Part shown: piece by piece, positions 1 to 64,000 of the stretch | Layout of the letters: each line of letters opens with the position of its first letter | Position numbering within the stretch: position 1 is the first letter of the stretch | DNA from: Aliikangiella sp. G2MR2-5 | Lineage (GTDB): Bacteria; Pseudomonadota; Gammaproteobacteria; Enterobacterales; Kangiellaceae | NCBI RefSeq assembly: GCF_015687155.1 | Contig: NZ_JADPQF010000001.1 | Coordinates: 186,001-250,000, forward strand | Direction of reading: 5' to 3' | DNA length: 64,000 nt | Position numbers and translations under genes: made by a program | The notes under the pieces: model-generated | What the model was told of the DNA's origin: nothing | Databases searched by the model: none | The model's input: the letters and a program-made list of their open reading frames with translations, nothing else

Positions 1-675
1 GAAGCTACGTACGTTCGCTCGAATTTGTCTCAGTTCAAACCCGGAATTAAATATGAGTTCAGTCAGTCCTTAGATGATCTGAAAGCATTAATACCGGTTT
101 TAACTGGCCAGGTTCCTCTGGTTATTGAGGCTGGTCGCGCTGATGATATATTGAACCTGATCGCCTTAAAGAAAAAGTTTGGATTTAAACTGGTAGTTTC
201 GGGAGCAGGGGAGGCCTGGCAAGTTGCTAAAGAGCTGGCTGAGGGCAATGTACCTGTATTAATGGATCCTATTGCTAATATCCCTTCGTTCGATGCGTTA
301 ACGGTTAGACTAGATGGCGCTGCCAAGCTTTACGAGGCTGGGGTGAAACTGATTTTTACCGGTGGTGGCACTCACAACGCTTACCTGGTCAGGCAGTCTG
401 CAGGCAACGCGGTTGCTAATGGGTTACCGCATACTGCCGCGATTGAAGCAATGACTATTAATGCAGCAGAAGTATTCGGCGTGAAGAACTATGGCCAACT
501 CGAACCGGGAATGGATGCTGATGTGGTTATTTGGGATGGAGATCCGCTGGAAGTGACCAGCAATACTTACGCAGTATTTATACAAGGGGAGAGACAGTCG
601 ATGGTTTCCCGGGCGACTCGCCTGCGTGACAGGTATTGGCAATTGAAGGGAAGCCAAACAGGTTACAGCCGATAG
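1..675 (+). CDS. Amidohydrolase family protein, C-terminal part
   Basis: The frame is open at the left edge, so only the last 224 residues are present. They match the C-terminal half of metal-dependent amidohydrolases of the imidazolonepropionase-like type: a GGGTHNAY stretch near the end of the catalytic barrel, an AAEVFGV helix, then the typical closing LEPGMDADVVIWDGDP segment of the small beta-sandwich. The metal-binding HxH motif near the N-terminus would lie outside the window. The substrate cannot be inferred. An NhaC-type antiporter follows 78 bases downstream on the same strand. Confidence 0.85.
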   Translation, partial: EATYVRSNLSQFKPGIKYEFSQSLDDLKALIPVLTGQVPLVIEAGRADDILNLIALKKKFGFKLVVSGAGEAWQVAKELAEGNVPVLMDPIANIPSFDALTVRLDGAAKLYEAGVKLIFTGGGTHNAYLVRQSAGNAVANGLPHTAAIEAMTINAAEVFGVKNYGQLEPGMDADVVIWDGDPLEVTSNTYAVFIQGERQSMVSRATRLRDRYWQLKGSQTGYSR

Positions 676-753
676 GGGGTTCTCCAGAGAATAAAAGTGT
701 AGCTTTCCTAAGAATAAAACAAAAATTAATCAGGACCGACAAGGTAGATATTT

Positions 754-2298
754 ATGAGTAGTAAGACAAAAGCACCATCTTTGCTAGATGCTTTAATTCC
801 GATTATTGCGCTAATTATTATGTTGGCTGGCTCGGTTATTTTATATGGGGATAGCTCTTCCTACGGAGCTAATCAGATAGCATTATTGCTGGCTGCCGCG
901 ATTGCAATGCTTGTTGGCCATAAAAATGGATACCGATGGCGCGATATTGAAACTGGTATTGTTAAAGGGATTTCTATGGCATTGGGAGCTATTTTAATTC
1001 TGTTGATGGTTGGTTCTTTAATTGGTACCTGGATTTTATCGGGTACTGTGCCAACCATGATTTATTATGGACTCAAAATACTGGATCCCAGTATTTTTTA
1101 TGCCGCTGCTTGCGTTGTCTGCGCATTGGTTTCTATCAGTATCGGTAGCTCATGGACAACTGCAGGTACAGTCGGGGTCGCGCTGATCGGTATTGCCGCC
1201 GGGCTTGAACTATCTTTACCGATCACTGCTGGGGCAATTATTTCTGGTGCCTATTTCGGTGACAAAATGTCACCTCTGTCGGATACGACTAATTTAGCAC
1301 CTGCGGTTGCTGGAACCGAACTCTTTACCCATATTCGTCATATGGCCTGGACAACAGGGCCAAGTATTTTGATTGCGATCATTATTTTCACGGTGATCGG
1401 TTTCACAGGCTCAGCTGAAGGATCTTCAGAAGGTTTGCAAAATACTTTATCAATCATCAATGCTAACTTCTCAATTTCTTTTTTCACGTTATTGCCGTTA
1501 TTTTTGGTGCTATTTCTGGCGTATAAAAAAATGCCGGCATTTCCAACGCTATTTATTGGTGCTTTGGTTGGCGGCCTATTTGCCGCTTTTTTCCAGGCAC
1601 CTGTTGTCGAAAAAATGTCTGGTTCGTCTCAGTATTATTGGGTTAATGCTATTGATGCTGTGTGGCGAGCAATGTACGGCGGTTTTACCGTGGTAACTGG
1701 AGATAAAGTGGTTGACCAGCTTTTGAGTAGTGGTGGTGATGGTCGCGGCGGTATGGCTAATATGCTCAACACTGTCTGGTTAATTTTATGTGCAATGACT
1801 TTTGGTGCTGTGTTGGAAACAATCGGATTACTACAACGGCTGGTTACTAGTGCACTAAAAATGGTGAAAGGTACCGGGTCGCTAATTGGAACAGTTATCG
1901 GAACCTGTATTGGGACGAATATAATTGCTGCTGACCAATATATAGCGATTGTTCTTCCCGGCAGAATGTATCGTGCAGAATTTAAAAAACGTAAGTTACA
2001 TCCTAAAAATCTTTCTCGAGTTTTAGAAGATTCTGCCACTATTACTTCTCCGATGATTCCATGGAATACTTGTGGTGCTTTTATGGCGGGAACATTGGGA
2101 GTTCCTACTCTGGTGTATCTCCCGTTTTGTTTTTTCAACCTTGCAAATCCTGTAGTTTCCATTATTTACGGAATAACTCATTTTAAGATAGAAAAAATCG
2201 AAGAGTCGGGTGAGGAATCTATCGATTCTGACTCGATAGATGCGACAAGCTCAAGTAAAACTAAGGAAGATGCTAGTGAAGACGCTGTTCTCAGTTAG
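754..2298 (+). CDS. Na+/H+ antiporter, NhaC family
   Basis: A 514-residue polytopic membrane protein with about eleven hydrophobic segments starting near residue 11. The conserved NhaC features are visible: the GSSWTTAGTVGVAL stretch near residue 130, the GAYFGDKMSPLSDTTNLAP stretch near 165, and a GTNIIAADQYIAIVLPGRMY segment near 390. Family members exchange cytoplasmic H+ or organic substrates against Na+ across the inner membrane. The charged Ser/Glu/Asp-rich tail after residue 485 is probably cytoplasmic. The ATG follows AAGGTAG at a suitable distance. The 3' end overlaps the next gene, so the two are probably co-transcribed. Exact substrate is not inferable. Confidence 0.88.
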   Translation: MSSKTKAPSLLDALIPIIALIIMLAGSVILYGDSSSYGANQIALLLAAAIAMLVGHKNGYRWRDIETGIVKGISMALGAILILLMVGSLIGTWILSGTVPTMIYYGLKILDPSIFYAAACVVCALVSISIGSSWTTAGTVGVALIGIAAGLELSLPITAGAIISGAYFGDKMSPLSDTTNLAPAVAGTELFTHIRHMAWTTGPSILIAIIIFTVIGFTGSAEGSSEGLQNTLSIINANFSISFFTLLPLFLVLFLAYKKMPAFPTLFIGALVGGLFAAFFQAPVVEKMSGSSQYYWVNAIDAVWRAMYGGFTVVTGDKVVDQLLSSGGDGRGGMANMLNTVWLILCAMTFGAVLETIGLLQRLVTSALKMVKGTGSLIGTVIGTCIGTNIIAADQYIAIVLPGRMYRAEFKKRKLHPKNLSRVLEDSATITSPMIPWNTCGAFMAGTLGVPTLVYLPFCFFNLANPVVSIIYGITHFKIEKIEESGEESIDSDSIDATSSSKTKEDASEDAVLS

Positions 2299-3142
2299 AG
2301 GTAACTCGCAGAAGCTTGATGGCGGAGCCATGTTTGGTAACGCTCCGAAAGCAATGTGGGAGAAATGGGTAACTGTTGACCAAGAAAATAGAATTGATCT
2401 CGCTTGTCGAGCATTGCTGGTAAAAGACGGCGACAAGAATATCTTGTTTGAAGTCGGTATTGGCGCATTTTTCGAACCCAAATTGAAAAGTCGCTTTGGA
2501 ATTGTCGAGCCACATCACGTGCTGCTTGAATCGTTGCAAAAGCACGGCTTGAAACATGAGGATATCGATATTTTGGTATTATCTCACCTGCACTTCGACC
2601 ATATTGGAGGGCTACTCAGTGAGTGGCGAGAGGGAGAGCCTTGCGAACTTTTATTTCCCAATGCAGATATCATTATTGGAAAAAAAGCCTGGGATAGAGC
2701 CTTGACTCCTCATTACAGAGATCGAGCCTCCTTTATTCCTGAGCTTATGGAAATGCTGAAAAAGCGCGAGAAAGTGCACTTGGTCGAACAGGAAAATCAC
2801 CCGCTGCTCGGCGAAGATTATCGATTCTATATATCGGATGGACATACTCCAGGGATGATGCTGACCGAGGTTTCTATGCCGGCCGGTCCAGTAGTTTTTT
2901 GTGCGGATCTTATACCTGGAGTTCCCTGGGTCCATTTACCGATAACCATGGGTTATGATCGATTTGCAGAGAAGCTAATCGATGAAAAGGAGGCGCTTCT
3001 GTCTGACTTGATAGAAAGAAACGCTTTCCTTTTCTTTACTCATGACTCGCAGACAGCGATGGGAAAATTGAGTAAAAATGAAAAAGGCAAATACTGTCTC
3101 TCTCAAACTTGGCCAAGGTTATCGCATGAGAAGCTCCTGTAA
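2276..3142 (+). CDS. MBL-fold metallo-hydrolase
   Basis: A metallo-beta-lactamase-fold hydrolase of 288 residues. The zinc motif HxHxDH is intact (H104, H106, D108, H109 in SHLHFDHIGG), followed by SDGHTPGM with a metal His, FCADLIPG with the bridging Asp, and FFTHDSQ with a late His. I chose the GTG at 2276: it lies 8 bases after AAGGA and gives the start MKTLFSVRGNSQKLDGG. In-frame ATGs at 2240 and 2270 would lengthen the protein. The start lies inside the end of the antiporter gene. No signal peptide is seen, so it is probably cytoplasmic; the substrate is unknown (lactonase-like or other ester/thioester hydrolysis). Confidence 0.85.
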   Translation: MKTLFSVRGNSQKLDGGAMFGNAPKAMWEKWVTVDQENRIDLACRALLVKDGDKNILFEVGIGAFFEPKLKSRFGIVEPHHVLLESLQKHGLKHEDIDILVLSHLHFDHIGGLLSEWREGEPCELLFPNADIIIGKKAWDRALTPHYRDRASFIPELMEMLKKREKVHLVEQENHPLLGEDYRFYISDGHTPGMMLTEVSMPAGPVVFCADLIPGVPWVHLPITMGYDRFAEKLIDEKEALLSDLIERNAFLFFTHDSQTAMGKLSKNEKGKYCLSQTWPRLSHEKLL

Positions 3143-3215
3143 ATTAGTCTAACTTATTGAATAATAAAAGAATAATGTTTTTTTTATTAAAAAAAGAAAA
3201 TATCTCAAATATATT

Positions 3216-3246
3216 TTGAACTATTTGGATCTCGGCCAGTCATAAT
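3216..3246 (+). promoter_or_regulatory. Possible sigma-70 promoter of candidate sRNA
   Basis: TTGAAC (3216-3221) and CATAAT (3241-3246) are separated by 19 bases, a little long. Initiation near 3253 would give an RNA of about 100 nt ending at the strong terminator at 3324-3351. Weak evidence by itself. Confidence 0.25.
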
Positions 3247-3252
3247 TAACAG

Positions 3253-3351
3253 AGAATGTAACTCCCCTTTCGGTTGTTAGTTAGGCAGTCGGATTTCCTT
3301 GTGAAGAATCTCCGATATTATTTAAGCCACCTGGTAAGGTGGCTTTTTTTT
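3253..3351 (+). ncRNA. Candidate small RNA ending in an intrinsic terminator
   Basis: About 100 bases with no ORF, ending in a clear terminator and 180 bases away from the upstream stop codon. An internal hairpin can be drawn (TCGGA at 3289-3293 with TCCGA at 3311-3315). I do not recognise a known family. It may instead be the 3' untranslated tail of the metallo-hydrolase mRNA. Confidence 0.3.
3324..3351 (+). terminator. Intrinsic terminator
   Basis: Perfect 8-bp stem AAGCCACC (3324-3331) / GGTGGCTT (3338-3345), 6-base loop, followed by an uninterrupted T run to about 3351. Confidence 0.85.
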
Positions 3352-3367
3352 GTCATTATTTTGTCGA

Positions 3368-3383
3368 TGACATGAAGTTGTCA
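3368..3383. promoter_or_regulatory. Inverted repeat, possible activator site
   Basis: TGACA (3368-3372) and TGTCA (3379-3383) form a perfect 5+5 inverted repeat with a 6-base spacer, about 125 bases upstream of the predicted sigma-54 start at 3502. That is a usual distance for an enhancer-binding protein, but the activator is unknown. Confidence 0.3.
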
Positions 3384-3475
3384 ATAAGACCAATTATTTA
3401 TCATTTGTACCAACCATTTTCACCATTCTGTCGTCTAAGGCTTTAATTCATGCGAATATTCAAGCAGTTAAGCAA

Positions 3476-3492
3476 TGGCACGCTGATTGCTT
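3476..3492 (+). promoter_or_regulatory. Sigma-54 promoter of the 3536 lipoprotein gene
   Basis: TGGCACGCTGATTGCTT matches the -24/-12 consensus closely: GG at 3477-3478, GC at 3489-3490, exactly 10 bases between. Transcription should start near 3502, 34 bases before the ATG. Confidence 0.8.
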
Positions 3493-3535
3493 GTAGTGAT
3501 GAATATCTAATTAAATTGTTATTTAAGGAATAATA

Positions 3536-4297
3536 ATGAGTCAAATCAAAACTCTTTTTGCTGTTAGCGCAAGCGCACTCGTACTATCTGGCTGTATTCA
3601 TGTTCACGCGGCTAGTATTAATTACGAGACTACTGAAAACCTTTCTTTGCCTGTAAATGGTATCGAGCGTCTTGATATCGATGCAGGTGCAGGCTTTATC
3701 AAAGTAGAAGGTGTAGCCGACCTTGAAGCTATTGAAGTCAAGGCTGAGCTTGAAGTTGACAAGGACGAATATAAGCTAGTTTTGGAGAAGGTTGGCAGCA
3801 AAGCTGTTCTAAAAGCTGATGCGAATACCAGTGGTTTCAGCTGGGGAGGAAGATCGGCAAAAATTGATCTGACTGTCCGGGTTCCCGAAAGTATGATAAC
3901 TAACATTGAAGATGGATCAGGGGCTATTGAGGTACAAAACTTAAAGGCTGATCTGGCAATAGATGATGGTTCCGGCCCAATTAACATAGAAAACATTCAA
4001 GGCAATGTAAAAATAGAGGACGGTTCGGGCGAAATTGTTGCGAAAAAACTCGGCGGAAATGTCATTATTGATGACGGCTCTGGTGAAATAGAGTTGAGCG
4101 ATGTTGGCGGTACGGTAAATATTGATGATGGTTCCGGCGAGTTAAGCGCGAGCAACATCGGTGGTCATGTTACTATTGATGACGGTTCTGGAGCTATTCG
4201 TGTAGCCAATCTTGAAGATGGTTTAACAATCATTAATTCGGGAAGTGGGGGCCTGTCAATGAAAAATGTTAAAGGTGATATCAACGCTGAAGACTAG
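3536..4297 (+). CDS. DUF4097-like repeat lipoprotein
   Basis: A 253-residue predicted lipoprotein. The N-terminus has a signal peptide ending in the lipobox LSGC (Cys19), so it should be lipid-anchored in the envelope. From about residue 120 the sequence consists of roughly 20-residue repeats carrying I-x-D-G-S-G, at least six copies, separated by short hydrophobic strands. This is the pattern of a right-handed beta-helix or solenoid as in DUF4097 (adhesin-like) proteins. No catalytic motif is seen. The ATG follows AAGGA at 6 bases. The gene stands alone behind a sigma-54 promoter and ends at a terminator shared with ppsR. Function unknown. Confidence 0.8.
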   Translation: MSQIKTLFAVSASALVLSGCIHVHAASINYETTENLSLPVNGIERLDIDAGAGFIKVEGVADLEAIEVKAELEVDKDEYKLVLEKVGSKAVLKADANTSGFSWGGRSAKIDLTVRVPESMITNIEDGSGAIEVQNLKADLAIDDGSGPINIENIQGNVKIEDGSGEIVAKKLGGNVIIDDGSGEIELSDVGGTVNIDDGSGELSASNIGGHVTIDDGSGAIRVANLEDGLTIINSGSGGLSMKNVKGDINAED

Positions 4298-4360
4298 TTT
4301 CAGTCTGTGGGTTCTTCTCCAGGGAGTATCGACTACCTTGGTTTGCATTTACTCACTAAC

Positions 4361-4391
4361 AATAAAGCCGGGATATTCCCGGCTTTATTTT
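4361..4391. terminator. Bidirectional terminator between the lipoprotein gene and ppsR
   Basis: Perfect 13-bp stem AATAAAGCCGGGA (4361-4373) / TCCCGGCTTTATT (4377-4389) with a 3-base loop. T-rich on both outgoing strands, placed between two convergent genes. Confidence 0.9.
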
Positions 4392-4415
4392 AGCCTCTGA
4401 AAGCTAGATACAGCT

Positions 4416-5234
4416 TTAAAAAACACGCCTTTTTATGCCGGTTGTAGCCAGAATTTTGGTGGCTAGCTCTTCGACTGAGCGAGTGGTCGTATTGAGTTTT
4501 GGTATCTTTTCCCGTCGATATAATGCTTCAACTTCTCTGACTTCAAATTGACATTGCTTTAGTGAGGCGTAACGAGAATTAGCCTTTCTTTCTGTTCTTA
4601 TTTCATGCAATCGATTGGGATTAATCGTTAGCCCGAAGATTTTATGCTTATGCTTTTTCAGCGAAATCGGAAGGCTCAATTTTTCCATATCATCTTCGGT
4701 AAAGGGGTAGTTCGCAGCTTTGATGCCAAATTGCATAGCCATATAGAGTGATGTCGGTGTTTTTCCACAGCGCGAGACTCCGACTAAGATAACATCTGCT
4801 TTATCGTAGTGGCGAGTAGTGACGCCGTCATCGTTATTTAGTGCGAAGTTGACGGCTTCAATTCGAGAGTCATAGGCTTCGTTGTCTGCTAATGAGTGGG
4901 TTTTACCGACGCGAAAGCCAGAAGTTTCGCCAAGCTCAGTCTCTAGAGGGCCGATAAATGTGTGAAAAAAATCCAGAACCAGGGCTTCGCTTGACTGAAT
5001 AACTTGCCTTATTTCTGGTGTTACTATGGTATCGAATACAATAGGTCTTAGCCCTGTTTCCTGCTGCGCGCGCACTATCTGTGCTTTGGCGTCTTCTGCT
5101 TTTTTTATCGAGTCTACATAGGGAAGGGTATTTTCATCAAAATCTACAGTTTCGAATTGAGATAACAGTGATTGGCCAAACATTTCAGCCGTTATTCCTG
5201 TTCTGTCTGATATAAAAAATACCTTCCGTTTCAT
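4416..5234 (-). CDS. ppsR: PEP synthase regulatory protein (bifunctional kinase/pyrophosphorylase)
   Basis: A 272-residue protein matching the DUF299/PSRP family at usual length. It opens with [13 protein letters not shown] and carries the P-loop-like [15 protein letters not shown] near residue 152 and the family stretch [14 protein letters not shown]. Family members inactivate PEP synthase by ADP-dependent phosphorylation of a Thr next to the catalytic His and reactivate it by Pi-dependent removal. The target ppsA is the next gene, divergently transcribed across a 134-base gap, which supports the call. Confidence 0.95.
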
Positions 5235-5368
5235 ATTTGCTCGCCCTTGCAGTAAAATACCCGCGTTTTAAGAAAAAAGAATTTAATCACGGAGAAGGGA
5301 ATTGGGCAACAAAATCCCGTAAACTGTGGTTAATTGTGACAAAAACACGACTTTAGGAGTGATAGACC

Positions 5369-7744
5369 GTGCAAGAATATGTGCTTTGGTACGATGGCTT
5401 AGGAATGGACGATGTTGATCGCGTCGGTGGAAAAAATGCCTCGCTAGGCGAGATGATCAGCAATCTGAGCAATATGGGAGTAAGTGTTCCCAACGGATTT
5501 GCGACAACTGCACAAGCTTTCAGGGACTTTATGGCCCAGAGCGGCTTGCACGATAAAATCCAGGCTGAACTGCAAAAGCTGGATGTGGATGATGTAGATG
5601 CGTTGGCAGAAACTGGCGCCAAAGTTCGTCAATGGGTAATTGATACTCCTTTCCAGCCAGAGCTGGAGGAAGCCATAGAAAAAGCCTATTTGGAACTTAA
5701 AGCGGATGCGAACGAAGAGTTTGCGGTTGCCGTCCGCTCATCTGCAACAGCCGAGGATTTACCCGATGCTTCATTTGCTGGACAACAAGAAACATTCCTT
5801 AATGTCCGCGGATGGGAAAATGTAAAATTGGCGCTGAAAGAGGTGTTTGCTTCTCTATTTAATGATCGAGCGATTTCATATCGAGTTCATCAGGGCTTCG
5901 AGCATGCAGAAGTTGCACTAAGTGCTGGCGTACAAAAGATGGTAAGAAGTGATATCGCTGCAAGCGGCGTAATGTTTACCATTGATACTGAATCCGGCTT
6001 TGATGACGTTGTTTTCATTACTGGCGCCTACGGTCTCGGGGAAACAGTTGTTCAAGGTGCAGTAAATCCTGATGAGTTTTATGTACACAAACCTACATTA
6101 AATGCAGGAAAACCAGCTATTGTTCGCAAGACCCTTGGCGGCAAAGCGATAAAAATGATTTATACGGATAATTCTGATCACGGGAAATCAGTAGAAACTG
6201 TCGAAGTATCCATGGCTGAACGTCACCAATTCTGTATAACTTCTGAAGAAGTACAGGAATTGGCAAAGCAAGCGCAAATTATTGAAGGTCATTACAAACG
6301 CCCAATGGATATTGAATGGGCAAAAGACGGAGCGGATGGCAAGCTATACATTGTTCAGGCTCGCCCGGAAACTGTGCGTAGTCGTGATGACGGACGCGTT
6401 ATAGAGCGCTATGTTCTACAAAATACTTCAAATATCATTGCCACAGGTCGAGCAATTGGTCAAAAAATAGGTAAAGGCCCTGCAAGAGTTATTTCTGACT
6501 TAAGTGAAATGAACAAAGTAAAAGAAGGGGATGTTCTTGTAACTGACATGACAGACCCTGATTGGGAACCCATTATGAAGCGGGCTTCCGCAATTGTTAC
6601 CAACCGCGGCGGTCGAACCTGTCATGCGGCGATTATAGCTCGCGAACTAGGTATTCCTGCTGTAGTTGGATGTGGTGATGCGACTGACAGAATCGCTATG
6701 GATCAGGAAGTGACTGTTTCCTGTTCTGAAGGAGATACAGGAAATATATATGAAGGTCTCCTCGACTTTAATGTCAATGAAAGCCAGATTGATGACATGC
6801 CTGATTTACCATTTAAAATAATGATGAATGTAGGCAACCCTGATCGTGCATTTGACTTCGCGCGACTTCCTCATTTTGGTATTGGGTTGGCTCGTCTTGA
6901 ATTTATCATCAATAGAATGATAGGCGTGCATCCTAGAGCATTATTAGAGTTTGACCAGCTTGATGATGAAGATTTAGTTGAAAATATTAAAGATCACATG
7001 GCCGGTTATGATAGCCCTGTCCAGTTTTATGTCGACAAACTGGTTGAAGGTATCTCGACTCTGGCGTCCGCGTTCTCTCCACAAAAAGTCATAGTTCGTA
7101 TGTCTGACTTTAAGTCCAATGAGTATGCCAATCTTGTAGGCGGTTACCTGTATGAGCCTGAAGAAGAGAATCCTATGCTTGGATTCCGCGGGGCTTCGCG
7201 CTATATATCAGAAGAATTTGAAGATTGTTTCGCGCTCGAATGTCAGGCAATTAAAACCGTGCGTGAGACAATGGGATTAGAGAATGTTGAAATCATGATT
7301 CCATTTGTGCGAACTCTGGAAGAAGCTTCTCAGGTTATCTCGCTTCTGGAAAAATATGGTCTGAAACGCGGTGAAAATGGATTGCGAGTGATAATGATGT
7401 GTGAACTACCATCAAATGCATTGTTAGCAGAGCAGTTTCTAGAGTATTTTGATGGATTCTCGATTGGTTCAAACGATTTGACTCAGTTGACACTTGGCCT
7501 TGATCGCGACTCGGGAATTATTTCTCATTTATTTGACGAGCGTAATCCTGCTGTTAAAACGCTTCTGAGTATGGCAATTCAGGCGTGTAAGAAAGCAGGT
7601 AAATATGTCGGTATTTGCGGGCAGGGACCTTCAGATCATCCAGATTTGGCTCAATGGCTAATGGATGAAGGCATCGACAGTGTTTCTTTAAATCCTGATA
7701 GTGTATTGGAAACCTGGTTATTTCTGGCTAACAAAGATAAATAA
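5369..7744 (+). CDS. ppsA: Phosphoenolpyruvate synthase
   Basis: A 791-residue protein, full length for PEP synthase (pyruvate + ATP + water to PEP + AMP + Pi; gluconeogenesis). In order: N-terminal ATP-binding domain with [10 protein letters not shown] and [22 protein letters not shown]; central swivelling domain with the phospho-His motif GGRTCHAAI (His419; the Thr two residues before is the PpsR target); C-terminal PEP/pyruvate TIM barrel with GFRGASRY, a CELPSN stretch and [18 protein letters not shown]. Start is GTG at 5369, nine bases after TAGGAG. Transcribed divergently from ppsR. Confidence 0.97.
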
Positions 7745-7765
7745 CCACTGATAGTGTTGTAATTG

Positions 7766-7785
7766 AAGGGGAATTCGTTCCCCTT
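7766..7785 (+). terminator. Hairpin after ppsA, probable terminator
   Basis: Perfect 8-bp stem AAGGGGAA / TTCCCCTT closed by a TTCG tetraloop (7774-7777), 21 bases after the stop. No T run follows, so termination may be Rho-assisted, or the hairpin may protect the 3' end. Confidence 0.55.
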
Positions 7786-8020
7786 ATACTCCCTCGCGAC
7801 CTTCTCTCATTTTCCTCTCATCATGCTATAGGTATTTTCTGCAACAGCGCTTTTCGTTGATATTCAAGATTGTGAGCAGAATTTACGCTTTAAACTACAC
7901 TTAATATTATGATAAGTAATGATTTGTTCACTTAAAAGTCTGTCCTTAGGCTTTTGAGGTTTTGGGATCGTATTGGCCTCTGAGGCGTCGAATACCGGGT
8001 GACTTTAAAATTCCTTTTTC

Positions 8021-11000
8021 ATGACAAAGTCTACTGCTGCAAAAGTTATAAAAAAACTCATCAATTCAATTTTGATTGTGTTGTTCTCTTTTTTTATTCA
8101 TCAAAAAGTAGTTGTTGCGGAAGGGCGTGTTGAATTTAAAAAATTAAGTAGAGAAGATGGTTTATCTCAGGTAACCGTTCTGGACATTGCTCAGGATTCT
8201 CAAGGATTTATCTGGATTGCTACTCAAGACGGGTTAAATCGTTTTGATGGATACAATTTTAAAGTCTTCCGAGCTGATGCTGATGACTCCAGCTCTCTTT
8301 CTGATAGTTTTGTATTAGCGCTTTATGTTGATAGTCAAGAGCGTCTTTGGGTTGGTACTCGTACTGGATTAAATCGGTATGAGCCAAAATCGCAAAGTTT
8401 CTCTCATTTTTACTTTGATCCGACAAATCCCAATAGTCTCTCAGGAAATTATATTACTGCGATTGCAGAGGACCACAATGGATATTTGTGGGTCGGTACT
8501 TCAAAAAACGGCTTAAATCGACTCAATACCGACACCGGTGATGTTGTTCGTTTCAGTGCTGAAACAGGTACTGATTCATCGAAAAAGATCGTGAATGATA
8601 CCATCGCCAGTTTGATGGTAGCTAAAGATGGAAGTCTATGGGTTGGCAGTGGCCGTAGTCGGCTTGAACCAAGTCGTTCACTAGGAGGATTAAATATTAT
8701 CGATCCCGACAATTTGAATGTAGTAGAGGTCGATTTAAGAGACGGCAATTTTAACAGTGTACCTACCAATAGTGTGACCGCATTGTTCGAAGATAAAAAT
8801 AATACTGTTTGGGTGGGAACCTGGGGAAATCAGGTTTTCAATGTTAAAAAAGTAGAAAGCGCATCACAAGCCGGCAACTCTACAAATAATATGAACAGGA
8901 CAGAAGAGAGTTACAAAACTTACGTGCGACTTAATGACGAGCTCTCAGTGGTCGGTCAAAGTAATGCGGTAACTGATTTCATTGTAGGTCCAAAGGGAAG
9001 GTTATGGATATCAACCAGTCATCGAGGAGTGTTTGTCTATGATTCTTCAAGCCATAAAATAAAAGGCCTTTCTGCTGATAACTCTTTAACATCCAATATC
9101 GAAGAAGACGATATTACCGATTTTTTTATCGATCGTACGCAGGTTCTCTGGATGGGAACCTGGACTAAAGGTGTTTATCGTCTGGGGTATACCGCTGCAA
9201 TGTTTGAGAAATATCTACAAACTCGAGGCGGCGCACATTTAGAAAATCAATCTGTAAGAGCCATTGTTGAGGATGATGAAAATCATCTTTGGCTGGCAGC
9301 ATGGAATAGTGGACTGTTGAAATTAAACCTGGAAACAGGGTTGACAGAGAGCGCTGATTTTTTGCCTCTATCAAAGACGGGGCAAGTAAGAGAGGTTTAT
9401 AAGGATTCGAGAGGTTGGCTATGGGTTGGCTCAGGAGAGAGGGGTGCCTATTCCATTGATTTGAAAAGTAACACAGTTCAACACTTTCAAGTTGAGCGTG
9501 AAAGCGATAACTCAATTGTTAGCAATACAATTCTGCAGATTCGAGAAGGTCCTGAAAATAATATATGGTTTGCGACCCGAGGTGGTGGAATTTCGCTTTT
9601 AAACATTAAAACAGGAAAAATTGAAAATTTTCTAAGTGAAAAGGGAAATACTGACAGCTTGAGTGATAGCTCGGTGGTGAGTCTCTTTTTTGAACAAGAC
9701 TATCTTTGGCTTGGTACTGAATTCGGTGGCCTGGATATTTTTGATTTGAACTCCAAGAAAGTTATTGCGCGTTATCAGCTTGCAGAAGAAAAAGGAAACA
9801 TTGGTAGTAATCATATCAATGATATTTATCGTGATAATTCTGGAGTCTTCTTTGTCGCTACGGATAAAGGCGTGAGCAAAGTTACTATTCCAGAGTCGGA
9901 TGAAAAGCGACAACAACTGTCTTTTTTATTGCTAGGTGCCAAATCAGGACAGGCTATTGGACCTACTGGCGGAGTCTATAGTGACGCTCAAGGCTTTTTA
10001 TGGGCGAGTACGATTACAGGTATCTCAAAATTAAGTCCTGATGGTGAAACGATAAAATTTTATGGTAAAGGTTTCGGAGCATTAACCGACGGCTATTATA
10101 TCGGTGCCAAGTATAAAGATTCGAGAGGTGCTATATATTTTGGCGCAGTAAGTGGTTTAACTCGCTTTCTGCCTGAAAATATCGTTGAAGACCCGTATCC
10201 TCCAAAAGTTGAAATAACTAAGCTAATGCTTTTTGATCGTGAAGTAACTCATAAAGACCAGAACAACGATGTTCTGATTTTTCCGATAGAACAAACTGAC
10301 TCTATTGTTCTGGATTATTTGCAAAATGCTTTTTCGATCGAGTTTTCAGCGCTTCATTTTGCCTCACCAGAAAGCAATAAGTTCAGATATAAACTTGATG
10401 GATTTAATGACGATTGGTTGGTTACAGATGCTAAAAACCGAAGAGTAACTTATACAAATCTCGATCCTGGGCAGTATACGTTTATTGTTAAAGCTGCTAA
10501 CCGAAGTGGGGTTTGGAGCGATGAATACGCAAGACTGGAAATAGAAATTCTTCCTGCATGGTGGAAGTCGAATTTGGCCTACTTTGTTTACCTTGTATCT
10601 GCCGCCGCAGTAGTTGTGTTTGTGTTTAGACAGAGAAAGATTGCAACTGAGATGGAGAAAGCGAGACAAATTGCTCAGTTAGAAAAAGATTATGCGGTAA
10701 AATCAAACGAGCTTAAGTCAAAATTTCTGGCTAATATGAGTCATGAGATTCGGACACCAATGAATGCCATTATCGGATTGAGTGAGCTGGCTTTAAGAGT
10801 GCCTATGAACGAAAAGCTTCAAGATTATATTGGAAAAATTCGTTCATCTTCAAAGTCCTTGTTAAGAATAATTGACGATATTCTTGATTATTCGAAAATC
10901 GATGCCGATAAACTTGATTTGGAAAAAAGAGCATTTGAATTAGAAAGTGTTGTTAATCAGGTGCTAAATGTCGTTTCTCCGAAAGCAAGCGAGAAAAAAC

Positions 11001-12742
11001 TGGAATTGATTGTTTCTCATTTAGAGGATGTCGATTTTAAACTGGTTGGCGATGAATTGAGATTAAGCCAGGTTATTATTAATTTGGTCAACAATGCAAT
11101 AAAGTTCACTGCTGAGGGATATGTCGAATTAAAGTTCGAAATACTTCATCGTTCGGTGAGTAAAGTTGAGATCAAAGTTTCGATTATTGATTCTGGTATT
11201 GGTATGTCATCAGATCAAATACAGAAGATATTTCAACCTTTTATTCAGGCCGACATGTCAACTACCAGAGAGTATGGGGGGACTGGTTTAGGATTGTCAC
11301 TTAGTCGTCATTTGGTGAAGTTGATGGGAGGAGAAATCCATGTTTCAAGTCTACAGGGAAAAGGTACAACATTTAGTTTCAATGCAAAGTTTGGCATTGT
11401 ATCAAATTCAGAATCACTCTATTTCGAAGATAAACCTCTTCTTAATCAACTGAAAGTTTTGGTGATTGAGGACAACCGGGAGACGCTTGTTGCGTTGGTG
11501 AGAATGCTCGAATCTTTTGGTATCAATGTCACCCCATATCTTGCCTCCGATATTAGCCCAAGGCAGTTAGAGTTGAGTGGGATCGACTTTTCTGAGTTTA
11601 ATCTTATTATGCTTGATAGCTCTTTGCCTACATCGAGTTTTACTGAGATAGGAGAATATTTGAAGCAGAAGTTAGGAGAAAGAAGTACCCATGTTTTACT
11701 CATGACCGGAATTTCAACAATTATTGATCCTGCGCACCATCGGATTTTCGATACAATTATTGAAAAGCCGGTTACGCCATCAGAGCTTCACGATGGCTTG
11801 CTGTCAACTTTAGATGTAAGGACGCCAAAAGCAAAAGATGCCCGATTATCACCAGATGATTCTATACGGTTAATAAAAAAACTTGCCTCCAAATCAGTTC
11901 TGGTTGTCGAAGATAATGAAATTAATCAGCAAGTTGCCAGAGAATTGATTTCAGCTTTCGGAATCAATGTCGACTGTGCCAATAACGGAATGGAAGCGAT
12001 AGAAAAGTTAAAGACAAAACGTTTTGATATGGTCTTTATGGATATGCAAATGCCGATACTCGATGGTATTCAAACGACTAAAATTATCCGCGAAAAAGAG
12101 TTGATTGGTCCTGAGCCTATTGTGGCTATGACAGCTCATGCAATGGTTGGAGACAAAGAACGTTGTCTTGCCGCAGGTATGGATGATTATGTATCTAAGC
12201 CAATTAAGCCTGAGCAACTGTATGAATGTTTAAAAAACTGGCTGTTAAACGAAGAAAAATCCAAAGTTCGTTCTCTCTCAGTGTTATTGCAAGAAATCTC
12301 AAGCCAGAGAGTTTTTGAACACAATATTTCTACAAAAAATTCAAGGCGAAATCATGCTGAACAGGCGGATGATATAACCTGTATAAAAAAAGTTAACGAG
12401 ACAGAAATCATTGATTTCGAATCGGGGCTGGCTTCAATGGACAATGACCTGGTATTGTATCGAGAGGTTTTAAGGATGTTTTTCGATAAATACAGCTATA
12501 TGAGAACAATAAAAGATATTGAGAAAGAGTCTACAGATATTAGCATGGGAAGTTTTTTCCATACTATAAAGGGGCTGGCAGCGACTATCGGTGCTGAATC
12601 ACTCAGGAAGGTTTGTCTGAGCCTTGAGTTAGCAAGTAGCTCTGACCGGTCACTAGACGACCAACAACTTAGTCATTTTCTTTCAAAGTTACACCAGGTT
12701 TGTCGTCTAGTTGAGTCATATTTGGAGAACGATAGGCGTTAG
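8021..12742 (+). CDS. Hybrid two-component sensor kinase (beta-propeller sensor, HisKA, two REC, Hpt)
   Basis: A 1573-residue membrane phosphorelay protein. Order: signal peptide (about 1-33); about 680 residues of two-component-regulator propeller repeats (many W-x-G/A-T-x-x-G-L-N/S-R/K units), predicted periplasmic; Y_Y_Y domain (about 765-840); transmembrane helix (about 852-870); HisKA with SHEIRTPMNAI (His near 908); HATPase with NLVNNAIKFT and GGTGLGLSLS; a degenerate-looking REC (about 1144-1265); a canonical REC with FMDMQMPILDG (about 1293-1410); C-terminal Hpt with FFHTIKGLAAT (His near 1514). It resembles Bacteroidetes HTCS proteins but ends in Hpt instead of an AraC-type HTH. No response regulator is adjacent, so the output partner is elsewhere. 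No clear ribosome-binding site precedes the ATG. Confidence 0.9.
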   Translation: MTKSTAAKVIKKLINSILIVLFSFFIHQKVVVAEGRVEFKKLSREDGLSQVTVLDIAQDSQGFIWIATQDGLNRFDGYNFKVFRADADDSSSLSDSFVLALYVDSQERLWVGTRTGLNRYEPKSQSFSHFYFDPTNPNSLSGNYITAIAEDHNGYLWVGTSKNGLNRLNTDTGDVVRFSAETGTDSSKKIVNDTIASLMVAKDGSLWVGSGRSRLEPSRSLGGLNIIDPDNLNVVEVDLRDGNFNSVPTNSVTALFEDKNNTVWVGTWGNQVFNVKKVESASQAGNSTNNMNRTEESYKTYVRLNDELSVVGQSNAVTDFIVGPKGRLWISTSHRGVFVYDSSSHKIKGLSADNSLTSNIEEDDITDFFIDRTQVLWMGTWTKGVYRLGYTAAMFEKYLQTRGGAHLENQSVRAIVEDDENHLWLAAWNSGLLKLNLETGLTESADFLPLSKTGQVREVYKDSRGWLWVGSGERGAYSIDLKSNTVQHFQVERESDNSIVSNTILQIREGPENNIWFATRGGGISLLNIKTGKIENFLSEKGNTDSLSDSSVVSLFFEQDYLWLGTEFGGLDIFDLNSKKVIARYQLAEEKGNIGSNHINDIYRDNSGVFFVATDKGVSKVTIPESDEKRQQLSFLLLGAKSGQAIGPTGGVYSDAQGFLWASTITGISKLSPDGETIKFYGKGFGALTDGYYIGAKYKDSRGAIYFGAVSGLTRFLPENIVEDPYPPKVEITKLMLFDREVTHKDQNNDVLIFPIEQTDSIVLDYLQNAFSIEFSALHFASPESNKFRYKLDGFNDDWLVTDAKNRRVTYTNLDPGQYTFIVKAANRSGVWSDEYARLEIEILPAWWKSNLAYFVYLVSAAAVVVFVFRQRKIATEMEKARQIAQLEKDYAVKSNELKSKFLANMSHEIRTPMNAIIGLSELALRVPMNEKLQDYIGKIRSSSKSLLRIIDDILDYSKIDADKLDLEKRAFELESVVNQVLNVVSPKASEKKLELIVSHLEDVDFKLVGDELRLSQVIINLVNNAIKFTAEGYVELKFEILHRSVSKVEIKVSIIDSGIGMSSDQIQKIFQPFIQADMSTTREYGGTGLGLSLSRHLVKLMGGEIHVSSLQGKGTTFSFNAKFGIVSNSESLYFEDKPLLNQLKVLVIEDNRETLVALVRMLESFGINVTPYLASDISPRQLELSGIDFSEFNLIMLDSSLPTSSFTEIGEYLKQKLGERSTHVLLMTGISTIIDPAHHRIFDTIIEKPVTPSELHDGLLSTLDVRTPKAKDARLSPDDSIRLIKKLASKSVLVVEDNEINQQVARELISAFGINVDCANNGMEAIEKLKTKRFDMVFMDMQMPILDGIQTTKIIREKELIGPEPIVAMTAHAMVGDKERCLAAGMDDYVSKPIKPEQLYECLKNWLLNEEKSKVRSLSVLLQEISSQRVFEHNISTKNSRRNHAEQADDITCIKKVNETEIIDFESGLASMDNDLVLYREVLRMFFDKYSYMRTIKDIEKESTDISMGSFFHTIKGLAATIGAESLRKVCLSLELASSSDRSLDDQQLSHFLSKLHQVCRLVESYLENDRR

Positions 12743-13632
12743 CCGTTTTGCACAATTTTGATTAGTACTCTACGATTAAGAGAGCGACCTTTCGCTGTTC
12801 TGTTCGATTGAGCTGGCTTTTTTTCACCGAAGGCGGTGGTTTTAAAACGTTCATCTTTTACCCCATCAAGCTGCAGAATGTTCTTAACAGAGTCAATTCG
12901 CCTTTCTGCTAGTTTCTGGTTGTAATATCGAGAGCCTTTACTGTCGGTATAACCATCGATGAATACAACTTCTAGTGAAGGGTCATATTTAATATATTGC
13001 GCGAGAGCGTAGAGTCTTTCTTTATACAGGGTTTTCACGCTGAAGCGATCAAAATCAAAGTAAAGAGTCATTTTAGTTAGTTCATTTAGTTTGTAAGGAA
13101 CTAGCGAGGTCAGACAATCTAGAAATTTATCATACTGAGGTCTGAAACCAATTGAAGAAAGAGAAACCGCCACCTGATCTTCCAGATGATTAAATTCCTG
13201 ATAATAGAAGGTTGGATACCGGCCAACTTCGAGCTCGTTCAGCAGTCGCCAGCTTGAACTCTCTGAGCTTTTCACAATATACGGACCTGTTTTAAGTGTG
13301 ACTTCTCCAAGTTCTCTATTGTTCTGATGAGGTTGCCAACTAGGCGAGAGTGCCATGACTCTGGCGACTTTGCTGCTTTCGATCGCCTGTCTTTTATAAC
13401 CAAGGTTGAATCCCAGCATTTCTTGTCTACCTGCAATTTTTCTAAATTCAGCATCGCCATACATGGGAATGTTGTGAATTAGTTTGCACTCTATCGGGTT
13501 GCCTGAGAAGTACCACCTTGATTCGTCCATTGGCGCTTCATAATGTTTAAAACTGGCAAAAGCGCTCAGACTAATCGTTCCTCCGATGATAGCCAGCAGC
13601 GATTTACGAAGAATTTGACGTGTACTCCTCAT
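12739..13632 (-). CDS. motY: Sodium-type flagellar motor protein MotY
   Basis: A 297-residue secreted protein. A signal peptide ends near LSAFA (about residue 26). The N-terminal MotY domain follows, with APMDESRWYFSGNPIECKL, a LLNELEVGRYPTFYYQEF stretch and two further Cys, then an OmpA-like peptidoglycan-binding domain (about 185-295) with DGYTDSKGSRYYNQKLAERR and NRRVLI. In Vibrio MotY forms the T ring that helps anchor the PomA/PomB Na+ stator, so the call implies a Na+-driven polar flagellum. The gene is convergent with the sensor kinase and their stop codons overlap by 4 bases. A sigma-28 promoter lies upstream, as is known for motY in Vibrio. Confidence 0.9.
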   Translation of the reverse strand: MRSTRQILRKSLLAIIGGTISLSAFASFKHYEAPMDESRWYFSGNPIECKLIHNIPMYGDAEFRKIAGRQEMLGFNLGYKRQAIESSKVARVMALSPSWQPHQNNRELGEVTLKTGPYIVKSSESSSWRLLNELEVGRYPTFYYQEFNHLEDQVAVSLSSIGFRPQYDKFLDCLTSLVPYKLNELTKMTLYFDFDRFSVKTLYKERLYALAQYIKYDPSLEVVFIDGYTDSKGSRYYNQKLAERRIDSVKNILQLDGVKDERFKTTAFGEKKPAQSNRTAKGRSLNRRVLIKIVQNG

Positions 13633-13735
13633 TAACAGGTTTTCCTTTGTTTTAATAAGTTCTATTGCTGCAGGCTGTACGATGATAGCCGTCTACTAAC
13701 AGACTGAAAGCAATCTTCAATACTATTATTTGTTG

Positions 13736-13762
13736 TTATCGGCGTTAAAAATGACGACTTAA
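13736..13762 (-). promoter_or_regulatory. Sigma-28 (FliA) promoter of motY
   Basis: Minus strand: TTAA (13762-13759), 15 bases, then GCCGATAA (13743-13736). The -10 box is perfect and the -35 has one mismatch to TAAA. Start of transcription would be about 97 bases before motY. Confidence 0.7.
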
Positions 13763-13895
13763 ATCTAATTGTTCTAAGTAAGAATTATTTGTAAGTCTTC
13801 ACTTTATGGTAATCTGTAACCTATTGATATTTAAAATAAATATGCTTCTTATAGGTGCGCTATTGACCTCTTAACAACCTGGGAGTCAACCAGAA

Positions 13896-15062
13896 ATGAA
13901 ATATTTACCGATTAACATAAGGCTTTCCGGTATTAAAGTGCTGGTGGTTGGCGGTGGCAGTGTAGCATGTCGGAAGGGAACAACCCTGATCAATGCTGGT
14001 GCCTGCGTTACCTTTGTCAGTCCACAAATTAACAGTGCCATTCAAGCGCTTTGTCAGAGTGGAAAAGCCCGCGGGTTAAGGCAAACCTATCAGGTTGAAC
14101 TACTTGAGGATGTCAGGTTGGTAATCGCTGCGACCGATATTGAGCAAGTTAACCGACAAGTGTTTGAAGATGCGGAAAAACAAAATATTCTAGTCAATGT
14201 AGTAGATACTCCCGAATTATGTCGCTTTATTTTTCCTTCTATCATCAATCGTTCGCCCATGACAATTGGCATTTCTTCCGGTGGTGCGACACCGGTATTA
14301 ACGCGAATGTTGCGTGAAAAATTTGAATGGCTTATACCCGCCGAAATGGGAACGTTAGTTGAACAGGTTGAATCAAAACGCTCTTGGGTTAATCAAAATG
14401 TTCAATCTCCCACCATGAGAAGAGTTCTTTGGGAAAAACTGTTTGAAGACCTTCTTGACTGGAAACTATCACAAAATCTTGCACAAACCACTCGGTTTAG
14501 TCTCAAGACTCAAGCTGAGATAGACTCTATGATAGAGTCGCTCGCAAATAGTCTGAAAGTAACAGCCGGATTCAATGAAAATGAAACAATAGTCGATAAT
14601 TGCCGGGGCCATTGTTCGAAACTTCGAGGAACGATTTATTTTTGTGACTTAGGCAGGTTGCAAAGCGAAGAGCTAACAGTTGCAGCGCTTCGAGCGATGC
14701 ATAAAGCTGATCGTATTATTTATGATTTTTCCATGTCAGGTGAACTTCAGAGTTTTCTTCGACGGGACGCTGAAAAAATAGAACTACAAGAATCGTTTGT
14801 CATTTCCAATGATGATAGCGTTATTGCCAGTAATGAGCGAATAAATGAAGAACTCGCAAATAAAGATTTGGCGGATAACGAGCTGCCAGATAAAATCAAA
14901 CTGAGAAGAAATATTCTTGATAATATCGTCTGCGAAGAGAATATCCTTTTTTTAAGCCAGGGGAATTCTTTTGAGAAAAACTTCAAAATCATAAAACAGA
15001 TAATCTTAAGACATGTTACTCAAGCTGAATTTTCAATCAAACTGATTAAGGCGGTCCATTGA
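13896..15062 (+). CDS. CysG-like protein: precorrin-2 dehydrogenase/ferrochelatase with a reduced C-terminal SUMT-like region
   Basis: A 388-residue protein. Residues 1-215 match the CysG N-terminal (Met8-like) module: NAD-binding VLVVGGGSVACRKG, NVVDTPELCRFIFPSI and ISSGGATPVLTRMLREK, so it should oxidise precorrin-2 and insert iron to make siroheme for NirB. From about residue 246, GTIYFCDLGRLQSEELTVAALRAMHKADRIIYD aligns with the start of a SUMT methyltransferase (usual GxGPGDPELLT...), but the glycine-rich SAM loop is gone and only about 140 instead of 240 residues remain. The methylation step is probably done by the separate cobA gene at 21489-22388. E. coli CysG has 457 residues. Confidence 0.85.
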   Translation: MKYLPINIRLSGIKVLVVGGGSVACRKGTTLINAGACVTFVSPQINSAIQALCQSGKARGLRQTYQVELLEDVRLVIAATDIEQVNRQVFEDAEKQNILVNVVDTPELCRFIFPSIINRSPMTIGISSGGATPVLTRMLREKFEWLIPAEMGTLVEQVESKRSWVNQNVQSPTMRRVLWEKLFEDLLDWKLSQNLAQTTRFSLKTQAEIDSMIESLANSLKVTAGFNENETIVDNCRGHCSKLRGTIYFCDLGRLQSEELTVAALRAMHKADRIIYDFSMSGELQSFLRRDAEKIELQESFVISNDDSVIASNERINEELANKDLADNELPDKIKLRRNILDNIVCEENILFLSQGNSFEKNFKIIKQIILRHVTQAEFSIKLIKAVH

Positions 15063-15080
15063 TTTTAATGGAAATGCTGA

Positions 15081-16973
15081 TCAGTAGAATAAAGAAAGCA
15101 CTAGAGCGCAGGTTAGTCCGAGGCTGCAGTATTGCCAAAATTTAACCGGATCTCTTTCAAGGAGTGGTCTTTCAAGATAAAGCCGTTCGATTTCTTTGTT
15201 AGGCCAGGAAATGTCCTGCTCAAATTCAGAATAGGATTGTTGTCTCAAGTTTTTATCCTGAGACAGAGATTTTTCCAACGCAATATCCAGCCAGAAAGGT
15301 AAATCATTTCGATAATTCGAGAGCGAAATGTATCGCCATTTTTCAGGGCGTCGATTGAACCGGTGCTCATAACTAAAAGGGAGCTTTCCTGTCAACAATT
15401 CAAATGTAATTACAGCCAAAGAATAAAAATCACTTTGCCAATTATGTTTTAAATATTTTACTGTTTCCGGTGCCATATATCCCTGAGTACCCGCAGGGTA
15501 GTCTGGCGCCAGATTAAGCAAAGATTCCTCCACTGCTGCGATGGACGCTGCACCATAATCGATAATTTTTATTCGTCCTTTGGTGTCGATCATTAAGTTT
15601 TCTGGTTTCAGATCCCGGTGACATATTTCAAGGCGTTTAAGTAAACGTAGTGCCTTGATTATTTGCGAAACTATTTTTCTCACAGATGCGAGTGACGGAT
15701 TGGGATTATCATAGATCCACTGTCGTAGATTTTGTCCTTTGATATGTTCACATAAGATGTAACATAGCTTGGTATTTTCCTTTTTCGGATAAGTTCGCAT
15801 AAAAAATGGAGAGTCGAGCTGTGCTCCTAGCCAAAGCTCTCTGCTAAAATTTTGCCGATAGTAAATGTCTTCAGCAAAATTTATCGATGGAACCTTGAGC
15901 ACATATTTTTTACCGCTATCGATATGGTTAACCAGGTAAATATGTGAGCGATTGTTTTCATGCAGGGTTTCGACTACCCTGTAGTTGTCAATTCTATTGC
16001 CTGGGATAAGCTTTGGCGGAATTTGTAGTTCTAGTAAGGTCGTTTCGAGTTGACTAATGTCGGCGATCGGTTGTTCGTCAATTCTGGCAATTAAACAAGT
16101 CACGTTATCGTAACTGCCCATCTTAATAGCTGCCCGGCCGATTATTCTGGCGGCTTCTTCCAATTGCGGGTTATTTTCAACAATTTCTTGAATTTTGGTA
16201 GTATCGACAAATTCGTGAACGCCATCGGTAGTCAATATCAATATATCGGACTGGTAAACTTTATGTGTGGAATAATCAACAGAAACTTTTGTGTCGGCGC
16301 CAACGGCACGAGTCAACACCTTATTTCGAAAGCCTAATTTCTGATTATGACTTGAAGTCAGTTGGGTGGCAGTACCGTCACGCAGTAAAACTACTCTGCT
16401 GTCGCCCACATGGAACAGGTGCAGATTCTCTCCACTGATAATTCCACCACTAAACGTCGTAAGTCTGGCGTTGCGGCTGGAGTATTCGTCGTAGTAATTT
16501 GAAGTCGAACTACCTATCTCGCTTTCTTTTCCCATTTGATAAAGCTGGAAATTTACCTTGTCGAGCGTTGCTCTAATGCTTTTCCCAAGAGACCAAAATT
16601 TTTCGGTTTTAAAATATTCATCGATAAATTTTCGGGTAACAAAGGCGCTTGCCGCCTTTGCTTCCTGGCAGTGTGAAACTCCGTCGGCAATACAGAGAGC
16701 TAACCCTTTGCTAACCCCTGTCTCCGGTTGAAGCGCTGAACGAGCGCAAGCGTCAATACTTATTGAATGATCGGTCAATGAAACCGAATAAGTTTCCATC
16801 AATTCTTGTCTGGAAACTATTGGTTTTTGCTTTGCCTTACCGAGAGACCAGCAATCTTGATTTTCAGATTTCTTTCCCGCCGCGGAAAAGCAACCAATAG
16901 AAATTGATAAGCTAGTATTAGTTGCTAAGTCACCGGTATGTTTATCGCTTCGGTAATTTTTCGTCGTTTGCAT
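15081..16973 (-). CDS. PP2C phosphatase - Ser/Thr kinase fusion protein with C-terminal membrane anchor
   Basis: A 630-residue fusion. The N-terminal PP2C-type phosphatase (about 25-290) has ALCIADGVSH, FHVGDSRVVLLRDG, LILTTDGVHEF and GSYDNVTCLIA metal-site motifs. The C-terminal Hanks-type kinase (about 310-590) has an invariant Lys in YVLKVP, catalytic HRDLKPENLM, DYG in place of DFG, and GYMAPE. A single hydrophobic helix ends the protein (about 612-630). Similar fusions are known next to nitrate assimilation genes in Pseudomonas and Marinobacter, but their target is unclear. Here it lies 31 bases after the nitrate transporter, probably last in the cobA-nirBD-narK operon. Confidence 0.9.
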   Translation of the reverse strand: MQTTKNYRSDKHTGDLATNTSLSISIGCFSAAGKKSENQDCWSLGKAKQKPIVSRQELMETYSVSLTDHSISIDACARSALQPETGVSKGLALCIADGVSHCQEAKAASAFVTRKFIDEYFKTEKFWSLGKSIRATLDKVNFQLYQMGKESEIGSSTSNYYDEYSSRNARLTTFSGGIISGENLHLFHVGDSRVVLLRDGTATQLTSSHNQKLGFRNKVLTRAVGADTKVSVDYSTHKVYQSDILILTTDGVHEFVDTTKIQEIVENNPQLEEAARIIGRAAIKMGSYDNVTCLIARIDEQPIADISQLETTLLELQIPPKLIPGNRIDNYRVVETLHENNRSHIYLVNHIDSGKKYVLKVPSINFAEDIYYRQNFSRELWLGAQLDSPFFMRTYPKKENTKLCYILCEHIKGQNLRQWIYDNPNPSLASVRKIVSQIIKALRLLKRLEICHRDLKPENLMIDTKGRIKIIDYGAASIAAVEESLLNLAPDYPAGTQGYMAPETVKYLKHNWQSDFYSLAVITFELLTGKLPFSYEHRFNRRPEKWRYISLSNYRNDLPFWLDIALEKSLSQDKNLRQQSYSEFEQDISWPNKEIERLYLERPLLERDPVKFWQYCSLGLTCALVLSLFY

Positions 16974-17004
16974 TTGGTTAATCCCTGATTTAGCAAATTA
17001 CAAT

Positions 17005-18471
17005 TTAACCAATGCCAATTAATTCTATACTGCCATCCTCATTAATTTCAGCGATGCTACCTTTGGGTTCCGTTAAAAAGATAAGCGCTATCAAACTCAA
17101 CATGGCGCATAGAGCTATGATCAAAAAGAAAAGCTGATAGCTGGTGAAAGATAAAACGGTTAAAAAGCAGACGGCACCGACGTTGCCGTAAGCTCCGGTC
17201 ATTCCTGCTATTTGCCCAGTTAATCGTCGTTTGATTAGAGGTACCGCGGCAAATACCGCTCCTTCACCTGCTTGAACGAAAAAGGAACAGCTCATGGCAA
17301 CCAGAAGGGCGATAAACAATGGCCACTGGGAAGATATCATTGCCATCATAAAATAACCAACAGCCAGCCCACTGGTGAGTACGAGAAGGCTGGCCTTTCG
17401 TCCGAAGCGATCGCTAATCCATCCTCCGCCAGGTCTTGAAAAGAGGTTCATAAAGGCATAGCCTGAAGCAATTAGACCGGCATAGACCATGTCCAGCTCG
17501 AAAGTTTCCGCAAAAAATAATGGTAGCATGGAAACTACGGCGAGCTCGGAGCCAAAAGTCGCAAAATAGAGGATATTGAGAATAGCAACTTGTTTGAATT
17601 GATAACGATGGATTGATTCAATCGGTTTTACAAAGATGCTTTTGTTGACCTTAAAGCATTGAATAACTTCGTAGCAATATACCAGGATCAAACCAATGTA
17701 AATCCATTCTGCTGATTTTGCCGACAATAGTACCATTGGAGAACTTGAGAGTTTCCATACCAGAAGTCCCAAAACCAGATACATCGGAATTTTCATGAGC
17801 AATAGCAGCAAGAAGTCTCCTCGACTGGTAACTTCCATAGCGCCGCTGGACTTAGGTTTAAAATAGGTGGAACCTTTCGGCGTATCTCGTACTTCAACGT
17901 AGAAAATGATGCTAAAAATAACGCAAAGTAACCCCGTGATCGAAATTGCATAGCGCCAGCCGTCATCGCCCCCAAAAGTCAATGCTAATGCAGGAAGGCT
18001 TATCGCAGCCGCGGCCGATCCAAAGTTACCCCAACCGCCGTAGATCCCTTCAGCAATTCCGAGTTCGTTGGCGGGAAACCACTCACTAACAAGGCGAATA
18101 CCAATTACAAAGCCCGCGCCGATAAAACCCAGAAGAAAACGAGCAATTGCTGCTTGTTCAAAATTTTCGGCGAGGGAAAAGTAAAAACAAGGAATGCTAC
18201 AAACTAAAAGTAGCAGGCTATAGGTTAACCTCGGGCCGAAGTGATCCGTAACCATACCTATAATTACCCGGGCCGGAATTGCAATGGCGACATTCAAAAT
18301 CAATAGCGCCTTAATTTCCGACGCAGACAAGGAAAGCGACTGGGCTATTGCTCCAAGAAGTGGGGCATGGTTGAACCAGACCAGGAAGGTCAGGAAAAAA
18401 GCCATCCAGCTTAAATGAAGAATTTTCATTTTGCCGCTAAATCGATTCAGTTTGAAACTACTATTTTTCAT
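17005..18471 (-). CDS. Nitrate/nitrite transporter, NarK/NasA (NNP) family MFS
   Basis: A 488-residue major facilitator with about 12 transmembrane helices. The two nitrate-signature glycine motifs of the NNP family are visible: GGWGNFGSAAAAISLPAL near residue 145 and GAYGNVGAVCFLTVLSF near residue 420. RPGGGWISDRFGRK is the usual cytoplasmic MFS loop. It should import nitrate (and possibly exchange nitrite) for assimilation. The longer linker between helices 6 and 7 (about 200-295) contains two extra hydrophobic stretches. RBS AGGAG is well placed. Fifteen bases after nirD; probably one operon. Confidence 0.92.
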   Translation of the reverse strand: MKNSSFKLNRFSGKMKILHLSWMAFFLTFLVWFNHAPLLGAIAQSLSLSASEIKALLILNVAIAIPARVIIGMVTDHFGPRLTYSLLLLVCSIPCFYFSLAENFEQAAIARFLLGFIGAGFVIGIRLVSEWFPANELGIAEGIYGGWGNFGSAAAAISLPALALTFGGDDGWRYAISITGLLCVIFSIIFYVEVRDTPKGSTYFKPKSSGAMEVTSRGDFLLLLLMKIPMYLVLGLLVWKLSSSPMVLLSAKSAEWIYIGLILVYCYEVIQCFKVNKSIFVKPIESIHRYQFKQVAILNILYFATFGSELAVVSMLPLFFAETFELDMVYAGLIASGYAFMNLFSRPGGGWISDRFGRKASLLVLTSGLAVGYFMMAMISSQWPLFIALLVAMSCSFFVQAGEGAVFAAVPLIKRRLTGQIAGMTGAYGNVGAVCFLTVLSFTSYQLFFLIIALCAMLSLIALIFLTEPKGSIAEINEDGSIELIGIG

Positions 18472-18486
18472 GATAACTCCTGCCGG

Positions 18487-18819
18487 CTATTTAACTCGGA
18501 TTAAGATTTTTTCTTCTAGTGTTTTAACGCTATAAACAGGCACGCTAACGCCTTCATCTTCCAGACACACGCCAGTGTCAAGGCAATATGGGTGCTTGTA
18601 TAACGGGGAAAAAACAACCGGTTTACCGTTTCGTTCGCCGATGATTCCTCGAGATAAAATATTGGCTTTTGCAATAGGGTCGAAGTTTTCGATTGAACGA
18701 AGCTCAGAGTTTTCGCTTAACCGGAAGATGGCGACCTGCCGGCCATTAACTTCTGCACAGACTCCGCTATGTGGATAAATATCATCAAGTTCACAAATTT
18801 CTTGCCATTGGCTTTGCAT
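18487..18819 (-). CDS. nirD: Nitrite reductase small subunit NirD
   Basis: A 110-residue Rieske-fold protein of the NirD family, at the usual length. It keeps the fold-defining strands (QVAIFRLSENSELRSIENFDPIAKANILSRGI, then PVVFSPLYKHPYCLDTGVCLED) but lacks the paired Cys-x-His motifs for a [2Fe-2S] cluster, as is normal for NirD. It is the small partner of NirB in NADH-dependent nitrite reduction to ammonium. RBS AGGAG precedes the ATG; 28 bases separate it from nirB. Confidence 0.93.
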   Translation of the reverse strand: MQSQWQEICELDDIYPHSGVCAEVNGRQVAIFRLSENSELRSIENFDPIAKANILSRGIIGERNGKPVVFSPLYKHPYCLDTGVCLEDEGVSVPVYSVKTLEEKILIRVK

Positions 18820-18847
18820 GGGAATCTCCTGAATAGTTAATTGAATA

Positions 18848-21469
18848 CTACGCCGTGGTTAATAAATGACTTGTAGCTGCATTCTTTATTGCCGCCTTTT
18901 CCTTTTCATCTGCCGGTCTTTTTTGTCCTCGTTCATCGACAAATACTACTTCCGGATCCGGGGCGCGGCTATTGATAAAATGGTTGAAACGTTTCAATTT
19001 TTTTGTATCTTGCAAGGTATTCTTCCATTCACATTGGTAGCTATTTACCAGATGTTTCATTTGATCTTCCATTTCTGCGTTTAGCTGAAGTTTATCCTTG
19101 ATTACAACCTCTTTTAGATAGTCAAGGCCGCCTTCAAGACTTTCCAGCCAGACGGAAGTTCGTTGCAGTCGCTCCGCTGTACGAATGTAGAACACCATGA
19201 TGCGATCGATATATTGGATAAGAGTTTTGTCATTAAGGTCAGTTGCAAAAAGGTCTGCGTGGCGTGGTCTCATACCGCCGTTACCACCGACATACAGGTT
19301 CCATCCTTTTTCAGTTGCTATCACACCAAAGTCTTTACTTTGCGCTTCGGCGCACTCACGAGCACAGCCGCTCACCGCCATTTTTATTTTATGAGGAGAG
19401 CGAACTCCGCGGTATCTTTGTTCCAGGTAGATAGCCATCCCGGTGCTATCTTGAACGCCAAACCGACACCAGGTAGAGCCAACGCAGGATTTTACTGTTC
19501 TCAATGCTTTGCCGTAGGCATGACCGGTTTCAAAACCGGCATCGATTAGGCGTTTCCATATCTGTGGTAGTTCATGAAGTTGTGCGCCGAAGAGATCAAT
19601 TCTTTGTCCGCCGGTAATTTTGGTATAAAGTCCAAAATCTTTTGCGACCTGGCCGATAACTATTAGTTTATCCGGCGTAATTTCTCCGCCCGGAATTCTA
19701 GGGACCACCGAATAGGTTCCGTCTTTTTGCATATTGGCAAGAAATGCATCATTTGTGTCTTGTAATCCAAGATGAGGCTTGTCCAGTATTGGTTCATTCC
19801 ACAGTGATGCCAAAATGGACGCTATAACCGGTTTACATAGTTCACAACCATTCCCATGTCCGTAATCGCTTATGAGTTGAGCAAAAGTTTTTATTCGGGT
19901 CGTTTTTACAATATCGAATAACTCTTGTCTTGAATAATCGAAGTGCTCGCAAATATGGTTATTGACTGCAACGCCAATTTTTTCCAGCTCACAGGTAAGA
20001 ATTTGTCCAATCAATTGAGTACAGCCGCCGCACCCGGTGCCCGCGTTTGTTTCCTGTTTTATTACCGATAGCTCGTGTACGCCGCTTTGAATACATCCAT
20101 GGATCTGTTTTTTGGTGACGTCGTTGCATGAACAAATCTGCGCATTATCCGGGAGACTATGAACACCACTCGCGTTGGTTTCACTGGATTCATCAAACTC
20201 TGGAAAAAGCAACCTTTCCGGTGAGGCAGGGAGTTCAATCTGGTTGAGGTATAATTGGAGCCATTGTCCATAGTCCTTGGTGCAACCAACAAGAACTGCG
20301 CCGATAAGGTGTTTGGCATCAGCGGATATTACCAGTTTCTTATAAATGCCATCCGTCTCATCGCTAAAACAATAGCACAGACAATTTTCCGTTTGACCAT
20401 GTGCATCTCCGATACTGGCGACATCGACTCCAAGTAGTTTCAATTTGGTACTCATGTCAGACCCGCAAAATTCGAGGGGCTCTTCTTGCGAGGATTTTGT
20501 TTTACCTATATTTTCTTTGAGAGTATTTATTGCGTGGGTAAAAGCTACTTTTGCCATCTGGTATCCAGGAGCAACCAGACCGAAAGTTGAACCTTGCCAT
20601 GAAGCACACTCGCCAATTGCATATATTGATTTATCGCTGGTTAGGCAATAACTATCAATCATAATCCCACCCCTTTCGCCTGTAGCCAATCCACTGGAAG
20701 CGGCGAGTTTATCCTGTGGTCTTATACCTGCGGAAAAAATGATCATGTCGGTTTCCAAATGACTGCCATCGGTAAAGTTCAAACGGTAACGGCTTTGCTC
20801 ACCACTGATGATTTCTTTGGTATTTTTTTCGAGTAATACGGAAAGGCCAAGTGATTCAATTTTTTGCTTAAGAAGTTTGGAGCCATTCTTGTCCAGTTGC
20901 ACCGGCATTAGTCGAGGAGCGAATTCCACGACCGTGGTTTTCAAATTTAAGTTGTTGAGTGCGTTGGCTGCTTCGAGACCGAGCAGACCTCCACCGATAA
21001 CCACGCCAGTTGATGCCGCGCAGGCGCTTTGTTTTATTGCGTCGAGATCATCCAATGTGCGGTAGACGTGAATCGACTCTCCTTTACTTCCTTTGATTGC
21101 CGGAATAAATGGAAAAGAGCCGGTTGCCAGAATTAATTTATGATAAGTGAATTGTTGGCCACATTGAGTCGAGATTAATTTGTCATCGCGATGTATCGAA
21201 AGCACCTTGCAATTGGTGACAAAATCAATGTTGTTTTTTCGGTATTCTTCTTCGCTTGCCAGCGACAGGTCTTGCGCGCTCTTATTGGAAAAATAGCTAC
21301 TTAGTTGCACTCGATCGTATGCCAGTTTTGATTCTTCACTCAGGACCAGAAAAGAGAGAGCTTTAGATTGCTTACCAACTTCTTCTTTGTGCCGATATTT
21401 AATTGCATAGTCGATAAATTTATTGCCAACCATTCCGTTACCGACAATGATAAAATCATAGTGTTTCAT
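18848..21469 (-). CDS. nirB: Assimilatory nitrite reductase large subunit NirB, NAD(P)H-dependent
   Basis: An 873-residue flavoprotein. Order: FAD/NAD(P)H-binding domain (about 1-320) with IVGNGMVG and VVIGGGLLGLEAA; BFD-like [2Fe-2S] Cys motif CSCNDVTKKQI...GTGCGGC (about 440-490); a second Cys pair GNGCELC near 540; ferredoxin-like half domain; siroheme/[4Fe-4S] site with CVGSTWCRFG and SGCARECAEAQ (about 670-720). It reduces nitrite to ammonium in the cytoplasm with six electrons from NAD(P)H. Needs siroheme, provided by the CysG-like and CobA proteins of this cluster. AGGAG lies at good distance before ATG. Confidence 0.96.
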   Translation of the reverse strand: MKHYDFIIVGNGMVGNKFIDYAIKYRHKEEVGKQSKALSFLVLSEESKLAYDRVQLSSYFSNKSAQDLSLASEEEYRKNNIDFVTNCKVLSIHRDDKLISTQCGQQFTYHKLILATGSFPFIPAIKGSKGESIHVYRTLDDLDAIKQSACAASTGVVIGGGLLGLEAANALNNLNLKTTVVEFAPRLMPVQLDKNGSKLLKQKIESLGLSVLLEKNTKEIISGEQSRYRLNFTDGSHLETDMIIFSAGIRPQDKLAASSGLATGERGGIMIDSYCLTSDKSIYAIGECASWQGSTFGLVAPGYQMAKVAFTHAINTLKENIGKTKSSQEEPLEFCGSDMSTKLKLLGVDVASIGDAHGQTENCLCYCFSDETDGIYKKLVISADAKHLIGAVLVGCTKDYGQWLQLYLNQIELPASPERLLFPEFDESSETNASGVHSLPDNAQICSCNDVTKKQIHGCIQSGVHELSVIKQETNAGTGCGGCTQLIGQILTCELEKIGVAVNNHICEHFDYSRQELFDIVKTTRIKTFAQLISDYGHGNGCELCKPVIASILASLWNEPILDKPHLGLQDTNDAFLANMQKDGTYSVVPRIPGGEITPDKLIVIGQVAKDFGLYTKITGGQRIDLFGAQLHELPQIWKRLIDAGFETGHAYGKALRTVKSCVGSTWCRFGVQDSTGMAIYLEQRYRGVRSPHKIKMAVSGCARECAEAQSKDFGVIATEKGWNLYVGGNGGMRPRHADLFATDLNDKTLIQYIDRIMVFYIRTAERLQRTSVWLESLEGGLDYLKEVVIKDKLQLNAEMEDQMKHLVNSYQCEWKNTLQDTKKLKRFNHFINSRAPDPEVVFVDERGQKRPADEKEKAAIKNAATSHLLTTA

Positions 21470-21488
21470 TTATTGCTCCTTATGCAAG

Positions 21489-22388
21489 TTATAGCCTTGC
21501 CCATGACTTCACAGGACTTGCGTCCAGAGTGTTTGAACTTGAATAGCGTGCTGAACTTTCTATAGGATTTAAGACTCCATCGCCAAAAGTGTCTTGAGTT
21601 CCTGAATCAAACCAGTTCAATATTTCTGCAAAGTCGACACAGGCACCGATAATGATTAATGCAGGAGACTTTAGTTGAAATTTTTCAGGCAACCTGTTCA
21701 AGTTGTCGAGCTGGCTGCGAATGACTCTTTGGTTTTTTCGGCAACCATTTTCGATGACCGCTACTGGTGTATCCGCTGACATGCCGTTCGCCAGCAGGTG
21801 ATTTTCAATTTTTAAACACTGGCTAAGTCCCATGTAAAAAACCAGAGTATGACCAAGCTGAGCGAGGGCTTGCCAGTTTATTAAGTCTTTTTCCGCGCTA
21901 AATCCGGTAACAAAACTGCAACCCTGAGATACGCCTCTGTGGGTTAAAGGAATGCCTGCATAGCTTGAGCAGCCCGATGCTGCGGTTACTCCTGGAATGA
22001 CTTCTGCAATAATCTGGTTTTCTTTTAACGCCAGTAGTTCTTCGCTGCCGCGTCCAAAAATAAATGGGTCTCCTCCTTTTAAACGACAAACATTGAGGCC
22101 TTTACAAGCAAGTTTTATTAAGAGTTGATTTAGGTTCTTTTGAGAGATAGTGTGGTTGTCTTTGTGTTTTCCAACAAAAATTTTTCTCACTCTCTTGGGA
22201 AGTGCATGGATTATTTCTTCTGCTACTAGCTGATCATAAAGAATGACGTCAGCGCTATTAAGCGCTTTAACTGCTTTTAGAGTAAGTAGTTCTGGATCGC
22301 CGGGACCAGCACCAATTAGAGACACTTTGCCCTTGTTACTCTTTTGAAAATGTTTTTCGTGCTTATTAGAGATACTACTTTTTTCCAT
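21489..22388 (-). CDS. cobA: Uroporphyrinogen-III C-methyltransferase (SUMT)
   Basis: A 299-residue SAM-dependent methyltransferase that makes precorrin-2 for siroheme. The family motifs are intact: GAGPGDPELLTLKAVKAL near residue 27, VILYDQLV, RLKGGDPFIFGRGSEE near 105, VIPGVTAASGCSSYAGIPLTHR near 130 and FYMGLSQ near 185. About 20 residues at the N-terminus and 40 at the C-terminus extend the usual core. It is the first gene of a probable cobA-nirB-nirD-narK-kinase operon behind a sigma-54 promoter. Confidence 0.93.
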   Translation of the reverse strand: MEKSSISNKHEKHFQKSNKGKVSLIGAGPGDPELLTLKAVKALNSADVILYDQLVAEEIIHALPKRVRKIFVGKHKDNHTISQKNLNQLLIKLACKGLNVCRLKGGDPFIFGRGSEELLALKENQIIAEVIPGVTAASGCSSYAGIPLTHRGVSQGCSFVTGFSAEKDLINWQALAQLGHTLVFYMGLSQCLKIENHLLANGMSADTPVAVIENGCRKNQRVIRSQLDNLNRLPEKFQLKSPALIIIGACVDFAEILNWFDSGTQDTFGDGVLNPIESSARYSSSNTLDASPVKSWARL

Positions 22389-22427
22389 CGATTCGGTTCA
22401 TCTGATAAGAAAAGATAAGTTCACACA

Positions 22428-22445
22428 GAGCAATTAAAATGCCAG
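22428..22445 (-). promoter_or_regulatory. Sigma-54 promoter of the cobA-nirBD operon
   Basis: The minus strand reads CTGGCATTTTAATTGCTC: GG and GC are exactly 10 bases apart. Predicted start near 22418, 30 bases before the cobA ATG. NtrC-like sites lie about 146 and 188 bases upstream. Confidence 0.75.
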
Positions 22446-22555
22446 CTAGAAAAATGATTGCATTCATTTTTGTTATAAGCCCGATTTTTCTGGGCTTTCG
22501 ATTATTAAGAATGAAAAAACACAAACTAGCCGATAACTAAATTGATGAAGTTGGT

Positions 22556-22572
22556 TGCACTTGGTCTGTGCG
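22556..22572. promoter_or_regulatory. NtrC-like binding site 1
   Basis: TGCAC-N7-GTGCG, 9 of 10 symmetric positions of the enterobacterial NtrC consensus TGCAC-N7-GTGCA. It lies in the divergent cobA/nasA intergenic region. Confidence 0.6.
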
Positions 22573-22584
22573 CAAATAGCGTCA

Positions 22585-22602
22585 AAGGTCATATCATTGC
22601 AC
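22585..22602 (+). promoter_or_regulatory. Possible weaker sigma-54 promoter of nasA
   Basis: AAGGTCATATCATTGCAC has GG at 22587-22588 and GC at 22599-22600 with correct 10-base spacing, and a perfect TTGCA -12 box. The -24 side matches poorly (AAGGTC against TTGGCA), and it overlaps NtrC-like site 2. Confidence 0.35.
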
Positions 22603-22614
22603 GCTGTTGGTGCG
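22598..22614. promoter_or_regulatory. NtrC-like binding site 2
   Basis: TGCAC-N7-GTGCG again, with identical arms but a different spacer from site 1. The two centres are 42 bases apart, four helical turns, as expected for cooperative NtrC dimers. Confidence 0.6.
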
Positions 22615-22650
22615 ATTTTTCAATCAATAGAATCTGATTAAGGAGATCGC

Positions 22651-22683
22651 TTGAAAACATTTTCAATGTTAATGAGGGTTTAA
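22651..22683 (+). CDS. Possible 10-codon leader ORF upstream of nasA
   Basis: AGGAG at 22641-22645 is followed after five bases by TTG, then nine codons and TAA at 22681. It is in the same frame as nasA. The first 16 bases (22651-22666) form a near-perfect palindrome. It could be a leader peptide, or the former N-terminus of nasA cut off by a stop codon. Confidence 0.25.
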   Translation: MKTFSMLMRV

Positions 22684-22698
22684 GCGAATGTATCAGCG

Positions 22699-25626
22699 GT
22701 GATTATTCGTTGGATCGTTTGTTGCAATTCGAATGGTTTTATCATTAAAGGTGAAATTGAATTGCAAGGATACAGATGCGATTATCCAGTCAGGACCACT
22801 TGCCCCTATTGTGGCGTTGGCTGCGGAATAGAAATTAGTGGCGGTCCCGATGGCAAGCTATCGCTCAGCGGCGACAAGTCTCATCCGGCAAACTTTGGAA
22901 AGCTTTGCACCAAAGGGAGAAACTTGCTTTCAACCCTGGATGGAAATGCGAGAATTCATCAACCCTACACGCCAACAGGAAATCTTCAATGGTCGAAGGC
23001 CATCGCCTATGTAGCGAGTCAGCTTAATCAAACTATCGATAAGCATGGGCCTGACTCGATTGCCTTCTATGTTTCAGGGCAGTTACTCACCGAAGATTAT
23101 TATATTGCCAATAAGTTGATGAAAGGCTTTATCGGTAGTGCCAACATTGATACTAACTCAAGACTTTGTATGTCATCACCGGCATTAGCTCAAAAGAAGG
23201 CTTACGGCAGTGATACCGTCGTTCCAGATTATCAGGATATTGAGCAGGCAGAGCTTGTACTATTGGTTGGTTCAAATTTGGCCTGGTGTCATCCGGTGCT
23301 TTATCAAAGGCTAAAAGAATCCAAAATAGCAAACCCGAAAAAGAAAATAATTCTGATTGATCCGAGAATCACCCCGTGTATCGAAATTACCGATCTGCAT
23401 CTTGCGATAAACCCCGGGACCGATCTGTTACTATTTAACAGCTTGCTAGGGTTTCTTCACCAACACGGGCTTGCCTGCAATGATTATTTTTCACCAGATA
23501 TTCAAAAAGGCGCAATTGAGTATGCAGTAACTGATTTTAGAAACATTCGGCGGTTGATTGACGAAACGGGGATTTCTCTGGAGCAATTACATTATTTTTG
23601 GAAACTTTTCGCGAACACAGAAAAGGTAGTCACTATTTTTTCACAAGGCGTCAATCAATCCTCAGTAGCTGTAGACACCGCGAGCGCTATCATTAACTGT
23701 CACCTTTATACCAACCGTATTGCAAGAATCGGTATGGGACCATTTCCTGTGACGGGACAACCTAACGCCATGGGGGGCAGGGAAGTCGGTGCTATGGCAA
23801 CGAGTTTGGCCGGTCATCTTGATTATAATGAGGAGAATTTAAATTGGCTTTCATCATTTTGGCAGTCACACCAGCTACCTCGTTCACCCGGTCTAAAAGC
23901 GGTTGAGATTTTTGAAGGAATTTTGAAAGGGAAAGTGAAAGCGCTGTGGATTATGGCGACAAATCCTCTGGTTTCTCTGCCAGATACTCAACTGGTGAAA
24001 AAAGCACTTAATGCTTGTGAGTTTGTTGTCGTTAATGAGGTTTTTCAATCCAGTGAGACACTGGCCTATGCGGATCTTGTCTTGCCGGCACAAGGCTGGG
24101 GAGAAAAAAGTGGTACAGTGACCAACTCAGAAAGGAGGCTTTCTCGACAACGGGCGTTTATGGAACCTGTGGGTGAAGCCAAACCCGATTGGTGGATCAT
24201 TTGTGAGGTAGCCAAAGCAATGGGGTTTAGTAAGGCTTTTAACTATTCAAACGTTGCCCAGATTTTTAACGAGCACATAACCTTGTTGAATGAGTCTTAT
24301 CCCTTGACGGGGAGCATTGCATTGAAGCCTCTGCAGGACTTGACTAGTGAACACTATGATCGGATGGTGCCTGTTCAATGGCCGCAAACTGACAACCAAT
24401 CGATTGTTTTGGGTGGGCAAAGTGCACTTTTTGATTGCCGCTTTCATACCCGGTCAAAAAGACCTGAGATGATCGCAGTAAATTATTGGCGCTCTGTTGA
24501 AGATCTAAATAGCAACAAAGTTTCTTTGCTGTCTCAATCCCATCTGACTTCTTCTAAGACAAAACCTGGTTTTATTTTAAATTCTGGCCGTATCCGGGAT
24601 CAGTGGCACACGATGACTCGTACCGAGCTTGCTACCGAATTAAACCACCATGTCGTAGAAGCATGCGTTTCAATGCATCCGATCGATGCCGCTGAAAACA
24701 AAATTAACGATGCTAGTTTTGTCGAACTATCCAGTTTTCAGAAAAGTATGATAATCCGGGCGAATTATTCTTATGAAGTTGCTAGAGGCCAACTTTTTAT
24801 TCCTATGCATTTTGCAAACAATCACCTGTCCAGCGGCGGTGTTAATCAGCTAGTCGATCGACAATGTGATCCTCAGTCGGGACAGCCCGCATTCAAGCAG
24901 TCTCGAGTTTCTATAAAGCCAGTGAATATGCAAAGTGAAGCAACTTTGGTTAGTCCGTTTTTCTTTGAAGAGTTGCCTTTTCATTATTGGTACAGGATAA
25001 AAATCAGAGGTGGTTATCGCTACTCTCTGGCATTAGAAGAAACTATCGATGAGGCATATAAAAAACTTTACTGTTGGTTGATGGGACGAACTTATCTTCA
25101 CTCATTCGAAGAGAATCGAACCAGACAATTACTGCGAGGCGAAGGGAAGCGTTTGCAGAATGCTAGTGAAAACAGATCGATCATCAGGCAAGGAAAATAC
25201 AGTGAAAAGGTTAGAAGATTAGCGATCCTTGAAGAGGGCTCGTTATTGGCGGCTTTTCAGATTGGGCAGGTTGGCAATAAAGTATCAACTCCATGGATGG
25301 ACTCCCTGCTGGAAGGTCCGCTGACCCTGTCGCAAAAAGCAGCGTTGGTAGCCGGAAGTTCTGAACTTAAAGAAATTAATCGAGATTACCTGTGTCTTTG
25401 CGCAAAAGTCTCACGCAGTTATATTGAGCATGAAATTAAATCGTTGGATTCAATAACTTGTGCAAAAGAAGAGAAAAACAAGGAACAGCTATTGGAAGAA
25501 GTTATACGAACGACCGGTGCCGGAAAAGGCTGCGGTAGCTGTATCGCCGAGATTTCAATGGCACTTTCTTTGAATAATGAGCAATCGCGGACAGCACTCA
25601 ACTTAAGAGAGAGTTCGAGCGGATAA
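22699..25626 (+). CDS. nasA: Assimilatory nitrate reductase catalytic subunit
   Basis: A molybdopterin oxidoreductase of about 950-975 residues. The N-terminal [4Fe-4S] motif CPYCGVGCGIEI...GKLCTKGRNL begins near residue 35. The Mo-bisMGD domains follow (NIDTNSRLCMSSPALA, LVGSNLAWCHPVLYQR, NPKKKIILIDPR, GMGPFPVTGQPNAMGGREVG, MATNPLVSLPD), then a molydopterin-binding domain with SGRIRDQWHTMTRT. The C-terminus (about 895-955) carries a BFD-like [2Fe-2S] motif (LCLCAKVS ... GAGKGCGSC), as in Klebsiella NasA. It reduces nitrate to nitrite in the cytoplasm. Start is uncertain: GTG 22699 lacks a good RBS, while TTG 22762, eight bases after AAAGGTG, removes 21 residues and keeps all motifs. Confidence 0.93.
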   Translation: MIIRWIVCCNSNGFIIKGEIELQGYRCDYPVRTTCPYCGVGCGIEISGGPDGKLSLSGDKSHPANFGKLCTKGRNLLSTLDGNARIHQPYTPTGNLQWSKAIAYVASQLNQTIDKHGPDSIAFYVSGQLLTEDYYIANKLMKGFIGSANIDTNSRLCMSSPALAQKKAYGSDTVVPDYQDIEQAELVLLVGSNLAWCHPVLYQRLKESKIANPKKKIILIDPRITPCIEITDLHLAINPGTDLLLFNSLLGFLHQHGLACNDYFSPDIQKGAIEYAVTDFRNIRRLIDETGISLEQLHYFWKLFANTEKVVTIFSQGVNQSSVAVDTASAIINCHLYTNRIARIGMGPFPVTGQPNAMGGREVGAMATSLAGHLDYNEENLNWLSSFWQSHQLPRSPGLKAVEIFEGILKGKVKALWIMATNPLVSLPDTQLVKKALNACEFVVVNEVFQSSETLAYADLVLPAQGWGEKSGTVTNSERRLSRQRAFMEPVGEAKPDWWIICEVAKAMGFSKAFNYSNVAQIFNEHITLLNESYPLTGSIALKPLQDLTSEHYDRMVPVQWPQTDNQSIVLGGQSALFDCRFHTRSKRPEMIAVNYWRSVEDLNSNKVSLLSQSHLTSSKTKPGFILNSGRIRDQWHTMTRTELATELNHHVVEACVSMHPIDAAENKINDASFVELSSFQKSMIIRANYSYEVARGQLFIPMHFANNHLSSGGVNQLVDRQCDPQSGQPAFKQSRVSIKPVNMQSEATLVSPFFFEELPFHYWYRIKIRGGYRYSLALEETIDEAYKKLYCWLMGRTYLHSFEENRTRQLLRGEGKRLQNASENRSIIRQGKYSEKVRRLAILEEGSLLAAFQIGQVGNKVSTPWMDSLLEGPLTLSQKAALVAGSSELKEINRDYLCLCAKVSRSYIEHEIKSLDSITCAKEEKNKEQLLEEVIRTTGAGKGCGSCIAEISMALSLNNEQSRTALNLRESSSG

Positions 25627-25658
25627 TTAACCGGTAAATGCATCAAAAAGGAGGCTAA

Positions 25659-25703
25659 ATGCTTGTAAGCGCTATAATCGTCAATAAATGTAGGGCTCAA
25701 TGA
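25659..25703 (+). CDS. Possible 14-codon small ORF with a strong RBS
   Basis: AAGGAGG (25648-25654) precedes an ATG by four bases; the frame gives MLVSAIIVNKCRAQ and stops at 25701-25703, just downstream of nasA. Only the strong Shine-Dalgarno supports it. Could be a chance match. Confidence 0.15.
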   Translation: MLVSAIIVNKCRAQ

Positions 25704-25797
25704 GTCTAATTGTTGGTTTCAATAGTAAGCCTTGCTAAAATGACGAAAATCAAAAATAAGCGTCTGCTGAAAGGCGTTTTAAGGACCATTTCCTGTT

Positions 25798-26415
25798 ATG
25801 ACAATGATGAGCCGCCGATTCCGCGGTTTTTACCCAGTGGTAGTCGATGTTGAAACCGGTGGTTTTAATGCGAATACCGATGCTTTGCTAGAGATCGCTG
25901 CTGTTTCGCTCAAGTTCGACGAGCAAGGATATCTCCATCTCGCCAATCGATGGCATTACCATGTTGAGCCATTTGAGGGAGCCAACATTGAACAGGCGTC
26001 GATTGAATTCACCGGAATAGATCCTTTTCACCCCTTACGAGGAGCTGTTTCTGAAAAGCATGCTCTCAATGAGATATTTAAGGGATTGAAAGCTGAACAA
26101 AAAGAAGCCGAGTGCCAGCGTTGTGTTCTTGTGGGACACAACCCCGGATTCGATATGGGATTTGTCTCGGCTGCTTCAGAACGAATAAAAGCAAAGAGAA
26201 ACCCATTTCATCCGTTTACTACTTTCGATACAGCCAGCCTGGCGGGACTAGCATTAGGTCAAACTGTATTGGCGAAAGCCTGTCAAACTGCTGGAATCAG
26301 TTTTGACAATAACCAGGCGCATTCGGCTCTCTACGATACTGAGAAGACTGCCGAGCTTTTTTGCTTTATTGTCAATCGCTGGAAAAAGCTTGGTGGATGG
26401 CCGCTAGGTGACTGA
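25798..26415 (+). CDS. rnt: Ribonuclease T
   Basis: A 205-residue DEDDh 3'-5' exonuclease that trims tRNA and other stable RNA 3' ends. Catalytic motifs are all present: [10 protein letters not shown] (ExoI, Asp and Glu near 17-19), [10 protein letters not shown] (ExoII) and [11 protein letters not shown] (ExoIIIepsilon, His and Asp). The stretch [14 protein letters not shown] is typical of RNase T rather than the DNA polymerase III epsilon chain. E. coli RNase T has 215 residues. Alternative ATGs are two and three codons inside. Monocistronic, convergent with flgN. Confidence 0.95.
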
Positions 26416-26434
26416 ATTAACACAAGATCATAGA

Positions 26435-26453
26435 AACGCTACATTGTAGCGTT
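26435..26453. terminator. Hairpin between rnt and flgN
   Basis: Perfect 8-bp stem AACGCTAC / GTAGCGTT with a 3-base loop, between two convergent genes. No T run on either side, so only a probable terminator. Confidence 0.45.
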
Positions 26454-26527
26454 AAGTAAATTTATATCGTTAACTAAAACTGCTTATTTAACCAAATTTG
26501 TGTCGCCTGATGCTGAATAATGACCAA

Positions 26528-27007
26528 TCAGGCTGACACAGACGCTCTTGAAGTTGAGACCATTGAACGACTACCTGAAGAATCGTAAATGTTGTTATCG
26601 GGGTCGAATCCTCTAATCAAGTTAAAAGTTCTTTTGCTCGCTTCTTGAACCAGTTGCAGCAGTCTACCGTTAACTTCATTTTGGAAGCTACACTTGGATA
26701 CCAACTCCATTAGCTGAATCCAGCCTTGCTGAGTTTCCTCACTTTTATAACAGTGGTTTTTAAAATCGACCAAGGTATAGCGCTGAAATTTCGCGTCTCC
26801 GTGACTAGATTGCTGAACTAGCTGCGGCGCTACTTCATGTCGATTAATGATATTGACCCAATGCTGTTTCTCAACAGATGCGTCAGCAAGGGCTTCAAAG
26901 TCTCGCTTTTCTAGCGCCATTTGCTCGTTTGATAAAACTTCAAACAGGTTTTGATAGTCCTGTTTCCATTGATTTATTACGGTTAAACAAAGTGTATTGT
27001 TATCCAT
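26528..27007 (-). CDS. flgN: Flagellar export chaperone FlgN
   Basis: A 159-residue helical protein of the FlgN family, which binds the hook-filament junction proteins FlgK and FlgL and delivers them to the export gate. The sequence is not rich in strict motifs; the call rests on length, the N-terminal coiled-coil character (LSNEQMALEKRDFEALADASVEKQHWVNIIN) and its place after flgM and flgA. I chose the ATG at 27007 (MDNNTLCL) because AGGTGA lies 5 bases before it; a GTG three codons earlier is less likely. Confidence 0.85.
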   Translation of the reverse strand: MDNNTLCLTVINQWKQDYQNLFEVLSNEQMALEKRDFEALADASVEKQHWVNIINRHEVAPQLVQQSSHGDAKFQRYTLVDFKNHCYKSEETQQGWIQLMELVSKCSFQNEVNGRLLQLVQEASKRTFNLIRGFDPDNNIYDSSGSRSMVSTSRASVSA

Positions 27008-27110
27008 CTTTCTCACCTTTCTTGGCTAATTTAACTCTGGCACGTTTAACGTGCATGCTGAGTAAAACTGAATAGGAGCGAACCGAAGTTGAATTGAATA
27101 GAACTTTCGA

Positions 27111-27422
27111 TTAATAGTCGTAGTAGCTACTTTCAAAATCGAGCATCTTATTAGCAACTCTTTCGTATTCAATTTCGTAATCACCCTTATCTACTTTCTC
27201 TTTTACTGGAGAAACTCTATCAGGATCAACAACGGGAGAAGATTTCATTTGTTGGATAATTGAGGCAAGATGAGACGTTTGGCCGGTTAAGCTAACGGAA
27301 TCATCACTTTCATCTGAGCTCGACGAACTATTATCGGCAATATCCCTGGATTTGGTCCGGTTGGTTTTTCCCAGTCCAGATTTAACATGACCAGGTACTA
27401 GGTTCCTTATATCCATTACCAT
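27111..27422 (-). CDS. flgM: Anti-sigma-28 factor FlgM
   Basis: A 103-residue protein. The conserved C-terminal sigma-28-binding region is visible (VSPVKEKVDKGDYEIEYERVANKMLDFE, about 68-96); the N-terminus is short, polar and Ser/Asp-rich, consistent with an unstructured secreted protein. FlgM holds FliA inactive until the hook is complete and it is exported. The FliA targets in this window are both flagellins, fliD and motY. A second ATG two codons inside is also possible. Lies between flgA and flgN in one minus-strand operon. Confidence 0.9.
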   Translation of the reverse strand: MVMDIRNLVPGHVKSGLGKTNRTKSRDIADNSSSSSDESDDSVSLTGQTSHLASIIQQMKSSPVVDPDRVSPVKEKVDKGDYEIEYERVANKMLDFESSYYDY

Positions 27423-27471
27423 ATTAAATTGTCACCATAAATTGCCCATAATTATTGTCAAGATAGTCAAA

Positions 27472-28239
27472 CTACTGATTTGTTGCTATCTTGACGCTCA
27501 GCTGGTTTTTGCCCGTAACTATAGCATCAAAAACCCGTTTTGACTGTGAGTTTCGTACCTGTACTGATTCTCCTAGAGTGGCATCCGAGAGAGCAATGCC
27601 CTCAACGTTAATCGCAAGGAAATCGCTTCTTGCGGATACATTGACTTTTTCTCCGCGACAAACCATACAGATACTGTTGCTCAATACTACGCTTCCTGCA
27701 CGTAGATTTCTTTTGGGGCTTGTTCCCAGTATTTTTTCAATCTGAATCTCAGGCTTGACTCTGAAGTTCTCAATTGAAATCAACTGTTTTATCAAATCAG
27801 ACTTGCCAAATACGTCATCTTTTTGCATTTGACGAGTCGTAACCCAAACCTGTTGCATAACTTCTACTTTTGCCGACAAGTAAATTTTCCATTGTCGGCT
27901 TCCCGGGCATTTGACTCCGACCGTTGTTTTACCGATCAATTTAGAGCCCGGAGATAAGAATACTTGCAGTTTTTCATCACAGGCAGCCAAACGGGTTCTC
28001 GGGTCGATAGAATCGACAGAAACCCTGCTACTTTGGTTATCGGCAGAATGCTGCTTTTCTTCAAGGAAAATTCTTGCCGCTTGTTGAACTTTTGCAAGCG
28101 ATTGATGGTCCTGCTTTACACGAATCTGTTGTGTGGCGAATACTGAGGGGGATGACAGGCATAGATAAATGAGCAAAATCAGTGGGCTACCCAAGTTCCA
28201 GGGGAATGCTTGTGTTTTGATTTTTTTACCTTTTTCCAT
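27472..28239 (-). CDS. flgA: Flagellar basal body P-ring assembly chaperone FlgA
   Basis: A 255-residue periplasmic protein. It has a signal peptide (MEKGKKIKTQ..., cleavage after PSVFA, about residue 36), then the SAF-like FlgA fold with SIDPRTRLAACDEKLQVFL, a GVKCPGSRQWKIYL stretch, RNLRAGSVVLSNSICM and the closing VQVRNSQSKRVFDAIVTG. It assists FlgI assembly into the P ring. I chose the ATG at 28239, 5 bases after AGGA; an adjacent ATG at 28242 is equally possible and the longer open frame to 28317 is not supported. First gene of flgAMN, behind a sigma-54 promoter. Confidence 0.92.
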   Translation of the reverse strand: MEKGKKIKTQAFPWNLGSPLILLIYLCLSSPSVFATQQIRVKQDHQSLAKVQQAARIFLEEKQHSADNQSSRVSVDSIDPRTRLAACDEKLQVFLSPGSKLIGKTTVGVKCPGSRQWKIYLSAKVEVMQQVWVTTRQMQKDDVFGKSDLIKQLISIENFRVKPEIQIEKILGTSPKRNLRAGSVVLSNSICMVCRGEKVNVSARSDFLAINVEGIALSDATLGESVQVRNSQSKRVFDAIVTGKNQLSVKIATNQ

Positions 28240-28310
28240 CATTTTCCTGTGCTTCGACAATTTTTGGCTATACTTAAATTCATCAGAAAGAAGACAACTT
28301 TTAGTAAGAT

Positions 28311-28328
28311 AAAGCAAATAATATGCCC
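28311..28328 (-). promoter_or_regulatory. Sigma-54 promoter of flgAMN
   Basis: The minus strand reads GGGCATATTATTTGCTTT: GG (28327-28326) and GC (28315-28314) are 10 bases apart. Start of transcription near 28302, about 62 bases before flgA. Confidence 0.7.
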
Positions 28329-28386
28329 ATTACTATGATGAAGGTCCTTTTCAATGAGTATTGGCGAAAAATAGGATGGTGAAAGA

Positions 28387-29313
28387 ATGTCGAGCATTCT
28401 AGATTCGGTTAATCAACGAACCCAAATGGTAGGTCAAAACCGGCTGGAGCTTCTCCTGTTTAAGTTACGTGGAAAGCAGGTTTATGGCATCAATGTATTT
28501 AAAGTCAGGGAAGTACTGCAGTGTCCTGAGTTGACAGAGCTGCCGCAACGAAACCCGGTAGTTAGAGGTGTCGCTCATATTCGGGGAATTACCATTTCAG
28601 TTATTGATTTGAGTTTGGCGGTCGGAGGTCCTTCTCTCGGTGATGTTAAAAACTGCTTTGTAGTAATCGCAGAATATAATCGAAAGGTTCAGGGTTTTTT
28701 GGTTCGATCTGTAGAACGAATTGTAAATATGAATTGGAGTGATATACATCCACCTCCGAAGGGGTCTGGCAAAAGTAGCTATTTGACGGCCGTTACCGAT
28801 ATTGACGGTGAAATAGTTGAAATTATTGATGTCGAAAAAATATTGGCTGAGATAACCCCGAACAATGCGCAGGTAAGTCAGGAGATTGTTGAAGAAAATA
28901 TCAACAGAGCTCCACAAGATAAAGTAGTCTTGATTGCTGACGATTCCGCAGTTGCGCGTGGCCAAATCAAGCGAACAATTGAGCAAATTGGGTATAAAAC
29001 CAAAGTTTGCAAAGATGGAAAAGAGGCTTATGAATGGCTAAACAGTATTGTTGATGAAGGGAAAAATATTGATGATGAAGTTCTACTGCTGATATCGGAC
29101 ATCGAAATGCCTGAAATGGATGGCTACACACTGACTGCCGAAATCCGAGCTAACCCAAAACTCAGTCATATGTGGGTCCTTTTGCATACTTCGCTGAGCG
29201 GAGTTTTCAATGAGGCGATGGTGCAAAAAGTTGGAGCGAATGATTTCATTCCCAAGTTCAATCCAGATGAGTTGGCACAAGCTGTGCAGAAGCGAATGGA
29301 AATTGAAGACTAG
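28387..29313 (+). CDS. cheV: Chemotaxis protein CheV
   Basis: A 308-residue protein with an N-terminal CheW-like scaffold domain (about 15-160; ELLLFKLRGKQVYGINVFKVREV, VRGVAHIRGITISVIDL) and a C-terminal response-regulator receiver domain (about 178-305; VVLIADDSAVARGQIKRTIEQIG, phospho-acceptor in LISDIEMPEMDGYTL, Lys in VQKVGANDFIPKF). CheV couples receptors to CheA and is tuned by phosphorylation. It is followed by cheR and transcribed divergently from flgA, the usual order in polar-flagellum gene sets. Confidence 0.95.
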   Translation: MSSILDSVNQRTQMVGQNRLELLLFKLRGKQVYGINVFKVREVLQCPELTELPQRNPVVRGVAHIRGITISVIDLSLAVGGPSLGDVKNCFVVIAEYNRKVQGFLVRSVERIVNMNWSDIHPPPKGSGKSSYLTAVTDIDGEIVEIIDVEKILAEITPNNAQVSQEIVEENINRAPQDKVVLIADDSAVARGQIKRTIEQIGYKTKVCKDGKEAYEWLNSIVDEGKNIDDEVLLLISDIEMPEMDGYTLTAEIRANPKLSHMWVLLHTSLSGVFNEAMVQKVGANDFIPKFNPDELAQAVQKRMEIED

Positions 29314-29348
29314 ATTGCCTGGTCTTCACATTCATAAGATCCTGATTC

Positions 29349-30158
29349 ATGGAAATTTCAGCTGGCGAATACGCGAGATTTAAAACTCTTCTTGAGAAAC
29401 AGAGCGGCATACTTCTTGGCGAGAACAAGCAATACCTGGTGATTAGCAGGTTGAGCTCCCTCATGCAAAGCAAAGGTTATTCCAGTATGTCTGAGTTGCT
29501 TGATGCAAGCGAGAGAATTGGCGGAACAGGGCTGCTCAAAGAAGTTGTGGACAAAATGACCACAAACGAAACCCTGTGGTTTCGAGATCGCTATCCTTTC
29601 GAATACCTGACTAAACAGATTGTCCCAGAGATTAAACGAAAATCACTGAACTTTAGAATTTGGTGCGCAGCATGTTCTACCGGACAGGAGCCCTATTCAA
29701 TAGCTATGCAACTGGACGAAGTTGCTAATCTTAACAATGCTGAGATTATTGCGACAGATCTATCCGAGAGAGTTTTGAACAAAGCCAAGCAGGGTATTTA
29801 TCAGCAAATCGAACTTAACCGCGGAATGCCACAGGATAAGTTAAGTCGATACTTCAAGCCTACCCCGAATAATAACTGGCAGGTGATCGATCGACTGCGA
29901 ACAAAAATCCGTTTTCAACCTCTGAATCTGCTTAATTTTCCATATGCCGGCTTAGGTAAGTTTGATGTGATTTTTTGTCGGAATGTTCTAATTTATTTTT
30001 CTAATGAAAATAAAACTAGAGTGATCAATGGTCTTGTCAATAATCTCAAACCTGGAGGCTACCTTTTTCTCGGAGCCTCGGAAGCTTTGACAAGGGACTG
30101 TCAGCCCCTATCCATGGTTCGTTGTAATCCCGGACTGGTATATCAAAAATCGGTATAG
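29349..30158 (+). CDS. cheR: Chemotaxis protein methyltransferase CheR
   Basis: A 269-residue SAM-dependent methyltransferase that methylates Glu residues of chemoreceptors for adaptation. N-terminal helical domain (about 1-75), then the catalytic domain with TTNETLWFRDRYPF, SAM-binding WCAACSTGQEPYSIAM, EIIATDLSERVLNKAKQGIY, FDVIFCRNVLIYFS and LKPGGYLFLGASE. Full length for the family. 35 bases after cheV. The rod/hook operon begins 218 bases further on under its own promoter. Confidence 0.96.
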   Translation: MEISAGEYARFKTLLEKQSGILLGENKQYLVISRLSSLMQSKGYSSMSELLDASERIGGTGLLKEVVDKMTTNETLWFRDRYPFEYLTKQIVPEIKRKSLNFRIWCAACSTGQEPYSIAMQLDEVANLNNAEIIATDLSERVLNKAKQGIYQQIELNRGMPQDKLSRYFKPTPNNNWQVIDRLRTKIRFQPLNLLNFPYAGLGKFDVIFCRNVLIYFSNENKTRVINGLVNNLKPGGYLFLGASEALTRDCQPLSMVRCNPGLVYQKSV

Positions 30159-30284
30159 GTTGTTGCCGCTTTTGCGGTTGTTCTTTGCCGCTTTGTTAAC
30201 AAGTGAAAATGTTTTTCCTCACTAAAGCCTCTAAATAAGCCAACTCAGCACCCGGATCTTAATTTCTTTCTCTCTTTAATTTTA

Positions 30285-30302
30285 TTGGCATAAGCTTTGC
30301 AC
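30285..30302 (+). promoter_or_regulatory. Sigma-54 promoter of the flgB operon
   Basis: TTGGCATAAGCTTTGCAC is a near-consensus site: GG 30287-30288 and GC 30299-30300 with 10 bases between. Start near 30312. The leader then holds an inverted repeat ATCAGGG (30315-30321) / CCCTGAT (30345-30351) and the palindrome GGTCTAGACC (30337-30346). Confidence 0.8.
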
Positions 30303-30376
30303 TTTCACATCTAAATCAGGGAATTCGGATTTGAAAGGTCTAGACCCTGATAAATTGATTTGAAGAGATATAAGAG

Positions 30377-30775
30377 ATGACCATCAATTTTGATAAAGCT
30401 TTTGGCATTCATGAACAAGCCTTGGAGTTGAGAGCACAGCGAGCCAAAGTATTAGCGAATAATCTCGCCAATGCGGACACGCCAAACTTTAAAGCTCAAG
30501 ATATTGATTTTACGCAAGCGCTCAAACAAGCGAGCGAAGGGTTGAGTTCAAGTCTGGCAAGAACTCATGATATGCATTTGGACTCCAAACTTGGTCGGGA
30601 AATCCCGGGACTTTCTTACCGTATTCCTAACATGCCTGACACGGGCGATGGAAATTCTGTTGATGCACAAGTTGAGCAGGCCAAATTTGCAGAAAATGCA
30701 CTTCAATATCAAACATCCCTGAAGTTTTTAAATGGCAAGATCAAGGGCTTATTAACGGCCCTTAAAGGAGAGTAA
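30377..30775 (+). CDS. flgB: Flagellar proximal rod protein FlgB
   Basis: A 132-residue rod protein, usual length. The N-terminal flagellar rod motif LRAQRAKVLANNLANADTPNFKAQDIDF and the C-terminal helix FAENALQYQTSLKFLNGKIKGLLTALKG are intact; these pair in the coiled D0 domain of the axial structure. It lies at the MS-ring side of the rod. First gene of flgBCDEFGHIJKL, and its stop is only 2 bases before flgC. Confidence 0.96.
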   Translation: MTINFDKAFGIHEQALELRAQRAKVLANNLANADTPNFKAQDIDFTQALKQASEGLSSSLARTHDMHLDSKLGREIPGLSYRIPNMPDTGDGNSVDAQVEQAKFAENALQYQTSLKFLNGKIKGLLTALKGE

Positions 30776-30777
30776 AA

Positions 30778-31206
30778 GTGAGCTTATATGACATCTTCGA
30801 TATCAGTGGTTCTGGCATGTCCGCGCAAAGCGTTCGTCTTAATACCACCGCGAGCAATATTGCTAATGCTCATAGTATTGCTAGTAGTACCGATGAAACT
30901 TATAAAGCTCGCCATCCAGTTTTTCAGGCAGTGATGAATGGAGTGGATGTAAAAAATCATGGAGTATCACCCAATGCAGGAGTGCAGGTCGCGGGCATTG
31001 TAGAGAGTCAGGCTGACGCTGTTGCTCGTTATCAACCTGATCATCCTTTAGCTGATGAAAAAGGATTTGTATATACACCAAATATAAACATCGTTGAAGA
31101 AATGGCCAATATGATATCGGCATCACGTTCATATCAAAGTAATGTTCAAGTGGCTAATTTAACTAAAAATCTTTTAACCAAAACTCTCAACTTAGGTAAT
31201 AGCTAG
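30778..31206 (+). CDS. flgC: Flagellar rod protein FlgC
   Basis: A 142-residue proximal rod protein with the N-terminal motif RLNTTASNIANAHSIASSTDETYKARHPVF and the C-terminal helix NIVEEMANMISASRSYQSNVQVANLTKNLLTKTL. Start is GTG at 30778; its ribosome-binding site AAAGGAG overlaps the end of flgB, so translation of the two is probably coupled. Confidence 0.96.
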   Translation: MSLYDIFDISGSGMSAQSVRLNTTASNIANAHSIASSTDETYKARHPVFQAVMNGVDVKNHGVSPNAGVQVAGIVESQADAVARYQPDHPLADEKGFVYTPNINIVEEMANMISASRSYQSNVQVANLTKNLLTKTLNLGNS

Positions 31207-31272
31207 GAGTTAACTACTCCCTGCGCTACGAGAAATAGAAAACGCTGACAATGTAAAGATAGAGAATAGATC

Positions 31273-31950
31273 ATGACTACTACAGTAAATAATACAGATT
31301 ATTCTTCGATGGGTTTGAATACACATTCTGCAGCTAACAGAGAAATCAAGAAAGAACTAGGACAAGCTGACTTTTTAGCACTATTGACGACTCAACTAGC
31401 GAATCAAGACCCTCTGGAACCGGTTGATAATAAAGAATTTATTTCGCAGATGTCTCAGTTTGCAAGTGTTGACAGTTTGCAAACACTTGTGAATCAATTT
31501 TCTGACTTATCGAACTCATTGACTTCTAATCAAGCGCTTCAGGCTTCGGCATTAGTTGGTCGAAATGTACTGATAGCAGGTAATGAGGGGTATCTTACGC
31601 CTGGAGGTAGCATAGCAGGTCAGTTGAATCTTGATCAAACGACAACCAACATTCGCTTTGAAATTAAAGATAGTGCTGGACAGGTTGTTCGAAGTATACA
31701 GGTTGGAACCCAGGAAGCTGGTGACATTGATTTTATCTGGGACGGGATGAATGATAGCGGTCAGCCTTTACCTGAAGGGAACTATACCGTTGCAGCGTAT
31801 GGTCAGGTAGGCGGTTCAACCGAGCAATTAAAAACTTCAATCATTGCCAGAGTTCAAAGTGTCAATCTTGGAAGTCCCGACGGAAAAATTTTAGTTAATC
31901 TGACCGGCTTAGGTCAGGTTAATTTTGATGATATTAAACAGATTGGATAG
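31273..31950 (+). CDS. flgD: Flagellar hook capping/scaffold protein FlgD
   Basis: A 225-residue hook assembly cap. The conserved N-terminal segment ADFLALLTTQLANQDPLEPVDNKEFISQMSQFASVDSLQTL (about 35-75) directs export. The C-terminal half holds the FlgD Ig-like and tudor domains (FIWDGMNDSGQPLPEGNYTV). It caps the growing hook while FlgE subunits are added. Located 66 bases after flgC; no promoter is seen in the gap. Confidence 0.95.
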   Translation: MTTTVNNTDYSSMGLNTHSAANREIKKELGQADFLALLTTQLANQDPLEPVDNKEFISQMSQFASVDSLQTLVNQFSDLSNSLTSNQALQASALVGRNVLIAGNEGYLTPGGSIAGQLNLDQTTTNIRFEIKDSAGQVVRSIQVGTQEAGDIDFIWDGMNDSGQPLPEGNYTVAAYGQVGGSTEQLKTSIIARVQSVNLGSPDGKILVNLTGLGQVNFDDIKQIG

Positions 31951-32000
31951 ATTTAAATTTAGTAAAAAATTTTAGGTTTCTTAAAAGCAGGAGAGTTGTT

Positions 32001-33290
32001 ATGTCTTTTAATACAGCGTTAAGTGGTTTAAATGCGGCGCAGGCAGATTTGAATGTGACTGCCAATAACATTGCTAATGTTAGTACAACAGGTTTTAAAG
32101 AGTCGCGAACGGAGTTTGCTGATATATTTTCTACTACCTCGTTCGGAAGCTCTTCAACGACAATCGGTAATGGCGTATTGCTGGCAAATGTGGCGCAACA
32201 GTTCAATCAGGGAAACCTGGAATTTACTTCCAACACACTCGATCTTGCTGTTTCAGGAGAAGGTTTTTTCATTCTCAATCCCGGCGAAAATAATAGCAAT
32301 GCTATTTTTACAAGAAATGGTGAATTAGGCGTCGATAGCAATGGTTTTGTGGTCAACAATGCTGGAGCGAGACTTCAGGTTTTTCCAGTAAATGCCGATG
32401 GAACAGTAACGGCTACAAGTTTATCCAGTACCATTGCTTTGCAACTTCCGCAAACCGCGGGCGTTCCAACCATTACTACACAGGTTGATATTGGTGTTAA
32501 CTTGCCTGCAGCCGGCGCAGTTCTCGACCCTCTGGCTTTTGATCCAACTCAGGCATCAACTTTTAACGCATCAACTTCTTTGACTGTATTTGATTCCCTG
32601 GGTGAAAGCCATGTTGTTACCGCTTACTATGTAAAAGTCGCAGATAATCAATGGGCTACCTATTACAATACCACAGATGCAGGTGGTGCTACTTTGCCTA
32701 TTGATATCGCAGGGGGAATTGCCGGTGCAGGCGGACAACTTTACCACATTTCCGATTTTGACAATTCAGGGAGCTTTCTTTCAAATACGCCTGATCCAAT
32801 AATAACCACCGCAGTTGATTTCGGTAATGGTTCCGATCCGACTCAAACTCTGACATTTAATTATGCTGGCAACGGTACAACGCAGTTTTCGTCGCCTTTT
32901 ACAGTAAACGTACTTGACCAAAATGGTTTTCCAATTGGTCGTTTAACTGGCGTTGAGATTTCTGATACAGGAGTAGTTAGAGCAAACTTCAGCAATGGGC
33001 AAACTACTGCTCTGGGTAAAATAGCCCTGTCTCGTTTTCAAAATGCACAAGGTCTGGCACAAATAGGAAATAACTCCTGGCAGGATACTATCGAGTCAGG
33101 TACACCTCTGGTCGGTGAGGCTTTAACTTCTAGTTTTGGTCAAATTCGTTCGGGAGCTTTGGAAGTTTCCAACGTGGACTTAACTGCACAGTTAGTCAAT
33201 TTAATTTCGGCACAACGAAATTTTCAGGCAAACGCAAAATCAATTGAAACGAATAATACAGTAACTCAGGCGATAATTAACATCCGATAA
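32001..33290 (+). CDS. flgE: Flagellar hook protein FlgE
   Basis: A 429-residue hook subunit. The N-terminal rod motif LNVTANNIANVSTTGFKESRTEFADIF, the internal FlgE/F/G motif VSGEGFFILNPG, and the C-terminal helix LEVSNVDLTAQLVNLISAQRNFQANAKSIETNNTVTQAIINI are all present. Residues 165-330 form the variable outer D2 domain. AGGAG precedes the ATG. Confidence 0.96.
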   Translation: MSFNTALSGLNAAQADLNVTANNIANVSTTGFKESRTEFADIFSTTSFGSSSTTIGNGVLLANVAQQFNQGNLEFTSNTLDLAVSGEGFFILNPGENNSNAIFTRNGELGVDSNGFVVNNAGARLQVFPVNADGTVTATSLSSTIALQLPQTAGVPTITTQVDIGVNLPAAGAVLDPLAFDPTQASTFNASTSLTVFDSLGESHVVTAYYVKVADNQWATYYNTTDAGGATLPIDIAGGIAGAGGQLYHISDFDNSGSFLSNTPDPIITTAVDFGNGSDPTQTLTFNYAGNGTTQFSSPFTVNVLDQNGFPIGRLTGVEISDTGVVRANFSNGQTTALGKIALSRFQNAQGLAQIGNNSWQDTIESGTPLVGEALTSSFGQIRSGALEVSNVDLTAQLVNLISAQRNFQANAKSIETNNTVTQAIINIR

Positions 33291-33336
33291 CGGGATCATT
33301 TCGGTGTTTAAGCATTAACTTAAGAGATGTTCGAAA

Positions 33337-34074
33337 ATGGATAAATTACTCTATATAGCGATGACCGGTGCTAGAGAAACTTCTCTGGCACAGGCCAATT
33401 CTGCAAATAATTTAGCCAATGCCAAAACGACCGCCTTTAAAGCGGAACTCGCCCAGTTTCGAGCTATGCCTGTCTATGGAGATGGACATCCGAGTCGTGC
33501 TTTTGTAATGGCTGAAAGACCAGGACATAATTTTGATCAGGGAAGTGCCCAAACTACCGGAAGAAATCTGGATGTTGCAATTTCTGGTGAAGGTTGGTTT
33601 GTCACTCAAAACGCTGAGGGAGAAGAACGCTTAACTCGTCGAGGGGATCTCAAAATTTTGCCTACAGGAGAGTTAGTAAACGGGGCAGACAATCCCATTT
33701 TCGGAGATGGCGGACCTATTGCGCTACCACCATTTGAAAAAATTGATATTGCAAAGGATGGAACAATAACCATTCTTCCTTTAGGTGCCGAAGAAACGGC
33801 AACGGCAATTGTTGACCGCATTCGAATGGTTAATCCGGCACTTTCTGACCTCGAAAAGGATACCAATGGTCTTTTCCGTAGTCGTGAAGGAAATCCTTTT
33901 GTTGCCGATGCAGCCGTTTCACTACAAAGTGGTGCGTTAGAGTCGAGTAATGTTAGTGTCGTTGGCGAGTTGACCAATATGATTAACTTATCGCGTCAAT
34001 ATGAAGTACAGGTCAAGTTAATGGCTTCAGTAGAGGAAAACGGCCAGGTTCTGGATCGATTATTGCAACCATAG
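33337..34074 (+). CDS. flgF: Flagellar basal-body rod protein FlgF
   Basis: A 245-residue proximal rod protein of the FlgE/F/G family. It has ANSANNLANAKTTAFKAELAQFRAMPVYG at the N-terminus, VAISGEGWFVTQN in the middle and LESSNVSVVGELTNMINLSRQYEVQVKLM at the C-terminus. The start MDKLLYIAMTGARE is typical of FlgF. Length is normal. Confidence 0.95.
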   Translation: MDKLLYIAMTGARETSLAQANSANNLANAKTTAFKAELAQFRAMPVYGDGHPSRAFVMAERPGHNFDQGSAQTTGRNLDVAISGEGWFVTQNAEGEERLTRRGDLKILPTGELVNGADNPIFGDGGPIALPPFEKIDIAKDGTITILPLGAEETATAIVDRIRMVNPALSDLEKDTNGLFRSREGNPFVADAAVSLQSGALESSNVSVVGELTNMINLSRQYEVQVKLMASVEENGQVLDRLLQP

Positions 34075-34106
34075 ATCAAAGCTAGTTTATTTTTGAGGTA
34101 ACTACT

Positions 34107-34895
34107 ATGCACCCCGCACTTTGGATTTCTAAAACAGGGCTTGAAGCACAAACAAAAGACTTGGCGGTAATTTCAAATAACTTAGCCAATGCCGGTACCG
34201 TTGGTTTTAAAAAGTCTCGGGTAGCGTTTGAAGATCTTTTTTATCAAAACTTGAGACAACCAGGGGCGCAAGCGTCGCAAGACTCGCGTATTCCAACTGG
34301 ATTACAGATTGGTACCGGTGTAAAGGTTGTTGCGACACAAAAGATTCATACTCAAGGAAGTTTTCAGACAACCGACAATCAGCTAGATATGGCAATTCAA
34401 GGAGCGGGCTTCTTTCAGATTTTACTACCTGACGGGACAACGGGATATACTCGTGCCGGTAATTTTACTCTGGATGAAAATGGTCAGATAGTTACTCAGG
34501 GGAGCGGCTATGTGCTACAACCGGCAATTACAGTTCCGCAAACGTCTGTAACTTTAGATGTTGCTATCGATGGTACGATTTCGGTACAGGAAGCAGGTCA
34601 GGCTGCGCCCACAATATTAGGAAATCTTCAGCTTGCTGATTTTGTTAACCCCACGGGTTTACAGCCAATAGGTGAAAATCTCTATCTGGAAACAGGTAGT
34701 AGTGGTGCTCCGGTTATTGGCACACCAGGACTGGATGGTTTGGGTACAGTCAGAGGTGGAATGTTGGAGACTTCAAACGTTTCGACAGTCGAAGAATTAG
34801 TGTCAATGATCGAAACTCAACGCACATACGAAACTAACGCCAAAGTACTTTCGGCAGTGGATCAAATGTTGCAGTTCGTTAATCAGACGCTTTAA
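34107..34895 (+). CDS. flgG: Flagellar distal rod protein FlgG
   Basis: A 262-residue distal rod subunit, the usual length. It begins MHPALWISKTGLEAQTKDLAVISNNLANAGTVGFKKSRVAFEDL, keeps the MAIQGAGFFQI motif and ends with the signature LETSNVSTVEELVSMIETQRTYETNAKVLSAVDQMLQ. It passes through the L and P rings. AGGTAA precedes the ATG. Confidence 0.97.
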   Translation: MHPALWISKTGLEAQTKDLAVISNNLANAGTVGFKKSRVAFEDLFYQNLRQPGAQASQDSRIPTGLQIGTGVKVVATQKIHTQGSFQTTDNQLDMAIQGAGFFQILLPDGTTGYTRAGNFTLDENGQIVTQGSGYVLQPAITVPQTSVTLDVAIDGTISVQEAGQAAPTILGNLQLADFVNPTGLQPIGENLYLETGSSGAPVIGTPGLDGLGTVRGGMLETSNVSTVEELVSMIETQRTYETNAKVLSAVDQMLQFVNQTL

Positions 34896-34911
34896 TCATT
34901 CTAGAGTCAAA

Positions 34912-35634
34912 ATGATGACATACCGCTTCATAATCAAAGTTGCCCTTGCATTTGCCAGTATTGTAATGATTACCGGTTGTACTACGATTTATCAGGATGC
35001 TCAACAGGATGATCCATACTGGGCTCCGGCAATGCCGCAAACTAGTGATACAAGCCAAAGCAACCCTGGTGCTATTTATAACCCGGGTTCAGCACAAATG
35101 CTTTTTCAGGATAAAAAGGCTCATCGAATCGGGGACCTGATTACGGTCGTCTTAACCGAAAGTACCAATGCAACAAAAACTGCAGACACCGAGTTAGACA
35201 AAGATTCAAGTTTGGATTTATCGGAAGTAAATCTTTTAGGCAAGAACAACGTGAGTTTATGGGGACCTACCACACAAAGCAATAACGAGGCGAGCTTAAG
35301 TGGTGACGCAACAGCTTCCAGAAGTTTTAAAGCTGAAACTGATTCTGCGCAAAGTAACAAGCTACAGGGAACAATTACCGTTACAGTTCATCAGGTTTAT
35401 CCTAATGGAAACCTGGTAATCAAAGGTGAAAAGTGGATCTCCCTTAATCAAGGAAGTGAGTTTATTCGAGTTGCTGGAATAATTCGCCCGGAAGATATCG
35501 ATAAGGATAATCAGATTGCCTCAACCCGAGTCGCCAACGCTAGAATTTCCTACGGTGGAACAGGACCACTGGCTGAAGCAAATGAGGAAGGATGGTTGTC
35601 TCGATTTTTCAATTCTGGATGGTGGCCTTTCTAA
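34912..35634 (+). CDS. flgH: Flagellar L-ring lipoprotein FlgH
   Basis: A 240-residue outer-membrane lipoprotein. The signal peptide ends in the lipobox ITGC (Cys near 23). The family core includes [24 protein letters not shown] and [35 protein letters not shown], then [24 protein letters not shown] at the end. It forms the L-ring bushing in the outer membrane. Its TAA overlaps the flgI ATG as TAATG. Confidence 0.96.
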
Positions 35635-36734
35635 TGAACATTTCACGTAACATTTTTTTGATTTTCATTTGTTTCTTTGTGTCGCTAGATTCTTTTGCCG
35701 AAAGGATTAAAGATATTACCAGCGTTCAGGGTGTACGAGAAAACCAGTTAATCGGTTATGGCCTGGTTGTGGGCCTGGACGGTACTGGTGAAAAAACCAA
35801 ATATACCGAGCAAACTTTTAGAACCATGCTTGCTCGATTTGGAATAAATGTTCCTCAGGGAAGTCAGTTGAAATTGAAAAACTCTGCCGCTGTTGCTGTT
35901 CACGCAACTTTGCCTGCATTTGCCAAAGCCGGGCAAACAATCGATATAACAGTAAGCAGTTTAGGTGAAGCAAAAAGTTTACGTGGAGGTACTCTTTTAA
36001 TGACACCACTAAGAGGTGCAAATGGTAATACTTATGCAATAGCTCAGGGTAATCTTGTTGTCGGAGGATTTGGTGCTCAAGGGGGAGATGGATCAAAAAT
36101 TTCCGTCAATCACCAGACTGTAGGCAGAGTACCTAATGGAGCGACTGTGGAGCAAACAGTTGCTACCAATTTTCTAACAGCAGATCATCTGGTGTTCAAT
36201 CTGAATGAGCCCGACTTCACCACTGCAGTAAGGTTAGCCAAGGCGATCAACAAGACAATTGGACCCAATACCGCTCGACCGGTCGACCAAACTTCGATAC
36301 AGGTCAATGCGCCAAGAGATTCTGCTCAGAGAATCCACTACTTGTCACTGCTGGAAAATATTGAAGTCGAGCCTGCAGAATCGGTTGGCAAAATAGTGGT
36401 CAACTCGAGAACTGGCACTATTGTAATTGGTAAACACGTAAATCTTAAAGAAGCAGCTGTGGCCCATGGAAATTTAGTCGTAAAAATTAAAGAAGTGCAA
36501 GAAGTATCACAGCCTGCACCTTTGTCTCAACAAGGTACTACGGTAACGACGCTGGACTCAGGTATAGAGTTGGATTCAGGCAATACCAGAATGTTTCATT
36601 TCAGACCCGGAGCCACGTTGCAGCAACTTGTCGAAGCCGTTAACGCTGTAGGCGCTGCGCCTGGTGATGTAATGGCTATTTTAGAGGCTTTAAAACAGGC
36701 TGGCGCAATTAACGGTGAATTAATCGTTATTTAG
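35634..36734 (+). CDS. flgI: Flagellar P-ring protein FlgI
   Basis: A 366-residue periplasmic ring protein. Signal peptide [22 protein letters not shown], cleaved before [32 protein letters not shown], the very conserved mature N-terminus. Start is the ATG overlapping the flgH stop; a longer frame from 35592 would put 14 residues ahead of the signal peptide and is rejected. It builds the P ring in the peptidoglycan with help from FlgA. Closing segment [23 protein letters not shown] is typical. Confidence 0.96.
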
Positions 36735-36746
36735 AAAGTTATTAAT

Positions 36747-37793
36747 ATGAACGCAACAAACTTTTTAACAATAGCAAATAATCAACAAACCAGTATCCAC
36801 TCTGATTTGTCCAGCCTTGATGCTATTCGAAAACAGGGGCTGGTTGATGAGGCTGGCGCGATAAAATCTGCTGCGAAAGAATTTGAAGCATATTTTCTAA
36901 ATCTCATGCTTAAATCTATGCGTGAAGCCGGAGACGCAATGGGAGAGAATACTCTTTTTGGCAGTGAACAGGAAAAAATGTTTGTCAGTATGATGGACGA
37001 ACAAATGGCTGTTGATCTCTCTCAAAAAGGAAGTTTGGGTATTGCCGAATTAATGATGGAGCAGTTATATCGCCAGCTTGGAATATCGGAGCAAAAAATT
37101 TCCGCTACTTCAGAATCAGCAAACTTCGTGTCTGGTACAAAGCAGATTACAAGGAAGAGTGGAAGTGGGACTTTATATTCTCAAGCTAAATCGAAAGGTG
37201 TGAGCACAATTTCTCTGGAACAGGGGAATCTGAACTATGAAAAAGCGCTAAAGGCTGAGTTTAAAAAGGACACAGTTCCAGGTGTCGACAGAGCAGAGAA
37301 AAAAGCCTTGTTTAGCTCGGCAAAGGATTTTGTGAAAAATTTGATGCCATATGCCAAGCGAGCGGCGAAAAGATTAAATCTGGATCCAAGGTTGCTGCTT
37401 GCTCAAGCTGCTTTAGAAACTGGATGGGGTAAGCATGTAGTTCACGATGAAAACGGGCGCCCAGGATTTAATCTGTTCGGAATTAAAGCGGATAGCCGTT
37501 GGAAAGGTGGATCTATTCGTGTAGATACACTGGAAGTTGAAAATGCAGAATTTAAGAAAGTTAATGCAGCGTTTCGTCGTTATGGGAATTTTGAACAATC
37601 TTTTCAAGATTATGCAAATTTCATAAAAAGCAACGGCCGGTATCAAAGAGCGCTCGAAAACACGCAAGACCCGGCTGAGTATATTCAGTCCTTACAGGAT
37701 TCTGGCTATGCAACAGACCCCGACTATGCAAAGAAAATTATTAACATTTTTAACAATCAGACCATTCAAAGTCTCGATATGGGTCCACAGTAG
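36747..37793 (+). CDS. flgJ: Flagellar assembly peptidoglycan hydrolase FlgJ
   Basis: A 348-residue two-domain protein. The N-terminal rod-binding domain (about 35-115; AAKEFEAYFLNLMLKSMREAGDA, LFGSEQEKMFVSMMDEQMA) caps the rod. The C-terminal glucosaminidase domain (about 190-345; LLAQAALETGWGKHVV, NLFGIKADSRWKGG, YGNFEQSFQDYANFIKSNGRY) opens the peptidoglycan. This dual form is typical of beta/gammaproteobacteria. Twelve bases from flgI. Confidence 0.95.
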   Translation: MNATNFLTIANNQQTSIHSDLSSLDAIRKQGLVDEAGAIKSAAKEFEAYFLNLMLKSMREAGDAMGENTLFGSEQEKMFVSMMDEQMAVDLSQKGSLGIAELMMEQLYRQLGISEQKISATSESANFVSGTKQITRKSGSGTLYSQAKSKGVSTISLEQGNLNYEKALKAEFKKDTVPGVDRAEKKALFSSAKDFVKNLMPYAKRAAKRLNLDPRLLLAQAALETGWGKHVVHDENGRPGFNLFGIKADSRWKGGSIRVDTLEVENAEFKKVNAAFRRYGNFEQSFQDYANFIKSNGRYQRALENTQDPAEYIQSLQDSGYATDPDYAKKIINIFNNQTIQSLDMGPQ

Positions 37794-37805
37794 AGGAGGC
37801 TTGTC

Positions 37806-39788
37806 ATGGGACTATTTGATATTAGTATTTCTGGGTTGCTTTCGAATCAGGCTTCGATAGCTACAACCTCTCACAATATTGCTAACGCTAATGTTGAAGG
37901 ATATTCTCGACAAAGAGCAATACAAACCTCTCGTCTTCCAGAGTTTATTGGCGGAAATTACTTTGGAACTGGAGTCGAAATTGGAAATGTGAAACGAATA
38001 TTTGAAGCATCGCAACAACTGGAACTACAAGCAGCAACCTCGGCTTTTTATACTTATGATAGTTTTTTTAATCAGGCGAGTAGAGTCGATTCTTTACTAG
38101 CTGATAGTGATACTGGAATAAGCAATGCTATTCAAGAGTTCTATACTGCGATACAAGGCGTTGCCAATGATCCTGCATCAATTCCTGCGCGACAGGTCAT
38201 GTTGAGCCAGGCTGAAACACTGGTATCCCGGTTCGAGCTGGTTCATTCTCAACTAGAAACTCAAATTACAGAAATCAACGGAAGCATTGACTCTCTGGCG
38301 AAAGAAATTTCTACGCTGGCAGAGTCTATTGCTAACTTGAATAATCAGATTGCTGGTTCTCCTGGGAACTTTCCGCCAGACTTGCTTGATCAAAGAGATC
38401 GGGAAATCAATCGACTCAGTGAGCTTGTTTCTGTACAAACGCTTGAGGAATCTGATGGTAGCGTTAATGTATTTATTGGCACAGGGCAATCGCTAGTTGT
38501 TGGTTCTCTTGCTAATTCCTTAACCGCTTCGGTAGATCCATTGGACCCAAGAAGTATGCGTTTAAGTATTACTTCGGGTTCGTCTTCGATCGATATAACC
38601 AGAAATGTAACAGGTGGTGAGCTAGGCGGAATATTGGACGCAGTTAACCAGATAATTGAACCGGCCTTTAATACCCTGGGTCGCGTAGCAATGGGACTGG
38701 CAGACACATTTAATGCACAACATCACCTGGGAATGGACCTTAATAACAATCTCGGTACTGACTTTTTCACTGATATTAACACCGCCCAATTAGAGCTAGG
38801 ACGAGCGATATCTTCTATAAACAATGTTGGCAATCTCGCAGTTAGTATTACTATTGATGATGTATCCACGCTGAATGATTCAAATTATGAGCTTTATCTT
38901 ACAGGAGGAAATTTTCTGCTGATAGATAAGAATACCGATCAAACGGTCGCAACTTTTGCTCCTCCTGTAGCACCTGCAACTGTCGCTACTGCCTTCGGTT
39001 TTTCTATTAATTTTTTATCTGGAGCGCCTGTAGATGGTGACAGATTCGAAATCCAGAACTCGCGTAATTTTGCCCGTGACATAGATGTTGAAGTCGCAGT
39101 TGTAGAGCAAATAGCAGCAGCTTCTCCTGTACGAGTTGAGCAACTGAGCAGTAACATTGGCTCAGGGGTCGTGACTGGTCTTAGTGTCTATGACACATCA
39201 ACTCCACAAATGAGTAATATACCACTGGCTCTGGACCCTCCGATAAGAATAGAATTTGATGCGACTCCTGGCGAGTTTTCTATATACGATATAAGTGGAG
39301 GTGTGCCAGTTCTGCTGGCAGGAGGATTAGCCGGTTTCGTTCCCGATCAGAATAATGACATGCTGGCACTCGCCGGTGCTCCGTTTGACACTTACGGTTA
39401 TGAAGTGACAATAAATGGAAATCCTCAACCCGGAGATCAATTTGATATTTCATATAATGTTGATGGGTTTGGCAGCAATGCGAATATACAGGCTTTGGGA
39501 GAAACTCAATTTCAGGCAGTACTGGATTCGGGACAATCTAACTTGCAGCAGGCATTTGGTCGAATCATTTCTAGTGTCGGAGTTTTGACGCAGTCTTCAG
39601 AAATAAAAAGAGACGCATCGGAAAGCCTGTTATTCCAGGCTACGGAAAGAAAAGCAAGCACGTCAGGAGTTAATCTGGACGAAGAAGCGGCCAACCTCAT
39701 TCGTTTTCAACAGGCTTATGAAGCAAGTGCTCAGGTTATTGCTGTCGCGAGAACCTTATTTCAAACCGTGCTGGATTCTGTAAGGTAA
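37806..39788 (+). CDS. flgK: Flagellar hook-associated protein 1 FlgK
   Basis: A 660-residue hook-filament junction protein. It starts MGLFDISISGLLSNQASIATTSHNIANANVEGYSRQRAIQ and ends with GVNLDEEAANLIRFQQAYEASAQVIAVARTLFQTVLDSVR, both signatures of FlgK. The central 350-560 region is variable and exposed. Strong AGGAGG precedes the ATG. FlgN is its chaperone. No separate promoter is visible before it. Confidence 0.96.
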   Translation: MGLFDISISGLLSNQASIATTSHNIANANVEGYSRQRAIQTSRLPEFIGGNYFGTGVEIGNVKRIFEASQQLELQAATSAFYTYDSFFNQASRVDSLLADSDTGISNAIQEFYTAIQGVANDPASIPARQVMLSQAETLVSRFELVHSQLETQITEINGSIDSLAKEISTLAESIANLNNQIAGSPGNFPPDLLDQRDREINRLSELVSVQTLEESDGSVNVFIGTGQSLVVGSLANSLTASVDPLDPRSMRLSITSGSSSIDITRNVTGGELGGILDAVNQIIEPAFNTLGRVAMGLADTFNAQHHLGMDLNNNLGTDFFTDINTAQLELGRAISSINNVGNLAVSITIDDVSTLNDSNYELYLTGGNFLLIDKNTDQTVATFAPPVAPATVATAFGFSINFLSGAPVDGDRFEIQNSRNFARDIDVEVAVVEQIAAASPVRVEQLSSNIGSGVVTGLSVYDTSTPQMSNIPLALDPPIRIEFDATPGEFSIYDISGGVPVLLAGGLAGFVPDQNNDMLALAGAPFDTYGYEVTINGNPQPGDQFDISYNVDGFGSNANIQALGETQFQAVLDSGQSNLQQAFGRIISSVGVLTQSSEIKRDASESLLFQATERKASTSGVNLDEEAANLIRFQQAYEASAQVIAVARTLFQTVLDSVR

Positions 39789-39793
39789 TCACC

Positions 39794-41008
39794 ATGCGAC
39801 TATCAACCTATCAGATGACTTCGGCCGGTGTGAGACAGATACTTTTACGCCAGGCAGATTTGCAGTACACTCAGTTGCAATTATCCAGTCAGAAGCGAGT
39901 GCTAACTCCATCGGATGATCCTGTAGCAGCGACTTCGATTTCCTTTTTAAAGACAGAGATAGAACAGTTAGAGCAATTTAACGTGAACGCTCAAATGTCA
40001 AAAAGTGGAAATGAGCTGGAAGAAGATGTGCTTTCGAGTATTACCGATATTTTATTTAGAGTGAAGGAGTTGATGGTGTCCGTAGGCAACGGGATCTACG
40101 GTGAAAATGAATTAAAAGCTCTTGGGGCGGAAATGCAGGAAAGGCTCAATGAGCTTGTAGGTCTCGCCAATACAAAAAACTCCAATGGTGATTACCTGTT
40201 TTCCGGTAGTAAAGTTAAGGCGAAACCTTTTATTCAGGATAATGCAGGAAATTTCATTTATGACGGTGACCAAACGCAAAGAAAATTAAGAATCAGTAGT
40301 GGGGTTGTTGTACCCGTTTCAGATTCAGGGTTTGAAGTTTTTGTCGATGTGAAAAATGGTAATGGCAAGTTTATTACCGGAGCTGACGTGGCAAATACTG
40401 GAACAGGTGTCATTGTTCCCGGTAGTTATACTGCGCCTCCGCAGTTTCTGGTAGAACCATACGATATTTCATTCGCCATCGGAGGAGGTGGGGCTCTCGA
40501 GTATACCGTCACCGGAAGAACTTCAGGAACTATTTTTGCTGGACCAGCAACGTTTCAAAGTGGCGCTGATATCAGTTTTAACGGTATTCAAACTGTGATC
40601 AACGGTACGCCTGCTGCAGGAGATGTCTTTACCGTTGATCCTAGTAGTAGTCAGGATCTTTTTACCGGTCTACAAAATGTAATTAACGCGATTGATAATT
40701 TTGTAGATGTACCTTCCCAAAGAGCTATTTTTAATAGTACGATTGCAGCTCAAGAAGCATCAATAAATATGAATATGCAAAATATTGATCGGATAAGGGG
40801 GAGTCTGGGTAGTCGTCTTGTGGCAATAGATACTGAAATGAATAGCAACCTGACCCTTCTGGTGACCAGTAAATCGGCTCTATCCGATGTGCAAGATCTT
40901 GATGTCGTTGAAGCATCTTCGCGCTTTTCTCAGCAATTAACGACACTTGAAGCTGCACAGGCCACTTTTGTACGTGTTAGAGACTTAAATCTGTTTAATT
41001 TCTTATAA
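39794..41008 (+). CDS. flgL: Flagellar hook-associated protein 3 FlgL
   Basis: A 404-residue junction protein. N-terminus MRLSTYQMTSAGVRQILLRQADLQYTQLQLSSQKRVLTPSDDPVAATS and a C-terminal heptad region (LSDVQDLDVVEASSRFSQQLTTLEAAQATFVRVRDLNLFNFL) resemble flagellin ends. It links FlgK to the filament. Last gene of the flgB operon; convergent with an acetyltransferase gene, with no clear terminator in the 24-base gap. Confidence 0.95.
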   Translation: MRLSTYQMTSAGVRQILLRQADLQYTQLQLSSQKRVLTPSDDPVAATSISFLKTEIEQLEQFNVNAQMSKSGNELEEDVLSSITDILFRVKELMVSVGNGIYGENELKALGAEMQERLNELVGLANTKNSNGDYLFSGSKVKAKPFIQDNAGNFIYDGDQTQRKLRISSGVVVPVSDSGFEVFVDVKNGNGKFITGADVANTGTGVIVPGSYTAPPQFLVEPYDISFAIGGGGALEYTVTGRTSGTIFAGPATFQSGADISFNGIQTVINGTPAAGDVFTVDPSSSQDLFTGLQNVINAIDNFVDVPSQRAIFNSTIAAQEASINMNMQNIDRIRGSLGSRLVAIDTEMNSNLTLLVTSKSALSDVQDLDVVEASSRFSQQLTTLEAAQATFVRVRDLNLFNFL

Positions 41009-41032
41009 ATACAATTCCTATCACTTCAAAAG

Positions 41033-41524
41033 CTATAGAAATTTTCTTGCGGTTTTGGATGTTACCCTCAGACCACATTGTTTCCAGAAGTCTTCGGCTG
41101 TTTTATTAGTCGCAGTGAAGTTGACTTCATAATAGGGAATATTCTGTTCTTTAAATATTTCTTCCGCGAGAGCTACTACCTGTTTTCCTATGTTCTTTTT
41201 TCTATATTCTGGTTCTATCCAGATGGATTGAATTAATCCAAAAGATTTATACTCGGTAAAGCTATTGGGGGAACTAAGTATCTTGATGAATGCAAATCCA
41301 ATGTCTCTATTTTCTGAGTTAATAAGAAAAAGTAGAGAGGAAGGGTTGTTTATCTCTTCTGAAAGCCAGGCATAAATTTCTTTTTCGAAGTTTTTATTTA
41401 AAGACAAAGGAAGGTCTTCATCTTTTGATTCAAATTCTTGCAGGGCCAGTGAACTTGCCGTAAGGAAGGGTAGATCTTTCGCATTAGCTTGTTCAAAGCT
41501 GATTGTGATTTTATTGTCTGTCAT
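41033..41524 (-). CDS. GNAT family N-acetyltransferase
   Basis: A 163-residue acetyltransferase. Acetyl-CoA-binding motif A is visible: IQSIWIEPEYRKKNIGKQVVALAEEIFKEQNIPYYEVNFTATNKTAEDFWKQCGLR (about 90-150). Its start overlaps the end of the fliT-like gene by 14 bases, so it is probably the distal gene of the fliD-fliS-fliT operon. The substrate is unknown; a role in modifying flagellar proteins is only suggested by position. It is unlike the PseH acetyltransferase at 53328. Confidence 0.8.
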   Translation of the reverse strand: MTDNKITISFEQANAKDLPFLTASSLALQEFESKDEDLPLSLNKNFEKEIYAWLSEEINNPSSLLFLINSENRDIGFAFIKILSSPNSFTEYKSFGLIQSIWIEPEYRKKNIGKQVVALAEEIFKEQNIPYYEVNFTATNKTAEDFWKQCGLRVTSKTARKFL

Positions 41525-41861
41525 TAATTATCTGATAGGCCTTGGCTGCTTTTAATTTATTTTTAATACCAACTGTTTCCTTAATCGAGAGGGTCTTTTT
41601 TTCTAAGATAGTAGATTTATAGGATTCATCCAGTTTAATTATCTCTTCAATAATCTGGGCAACTTTGGTTTTATCCTCATCTGAAACTTCATTAGTGAAA
41701 AAAAGTTCAAGAATTTTTTGTCGTTGCTCTGTCTGTTCTTTTAGTTCATCCCAATCTTCGTTCCTGATTAAGCTGTCAAATTGCCGAGTTTTTAAAAGAG
41801 CCTCTTCCAAAATTAACAGGCGTTCATTTGTCGAAGAGTCCATTTTTTGTTTATTAATCAT
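41511..41861 (-). CDS. fliT: FliT-like flagellar protein
   Basis: A 116-residue, almost wholly helical, highly charged protein with two coiled-coil stretches (NERLLILEEALLKTRQFDSLIRNEDWDELKEQTEQRQKILELFF; KTKVAQIIEEIIKLDESYKSTILEKK). It sits immediately after fliS, the normal place of fliT, and its size and pattern fit FliT, the export chaperone of FliD. Sequence identity in this family is low, so the call relies mainly on context. No clear ribosome-binding site precedes the ATG. Confidence 0.65.
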   Translation of the reverse strand: MINKQKMDSSTNERLLILEEALLKTRQFDSLIRNEDWDELKEQTEQRQKILELFFTNEVSDEDKTKVAQIIEEIIKLDESYKSTILEKKTLSIKETVGIKNKLKAAKAYQIINDRQ

Positions 41862-41883
41862 TTTATCGCTATTCTAGACCAGA

Positions 41884-42306
41884 CTAAGCATACTCAGCTC
41901 TAACCGATGATTCAAAGAAAGCTTTGCTTTCTTCTTCAATCCCGTCCCAGCCTTCCTTGATGTTTTTCATGATTGTTATAGCTTCATCAATTTTTTCAAC
42001 CGAGTTTTCTATATTTGCTTCAGACAACTTAAAAATCATAAAATCATAAAGTTTATCAAGATTTTCTGATATTTCTCCGCCTTTTTCGTAGTCCAGAGAC
42101 TCCTTTAGACCACCAATAATTTTGATTGCCCAGGATATTTGAGCTCCTTTATTGGCAAAATCATTCCGGGTGATGAAACCTTTAGCATTCGCCATTTTCT
42201 CAAGCGCTCCTTCCATCAACATTTGAATGAGTCTATGGGGGTTGGCTGCTGCGATACCACATTGATTCTGGGCTTGTTGATATTGCTTAAGTTTGTTCAA
42301 GCTCAT
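41884..42306 (-). CDS. fliS: Flagellar export chaperone FliS
   Basis: A 140-residue helical protein that binds the flagellin C-terminus and prevents early polymerisation. The family pattern AAANPHRLIQMLMEGALEKMANAKGFI (about 18-45) and LYDFMIFKLSEANIENSVEKIDEAITIMKNIKEGWDGI (about 85-125) is clear. AGGT precedes the ATG at good distance. Second gene of the fliD-fliS-fliT operon, 39 bases from fliD. Confidence 0.94.
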   Translation of the reverse strand: MSLNKLKQYQQAQNQCGIAAANPHRLIQMLMEGALEKMANAKGFITRNDFANKGAQISWAIKIIGGLKESLDYEKGGEISENLDKLYDFMIFKLSEANIENSVEKIDEAITIMKNIKEGWDGIEEESKAFFESSVRAEYA

Positions 42307-42345
42307 TTCATACCTCTGAAATAGTAATCAAATAAATGTTTTTAA

Positions 42346-43710
42346 TTATGAGTTATTGGCTGTTTGCAGAGCGATAGATGCAAACTGTTGTTGTAAGTAT
42401 TGTCCAGTAAAATTGAACTGTGCAACGGCAGCATCCATTGCACCAAATTTGGTTCTCAGTTGCATTTGAAGCTGCTCCATCCGATAGTCGAGGTTGACTC
42501 TGTCATCTTCAACTCTATCGATTATCGAATTTAATGAATCTTCTCGTGACTTGATTAAACCATCGAAGTCGGTATACGGACTGGCGACTGCGTCGATTTG
42601 AGCTCCGATACCATCGGTCGCACTGAACAAGTAACCGACATCATCAAAATTAGTAGCAAGCAATCCATCCAGGTCGCTACCAAGAGAAAGAGTGCCATCA
42701 TCGAGAGAAGTAATATCTATCGAAGCCAAAGTGTTGTAATTTCCGGTAGCAGAGACTACTGCGTCAGTAATAACCGTTCTTATTTGTCGCACCACGTTTC
42801 TTAACGTTGAATCACCGAGAAGTTCCCCTTCGGCGCCTTCTTCTGCTGAGCCTAACGTATTTGTGGTTGTTACAAACTCATTGTAGGCGTCGACGAATGC
42901 CTCAATATTCGATTTAACGGTATCAACATCTCTTTCGACATCGACAGTTACTGTTCCTGCTACTGCGTCAGCATCCAGAGTGATATCAACACCTAAAACA
43001 GGATCAGTGAATGTGTTAGTAGTACTGGTAATATCTAGTCCTGCAATCTGGATAGTGGCATCCTGAGCGGTTTGGTCAATTGTTAAAGTACCTCCATTAC
43101 CGTCAGAAATGGGCGCTAAATTTGCGTTATCATTGGTAACTGTAAAATCATAGATAGCACCAGTATCTTCACCACGGTAAACAATTTTTGTGCCGCTATC
43201 GCCATTAACCAGTGTAGCACTTATACCGAAATTATCGCTGGCACTATTTATGTTATTAACGATATCAGCTAACGAATCAGTTGCGCCAACAGCAACAATA
43301 AATGAATCGCCATTACTATTTTGCAAAGTGAGATTGCCACTACCGAGAACAGTTGAGGAATCGCCGGCTATGGTCGAAGAACTTAGCTGGGTATAGTCGG
43401 CCGTTTGTACAATCGTAACATCGAAGCTTCCCTGGGAAGCAGAAGATGATGCTGTCGCGGTTAATTGGGTTTCGTCTGATGAGGTCGCAAGTCGCGCTTG
43501 AAATGCATCCGATGTTAAGTTTTCGATTGCATCTTGCAATGAAGACAAAGCTGACTTTAATGTTCCTAAACCAGAAAGTGTACTTTCGGTAACACTTTCA
43601 AGCCGGTTTAAAGAGGCTTCTTTAGGCGCTCTTTCTGCGTTGACCAAGGCGCTAATAATCGATTCTACATCGATGCCTGATCCGATACCTGCCGAAGTGA
43701 TTAACCCCAT
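42346..43710 (-). CDS. fliD: Flagellar filament cap protein FliD
   Basis: A 454-residue filament cap protein (HAP2). N-terminal motif GLITSAGIGSGIDVESIISALVNAERAPKEASLNRLE and C-terminal coiled coil LDYRMEQLQMQLRTKFGAMDAAVAQFNFTGQYLQQQF are typical. The middle is Ser/Thr/Asp-rich and variable. It caps the filament tip and helps flagellin fold there. It is preceded by both a sigma-28 and a sigma-54 promoter. Confidence 0.95.
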   Translation of the reverse strand: MGLITSAGIGSGIDVESIISALVNAERAPKEASLNRLESVTESTLSGLGTLKSALSSLQDAIENLTSDAFQARLATSSDETQLTATASSSASQGSFDVTIVQTADYTQLSSSTIAGDSSTVLGSGNLTLQNSNGDSFIVAVGATDSLADIVNNINSASDNFGISATLVNGDSGTKIVYRGEDTGAIYDFTVTNDNANLAPISDGNGGTLTIDQTAQDATIQIAGLDITSTTNTFTDPVLGVDITLDADAVAGTVTVDVERDVDTVKSNIEAFVDAYNEFVTTTNTLGSAEEGAEGELLGDSTLRNVVRQIRTVITDAVVSATGNYNTLASIDITSLDDGTLSLGSDLDGLLATNFDDVGYLFSATDGIGAQIDAVASPYTDFDGLIKSREDSLNSIIDRVEDDRVNLDYRMEQLQMQLRTKFGAMDAAVAQFNFTGQYLQQQFASIALQTANNS

Positions 43711-43791
43711 TTATATTTCTCTCTAATATCTAACAAAATAAATTCTACTCACTAAAACGGTAATCAACGCTCAAGAGAGTTACTGATTAAT

Positions 43792-43818
43792 ATATCGGCA
43801 ATGGAATAGCCGACTTTA
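43792..43818 (-). promoter_or_regulatory. Sigma-28 (FliA) promoter of fliD
   Basis: Minus strand: TAAA (43818-43815), 15 bases, GCCGATAT (43799-43792). One mismatch to the 12 consensus bases. Start near 43785, about 75 bases before fliD. Confidence 0.75.
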
Positions 43819-44030
43819 TGAATAGATTGATATTTATTAAGTTAGTTTCTGTTTTCTAATTTAATTCAAATTATTCAATGACTTAATGCCAGTTATTGAG
43901 CGAAAAAAATCATTAAAAATAAACTGCAACAGTCGTGCCATAGCTGGTTAGAGATTATGGTTAGGGTTCAAGCTTAAGAATATATTTCAGATTAAAGGTT
44001 CAAGGAGGAAATATTGGTGTTCGGTTAAAG
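43819..44030. other. Intergenic region between fliD and flaG
   Basis: Apart from the sigma-54 promoter at 43924-43941 I see no gene or conserved structure in this AT-rich stretch. It would serve as the enhancer and spacer region for fliD. Confidence 0.5.
43924..43941 (-). promoter_or_regulatory. Sigma-54 promoter upstream of fliD
   Basis: The minus strand reads ATGGCACGACTGTTGCAG, with GG (43939-43938) and GC (43927-43926) 10 bases apart. Start near 43914 would give a leader of about 200 nt that runs through the sigma-28 promoter. Confidence 0.7.
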
Positions 44031-44059
44031 TAAAAGGAAGGAGCTTGCTCCTTCCTTTA
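44031..44059 (-). terminator. Terminator of flaG
   Basis: Stem AAAGGAAGGAG / CTCCTTCCTTT around a 4-base loop, beginning at the flaG stop codon and followed on the minus strand by a T-rich stretch. Confidence 0.75.
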
Positions 44060-44503
44060 TACTTGCGTTTTAACCAGAACGCCTCTGGTTTTACTAAGGT
44101 CGTCGTTCAGCTCCTTTAACCGCTTTGACAAGGTTAAGAGCTCTTCTGGAGGGATTTGACGAATTGTTTCATCCGTTTGCCGGTCAATAACACTAATCAC
44201 AGTACTTCCAGTATCTTGGTCTACTTGAAAGCGTATACTTCGACTAATTTTTTGACCTGCCTGGGCAAACTTCTCCAATTGCTTCTGAAGTTCTCTTGCC
44301 CCTTGACCATCTGACAGTTTCTTTTCAATTGCTTTTGCAAGCTCAACTTCCTGGATTGATTCCTTTTCCAAAACCTGTTCAGTTGCAGCTTTTGATATAG
44401 CATTGGCCTGAATACCCGATGACTTTGAATCATCCGGCAACGACTTGCCGCCGCTTACCACAGTTAGCGGTTGAAAGTTGCCTGACATAGGATTAATGGC
44501 CAT
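44057..44503 (-). CDS. flaG: FlaG family protein
   Basis: A 148-residue protein. The C-terminal FlaG domain (about 75-145) is clear: IRFQVDQDTGSTVISVIDRQTDETIRQIPPEELLTLSKRLKELND. The N-terminal half is polar and probably flexible. In Vibrio and Campylobacter FlaG influences filament length; its mechanism is unsettled. Start follows AAGGAAG at 6 bases. It lies between flagellin A and fliD, the common order in polar-flagellum genomes. Confidence 0.93.
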   Translation of the reverse strand: MAINPMSGNFQPLTVVSGGKSLPDDSKSSGIQANAISKAATEQVLEKESIQEVELAKAIEKKLSDGQGARELQKQLEKFAQAGQKISRSIRFQVDQDTGSTVISVIDRQTDETIRQIPPEELLTLSKRLKELNDDLSKTRGVLVKTQV

Positions 44504-44525
44504 GGTCTACTTCCTTCTCTTAGCA

Positions 44526-44553
44526 GCAGAAGGTAATCGAAACTACCTTCTGC
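44526..44553. terminator. Hairpin between flagellin A gene and flaG
   Basis: Perfect 10-bp stem GCAGAAGGTA / TACCTTCTGC with an 8-base loop, no T run. It probably limits read-through from flagellin to flaG or stabilises the abundant flagellin mRNA. Confidence 0.5.
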
Positions 44554-44602
44554 GCCTAACCTGAAAATCAATATTGACTGAGTAATCAGGTTAACGATTA
44601 AC

Positions 44603-45421
44603 TTACTGCAACAGTGACAACACTGATTGACTTGATGCGTTTGCTTGCGCTAACACAGAAAGTCCTGCCTGTTGCAATACCTGGTTTTTCGCTAAGTTGG
44701 AAGTTTCAGTGGCAAAATCCGTATCCCTGATTCTTGAGCGAGATGCTGAAACGTTTTCAACAACGCTTTGTAAGTTAGCGATAGTTGAACTTAAACGATT
44801 TTGCACCGCACCCAGGTCAGCTCGAGCTGTATCAACGGCTGTGATATCCGCATCAAGTGCAGTAATCGCAGCATCAGCTCCCGCAGAAGTAGCGATAGTA
44901 CCAGCGGCGGTATAGGCACTAAGAGCCGTCAAGTTGGTAGAAGCGACCGTAATAGTTTCACCAGCGTCGTCACCTACTTGTAGTCTTAGCGGGCCCGCAG
45001 AGCCATCTAGCACTGTTTTTGAACCGAATGCTGTTTGGTCAACGATACGAGCAACCTCTGCTTCCAGCGCCGTAAATTCAGCGTCAAGAGCAGTACGTTC
45101 ATCCGTACCGTTGATACCATTCGCAGACTGTACAGCTAGCTCACGCATACGCTGAAGTATGTTAGTAACCTCTTGCATACCACCTTCAGCAGTTTGCGCA
45201 TAAGAAATACCGTCTCCAGCGTTACGAATTGCTACATTCAATCCTTTAACCTGAGAAGTTAACTGATTAGAAATAAACAAGCCAGAAGCATCGTCTTTCG
45301 CACTATTAATGCGAAAACCCGAGGACAATCTTTGGAAAGTGGTACTTAAGTTGTTGTTAGTACTAAATAGGTTGCGTTGCGCGTTAAGCGACGCGGTATT
45401 GGTTTGAATTACATTACCCAT
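44603..45421 (-). CDS. Flagellin A
   Basis: A 272-residue flagellin. The conserved N-terminal D0/D1 (GNVIQTNTASLNAQRNLFSTNNNLSTTFQRLSSGFRINSAKDDASGLFISNQL) and C-terminal D1/D0 (RIRDTDFATETSNLAKNQVLQQAGLSVLAQANASSQSVLSLLQ) are joined by only about 60 residues of middle region, so the outer D2/D3 domains are absent. The middle is rich in Thr, Ser and Ala, possible glycosylation targets of the pse cluster. Transcribed from a sigma-28 promoter, with an unusual hairpin-bearing leader of about 100 nt. Confidence 0.97.
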   Translation of the reverse strand: MGNVIQTNTASLNAQRNLFSTNNNLSTTFQRLSSGFRINSAKDDASGLFISNQLTSQVKGLNVAIRNAGDGISYAQTAEGGMQEVTNILQRMRELAVQSANGINGTDERTALDAEFTALEAEVARIVDQTAFGSKTVLDGSAGPLRLQVGDDAGETITVASTNLTALSAYTAAGTIATSAGADAAITALDADITAVDTARADLGAVQNRLSSTIANLQSVVENVSASRSRIRDTDFATETSNLAKNQVLQQAGLSVLAQANASSQSVLSLLQ

Positions 45422-45445
45422 GATAGATCTCCGTTACCTTCGATA

Positions 45446-45464
45446 GATTGCCTGAGAAACAATC
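45446..45464. repeat. CTGAGAA-loop hairpin 1 (flagellin A leader)
   Basis: Arms GATTG (45446-45450) and CAATC (45460-45464); loop with CTGAGAA at 45452-45458. In the flagellin A mRNA the loop reads UUCUCAG. Confidence 0.65.
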
Positions 45465-45496
45465 ATTACAAAGTGTGAACAATAAAACCCGACCAA

Positions 45497-45515
45497 AATA
45501 TGCTGAGAACATATT
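45497..45515. repeat. CTGAGAA-loop hairpin 2 (flagellin A leader)
   Basis: Perfect arms AATATG (45497-45502) and CATATT (45510-45515) around CTGAGAA (45503-45509). After one mismatch the stem continues with CCA/TGG. It is near the 5' end of the flagellin A mRNA. Confidence 0.7.
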
Positions 45516-45530
45516 CTGGTCTCAGAACAA

Positions 45531-45557
45531 TTATCGGCTTCGGAAATCTGGTCTTTA
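45531..45557 (-). promoter_or_regulatory. Sigma-28 (FliA) promoter of flagellin A
   Basis: Minus strand: TAAA (45557-45554), 15 bases, GCCGATAA (45538-45531). A perfect match to the enterobacterial FliA consensus. Start near 45524. Confidence 0.9.
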
Positions 45558-45613
45558 AAAAATCTGGAAATTAATTCAAACTAATTTTATTTTTCCTTTA
45601 AAATCATATTGAT

Positions 45614-45638
45614 AGACCTCGAAAAAATATCGAGGTCT
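45614..45638. repeat. Hairpin downstream of flagellin B gene
   Basis: Perfect 9-bp stem AGACCTCGA / TCGAGGTCT with a 7-base A/T loop. No T run outside the stem. A transcription end or mRNA-stabilising element for flagellin B is likely. Confidence 0.45.
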
Positions 45639-45667
45639 CTGCTATATAAATGAACAATTAGTTCCCT

Positions 45668-45682
45668 TGTGCGGTAAGGGGC
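45668..45682. repeat. 15-base direct repeat, copy 1
   Basis: TGTGCGGTAAGGGGC, identical to 47038-47052 in the same orientation. This copy is just beyond the 3' end of flagellin B; its GGTAAGG arm can pair with CCTTACC at 45699-45705, which contains the flagellin stop codon. Confidence 0.7.
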
Positions 45683-45700
45683 CTGTTTCTAGTCATTGCC

Positions 45701-46525
45701 TTACCCTTGCAACAAGCTTAATACGCCTTGTCCACTAGCATTGGCTTGTCCCAGTACTGAAAGTCCGGCTTGTTGTAATACCTGGTTTTTGGACAGGTTT
45801 GAGGTTTCGAGCGCGAAATCGGTATCCCTTATTCTGGAACGAGAAGCTGATGCATTCTCTATAACGCTCTGTAGGTTGGCAATAGTTGAAATTAGTCGAT
45901 TTTGAACAGCACCCAAACCGGCACGAGCGCTATCCACTGCTCTTATATCTAAATCGAGCGCTGCCAATGCAGCGTCTGCTCCTGCCGACGTTGATATCGT
46001 ATGGGTCGCCGCTGTATACACCGAAAGTGTAGTCAAGTCTGTCCCAGTGATCGTAATCTGTTCGCCAGCATTAATCCCGACCTGAAGGGGGATATTACCT
46101 GAAGTGCCGTCCAGTACATTTCTCGCGCCAAATGTGGTTTGGTCTGTAATACGTGCAACCTCAGCTTCAAGAGCCGAAAACTCTTCGTTTAAGGCGTCTC
46201 GTTCTACCGCTCCATTAGTACCATTTGCTGATTGAACCGCAAGTTCTCGCATTCTTTGGAGAATATTGGTGATTTCTTGCATACCCCCTTCAGCAGTTTG
46301 CGAAAATGAGATACCGTCACCTGCGTTTCGAATCGCGACGTTTAGTCCTTTTATCTGAGAAGTTAATTGATTTGAGATAAACAAGCCTGAGGCGTCGTCT
46401 TTCGCGCTATTAATTCGAAAACCGGATGATAGGCGCTGAAATGTTGTTGTTAGATCAATATTGGTCTTAAACAAATTTCTCTGAGCGTTAAGTGAAGCTA
46501 CATTGGTTTGGATTACATTTCCCAT
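45701..46525 (-). CDS. Flagellin B
   Basis: A 274-residue flagellin closely similar to flagellin A over both terminal domains (GNVIQTNVASLNAQRNLFKTNIDLTTTFQRLSSGFRINSAKDDASGLF and RIRDTDFALETSNLSKNQVLQQAGLSVLGQANASGQGVLSLLQG); differences concentrate in the short middle region. The start is the ATG at 46525, eight bases after AGGAG, giving MGNVIQTN like its paralogue; ten upstream in-frame codons are leader. Own sigma-28 promoter and a leader of about 207 nt with four hairpins. Confidence 0.97.
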   Translation of the reverse strand: MGNVIQTNVASLNAQRNLFKTNIDLTTTFQRLSSGFRINSAKDDASGLFISNQLTSQIKGLNVAIRNAGDGISFSQTAEGGMQEITNILQRMRELAVQSANGTNGAVERDALNEEFSALEAEVARITDQTTFGARNVLDGTSGNIPLQVGINAGEQITITGTDLTTLSVYTAATHTISTSAGADAALAALDLDIRAVDSARAGLGAVQNRLISTIANLQSVIENASASRSRIRDTDFALETSNLSKNQVLQQAGLSVLGQANASGQGVLSLLQG

Positions 46526-46552
46526 TTTAATACTCCTAATTACTCTGATGCG

Positions 46553-46578
46553 CAATCCAGAGGGTGAGAACCTGATTG
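46553..46578. repeat. CTGAGAA-loop hairpin 3 (flagellin B leader)
   Basis: Loop variant GTGAGAA (46564-46570) between AGG and CCT; beyond a 3-base bulge the stem continues as CAATC (46553-46557) / GATTG (46574-46578). Confidence 0.5.
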
Positions 46579-46614
46579 GAGTGCATCTACAAAGTTAACT
46601 ATTTGAACAAACGA

Positions 46615-46639
46615 GAAAAAATACTGAGAATATCTTTTC
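46615..46639. repeat. CTGAGAA-loop hairpin 4 (flagellin B leader)
   Basis: Arms GAAAAAATA (46615-46623) and TATCTTTTC (46631-46639), 8 of 9 pairs, around CTGAGAA (46624-46630). Confidence 0.65.
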
Positions 46640-46677
46640 GTACAACTATCACCTGACTTTGAATCAAAGTGACAGAG

Positions 46678-46706
46678 CACTGAGGGTCTGAGAAACCGAC
46701 ACAGTG
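46678..46706. repeat. CTGAGAA-loop hairpin 5 (flagellin B leader)
   Basis: Inner stem GGT (46685-46687) / ACC (46695-46697) around CTGAGAA; outer stem CACTG (46678-46682) / CAGTG (46702-46706) across an internal loop. Confidence 0.55.
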
Positions 46707-46733
46707 AGACGATTGAGAATATCATCGTGTCAC
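46704..46733. repeat. CTGAGAA-loop hairpin 6 (5' end of flagellin B mRNA)
   Basis: Arms GTGAGACGAT (46704-46713) and ATCGTGTCAC (46724-46733) pair at 9 of 10 positions; the loop TGAGAATATC is a variant. It overlaps hairpin 5 by three bases, so the two outer stems exclude each other. It ends at the predicted transcription start. Confidence 0.6.
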
Positions 46734-46738
46734 CATAG

Positions 46739-46765
46739 ATATCGGTATTAAAAAAACCGACTTTA
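46739..46765 (-). promoter_or_regulatory. Sigma-28 (FliA) promoter of flagellin B
   Basis: Minus strand: TAAA (46765-46762), 15 bases, ACCGATAT (46746-46739), two mismatches in the -10 box. Start near 46732. Confidence 0.75.
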
Positions 46766-46813
46766 ATTTATTTGAAAAAATTTTCAGAAAAATAACTGAA
46801 TGTTAATTAAAAG

Positions 46814-46831
46814 TTGGCACATGCCTTGCTT
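46814..46831 (+). promoter_or_regulatory. Sigma-54 promoter of a non-coding transcription unit
   Basis: TTGGCACATGCCTTGCTT is a consensus -24/-12 site: GG 46816-46817, GC 46828-46829, 10 bases between. Start near 46841, pointing away from flagellin B and toward the terminator at 47045-47077. Confidence 0.8.
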
Positions 46832-46868
46832 TTAATCTACGTGCAGGTTGCAAGCGGAACTTCAAAAC

Positions 46869-46881
46869 CCATGATAGATCG
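46869..46881. repeat. 13-base repeat of the flagellin A start region
   Basis: CCCATGATAGATC is identical to 45418-45430, which covers the flagellin A start codon and leader end. Here no flagellin frame follows on the minus strand: the frame stops after 11 codons. Confidence 0.55.
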
Positions 46882-46901
46882 TGAGCAATTTGTAAAGTTA
46901 T

Positions 46902-46922
46902 CAAGTTACTGAGAATAACTTG
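46902..46922. repeat. CTGAGAA-loop hairpin 7
   Basis: Perfect 7-bp arms CAAGTTA (46902-46908) and TAACTTG (46916-46922) around CTGAGAA (46909-46915). The cleanest member of the family. Confidence 0.75.
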
Positions 46923-46949
46923 TTAGCTATACCTAAGGGATATACCGTG

Positions 46950-46970
46950 GCATATGCTGAGAACATTTGC
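46950..46970. repeat. CTGAGAA-loop hairpin 8
   Basis: Arms GCATATG (46950-46956) and CATTTGC (46964-46970), 6 of 7 pairs, around CTGAGAA (46957-46963). Shares 15 bases with hairpin 2. Confidence 0.65.
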
Positions 46971-46997
46971 TTATGGAGCCCTTAAGAGGGAATCGAT

Positions 46998-47024
46998 AAT
47001 TCATTTGCTGAGAACATTTGAGTT
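46998..47024. repeat. CTGAGAA-loop hairpin 9
   Basis: CTGAGAA at 47008-47014 between CATTTG and CATTTG; pairs at both ends with a 2x2 internal loop. The weakest stem of the family. Shares GCTGAGAACATTTG with hairpin 8. Confidence 0.5.
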
Positions 47025-47037
47025 ATAAATCCTTCAA

Positions 47038-47052
47038 TGTGCGGTAAGGGGC
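47038..47052. repeat. 15-base direct repeat, copy 2
   Basis: TGTGCGGTAAGGGGC, identical to 45668-45682. This copy forms the left arm of the intrinsic terminator at 47045. The two copies flank flagellin B and its leader (1,355 bases between). Confidence 0.7.
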
Positions 47053-47077
47053 TAAGAAATTAGCCCCTTAGTTTTTT
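47045..47077 (+). terminator. Intrinsic terminator of the candidate sRNA
   Basis: Perfect 11-bp stem TAAGGGGCTAA (47045-47055) / TTAGCCCCTTA (47060-47070) with a GAAA tetraloop, then G and six T. No T run on the minus strand, so it works for plus-strand transcripts. Confidence 0.88.
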
Positions 47078-47226
47078 CTGGGAAGAATATTGCCATGAAA
47101 CGGCAAAAAATGTTCACAACTAGTTGCCGCCTCCATGCTCGAATCCCTGAATAATTTTAGCCTGTCGACCTGATTATTGATGTTGTTGAATTTTTGGCAT
47201 GAGATTTGAAAACAAAGGAGTAACAG

Positions 47227-47295
47227 GTGTTACGACCTTCTTCTGGGCTGAATAATGTCCTCACACCTAATACTGTTGCGTATATTCCGCAATAG
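47227..47295 (+). CDS. Possible 22-codon small ORF
   Basis: GTG start six bases after AAAGGAG, encoding 22 residues beginning MLRPSSGLNNV. Supported only by the strong ribosome-binding site; a weak sigma-54-like site lies just upstream. May be chance. Confidence 0.2.
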   Translation: MLRPSSGLNNVLTPNTVAYIPQ

Positions 47296-47325
47296 TTGTG
47301 ATAAAAGATTAAATTTATCAATAAG

Positions 47326-47354
47326 TTGTAACTTTCGACTAGAATTTACATAAA
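47326..47354 (+). promoter_or_regulatory. Possible sigma-70 promoter of the TPR/pse genes
   Basis: TTGTAA (47326-47331), 17 bases, CATAAA (47349-47354). Four of six matches in each box; start would be about 40 bases before the ATG. Confidence 0.3.
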
Positions 47355-47398
47355 TGAAATAATTTCTCCAACATCTGTTAAAAGGCCTGAGTATTTTA

Positions 47399-49327
47399 AT
47401 GAATGAGCTGAATACCAAAAAACTGGAAAAAAACATCAAGCAAATTATTAAAACCGGGCAAGGATACGGCAAAGAGTATCTACCGATACTAAAGTCGACC
47501 CTGGACATTTTAAAAAGAATTAATAAAAAACGGAATGGTGGTGCAGACAGCTACTTTCAATTAGCTCAACGTTTTATTGGCCTTGAAGACCACCTACTTG
47601 CGCAGCTCTCCTTACAAAGAGCTTTGTCTCTGGAGCCTAAGCATGTGGATTCGCTATGTTTGATGGTTGCGCTTATGGAAGAAATGGGGCGCGTTGATGA
47701 GCAATTACGGGTTCTTGAAAAGCTGCATCAACTGGATCCCGGCAATGTTGAGGTTAATTACCAGATAGCCAGCGTTTTTTTTGGCTTGCGTGACTATGTG
47801 AAATCTAACCAGTTTGCCTTGCTGGCAGCATCTCAAGAACAGGTTAGTGTTCCGGCATTACTACTTGTTGCCGAGAGTTTTTCTCAACTTGGGGAACTGG
47901 AACATGCAATCAACTTTCTCAAAGTAGCCTTTTATTCCGAGCCCGAAAATATTCAAATATACAAACTTTTTGGTGAGGTATATCGAAAAGCGCTTAATTA
48001 CCCGCGAGCAATTGATTTATATAGCCAGGGTTTGAATGTTGAACCAGACAATTTTGATTTAAACGCCGGTATATTTACCTGCTGTGTGGATTTGGGATTG
48101 GATAAAGAAGCGAGAAAATATCTGGCCAGGCTTATTGTACTTAAAAAGTCTTCCGAACAGGCTTATTTTTATCTAGGTGTTTACTATGCAAGTATTGGCA
48201 GACAAGATAAGGAAGAGCGCTATTATAAAAAATCCCTTGAACTAAAACCTGGAATGCCCACAGTTCAAACTAACCTTGCATTTCTCTATCAGAAGCAGGA
48301 AAGAGTTGAAGAAGCCATTTCAATCTATGAACAGATTCTCCAAAATCATCCCGATTTCGAACAAGCAAGCGTAAATGTTGCGATGATTTATATGGGACAG
48401 GGAAAACTGAAGGAAGCATTTCAGCACTATCACAATAGAGTTGCATCTCAGAAAATCCGCTATCAACAGTTAAACTGGAGTGGTGAAAGTCTTTCGGGAA
48501 AGAAAGTATTAGTAAGAAAAGAACAAGGCTTAGGAGACCAAATCGAATCTGCATGGTATCTCAAGTTATTAGAAAAGGACAAGGTTGATGTGACCTTTCA
48601 GGTGGATAAAAGACTGATTCCTTTACTGTCGAGAACTTATCCTTCTTTCAAATTTAGTTCATTTGATAGTGAGTTCATTAATACCGTCGATCTCAGCCAG
48701 TTTGACTATCAGATTCTGCAACGTAGTTTAGGTTTATTATACTGGCCAAAAATTAAAGAGGCTGCGGATAAAAGAGAAGTGGTTCGCTTTATTGAGGCTG
48801 ATAAAAGTTTGAAGAAACAATGGGGTATTGAGTTAGCAAAGCTTCCAAAAAGAAAGAATATCGGAATTTCCTGGCGCTCAGGTTTAAGCTTGAGAACGAG
48901 AAATCGTCACTATTTAACTGTAGAGGCCATCGCTTCTTTGTTTAAAGATAAAGAGGTTAACCTCATCAACCTGCAATATGATTATACGCAAGAGGAAATT
49001 GACTATTTAGCAGAGCACCTGCCAGGGAAATTCTTCAACTTTTCAAATATCGATTTAAAGAATGATCAAGATGACCTTGCCGCGCTGATTGATAGTACTG
49101 ATTTTGTGTTTTCTGCCTTAACTTCAGTTCAGTGCCTTACTGGTGCTCTGGGCAAGAAGAGTCTGTGTTTTGCTTTCGCTGAATCAAAACTCTATGCTGG
49201 CGTTTATGGTAAAAACAGTAATCCTATGTACGCTAATTCTGAATATGTTTGGTCGGTAGGCAAACCTGTTTTTGAATCACTTGATTTAATAAGAGAAGCA
49301 TTGGAACGGAATTTGGGTAAATCTTAA
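47399..49327 (+). CDS. TPR protein with glycosyltransferase-like C-terminal domain
   Basis: A 642-residue protein without signal peptide. Residues about 45-350 are tetratricopeptide repeats (eight or more; e.g. AISIYEQILQNHPDFEQASVNVAMIYMGQGKLKEAFQHYHNR). The C-terminal part (about 360-640) resembles GT9/GT41-like glycosyltransferase folds found in TPR proteins: KKVLVRKEQGLGDQIESAWYL, then KNIGISWRSGLSLRTRNRHYLTVEAIASLF and TDFVFSALTSVQCLTGALGKKSLCFAF. Its position between the flagellins and the pseudaminic acid genes makes it the best local candidate for the enzyme that attaches the sugar to flagellin. No maf-type transferase is present. Function is inferred only from context. Confidence 0.8.
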   Translation: MNELNTKKLEKNIKQIIKTGQGYGKEYLPILKSTLDILKRINKKRNGGADSYFQLAQRFIGLEDHLLAQLSLQRALSLEPKHVDSLCLMVALMEEMGRVDEQLRVLEKLHQLDPGNVEVNYQIASVFFGLRDYVKSNQFALLAASQEQVSVPALLLVAESFSQLGELEHAINFLKVAFYSEPENIQIYKLFGEVYRKALNYPRAIDLYSQGLNVEPDNFDLNAGIFTCCVDLGLDKEARKYLARLIVLKKSSEQAYFYLGVYYASIGRQDKEERYYKKSLELKPGMPTVQTNLAFLYQKQERVEEAISIYEQILQNHPDFEQASVNVAMIYMGQGKLKEAFQHYHNRVASQKIRYQQLNWSGESLSGKKVLVRKEQGLGDQIESAWYLKLLEKDKVDVTFQVDKRLIPLLSRTYPSFKFSSFDSEFINTVDLSQFDYQILQRSLGLLYWPKIKEAADKREVVRFIEADKSLKKQWGIELAKLPKRKNIGISWRSGLSLRTRNRHYLTVEAIASLFKDKEVNLINLQYDYTQEEIDYLAEHLPGKFFNFSNIDLKNDQDDLAALIDSTDFVFSALTSVQCLTGALGKKSLCFAFAESKLYAGVYGKNSNPMYANSEYVWSVGKPVFESLDLIREALERNLGKS

Positions 49328-49356
49328 ATTGCGCAATTCAGAGTAAATGTATTTGA

Positions 49357-50385
<1,029 letters not shown>

Positions 50386-50394
50386 GTTTGTTAA

Positions 50395-51543
50395 ATGATT
50401 CCCTATGGAAAACAGGAAATTACGGAAGAGGATATCCAGTCTGTTGTTGAGGTGTTGCGTAGCGATTTCTTAACTCAGGGTCCCAAGGTTCCGGAATTTG
50501 AGTCAGCGATTAGTCGATATTGTGAAGTTTCCTTCGCTTGCGCAGTAAATAGTGCTACTTCAGCCTTACATATTGCCTGTTTAGCGTTAGACCTCGGTGA
50601 GGGGGATTGGGTTTGGACTTCTCCGAATACATTTGTTGCTTCAGCAAATTGTGCTCTGTATTGTGGTGCCAGTATTGATTTTGTTGATATCGATGAAAAA
50701 AGCTATAACTTATGTGCTGAAAAGCTGGCAAAAAAATTGAAGTACCATAGAAAGAATAGCTTGCCCCTTCCTAAAGTAGTGATCCCGGTACACTTTGCAG
50801 GACAGTCTTGCGATATGGATAAAATAGCTCAACTTTCGAAAGAGTATGGCTTCCATATTATTGAAGATGCATCTCATGCTATTGGTGGTCGATACAATGA
50901 GCATAGAATCGGTAGTTGTCAGTTTTCAAATATTACCGTGTTTAGTTTTCATCCTGTTAAGCTCATGACAACAGCTGAAGGGGGAATCTTGACCACCAAT
51001 GACGAGACATTATTGAAAAAGATGCAGCTGCTACGTAGCCACGGTATCACTAGAGACAAAGCACTGCTTTGTAAAGATGATGCAGCTTCATGGTATTATG
51101 AGCAGCAGATTCTTGGATATAACTATCGCATGAGTGATCTTCACGCTGCACTTGGGATTAGTCAGTTAAATCGATTAGATAAGTCTGTTGCCAGGAGAAA
51201 CGAAATTGCTAAATACTTCAACTCAAGTTTTTCCGATCTTGGGATTACACTGCCTGCAGTATATGACAATGTTTATTCGGCTTTTCATCTTTACGTTATT
51301 CAAGTTGAAACCGAGCAACGTTCGGCCAGATTTGAAAAACTTAAAGAGTTAGGTCTTGGGGTTAACTTGCACTATATACCAGTTCATACCCAACCCTACT
51401 TTAGACAGCTGGGTTTTGATGTGGGTGACTTTCCTGCTGCTGAAGAATATTCGGCCAAAGCTATCACGCTTCCACTTTTTCATAGTATGTCCGAATCGCA
51501 GGCTCAAAAGGTGGTAGAGGTGGTTCGAGAGGTATTTGGGTGA
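50395..51543 (+). CDS. pseC: UDP-4-amino-4,6-dideoxy-N-acetyl-beta-L-altrosamine transaminase
   Basis: A 382-residue PLP-dependent aminotransferase of the DegT/DnrJ/EryC1 family, second step of the pathway. MIPYGKQEITEEDIQSVVEVLRSDFLTQGPKVPEFE is the typical PseC start; SATSALHIACLALDLGEGDWVWTSPNTF contacts the phosphate; Lys in VFSFHPVKLMTTAEGG binds PLP; GYNYRMSDLHAALG is present. Its stop overlaps pseF (GTGA). Confidence 0.96.
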   Translation: MIPYGKQEITEEDIQSVVEVLRSDFLTQGPKVPEFESAISRYCEVSFACAVNSATSALHIACLALDLGEGDWVWTSPNTFVASANCALYCGASIDFVDIDEKSYNLCAEKLAKKLKYHRKNSLPLPKVVIPVHFAGQSCDMDKIAQLSKEYGFHIIEDASHAIGGRYNEHRIGSCQFSNITVFSFHPVKLMTTAEGGILTTNDETLLKKMQLLRSHGITRDKALLCKDDAASWYYEQQILGYNYRMSDLHAALGISQLNRLDKSVARRNEIAKYFNSSFSDLGITLPAVYDNVYSAFHLYVIQVETEQRSARFEKLKELGLGVNLHYIPVHTQPYFRQLGFDVGDFPAAEEYSAKAITLPLFHSMSESQAQKVVEVVREVFG

Positions 51544-52241
51544 AAACAGCAATTATTCCAGCTAGAGGCGGTAGTAAAAGGATTCCAGGGAAAAATATCA
51601 AGGATTTTTGTGGCAAACCTATGATCGCATGGTCCATTGAGAATGCAATTGAAAGTGGTTTATTTGACCGTGTTATTGTTTCAACCGATGATCAAAGAAT
51701 TAAACATGTCGCTGAGTCTTTTGGGGCAGAAGTTCCTTTTTTAAGGCCAGCTCATCTTGCTGATGATCAAACTGGAACACTGGAAGTCATTCAGCATGCT
51801 ATAAAGTTTCTTGAAGGAGAAGGAGTAAAGTCAGAATGGCTATGCTGTATATATCCGACAGCGCCACTATTGCAAATCACTCATTTAAAAGAGGCATTTG
51901 ATTTACTGAATTCAAAAAATGCTGATTATGTATTTCCTGTTTCAACATTTGATTTTAATATTCAACGAGCCTTAATTATTAATAAAAATAACAGATTGGA
52001 AAGTGTACATCCGGAATACAACTTGACCAGAACTCAGGATCTTAAAGAGTTTTATCATGACGCTGGGCAGTTCTACTGGGGAAAGAGAGATGCGTTTGCT
52101 GAAGGAAAGACTATCTATTCACCTGTATCGGTGCCGTTAGTGATTCCATCCATATTCGTTCGAGATATTGATACTCCGGAAGATTGGGAAGTTGCAGAGT
52201 TTCTATTTGATTACCTGAAAAAAAAGAAAAAGGCCGAATGA
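51540..52241 (+). CDS. pseF: Pseudaminic acid cytidylyltransferase
   Basis: A 233-residue nucleotidyltransferase that activates pseudaminic acid to CMP-Pse. It has the CMP-sugar synthase motif AIIPARGGSKRIPGKNIKDFCGKPMIAWSI, then DRVIVSTDDQRIKHVAESFGAEVPFLRP and VRDIDTPEDWEVAE. Start is GTG, overlapping the pseC stop by 4 bases. The stop in turn overlaps pseG (ATGA), so translation is probably coupled. Confidence 0.95.
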   Translation: MKTAIIPARGGSKRIPGKNIKDFCGKPMIAWSIENAIESGLFDRVIVSTDDQRIKHVAESFGAEVPFLRPAHLADDQTGTLEVIQHAIKFLEGEGVKSEWLCCIYPTAPLLQITHLKEAFDLLNSKNADYVFPVSTFDFNIQRALIINKNNRLESVHPEYNLTRTQDLKEFYHDAGQFYWGKRDAFAEGKTIYSPVSVPLVIPSIFVRDIDTPEDWEVAEFLFDYLKKKKKAE

Positions 52242-53335
52242 TGAAATTGGTAGTCAGAGTAGATTTTTCAACTCAGATTGGCTTAGGGCATCTTATGAGG
52301 TGCTTGACCCTGGCTGAGGAGATTAGTCATCTCTTTGATGAGACTATATTTGTTTGTCGACGTCATGAAGCAGGTCAAGAAAAATTGTTTAATACATGCG
52401 TTGCAAATTATGCTTTTGACCCTGTTTTGCAACAGATTGGCAGCTTAAAAGGAAGTGAAAAGTTTGTAAATGAAAATGTCGGCTATATTGGCTGGTTGGG
52501 TGACTTTCCTGAAGAGGACGCAAAAATAACATTAGAGTTTGTCGGACTGGATGATTGGGTGATTGTCGATCATTACGGTATTGACAGTCAATGGCATAAA
52601 TTAGTCAAGGAAAAGTGCTATCACTTGATGGTAATTGACGACTTATGCAATCGCAACTACTTGTGTGATATCTTGCTTGATCAAACCTATAACCGAGAAA
52701 ACTTCGAATATTCTGGCCTGGTTTCGAGCGATTGCAGAGTATTGACAGGCTCCCAATATGCGTTACTAAGAAAAGAGTTTCAGATTCTACGAGGTGAAAT
52801 GGAAAAGAAAAGACCTCAGTCTACTATCCTCCAGAGATTATTAGTTTTTATGGGGGGGAAAGACAGCAAGAATATTGCAGGTTCGGTGCTGGCTGAATTG
52901 ATAAAAAAAGGATGGCATAAGGCTTTGGATATTACGGTCGTTGTGCCAATAAGAAAAAATTTTGTTTCAGAACTAGCTGCTATTGAGAAAAGTGAGAATA
53001 AAATTACTATACTCGAAAAGGTTGATAACATGGCAGAGCTTATGGCTCAATCTGATCTGGCTATTGGTTCAGGCGGAACCGCAAGTTGGGAAAGGTGTTG
53101 TCTGGGACTACCCTCGTTAGTGTTTGTTTATGCTGATAATCAGTTAAAAACTATTCGTTCTCTAGCCGAAAAGGGAGCGGTCATTCCCTGGAGTAATGCG
53201 CAAGAGCTTAATGAGGCAATCGAACTTATACTTAATAATCCAAAGTTGTATCAGGAAATGGTTAAGTTTAGCTTTGAAGTGTGCGACGGAAAAGGAACGA
53301 AACGTATTAGAGAGGAGCTGATAAATTTTGATTAA
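52238..53335 (+). CDS. pseG: UDP-2,4-diacetamido-2,4,6-trideoxy-beta-L-altropyranose hydrolase
   Basis: A 365-residue GT-B fold hydrolase that removes UDP from the acetylated sugar. N-terminal RVDFSTQIGLGHLMRCLTLAEEI carries the catalytic His of the family; the C-terminal domain has LLVFMGGKDSKN and SDLAIGSGGTASWERCCLGLPSLVF, a nucleotide-binding segment. Overlaps pseF at its start and pseH by 8 bases at its end. Confidence 0.95.
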   Translation: MMKLVVRVDFSTQIGLGHLMRCLTLAEEISHLFDETIFVCRRHEAGQEKLFNTCVANYAFDPVLQQIGSLKGSEKFVNENVGYIGWLGDFPEEDAKITLEFVGLDDWVIVDHYGIDSQWHKLVKEKCYHLMVIDDLCNRNYLCDILLDQTYNRENFEYSGLVSSDCRVLTGSQYALLRKEFQILRGEMEKKRPQSTILQRLLVFMGGKDSKNIAGSVLAELIKKGWHKALDITVVVPIRKNFVSELAAIEKSENKITILEKVDNMAELMAQSDLAIGSGGTASWERCCLGLPSLVFVYADNQLKTIRSLAEKGAVIPWSNAQELNEAIELILNNPKLYQEMVKFSFEVCDGKGTKRIREELINFD

Positions 53336-53789
53336 TTTAAGGTTAGCAAATGAGCGAGACTGTCAACGCTACTTAGACTGGCGCAATGACCCTGTGGTTA
53401 GAGAATCTGCATTTGAAAGTAGTCCGATTGAATTCAAAACTCACAAAGTATGGTTTTTAGGCAAGTTAGAATCACCGGAAAGTATTTTGTATGTTGTCGA
53501 GCTGGATAATTCAGCGATTGGTCAAGTACGATTTGAGATCGATGATGAAGTAGCGGAAGTTAACTATTCAATCGATGAAAATTATAGGGGTAAAAGACTA
53601 GCTTCATCAATGATGAGCTGTGCAATTGAAAAGCTCTTGATGAAAAATCGAAATGTTAAGAGCGTCGTGGCAAAGGTTAAGCAAGGCAACTTACCTTCCA
53701 TGAAAGTTTTTGAAAATCTAAGCTTTACAAAGAAGGATTGTAAAAATCAAGAAGACTATTCAGTTTTTGAACTGCAAACCAATTTTTAA
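53328..53789 (+). CDS. pseH: UDP-4-amino-4,6-dideoxy-N-acetyl-beta-L-altrosamine N-acetyltransferase
   Basis: A 153-residue GNAT acetyltransferase. LRLANERDCQRYLDWRNDPVVRESAFES is typical of PseH, and the acetyl-CoA motif is VNYSIDENYRGKRLASSMMSCAIEKL. Start is TTG at 53328, inside the end of pseG, with GAGGAG upstream. It acetylates the amino sugar made by PseC before PseG acts. Confidence 0.92.
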   Translation: MINLRLANERDCQRYLDWRNDPVVRESAFESSPIEFKTHKVWFLGKLESPESILYVVELDNSAIGQVRFEIDDEVAEVNYSIDENYRGKRLASSMMSCAIEKLLMKNRNVKSVVAKVKQGNLPSMKVFENLSFTKKDCKNQEDYSVFELQTNF

Positions 53790-53823
53790 AAAGGTTTAAT
53801 TGTGTTTTTGAGAGAATAAATAT

Positions 53824-54891
53824 ATGGGTATGAAAGAGCCTGGCAAGCGAATTGTTATTGATGGTTGTGAAATTGGTGAAGGCGTTCCTCCCTACATCGT
53901 AGCCGAGCTTTCCGCAAATCATAATGGAGAAATTGAAAATGCTTTTAAAATAATAGAGCATGCCAAGCTTGCTGGTGCAAACGCTATTAAAATTCAAACA
54001 TATAGGCCGGACACTATTACTGTTAAGTGTGATAAACCCGATTTTCAGATAAATAGCGGGCTCTGGAGAGGCAAGTCATTATATGATTTGTACGAATGGG
54101 CTCATACACCGTGGGAATGGCATCAGGATTTATTTGATAGAGCTCGTCAACTTGATATTACAATATTCAGTTCGCCGTTCGACAATACGGCTGTTGATTT
54201 GCTTGAAGATCTTAATGCGCCCGCATACAAAATAGCATCCTTCGAAGCGATAGATTTGCCTTTGATTCGCTACGTTGCGTCAACCAGAAAACCAATGATA
54301 ATCTCAACCGGCATGGCTAACGATTCTGAGATTGAAGAAGCAATAGATGTGGCCAAACAAGCGGGGTGTGAGCAGCTTGTGGTTCTTCATTGTGTGAGTG
54401 GATATCCTGCTGCACCTGAAGACTACAATTTGAGAACGATAGCTGACATGGCTGAACGATTTGGTGTTTTGACAGGACTGTCCGATCACACGCTGAGTAA
54501 TACTACAGCGATAACTGCAGTAGCTCTAGGTGCATGCTTGATAGAAAAACACGTTACACTTGATCGCAGTGGTGGAGGGCCTGATGATAGTTTTTCTCTG
54601 CAGCCTGAAGAGCTTAGGCAGCTATGTGAAGATAGTTGTATAGCTTGGAGTGCATTAGGGAAAATTAGCTATGAATGTAAAAAGAGTGAAAAAGAAAACT
54701 TAAAGTTTCGTCGCTCTCTCTATTTTATCAAGAACGCGAAAGCTGGCGAAAAGATTACCTTAGAAAATGTTAAAAGTATTCGTCCAGGATATGGGTTGCC
54801 GCCCAAATATCTAGATGAAATCCTGGGGAAAACTTTGAGTAAAGATGTTGAGTTTGGGCAAGCAGTGACCTGGAATTGCATTGGTAAGTAA
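53824..54891 (+). CDS. pseI: Pseudaminic acid synthase
   Basis: A 355-residue NeuB-family synthase that condenses the free trideoxy sugar with PEP. TIM-barrel motifs VAELSANHNGEIENAFKIIEHAKLAGANAIKIQTY, MIISTGMANDSEIEEA, GLSDHTLSNTTAI and IEKHVTLDRSGGGPDDSFSL are clear. The C-terminal SAF antifreeze-like domain begins near residue 290 (RRSLYFIKNAKAGEKITLENVKSIRPGYGL). Last of the six core pse genes; the pathway is complete. Confidence 0.96.
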   Translation: MGMKEPGKRIVIDGCEIGEGVPPYIVAELSANHNGEIENAFKIIEHAKLAGANAIKIQTYRPDTITVKCDKPDFQINSGLWRGKSLYDLYEWAHTPWEWHQDLFDRARQLDITIFSSPFDNTAVDLLEDLNAPAYKIASFEAIDLPLIRYVASTRKPMIISTGMANDSEIEEAIDVAKQAGCEQLVVLHCVSGYPAAPEDYNLRTIADMAERFGVLTGLSDHTLSNTTAITAVALGACLIEKHVTLDRSGGGPDDSFSLQPEELRQLCEDSCIAWSALGKISYECKKSEKENLKFRRSLYFIKNAKAGEKITLENVKSIRPGYGLPPKYLDEILGKTLSKDVEFGQAVTWNCIGK

Positions 54892-54935
54892 ACTTACTAC
54901 CGTCATTTTGCAATAGAATATAGAGAAGCTGATTT

Positions 54936-55559
54936 ATGGGATATAAAACTGAACAAGAAATATTTTGGGCTGGTGATTTTGGCGATGAATATGCGCTTAG
55001 AAATGAAAGTGAAACCATAGTTGCATCTAATACTATGCTGTTCAGTAAAGTACTTTCTGCTACAGAAAAGATAGAATCAATAATCGAATTTGGTGCAAAT
55101 ATTGGAATGAATCTGCGGGCATTACAGCATTTACTTCCTAATGTACGAGCGTCAGCAATAGAAATAAACCAAAAAGCTGCCGACAGGTTAAGAGAGTTAA
55201 ATGACATTGAAGTCTATCAGACATCAATTCTTGAGTATCAACCTGTCGATCTTTTTGATCTGGTATTAATCAAAGGAGTATTGATTCATATAAATCCGGA
55301 CGAACTTCCTTCTGTGTACGACAAGTTGTTTGCCTCTACTCGTAGATATCTGTTGGTAGCCGAATACTATAATCCTTCACCTGTTTCGGTCGACTATCGA
55401 AATAATAAAGACCGGTTATTTAAAAGAGATTTTGCAGGAGAGCTGTTGGACAGATTTAATAGCTTGAGACTTTTGGATTACGGCTTTTGCTATCATCGTG
55501 ATAATCAATTTCCGCTGGATGATATTACCTGGTTTTTACTGGAAAAGGAGAAGAACTAA
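54936..55559 (+). CDS. Pseudaminic acid biosynthesis-associated methyltransferase
   Basis: A 207-residue class I SAM methyltransferase. The SAM motif is IIEFGANIGMNLRALQHLLPNVRASAIEINQKAADRL (about 48-85), followed by FDLVLIKGVLIHINPDEL. The opening MGYKTEQEIFWAGDFGDEYALRNE and AEYYNPSPVSVDYR are typical of the pse-associated methylase family. It probably methylates the sugar or its precursor. It follows pseI by 44 bases. Confidence 0.87.
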   Translation: MGYKTEQEIFWAGDFGDEYALRNESETIVASNTMLFSKVLSATEKIESIIEFGANIGMNLRALQHLLPNVRASAIEINQKAADRLRELNDIEVYQTSILEYQPVDLFDLVLIKGVLIHINPDELPSVYDKLFASTRRYLLVAEYYNPSPVSVDYRNNKDRLFKRDFAGELLDRFNSLRLLDYGFCYHRDNQFPLDDITWFLLEKEKN

Positions 55560-55779
55560 ATTTTTCATATAAACTCCAAATAAATCAACATATTAGCAAT
55601 ATTTATCCCTTTTATACTCAGATTTATCAGCTATTATCCTGGTCAATTTTTGACGCTTTTTATAATGTAATGACAAATCTTTGACAAACTCCGATTCCTC
55701 TACTAGATCTTATTAAGGGCCAAAATGCCAATAATTATAGGGTCACAATTGAAGCGGTAATCGGGGTTAGTTCAGTCCA
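55560..55779. other. Intergenic region upstream of flrA
   Basis: An AT-rich gap of 220 bases. No sigma-54 or sigma-28 site is visible, so flrA is probably read from a sigma-70 promoter, as is usual for the master regulator. TTGACA at 55681-55686 with TAGATC 17 bases later is a weak candidate. Confidence 0.35.
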
Positions 55780-57234
55780 ATGACAGAAAATAAAAAACTT
55801 CTAATCATCGAAGACAATATGGAACGTTGTCACGACCTAAAGACGATCTTCGAATTTATTGGAGAATCTTGTCTGGAAACCAGTAGCAAAGACTGGAAAA
55901 ATGTTCTGCTTGAGTCAGAGCAATACGTTGGCGTGCTCTTGGGAAGTCTCGACGAATATCATAGTGTAGCTGAACTTATTAATGAAATTATTGCTGTTGA
56001 TGAAACAATGCCGGTGATTTTACTGGATGATGTACCAATGTCCGGAGGAATTTCTAACAAGCTATCACAGCAGATTGTTGGAAGAATTGAATGGCCGTTA
56101 AAACATAATCAAGTACTTGAAGCCATTCACTCCTGTCAATATTGTCGTGATAATCAGCATGCTTTTAATGAACACAACAAATCGCTTGAGTTATTCAGAA
56201 GTATGGTAGGAAAGAGTAATGCCATGCAGGGGATTCGGCGCTTAATCGAACAAGTTGCTACCACAGACGCAAGTGTTCTTATTCTTGGAGAGTCGGGTAC
56301 TGGAAAAGAAGTTGCTGCTAGAAACCTTCATTATCTATCAAATCGTTCTGACAAGCCATTTGTGCCAATAAATTGCGGTGCTATACCTGGGGAGTTGTTA
56401 GAAAGCGAGCTATTCGGTCATGAAAAAGGCGCTTTCACCGGCGCTCTCACTGCTAGAAAAGGACGCTTTGAGTTAGCCCAGGGAGGAACTATATTTCTTG
56501 ATGAAATAGGTGACATGCCACTTCCGATGCAAGTAAAGCTATTACGTGTTTTACAAGAGCGAACCTTCGAAAGAGTTGGCAGCAATCAGTCCATTAAATG
56601 CGATGTGAGAATTATTGCTGCCACCCACAGACATTTGGAAACTGAGGTCAAGGAAAATCGATTCAGAGAAGATCTATTCTATCGTCTCAATGTGTTTCCT
56701 ATCGAAATGCCTGCGTTAAAAAACAGAGCCGAAGATATACCTTTATTGATTAATGAGCTGGTTGCCAGGCTGGAAAATGACAAACGTGGCTCGGTTAGAT
56801 TGAGTCCCAATGCGATTCAGTCTTTAATGCAGTGTGACTGGCCGGGCAATGTACGCGAGCTAGCAAATTTGATTGAAAGACTTTGTATTCTTTACCCGTA
56901 TGGTGTTGTTGACATAAAAGACTTGCCGTCAGAGTACCAAAAGAATGACGGCGTTGATTCCTATCCTCAGCCAAACCTGGCAGACCGACGATCCAGAATT
57001 TCTAAAGAAAAAGAAGAAGACAAAGCGCCCAGAGCTGCTCCAGCGCCAATAACCAACCTTCCTGAAAACGGCGTTAATTTGAAGGAATTCGTTGCTAAAT
57101 TGGAAATATCTTATATCGAGCTGGCTTTGGCTGAAGAAGACTGGGTCGTTGCTCGAGCTGCCAAGCGACTTGGAATGCGTCGTACTACTTTGGTAGAGAA
57201 AATGCGAAAGTATGATTTACAAAAGGCAAGCTAA
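55780..57234 (+). CDS. flrA: Sigma-54-dependent flagellar master regulator FlrA/FleQ
   Basis: A 484-residue enhancer-binding protein. The N-terminal FleQ-type receiver-like domain (about 1-120) lacks the phospho-acceptor Asp ([10 protein letters not shown]), as in FleQ/FlrA. The AAA+ domain (about 145-380) has Walker A GESGTGKE, the sigma-54 loop EKGAFTGAL, Walker [12 protein letters not shown] and the [20 protein letters not shown] and [10 protein letters not shown] motifs. A Fis-type HTH ends the protein (about 440-482). It should activate early flagellar genes including flrBC and can respond to c-di-GMP in relatives. Confidence 0.94.
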
Positions 57235-57266
57235 TCCAATTCCACTGATTTCCATCACTGAATATT

Positions 57267-57310
57267 AATTTCCGAATGCTCCGGAAATTAGCGCCACTAT
57301 ATTGGCGCTA
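57267..57310 (+). terminator. Tandem hairpins after flrA
   Basis: First stem AATTTCCG (57267-57274) / CGGAAATT (57282-57289); second TAGCGCCA (57289-57296) / TGGCGCTA (57303-57310). Both are perfect 8-bp stems and share one base. T-rich sequence follows near 57322. Confidence 0.65.
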
Positions 57311-57366
57311 AGCGCACAGTCTTTTATTTAAATCTTTAACTCTTTGAAAAATAAATGAAACAAAAA

Positions 57367-57384
57367 TAGGCACATTACTTGCTT
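57367..57384 (+). promoter_or_regulatory. Sigma-54 promoter of flrBC
   Basis: TAGGCACATTACTTGCTT: GG 57369-57370 and GC 57381-57382 with 10 bases between. Start near 57394, about 69 bases before flrB. FlrA-dependent transcription of flrBC is established in Vibrio cholerae. Confidence 0.75.
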
Positions 57385-57462
57385 TATCTTAATTAAGACT
57401 TTTATGTCGCTAATAATTTGACACTTGTTAGTCGACATGAATAAAGCTATTGCGAGGTTAAG

Positions 57463-58791
57463 ATGCCACAAACAAGTCATCGAAGTTGTCTATCACAAAG
57501 CTCAGGTTGTTCTCCTGAAATGGCGTTCAATAAAAATGAGTTGAACAAGAATAATCCACAGCTAGCGACAGTGATGTCTCAACTTAATAAACTGTCGCAG
57601 TCATTCATGCACTCATATAAGGATTTGGAAGGTCAGGTTGTTGAGTTGAGTGACCAGCTTCACAGTGAGTCACAGGAAAAACAGTTTGCGATAAAAGAAA
57701 AGCAACTGCTGTTAGACGAAAAAATAAAGTTATCCGATAGATTACAAAATTTGCTGGCAATTATGCCTGCAGGTGTTGTCGTACTTGATGGTGATGGACA
57801 GGTTAAGGATTGTAATGCGATGGCGGTCGATCTCCTGGGGCGCCCTCTTTTGGGGGAACTATGGGTCTCTGTTATCAATCGTGCTTTTGCACCTCAGGCA
57901 GACGATGGACATCAGATTTCGTTACGCGATGGACGAAAAATCCATATAGAAACAAAAGCGCTAGATACCGAACCTGGCCAGTTAGTTTTATTGACTGATA
58001 TGACCAAAACCAGACAGTTGCAAGCAGAACTGAGTCAGCAACAAAAACTTTCAAGCATGGGAAAAATGATTGCTTTTCTTGCACATCAAATTCGCACACC
58101 TCTGTCAGCTGCGATCCTGTATGGTTCCCATTTGTCCAGTCAAGCAATCGAAAGTGGGACCAGAAAGGAGTTCAGTGAGAATCTAATGGAAAGACTCAGA
58201 TACATGGAACGACAAATCACAGATATGTTGAACTTTGTTAAGGGAGAAAGAAAAGAAAAACAAACGATTGCAATGAATGAATTGCGAGAGCTATTGGAAA
58301 AGATTGTTAGCACTTTACCTGATTTTGTTTCGGTAGATACAAATACAAAAAAACTCAACGAAGTGAATCTCATCGCTGATGTCGATGCCTTGGTGGGGGC
58401 AATTAGCAATTTACTTGAAAATGCCTGCCAGGCTTGTGATGGAATTAAAGATCCAAAAGTCAAACTGGAACTAAAAAAAGAGAATAATCACATAGTCATC
58501 AGGGTCAGTGATAACGGATGTGGAATTAGTGATGAGCTTCAGGGCAGAGTTTTTGAACCATTTTGTACAACAAAATCCAGTGGCAATGGTTTGGGATTAG
58601 CAATCGTTCATGGAGTGGTAATCGAACACGGTGGAAAAATCTCGGTTGAATCCAGCCAAGGCAAAGGAACTTGTTTCACCATTCTTCTGCCAGCAAAAAA
58701 TATATCAGAAGATATGCATCCAGCTAATAGCCATCAAGTTACAAGTCAACCAAACACTCTATATCCTCAGGAGGTCGCCAATGAACTCTAA
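57463..58791 (+). CDS. flrB: Flagellar sensor histidine kinase FlrB/FleS
   Basis: A 442-residue cytoplasmic histidine kinase without transmembrane segments. A coiled coil (about 45-95) leads to a PAS-like domain (about 95-180; LLAIMPAGVVVLDGDGQVKDCNAMAVDLLG), HisKA with FLAHQIRTPLSAAILYG (His near 208) and HATPase with LLENACQACDG, VSDNGCGIS and GNGLGLAIVHGV. It phosphorylates FlrC. The end overlaps flrC by 11 bases. Confidence 0.93.
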   Translation: MPQTSHRSCLSQSSGCSPEMAFNKNELNKNNPQLATVMSQLNKLSQSFMHSYKDLEGQVVELSDQLHSESQEKQFAIKEKQLLLDEKIKLSDRLQNLLAIMPAGVVVLDGDGQVKDCNAMAVDLLGRPLLGELWVSVINRAFAPQADDGHQISLRDGRKIHIETKALDTEPGQLVLLTDMTKTRQLQAELSQQQKLSSMGKMIAFLAHQIRTPLSAAILYGSHLSSQAIESGTRKEFSENLMERLRYMERQITDMLNFVKGERKEKQTIAMNELRELLEKIVSTLPDFVSVDTNTKKLNEVNLIADVDALVGAISNLLENACQACDGIKDPKVKLELKKENNHIVIRVSDNGCGISDELQGRVFEPFCTTKSSGNGLGLAIVHGVVIEHGGKISVESSQGKGTCFTILLPAKNISEDMHPANSHQVTSQPNTLYPQEVANEL

Positions 58792-60136
58792 TGTTTTAAT
58801 TGTAGAGGACGATTCGGCGCTGAGAGAAGCCTTATCTGCCAGTTTGAAAATCAGTGGTTTTAATACTGAAGCGGCGGATTCTGCAGAAATGGCTTTGTCT
58901 TTGTTAAATGATAAATATATTCCAGATATGGTAGTAACGGATATTCAGATGGGTAAAATGAGTGGTATTGAGCTACTTAAAAATCTGCGAAAGAATAATT
59001 CCGATATTCCCGTAATTCTCATGACTGCGTATGGCGATGTTAGCGATGCTGTAGATGCGATGAAGCATGGCGCCTGCGACTACTTACAGAAACCTTTTGA
59101 AGCGAAAGAGCTAACCCAGCTTATCGAAAGCTATTTGCCAAGATTTGAAGATGAGCAAGTTATAGTAAAAGATCCTGCTAGCGTTGAACTATACGACTAT
59201 GCCAGAAGAATCGCGCAAACTGATTCAAATGTATTACTTTCTGGACCAAGCGGTGCCGGGAAGGAAGTCATGGCCAAGTTTATTCACTCAAGTTCATCTC
59301 GAAAGGAACGACCTTTTATTGCAATAAATTGTGCAGCTATTCCTGAAAATATGCTTGAAGCCACTTTGTTTGGGTATGAGAAAGGCGCATTTACCGGAGC
59401 GCATCAGTCCAGCGCTGGGAAGTTTGAGCAAGCTCAGTCGGGAACGCTTCTGCTAGACGAAATTTCTGAAATGGATTTGTCTCTACAGGCGAAATTATTG
59501 CGTGTTATTCAAGAAAAAGAAGTGGAGAGAATTGGTGGAAAGAAAACAATACCTCTGGACGTCCGAATCGTTGCAACAACCAACAGAAACCTTAAACATG
59601 AAGTTGAAAGGAAACGTTTTCGAGAAGATCTGTACTATCGCTTAAATGTTTTTCCGATTAAATGTCTTGCTCTCAGTGAACGTCCGCAGGATATCATTCC
59701 TCTCGCAGAATATTTGCTGAATAACAACTCTTTTGTTTCAAGTCGTGGAGGGTTGGTACTTTCCAATGAGGCAAAAGCAAAGCTGGTCTCTTATCCGTGG
59801 CCTGGAAATGTTCGTGAATTAGATAACCTGATGCAGCGAGTGGCTGTGCTGACTCAGGGAAACGCTGTTAAAGCCGCTGATATCCAGTTTGAGAACGAAA
59901 CAGAAAGTCAAACAGCATTTAACGAGGAATCGTGCACAATACCTGACGAAAACACTCTGGGAAATAATGTGCAACATCACGAGTTTCAGCTAATTATTGA
60001 AGCGCTAGAGAAATATAACGGAAAGAAGAAAGATGTTGCTGAAGCTTTGAAGGTTAGTCCTCGAACTTTGAGATACAAGTTAGCTCGAATGAGAGAGCTG
60101 GGATATTGCATTCCGTCAAAAGGAGAATGCGCATGA
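58781..60136 (+). CDS. flrC: Sigma-54-dependent flagellar response regulator FlrC/FleR
   Basis: A 451-residue NtrC-type activator. Receiver domain (1-120) with phospho-acceptor Asp54 in VVTDIQMGKMSG, AAA+ domain (about 145-370) with [29 protein letters not shown] and PGNVRELDNL, and a Fis-type HTH (about 405-445; KKKDVAEALKVSPRTLRYKLARM). I chose ATG 58781, which follows AGGAGG; the open frame upstream lies inside flrB. It should activate the mid-class sigma-54 genes. Confidence 0.95.
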   Translation: MNSNVLIVEDDSALREALSASLKISGFNTEAADSAEMALSLLNDKYIPDMVVTDIQMGKMSGIELLKNLRKNNSDIPVILMTAYGDVSDAVDAMKHGACDYLQKPFEAKELTQLIESYLPRFEDEQVIVKDPASVELYDYARRIAQTDSNVLLSGPSGAGKEVMAKFIHSSSSRKERPFIAINCAAIPENMLEATLFGYEKGAFTGAHQSSAGKFEQAQSGTLLLDEISEMDLSLQAKLLRVIQEKEVERIGGKKTIPLDVRIVATTNRNLKHEVERKRFREDLYYRLNVFPIKCLALSERPQDIIPLAEYLLNNNSFVSSRGGLVLSNEAKAKLVSYPWPGNVRELDNLMQRVAVLTQGNAVKAADIQFENETESQTAFNEESCTIPDENTLGNNVQHHEFQLIIEALEKYNGKKKDVAEALKVSPRTLRYKLARMRELGYCIPSKGECA

Positions 60137-60471
60137 AAGTTAATGTGACTCAACAACAGCTACAGGCACAGTTACAACGTTTGAACCGGCTAGCCCAGTC
60201 AGGAGCTAATCAGGGGGTCAATCAGGCCAAATCAACCGCTACACCTGGTGGCCAGTTCGGAAACCTATTGACCAGCGCTATCAATACGGTAAATCAATAT
60301 CAAGCTGAATCAGCACAGGCAGCAAGACAGATTGAGGCTGGTGATGGTGGAACTAGTCTGGTAAAGGCAGTTATTGCTTCACAAAAAGCAAATGTTGCTT
60401 TTCAAGCGACAGTTCAGGTTAGAAACAAAGTTGTTTCTGCCTATCAAGATATAATGAATATGCCTATCTAG
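60133..60471 (+). CDS. fliE: Flagellar hook-basal body complex protein FliE
   Basis: A 112-residue adaptor between the MS ring and rod. The C-terminal helix pattern SLVKAVIASQKANVAFQATVQVRNKVVSAYQDIMNMPI is the FliE signature. Start is ATG 60133, overlapping the flrC stop (ATGA) with AGGAG seven bases before, so fliE is translationally linked to flrC. Longer starts are not supported. Confidence 0.94.
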   Translation: MKVNVTQQQLQAQLQRLNRLAQSGANQGVNQAKSTATPGGQFGNLLTSAINTVNQYQAESAQAARQIEAGDGGTSLVKAVIASQKANVAFQATVQVRNKVVSAYQDIMNMPI

Positions 60472-60617
60472 TGCAACATTGTTAATGTGCCGGAATGGAA
60501 GACTTGTCATTATTCATTATAACTACAAAAATCAATTTGCTTAGTCCTAATTGGATACTTTGTTAACGAAAATATCAATGAGAACTAAAATAGTATTAGC
60601 AGCTGGAGATAATTAAA

Positions 60618-62318
60618 TTGGCTGAAGCAACTTCGACAGATTTGATGCAGGTTGAACAGGAAGCTTCGTCTGAAACTTCTAGCGAGGGTATTTTACCCGG
60701 AATGACCAGCCTTGCGCCCCTGAAGCAGATCGGTATTCTCGTGGCAATTGCAGCGAGTATCGCTCTCGGTGTATTTATCGCTTTATGGTCTAAAGAGCCT
60801 CCTATGCGGCCATTAAGCTCTTTAGCCCCAGAAGCCTCAATGGACGTTATTAACTATCTCGAACAACAAGACATTACCTATCGAGTAGATGCCAATGGCA
60901 AAATTCTTGTTCCGCAAAAAAAGTATAAAAGACTTCAAATCGAATTAGGCGCTCAAGGTATTGTTATTGAAGACCAATCGGAAGATCCTTATCTGAAGAA
61001 AGACTCTGGGTTTGGTGTTTCTCAAAGAATGGAAAAAGCCAGACTTCTTAGAAATCAGGAGTTGCAATTAACAAATACACTTAATCAGTTTAATGGTGTG
61101 AGAAGTGCCAAGGTTCATCTGGCAATTCCTAAAGAGTCATCGTTTATTAAAAATCGTAAAAAGCCTAGTGCTTCTGTTTTATTAAATCTGTATACCCGTG
61201 GAGGACTTTCCGAAGAACAAGTAGACGCGATGGTGGATTTAGTCTCGGGCAGTATTCCAAATCTGGATAGAAATAGAGTGACAATCACGGACCAGTTTGG
61301 TCGTTTGTATCATTCCGGTTCCATGGAAACTTCATCACGCCAATCAAGCAAAGAACTCAAAGTCATCAAAGAGCGACGCGATGATATTAAAAGCCGCATT
61401 GAAGAAATATTGACGCCCATAGTAGGACTCGGTGGATACACCGTCCAAGTTAATGTAGATATGGACTTCACCAAAAAAGAGCAGACTCAACAAATCTTTA
61501 ATCCTGACCTACCTGCGGTCAGAAGTGAGAGAACGATTGATGACTCTCGTGGTGATTTGTCAGCTATAGGTGTACCTGGTGCGTTAAGTAATCAACCTCC
61601 TGGAGCAGCAAGTATTCCGACAAATACTAATAACGCTCAGGCAAATGATAATAGTCAAAATGCTTCAGCAAATCGTCGGCTGGAAGCGGAAAGAAATTAT
61701 GATTTGGACACCACAATTAGTCATATCTTGCCACAAGTAGGAATAATTAAAAGAATCAGTGTTTCGGTAGGATTAGATTATATTGATGATCCAGATAATC
61801 AAGGTCAAAAAATGGCTCGCAGTAATTTGGAGTTAGAGAGAATTCAGAGATTAATTCAAGCTGCTGTTGGCTTTAATCCACAACGTGGAGATTTAGTTAG
61901 CGTTGAATCATTCCCTTTTATTCAAGGGGAAACATTACCGGAACCAGAGCCTCTTCCTTTTTACGAGCAGGAATTATTTCAAACATTACTTAAACCTGCC
62001 ATTGGTTTACTGCTAGGTCTGATTTTGATATTCGCTGTACTAAAACCAACTCTCAAAAGATTGTCAACAGTACCTAGCACTGGTGGAGGCAAAGATTTTG
62101 CGGAATTTGGCGGTTTCGACTCTGATGGTCTCAGCGCTGCTGCCGATCTAAGTGGACTGGCAGATGATCAGGTTGTGCTTGCTGGGCATGACAACCTTGA
62201 GCTTCCTCCACCAACAGTTGGAGAAGTGAAAAAACTTCAACAAGCAAAAGGTGTTGTCTCGAATAATCCGACTCTTGTTGCCCAACTGGTTAAAAACTGG
62301 ATAGAAGAAAATGACTGA
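60618..62318 (+). CDS. fliF: Flagellar MS-ring protein FliF
   Basis: A 566-residue membrane ring protein. First transmembrane helix about 38-56, then the ring-building domains (MRPLSSLAPEASMDVINYLEQQDITYRVDANGKILVPQ; RMEKARLLRNQELQLTNTLNQFNGVRSAKVHLAIPKESSFIKNRKKPSASVLL), a Pro/Asn/Ser-rich insertion (about 300-350), second transmembrane helix about 455-475 and a C-terminal FliG-binding tail. Start is TTG at 60618 after GGAG; no ATG is better placed. 146 bases after fliE. Confidence 0.94.
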   Translation: MAEATSTDLMQVEQEASSETSSEGILPGMTSLAPLKQIGILVAIAASIALGVFIALWSKEPPMRPLSSLAPEASMDVINYLEQQDITYRVDANGKILVPQKKYKRLQIELGAQGIVIEDQSEDPYLKKDSGFGVSQRMEKARLLRNQELQLTNTLNQFNGVRSAKVHLAIPKESSFIKNRKKPSASVLLNLYTRGGLSEEQVDAMVDLVSGSIPNLDRNRVTITDQFGRLYHSGSMETSSRQSSKELKVIKERRDDIKSRIEEILTPIVGLGGYTVQVNVDMDFTKKEQTQQIFNPDLPAVRSERTIDDSRGDLSAIGVPGALSNQPPGAASIPTNTNNAQANDNSQNASANRRLEAERNYDLDTTISHILPQVGIIKRISVSVGLDYIDDPDNQGQKMARSNLELERIQRLIQAAVGFNPQRGDLVSVESFPFIQGETLPEPEPLPFYEQELFQTLLKPAIGLLLGLILIFAVLKPTLKRLSTVPSTGGGKDFAEFGGFDSDGLSAAADLSGLADDQVVLAGHDNLELPPPTVGEVKKLQQAKGVVSNNPTLVAQLVKNWIEEND

Positions 62319-63333
62319 GGAAGAAAACAAGAAAAAAGAAATGAAGATGAGCGGCATAGACAAAGCCGCTATTCTATTGCTTTCTCTTGGCGAAGAAACT
62401 GCGGCAGAAGTTTTAAAGCACATGGGACCTAAAGAGGTACAGGTTTTAGGTATGCAAATGGCTTCTTTGAAGAATATAGGAAAGGGAGCTGTCGAGTACG
62501 TTGTCGATGAATTTCTGGATGCCGTCGAAGAGCAAACCGGCATTGGAATTGGTACCGAAGATTATATTCGTAGTACTTTAAAGTCGGCACTAGGAGACGA
62601 TAAGGCGGGCGCCTTAATTGACAGAATTCTAGCAGGCGCCAATACCAAAGGTTTGGATACTTTAAAATGGATGGATGCTCGGTCCGTGGCTGATGTAATC
62701 AGGTTTGAACATCCTCAGATTCAGTCAATAGTCCTCTCTTATCTGGATCCTGATCAATCTGCGGATGTTTTATCCTTGCTTCCTGAAAAAGTTCGAGTTG
62801 ATCTTGCACTTAGAATTTCTGCTCTTGAAGCCATTCAACCTGATGCGCTTCAGGAGTTGAACGACATTATGGAAAAGCAGTTCACAGGAAGTGGCTCGAC
62901 TCAGTCAAGACAAATCGGCGGAGTGAAAAAAGTAGCTGATATTATGAACTTTATGGATGGCGCCAATGAAGCCTTAATTATGGACTCAATAAAGGAAACG
63001 GATGAGGACCTGGCGCAACAGATCGAAGACTTGATGTTTGTTTTTGATAATCTGGTTGATGTAGATGACCGAGGTATCCAGTCACTATTGCGAGAAATTT
63101 CTACTGATACATTAGTTGTTGCGCTAAAAGCTTGTGATGAAGAAATTAAGGAAAAGATTTTCAAAAATATGTCAAAACGTGCTGCTGAGTTAATGCGTGA
63201 TGATCTTGAAGCTATGGGGCCGGTTAAACTGAGTGAAGTCGAAGCTGCTCAAAAGGAAATTCTGACAGTCGCCAGGAGAATGGCTGACGCTGGAGAAATT
63301 GTGCTCGGTGGAAGCGGTGAAGAAATGGTTTAA
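62311..63333 (+). CDS. fliG: Flagellar motor switch protein FliG
   Basis: A 340-residue switch protein of the C ring. The N-terminal FliF-binding region (MSGIDKAAILLLSLGEETAAEVLKHMGPKEVQVLG), the EHPQ motif (VIRFEHPQIQSIVLSYL, about 130) and the C-terminal torque domain with charged ridge helix (SMKRAAELMRDDLEAMGPVKLSEVEAAQKEI) are present. Starts 8 bases inside fliF. Confidence 0.96.
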   Translation: MTEEENKKKEMKMSGIDKAAILLLSLGEETAAEVLKHMGPKEVQVLGMQMASLKNIGKGAVEYVVDEFLDAVEEQTGIGIGTEDYIRSTLKSALGDDKAGALIDRILAGANTKGLDTLKWMDARSVADVIRFEHPQIQSIVLSYLDPDQSADVLSLLPEKVRVDLALRISALEAIQPDALQELNDIMEKQFTGSGSTQSRQIGGVKKVADIMNFMDGANEALIMDSIKETDEDLAQQIEDLMFVFDNLVDVDDRGIQSLLREISTDTLVVALKACDEEIKEKIFKNMSKRAAELMRDDLEAMGPVKLSEVEAAQKEILTVARRMADAGEIVLGGSGEEMV

Positions 63334-63370
63334 GCAGGCATCGAACGACGCTCGAGGAAAGTAAACATCT

Positions 63371-64000
63371 ATGGTTACCAAAGCAAAATCAGAGAACCCT
63401 ATACGTCCAATGAAAAATGTCGCCAACTATTCTTCATGGAATATTCCATCACTTCAAGCTGGAGACGCGCCGAGTTTTTTCCAACCGGTTGATGAGGAAG
63501 AAGAGGAAATTATTGACGAAGAAGAGCTGGCTAGACAGCTTGAGGAAGAGCGTAAGGCGGTTATTGAAGAAGCCCGGAAAGAAGGGTTTCAGCTCGGTAG
63601 AGAAGAGGGATTAAGAGCCGCACAGGAAGAGGTTGCATTGCAGCTTGATTTAATGGCGGTAATTGGGGCCCAATTAAATGAACCTTTGAAAGTGTGTAAA
63701 GAACAATCTGAACAGGCTCTTTTAAAGCTTGCATTTGCTGTTGCTAAACAGATTGTAAGAAGAGAGCTCACTCAGGACCCCACTCAGCTTATCGCTATTA
63801 TCAGAGAAGCGCTGAAGTTACTCCCCGTAGGAGCCAAAGGCATAGAGATTTTGCTTCACCCTGAAGATGAAAAAGTTGTTTCAGGAGTTATGGCAAAAGC
63901 TGGTGAGGGAGAAAAGAGTTACTGGACGATTAAGAGTGATCCTTCAATTGAAAGAGGGAATTGTCGGGTGAATACCGATAACTCTACGGTTGATGCGTCT
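63371..64000 (+). CDS. fliH: Flagellar export ATPase regulator FliH, 5' part
   Basis: The first 210 codons; the frame is open at the right edge. An acidic, coiled-coil stretch (PVDEEEEEIIDEEELARQLEEERKAVIEEARKEGFQLGREEGLRAAQEE, about 38-90), with the GxxxG-like repeats of FliH, is followed by the globular part with LKLAFAVAKQIVRRELTQDPTQLIAIIREALKLLP. FliH holds the FliI ATPase and guides it to the export gate. 37 bases after fliG. Confidence 0.9.
   Translation, partial: MVTKAKSENPIRPMKNVANYSSWNIPSLQAGDAPSFFQPVDEEEEEIIDEEELARQLEEERKAVIEEARKEGFQLGREEGLRAAQEEVALQLDLMAVIGAQLNEPLKVCKEQSEQALLKLAFAVAKQIVRRELTQDPTQLIAIIREALKLLPVGAKGIEILLHPEDEKVVSGVMAKAGEGEKSYWTIKSDPSIERGNCRVNTDNSTVDAS

Follow-up and report, generated by a model that had tools for sequence, protein, structure and literature searches.

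The DNA analysed was a stretch of 64,000 nucleotides of the Aliikangiella sp. G2MR2-5 genome (GCF_015687155.1, contig NZ_JADPQF010000001.1, positions 186,001-250,000), referred to here as the window and numbered from its first letter. Two flagellin genes preceded by leaders and sigma28-type promoters are located on the minus strand, and a gene for a small RNA (sRNA) is predicted on the plus strand. The features of the locus are the following:

44603..45421, minus strand, flagellin gene 1, followed by flaG (Pfam Flagellin_N/Flagellin_C, FlaG); its start matches the anti-start block of the sRNA
45422..45530, minus strand, leader of flagellin 1, 109 nt, with two TTCTCAG hairpins
45446-45464 (loop 45452-45458) and 45491-45521 (loop 45503-45509), minus strand, the hairpins of the flagellin 1 leader
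45533..45557, minus strand, sigma28-type promoter of flagellin 1
45701..46525, minus strand, flagellin gene 2 (Pfam Flagellin_N/Flagellin_C), without a strong anti-start match
46526..46738, minus strand, leader of flagellin 2, 213 nt, with TTCTCAG at 46624-46630 and 46688-46694 and variants at 46564-46570 and 46713-46719
46741..46765, minus strand, sigma28-type promoter of flagellin 2
46815..46829, plus strand, sigma54-type -24/-12 promoter TGGCACATGCCTTGC of the sRNA, found by pattern
46842..47079, plus strand, predicted sRNA of about 238 nt, its ends inferred from promoter and terminator
46867..46880, plus strand, anti-start block ACCCATGATAGATC, complementary to flagellin gene 1 around its ribosome-binding site and start
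46896..46928, plus strand, sRNA hairpin with loop CTGAGAA at 46909-46915, from the fold
46934..46984, plus strand, sRNA hairpin with loop CTGAGAA at 46957-46963, from the fold and stem covariation
46986..47035, plus strand, sRNA hairpin with loop CTGAGAA at 47008-47014, from the fold and stem covariation
47045..47077, plus strand, predicted intrinsic terminator of the sRNA, recurring in homologues

The flagellin genes are adjoined by a region (47399-52241) encoding a large TPR protein, a Polysacc_synt_2 enzyme, a DegT aminotransferase and a nucleotidyltransferase-like gene (the last named by eye), probably a sugar pathway for flagellin glycosylation. Exact CTGAGAA is also found at 45251 and 46355, inside the flagellin coding sequences at a point where both genes align, and these two copies probably reflect protein-coding constraint.

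A preliminary description of this DNA had reported nine inverted repeats with CTGAGAA-type loops at 45446-47024, and all nine elements are present. The loop is exactly CTGAGAA in seven of them (45452, 45503, 46624, 46688, 46909, 46957 and 47008), and the other two carry GTGAGAA (46564) and TTGAGAA (46713). Read on the plus strand, at least five contiguous pairs lie beside the loop in only three of the eight elements tested (the GTGAGAA element was left out). In the mRNA sense, the elements at 45503 and 46624 form 14 and 11 pairs, respectively, counts that include up to two pairs within the loop.

The three element-holding stretches (559 nt) contain seven copies of CTGAGAA, against a mean of 0.15 and a maximum of 2 in 2000 shuffles. 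No enrichment of CTGAGAA was found across the whole window (16 copies, 11.9 expected), nor of the loop in the window's own genome (RTTCTCAGY 151 times, 140 for the reversed control). When 30 of these 151 matches were examined, 13 passed a loose stem test, four of them at the flagellin/sRNA locus, and the loose test alone is therefore weak evidence. No additional sRNA target is claimed from the 30 matches; the best of the others, L156, was rejected as a further target, being located approximately where two permease-like frames meet (named by eye). Twenty-six loci (L009-L034) were retrieved through the flagellin protein, some of them from distant phyla. Their leaders and sRNAs, 11.4 kb in all, hold the motif 109 times, 80 of these with a stem by the loose test, against 33 copies, six with such a stem, in the 243 kb outside.

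The nine elements are not one family of like hairpins, as had been supposed, and consist of two complementary partners on opposite strands: six lie in the two minus-strand flagellin leaders and three in the plus-strand predicted sRNA. In the RNA sense the leader loops read UUCUCAG (four) or a near variant (two) and the sRNA loops CUGAGAA (three), and because the elements lie on opposite-strand transcripts, the loops of the sRNA are complementary to those of the leaders. This split had been missed in the preliminary description, as had the sRNA's own promoter (sigma54-type) and terminator and its antisense match to a flagellin start codon.

The predicted sRNA fold consists of a 5' stem-loop, three hairpins with exact 7-nt CUGAGAA loops and the intrinsic terminator, with a z-score of -5.3 (46842-47078), equalled in 0 of 200 shuffles. 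The longest start-to-stop frame lying wholly within the sRNA encodes 24 amino acids. Homologues were found in 25 other genomes, and a script located a terminator in 20 of the 22 examined for one. In 19 of 22 folds the 5' stem-loop has part of the anti-start block as its loop (counted by eye), and 49 of 50 CUGAGAA copies across the sRNAs are wholly unpaired in the predicted fold. Searches of the window and of the locus against Rfam 15 gave no match at the gathering score and two sub-threshold matches at chance level (E up to 5). No description of such an sRNA was found in the literature searched, the coverage of which falls short of most subscription journals.

The sequence TGTGCGGTAAGGGGC occurs twice, downstream of flagellin 2 (45668-45682) and just before and into the sRNA terminator (47038-47052); GTACGGTAAGGGG is common at the pre-terminator position of the sRNA among homologues. 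The minus-strand reading of 46842-47079 resembles a flagellin leader by eye, with TTCTCAG hairpins followed by ATG-GGT, and this likeness suggests an origin of the sRNA in antisense transcription of a flagellin gene since lost.

Since similarity to the sRNA at the DNA level gave, beyond the window itself, short weak matches only, homologues were sought with a pattern (promoter plus anti-start block) and with a covariance model built from 18 members. The sRNA locus was thus found in 26 genomes, 19 of them among the 40 searched in the family and seven in three other families. The pattern accounts for 22 genomes including the window's own, being strict enough to miss forms with a changed start block. 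It was matched in 16 of the 40 family genomes, once per genome, in 22 of 394 genomes of an order-wide draw (15 family members, two each of families f4, f13 and f14, and G397) and in one of 369 genomes of a class-wide draw, the window's own; the reversed pattern gave no match in any genome of the family or of either draw. Among the 22 pattern genomes the loop is CTGAGAA in 19, CTGAGAG in one and CGGGAA or CCGGGAA in two (f13). The match in G397 (L075) was counted as chance, with no flagellin start within its 8 kb.

The covariance model added G001, G007, G013 and G076, all missed by the pattern; a relaxed pattern gave no match in six genomes, in four of which the model then found the RNA. It recovered G042 (28 bits) and G067 (25 bits) weakly. 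G051, with a changed loop, gave no match, and in G094, changed likewise, the sRNA locus was missed, the weak match there (19 bits) lying elsewhere. Weak model matches (19-23 bits) in G001, G007, G013 and G094 contain no paired CTGAGAA. Seven genomes from other families of the order, as well as G014, G016 and G075, gave no match to the model; a relaxed-pattern match in G075, which has no flagellin, was rejected.

Presence of the RNA follows that of flagellin: a flagellin (E <= 1e-20) was detected in 19 of the 40 family genomes, and the RNA in all 19. The pattern is absent from all 21 flagellin-less family genomes, two of which were also searched with the covariance model, with negative results. 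No sigma54-type promoter was found by script in G076. In G001 the sRNA and the flagellins lie on different contigs. About 9 kb separate the sRNA from the flagellins in G002; there it stands upstream of two genes, one encoding FleQ and Sigma54_activat domains and the other a histidine kinase (L079 3864-7673), a neighbourhood that fits a flagellar function.

Part of the window's sRNA, ACCCAUGAUAGAUC, is antisense to flagellin gene 1 (44603-45421) around the ribosome-binding site and start codon; the leader of flagellin 2 has loops only, with no strong start match to the sRNA. Within the family, pairing of the anti-start block with the best start was calculated at -28 to -45 kcal/mol, and with the other flagellin starts found at -13 to -27 kcal/mol, the exception being a second start in G013 (-35). 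Good scores for second targets also occur outside the family (for example -31 in G094, -30.5 in G067 and -41 in G052). The duplex covers the Shine-Dalgarno sequence and the AUG in most genomes. In a table of 24 genomes, from which G001 and G013 are omitted since their blocks have length or sequence changes, 437 of 480 cells are paired and 28 both-side changes are found; at positions -6, -5 and +5 the type of pair changes and no mismatch arises. Shuffling the labels gave at most 431 paired cells and 25 both-side changes, with none of 2000 shuffles as good, in a comparison that takes the best-pairing start as target, which favours the own pair, and leaves shared descent in place. In G013 a different start context is matched by a different block, with both sides changed, and the start pairing of G001 has two mismatches (by eye).

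For the two CUGAGAA hairpins aligned over the 3' parts of 18 sRNAs, the window's included, 92.7% of cells are paired and both sides have changed in 14 of 16 stem pairs; none of 500 shuffles did as well, and slid-partner controls gave 27-46% of cells paired. Both hairpins of this 18-row alignment (A2) contain the nonamer GCUGAGAAC unchanged throughout. The alignment omits G042, G067, G051 and G094, each with at most one such loop, and the four model-found genomes. These changes, and the recurrence of both leaders and sRNA in relatives, support the earlier view of a constant loop on covarying stems as the sign of a structure used as RNA. The loss of loop and pairing in related genomes, named beforehand as what would refute it, was looked for and is not what they show.

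Flagellin starts were sought by regular expression, by which some were missed (e.g., that of the second flagellin in G076). The leader counts cover the starts preceded by a recognised sigma28-type promoter, namely 43 leaders outside f13 and four in f13. Twelve further starts without such a promoter were left out, TTCTCAG being present upstream in six of them and absent in the other six. The 43 leaders contain 110 copies of TTCTCAG and none of CTGAGAA, against a mean of 1.9 and a maximum of 6 TTCTCAG in 200 shuffles of the leaders. The motif is present in 42 of the 43, the sole exception being a flagellin leader of G042, and is absent from all 26 sRNAs, a division that counters the single-family view in the RNA sense (UUCUCAG in leaders, no CUGAGAA there, no UUCUCAG in sRNAs). 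A stem of at least five pairs accompanies 86 of the 110 copies (0.4 in shuffles) by the loose test, which may count two pairs inside the loop. In the predicted leader folds, U-A and U-G pairs extend the stem into 73 of the 110 UUCUCAG and leave a CUC triloop, and only nine copies are wholly open; the outer loop bases are thus paired in most folds, and kissing over seven bases therefore needs the weak U-A and U-G pairs to open. The spacing of loops in sRNA and leaders agrees in only some genomes.

In the two genomes of f13 the sRNA loops are CGGGAA (G051) and CCGGGAA (G094). None of the four f13 leaders contains TTCTCAG, and TTCCCG is found in a predicted loop in three of the four and in none of the 43 leaders outside f13 (Fisher p = 0.0002, not corrected for descent); the swap rests on these two genomes, and one of the four leaders is without TTCCCG. 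The two G051 leaders with TTCCCG differ in their stems. G094 has three more flagellins, without a recognised promoter and without TTCTCAG. CGGGAA occurs in one other sRNA, that of G076, by sequence context within a stem. In G067 the sRNA loop is CUGAGAG and the leader has one UUCUCAG and one CUCUCAG loop, and its sister G042 has CUGAGAA and two UUCUCAG. As read from these sequences, both partners have changed together in the distant family f13 (CGGGAA in the sRNA, UUCCCG in three of four leaders).

A structured RNA gene with a promoter and a terminator, complementary to flagellin mRNA at two kinds of site and co-varying with it at both, is supported by comparative sequence; from it we infer transcription, contact in the cell, repression, the part of RNase III and timing. 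Probably an RpoN-dependent, trans-acting sRNA represses flagellin translation through a start-codon duplex together with several kissing loops. The sRNA would be made from its sigma54 (RpoN)-type promoter and base-pair with flagellin mRNAs. Its 5' stem-loop would display part of the antisense block, usually ACCC, and on opening pair over about 14-24 nt with the Shine-Dalgarno sequence and start codon of the target flagellin. The 7-nt CUGAGAA loops of the remaining hairpins (two or three in most genomes) would form kissing complexes with the one to five UUCUCAG loops of flagellin leaders made from sigma28-type promoters, and so nucleate or hold the duplex. The likely outcome would be a block of translation initiation, probably followed by RNase III cleavage, by which flagellin would be held back until late flagellum assembly or limited in amount. 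The second type of flagellin, with loops and no start match, may be a weaker target or a sponge. As a tentative extension, a multivalent kissing network is conceivable in which one sRNA with two or three identical loops is shared among flagellin paralogues by way of the one to five loops of each leader, those leaders that have no start match titrate it as natural sponges, and the number of loops sets the order and ratio in which the flagellins are made.

Since the contacts are deduced from sequence and the leaders are structured, the sRNA might pair with the leaders and activate, for example by freeing the message from an inhibitory fold or shielding it from decay; this is unlikely, as a duplex over the Shine-Dalgarno sequence and AUG in most genomes should exclude the ribosome. 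We consider it very improbable that a protein binds the conserved leader hairpin loop with the sRNA as its sponge, as CsrB is for CsrA: many short one-loop hairpins and the high motif density in leaders recall CsrB-like arrays, but a sponge and its targets should share the loop in the RNA sense, whereas CUGAGAA and UUCUCAG are reverse complements, neither loop contains the GGA typical of sites for CsrA, and in f13 the two have changed jointly. A place among the CsrB/CsrC sponges was rejected on the same grounds of missing GGA and no shared motif. Still more doubtful is a plus-strand element that is only a decayed extra flagellin leader (with hairpins, Shine-Dalgarno sequence and ATG) of the flagellin strand, surviving by chance, with the leaders alone functional: the leader-like minus-strand reading may point to the origin of the sRNA, but its plus-strand promoter and terminator recur in relatives, its stems covary, and some copies are found at a distance from the flagellins, that of G001 on a separate contig. 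That the hairpins are DNA sites, as cruciforms (an alternative raised earlier, for which no support was found) or protein operators, has a negligible probability: they do lie between promoters and start codons, but the invariant part is an asymmetric loop with freely varying stems, and the 110 copies between predicted promoter and start codon fall in transcribed leader.

If repression by the sRNA is true, it would represent a new sRNA family tying the sigma54 and sigma28 stages of the flagellum directly to flagellin translation, and a rare genome-readable case of co-variation between two separate RNAs, at loops and start codon. With one loop present in several identical copies, valence and titration in sRNA control are open to direct testing.

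Complementary hairpin loops also kiss in ColE1 RNAI/RNAII, in plasmid copy control, and in OxyS-fhlA, in the stress response; neither system is known to have one loop arrayed across multiple paralogous targets. An assignment as cis-antisense RNA was rejected, as the sRNA does not overlap the flagellin genes in the window and that of G001 is on another contig. As described in PMC2837412, which also mentions ColE1, Staphylococcus aureus RNAIII acts on coa and rot mRNA through a duplex masking the Shine-Dalgarno sequence and loop-loop contacts, with repression and RNase III cleavage. An antisense match over the Shine-Dalgarno sequence and start of the target, and loop-loop complementarity with it, are likewise present here in the sequence. 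RNAIII differs in its C-rich loops and its several virulence mRNA targets (PMC2837412), whereas the present sRNA is preceded by a sigma54-type promoter, repeats an identical loop two or three times, faces several copies of the complementary loop in the leaders of paralogous flagellins, and co-varies with its partner; as to membership of the RNAIII family, no match to an Rfam model was obtained at the gathering score. The E. coli sRNAs FliX and MotR base-pair with fliC mRNA and alter flagellin levels, and are sigma28-dependent and UTR-derived, with fliC contacts within the coding region, the terms 'kissing' and 'RpoN' being absent from the main text (PMC10578931); for the sRNA described here a sigma54-type promoter of its own is predicted. 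In Campylobacter jejuni, CJnc230 (FlmE) and CJnc170 (FlmR) are RpoN- or FliA-dependent sRNAs of the flagellar hierarchy, and CJnc230 is processed from flgE mRNA and directly targets flgM and a flagella-interaction regulator, and flagellin rises indirectly (PMC11187230). A -24/-12 element was found by pattern upstream of the sRNA in 22 genomes, in agreement with a predicted RpoN dependence here as well. By the tests made, the sRNA is a member of none of the systems compared.
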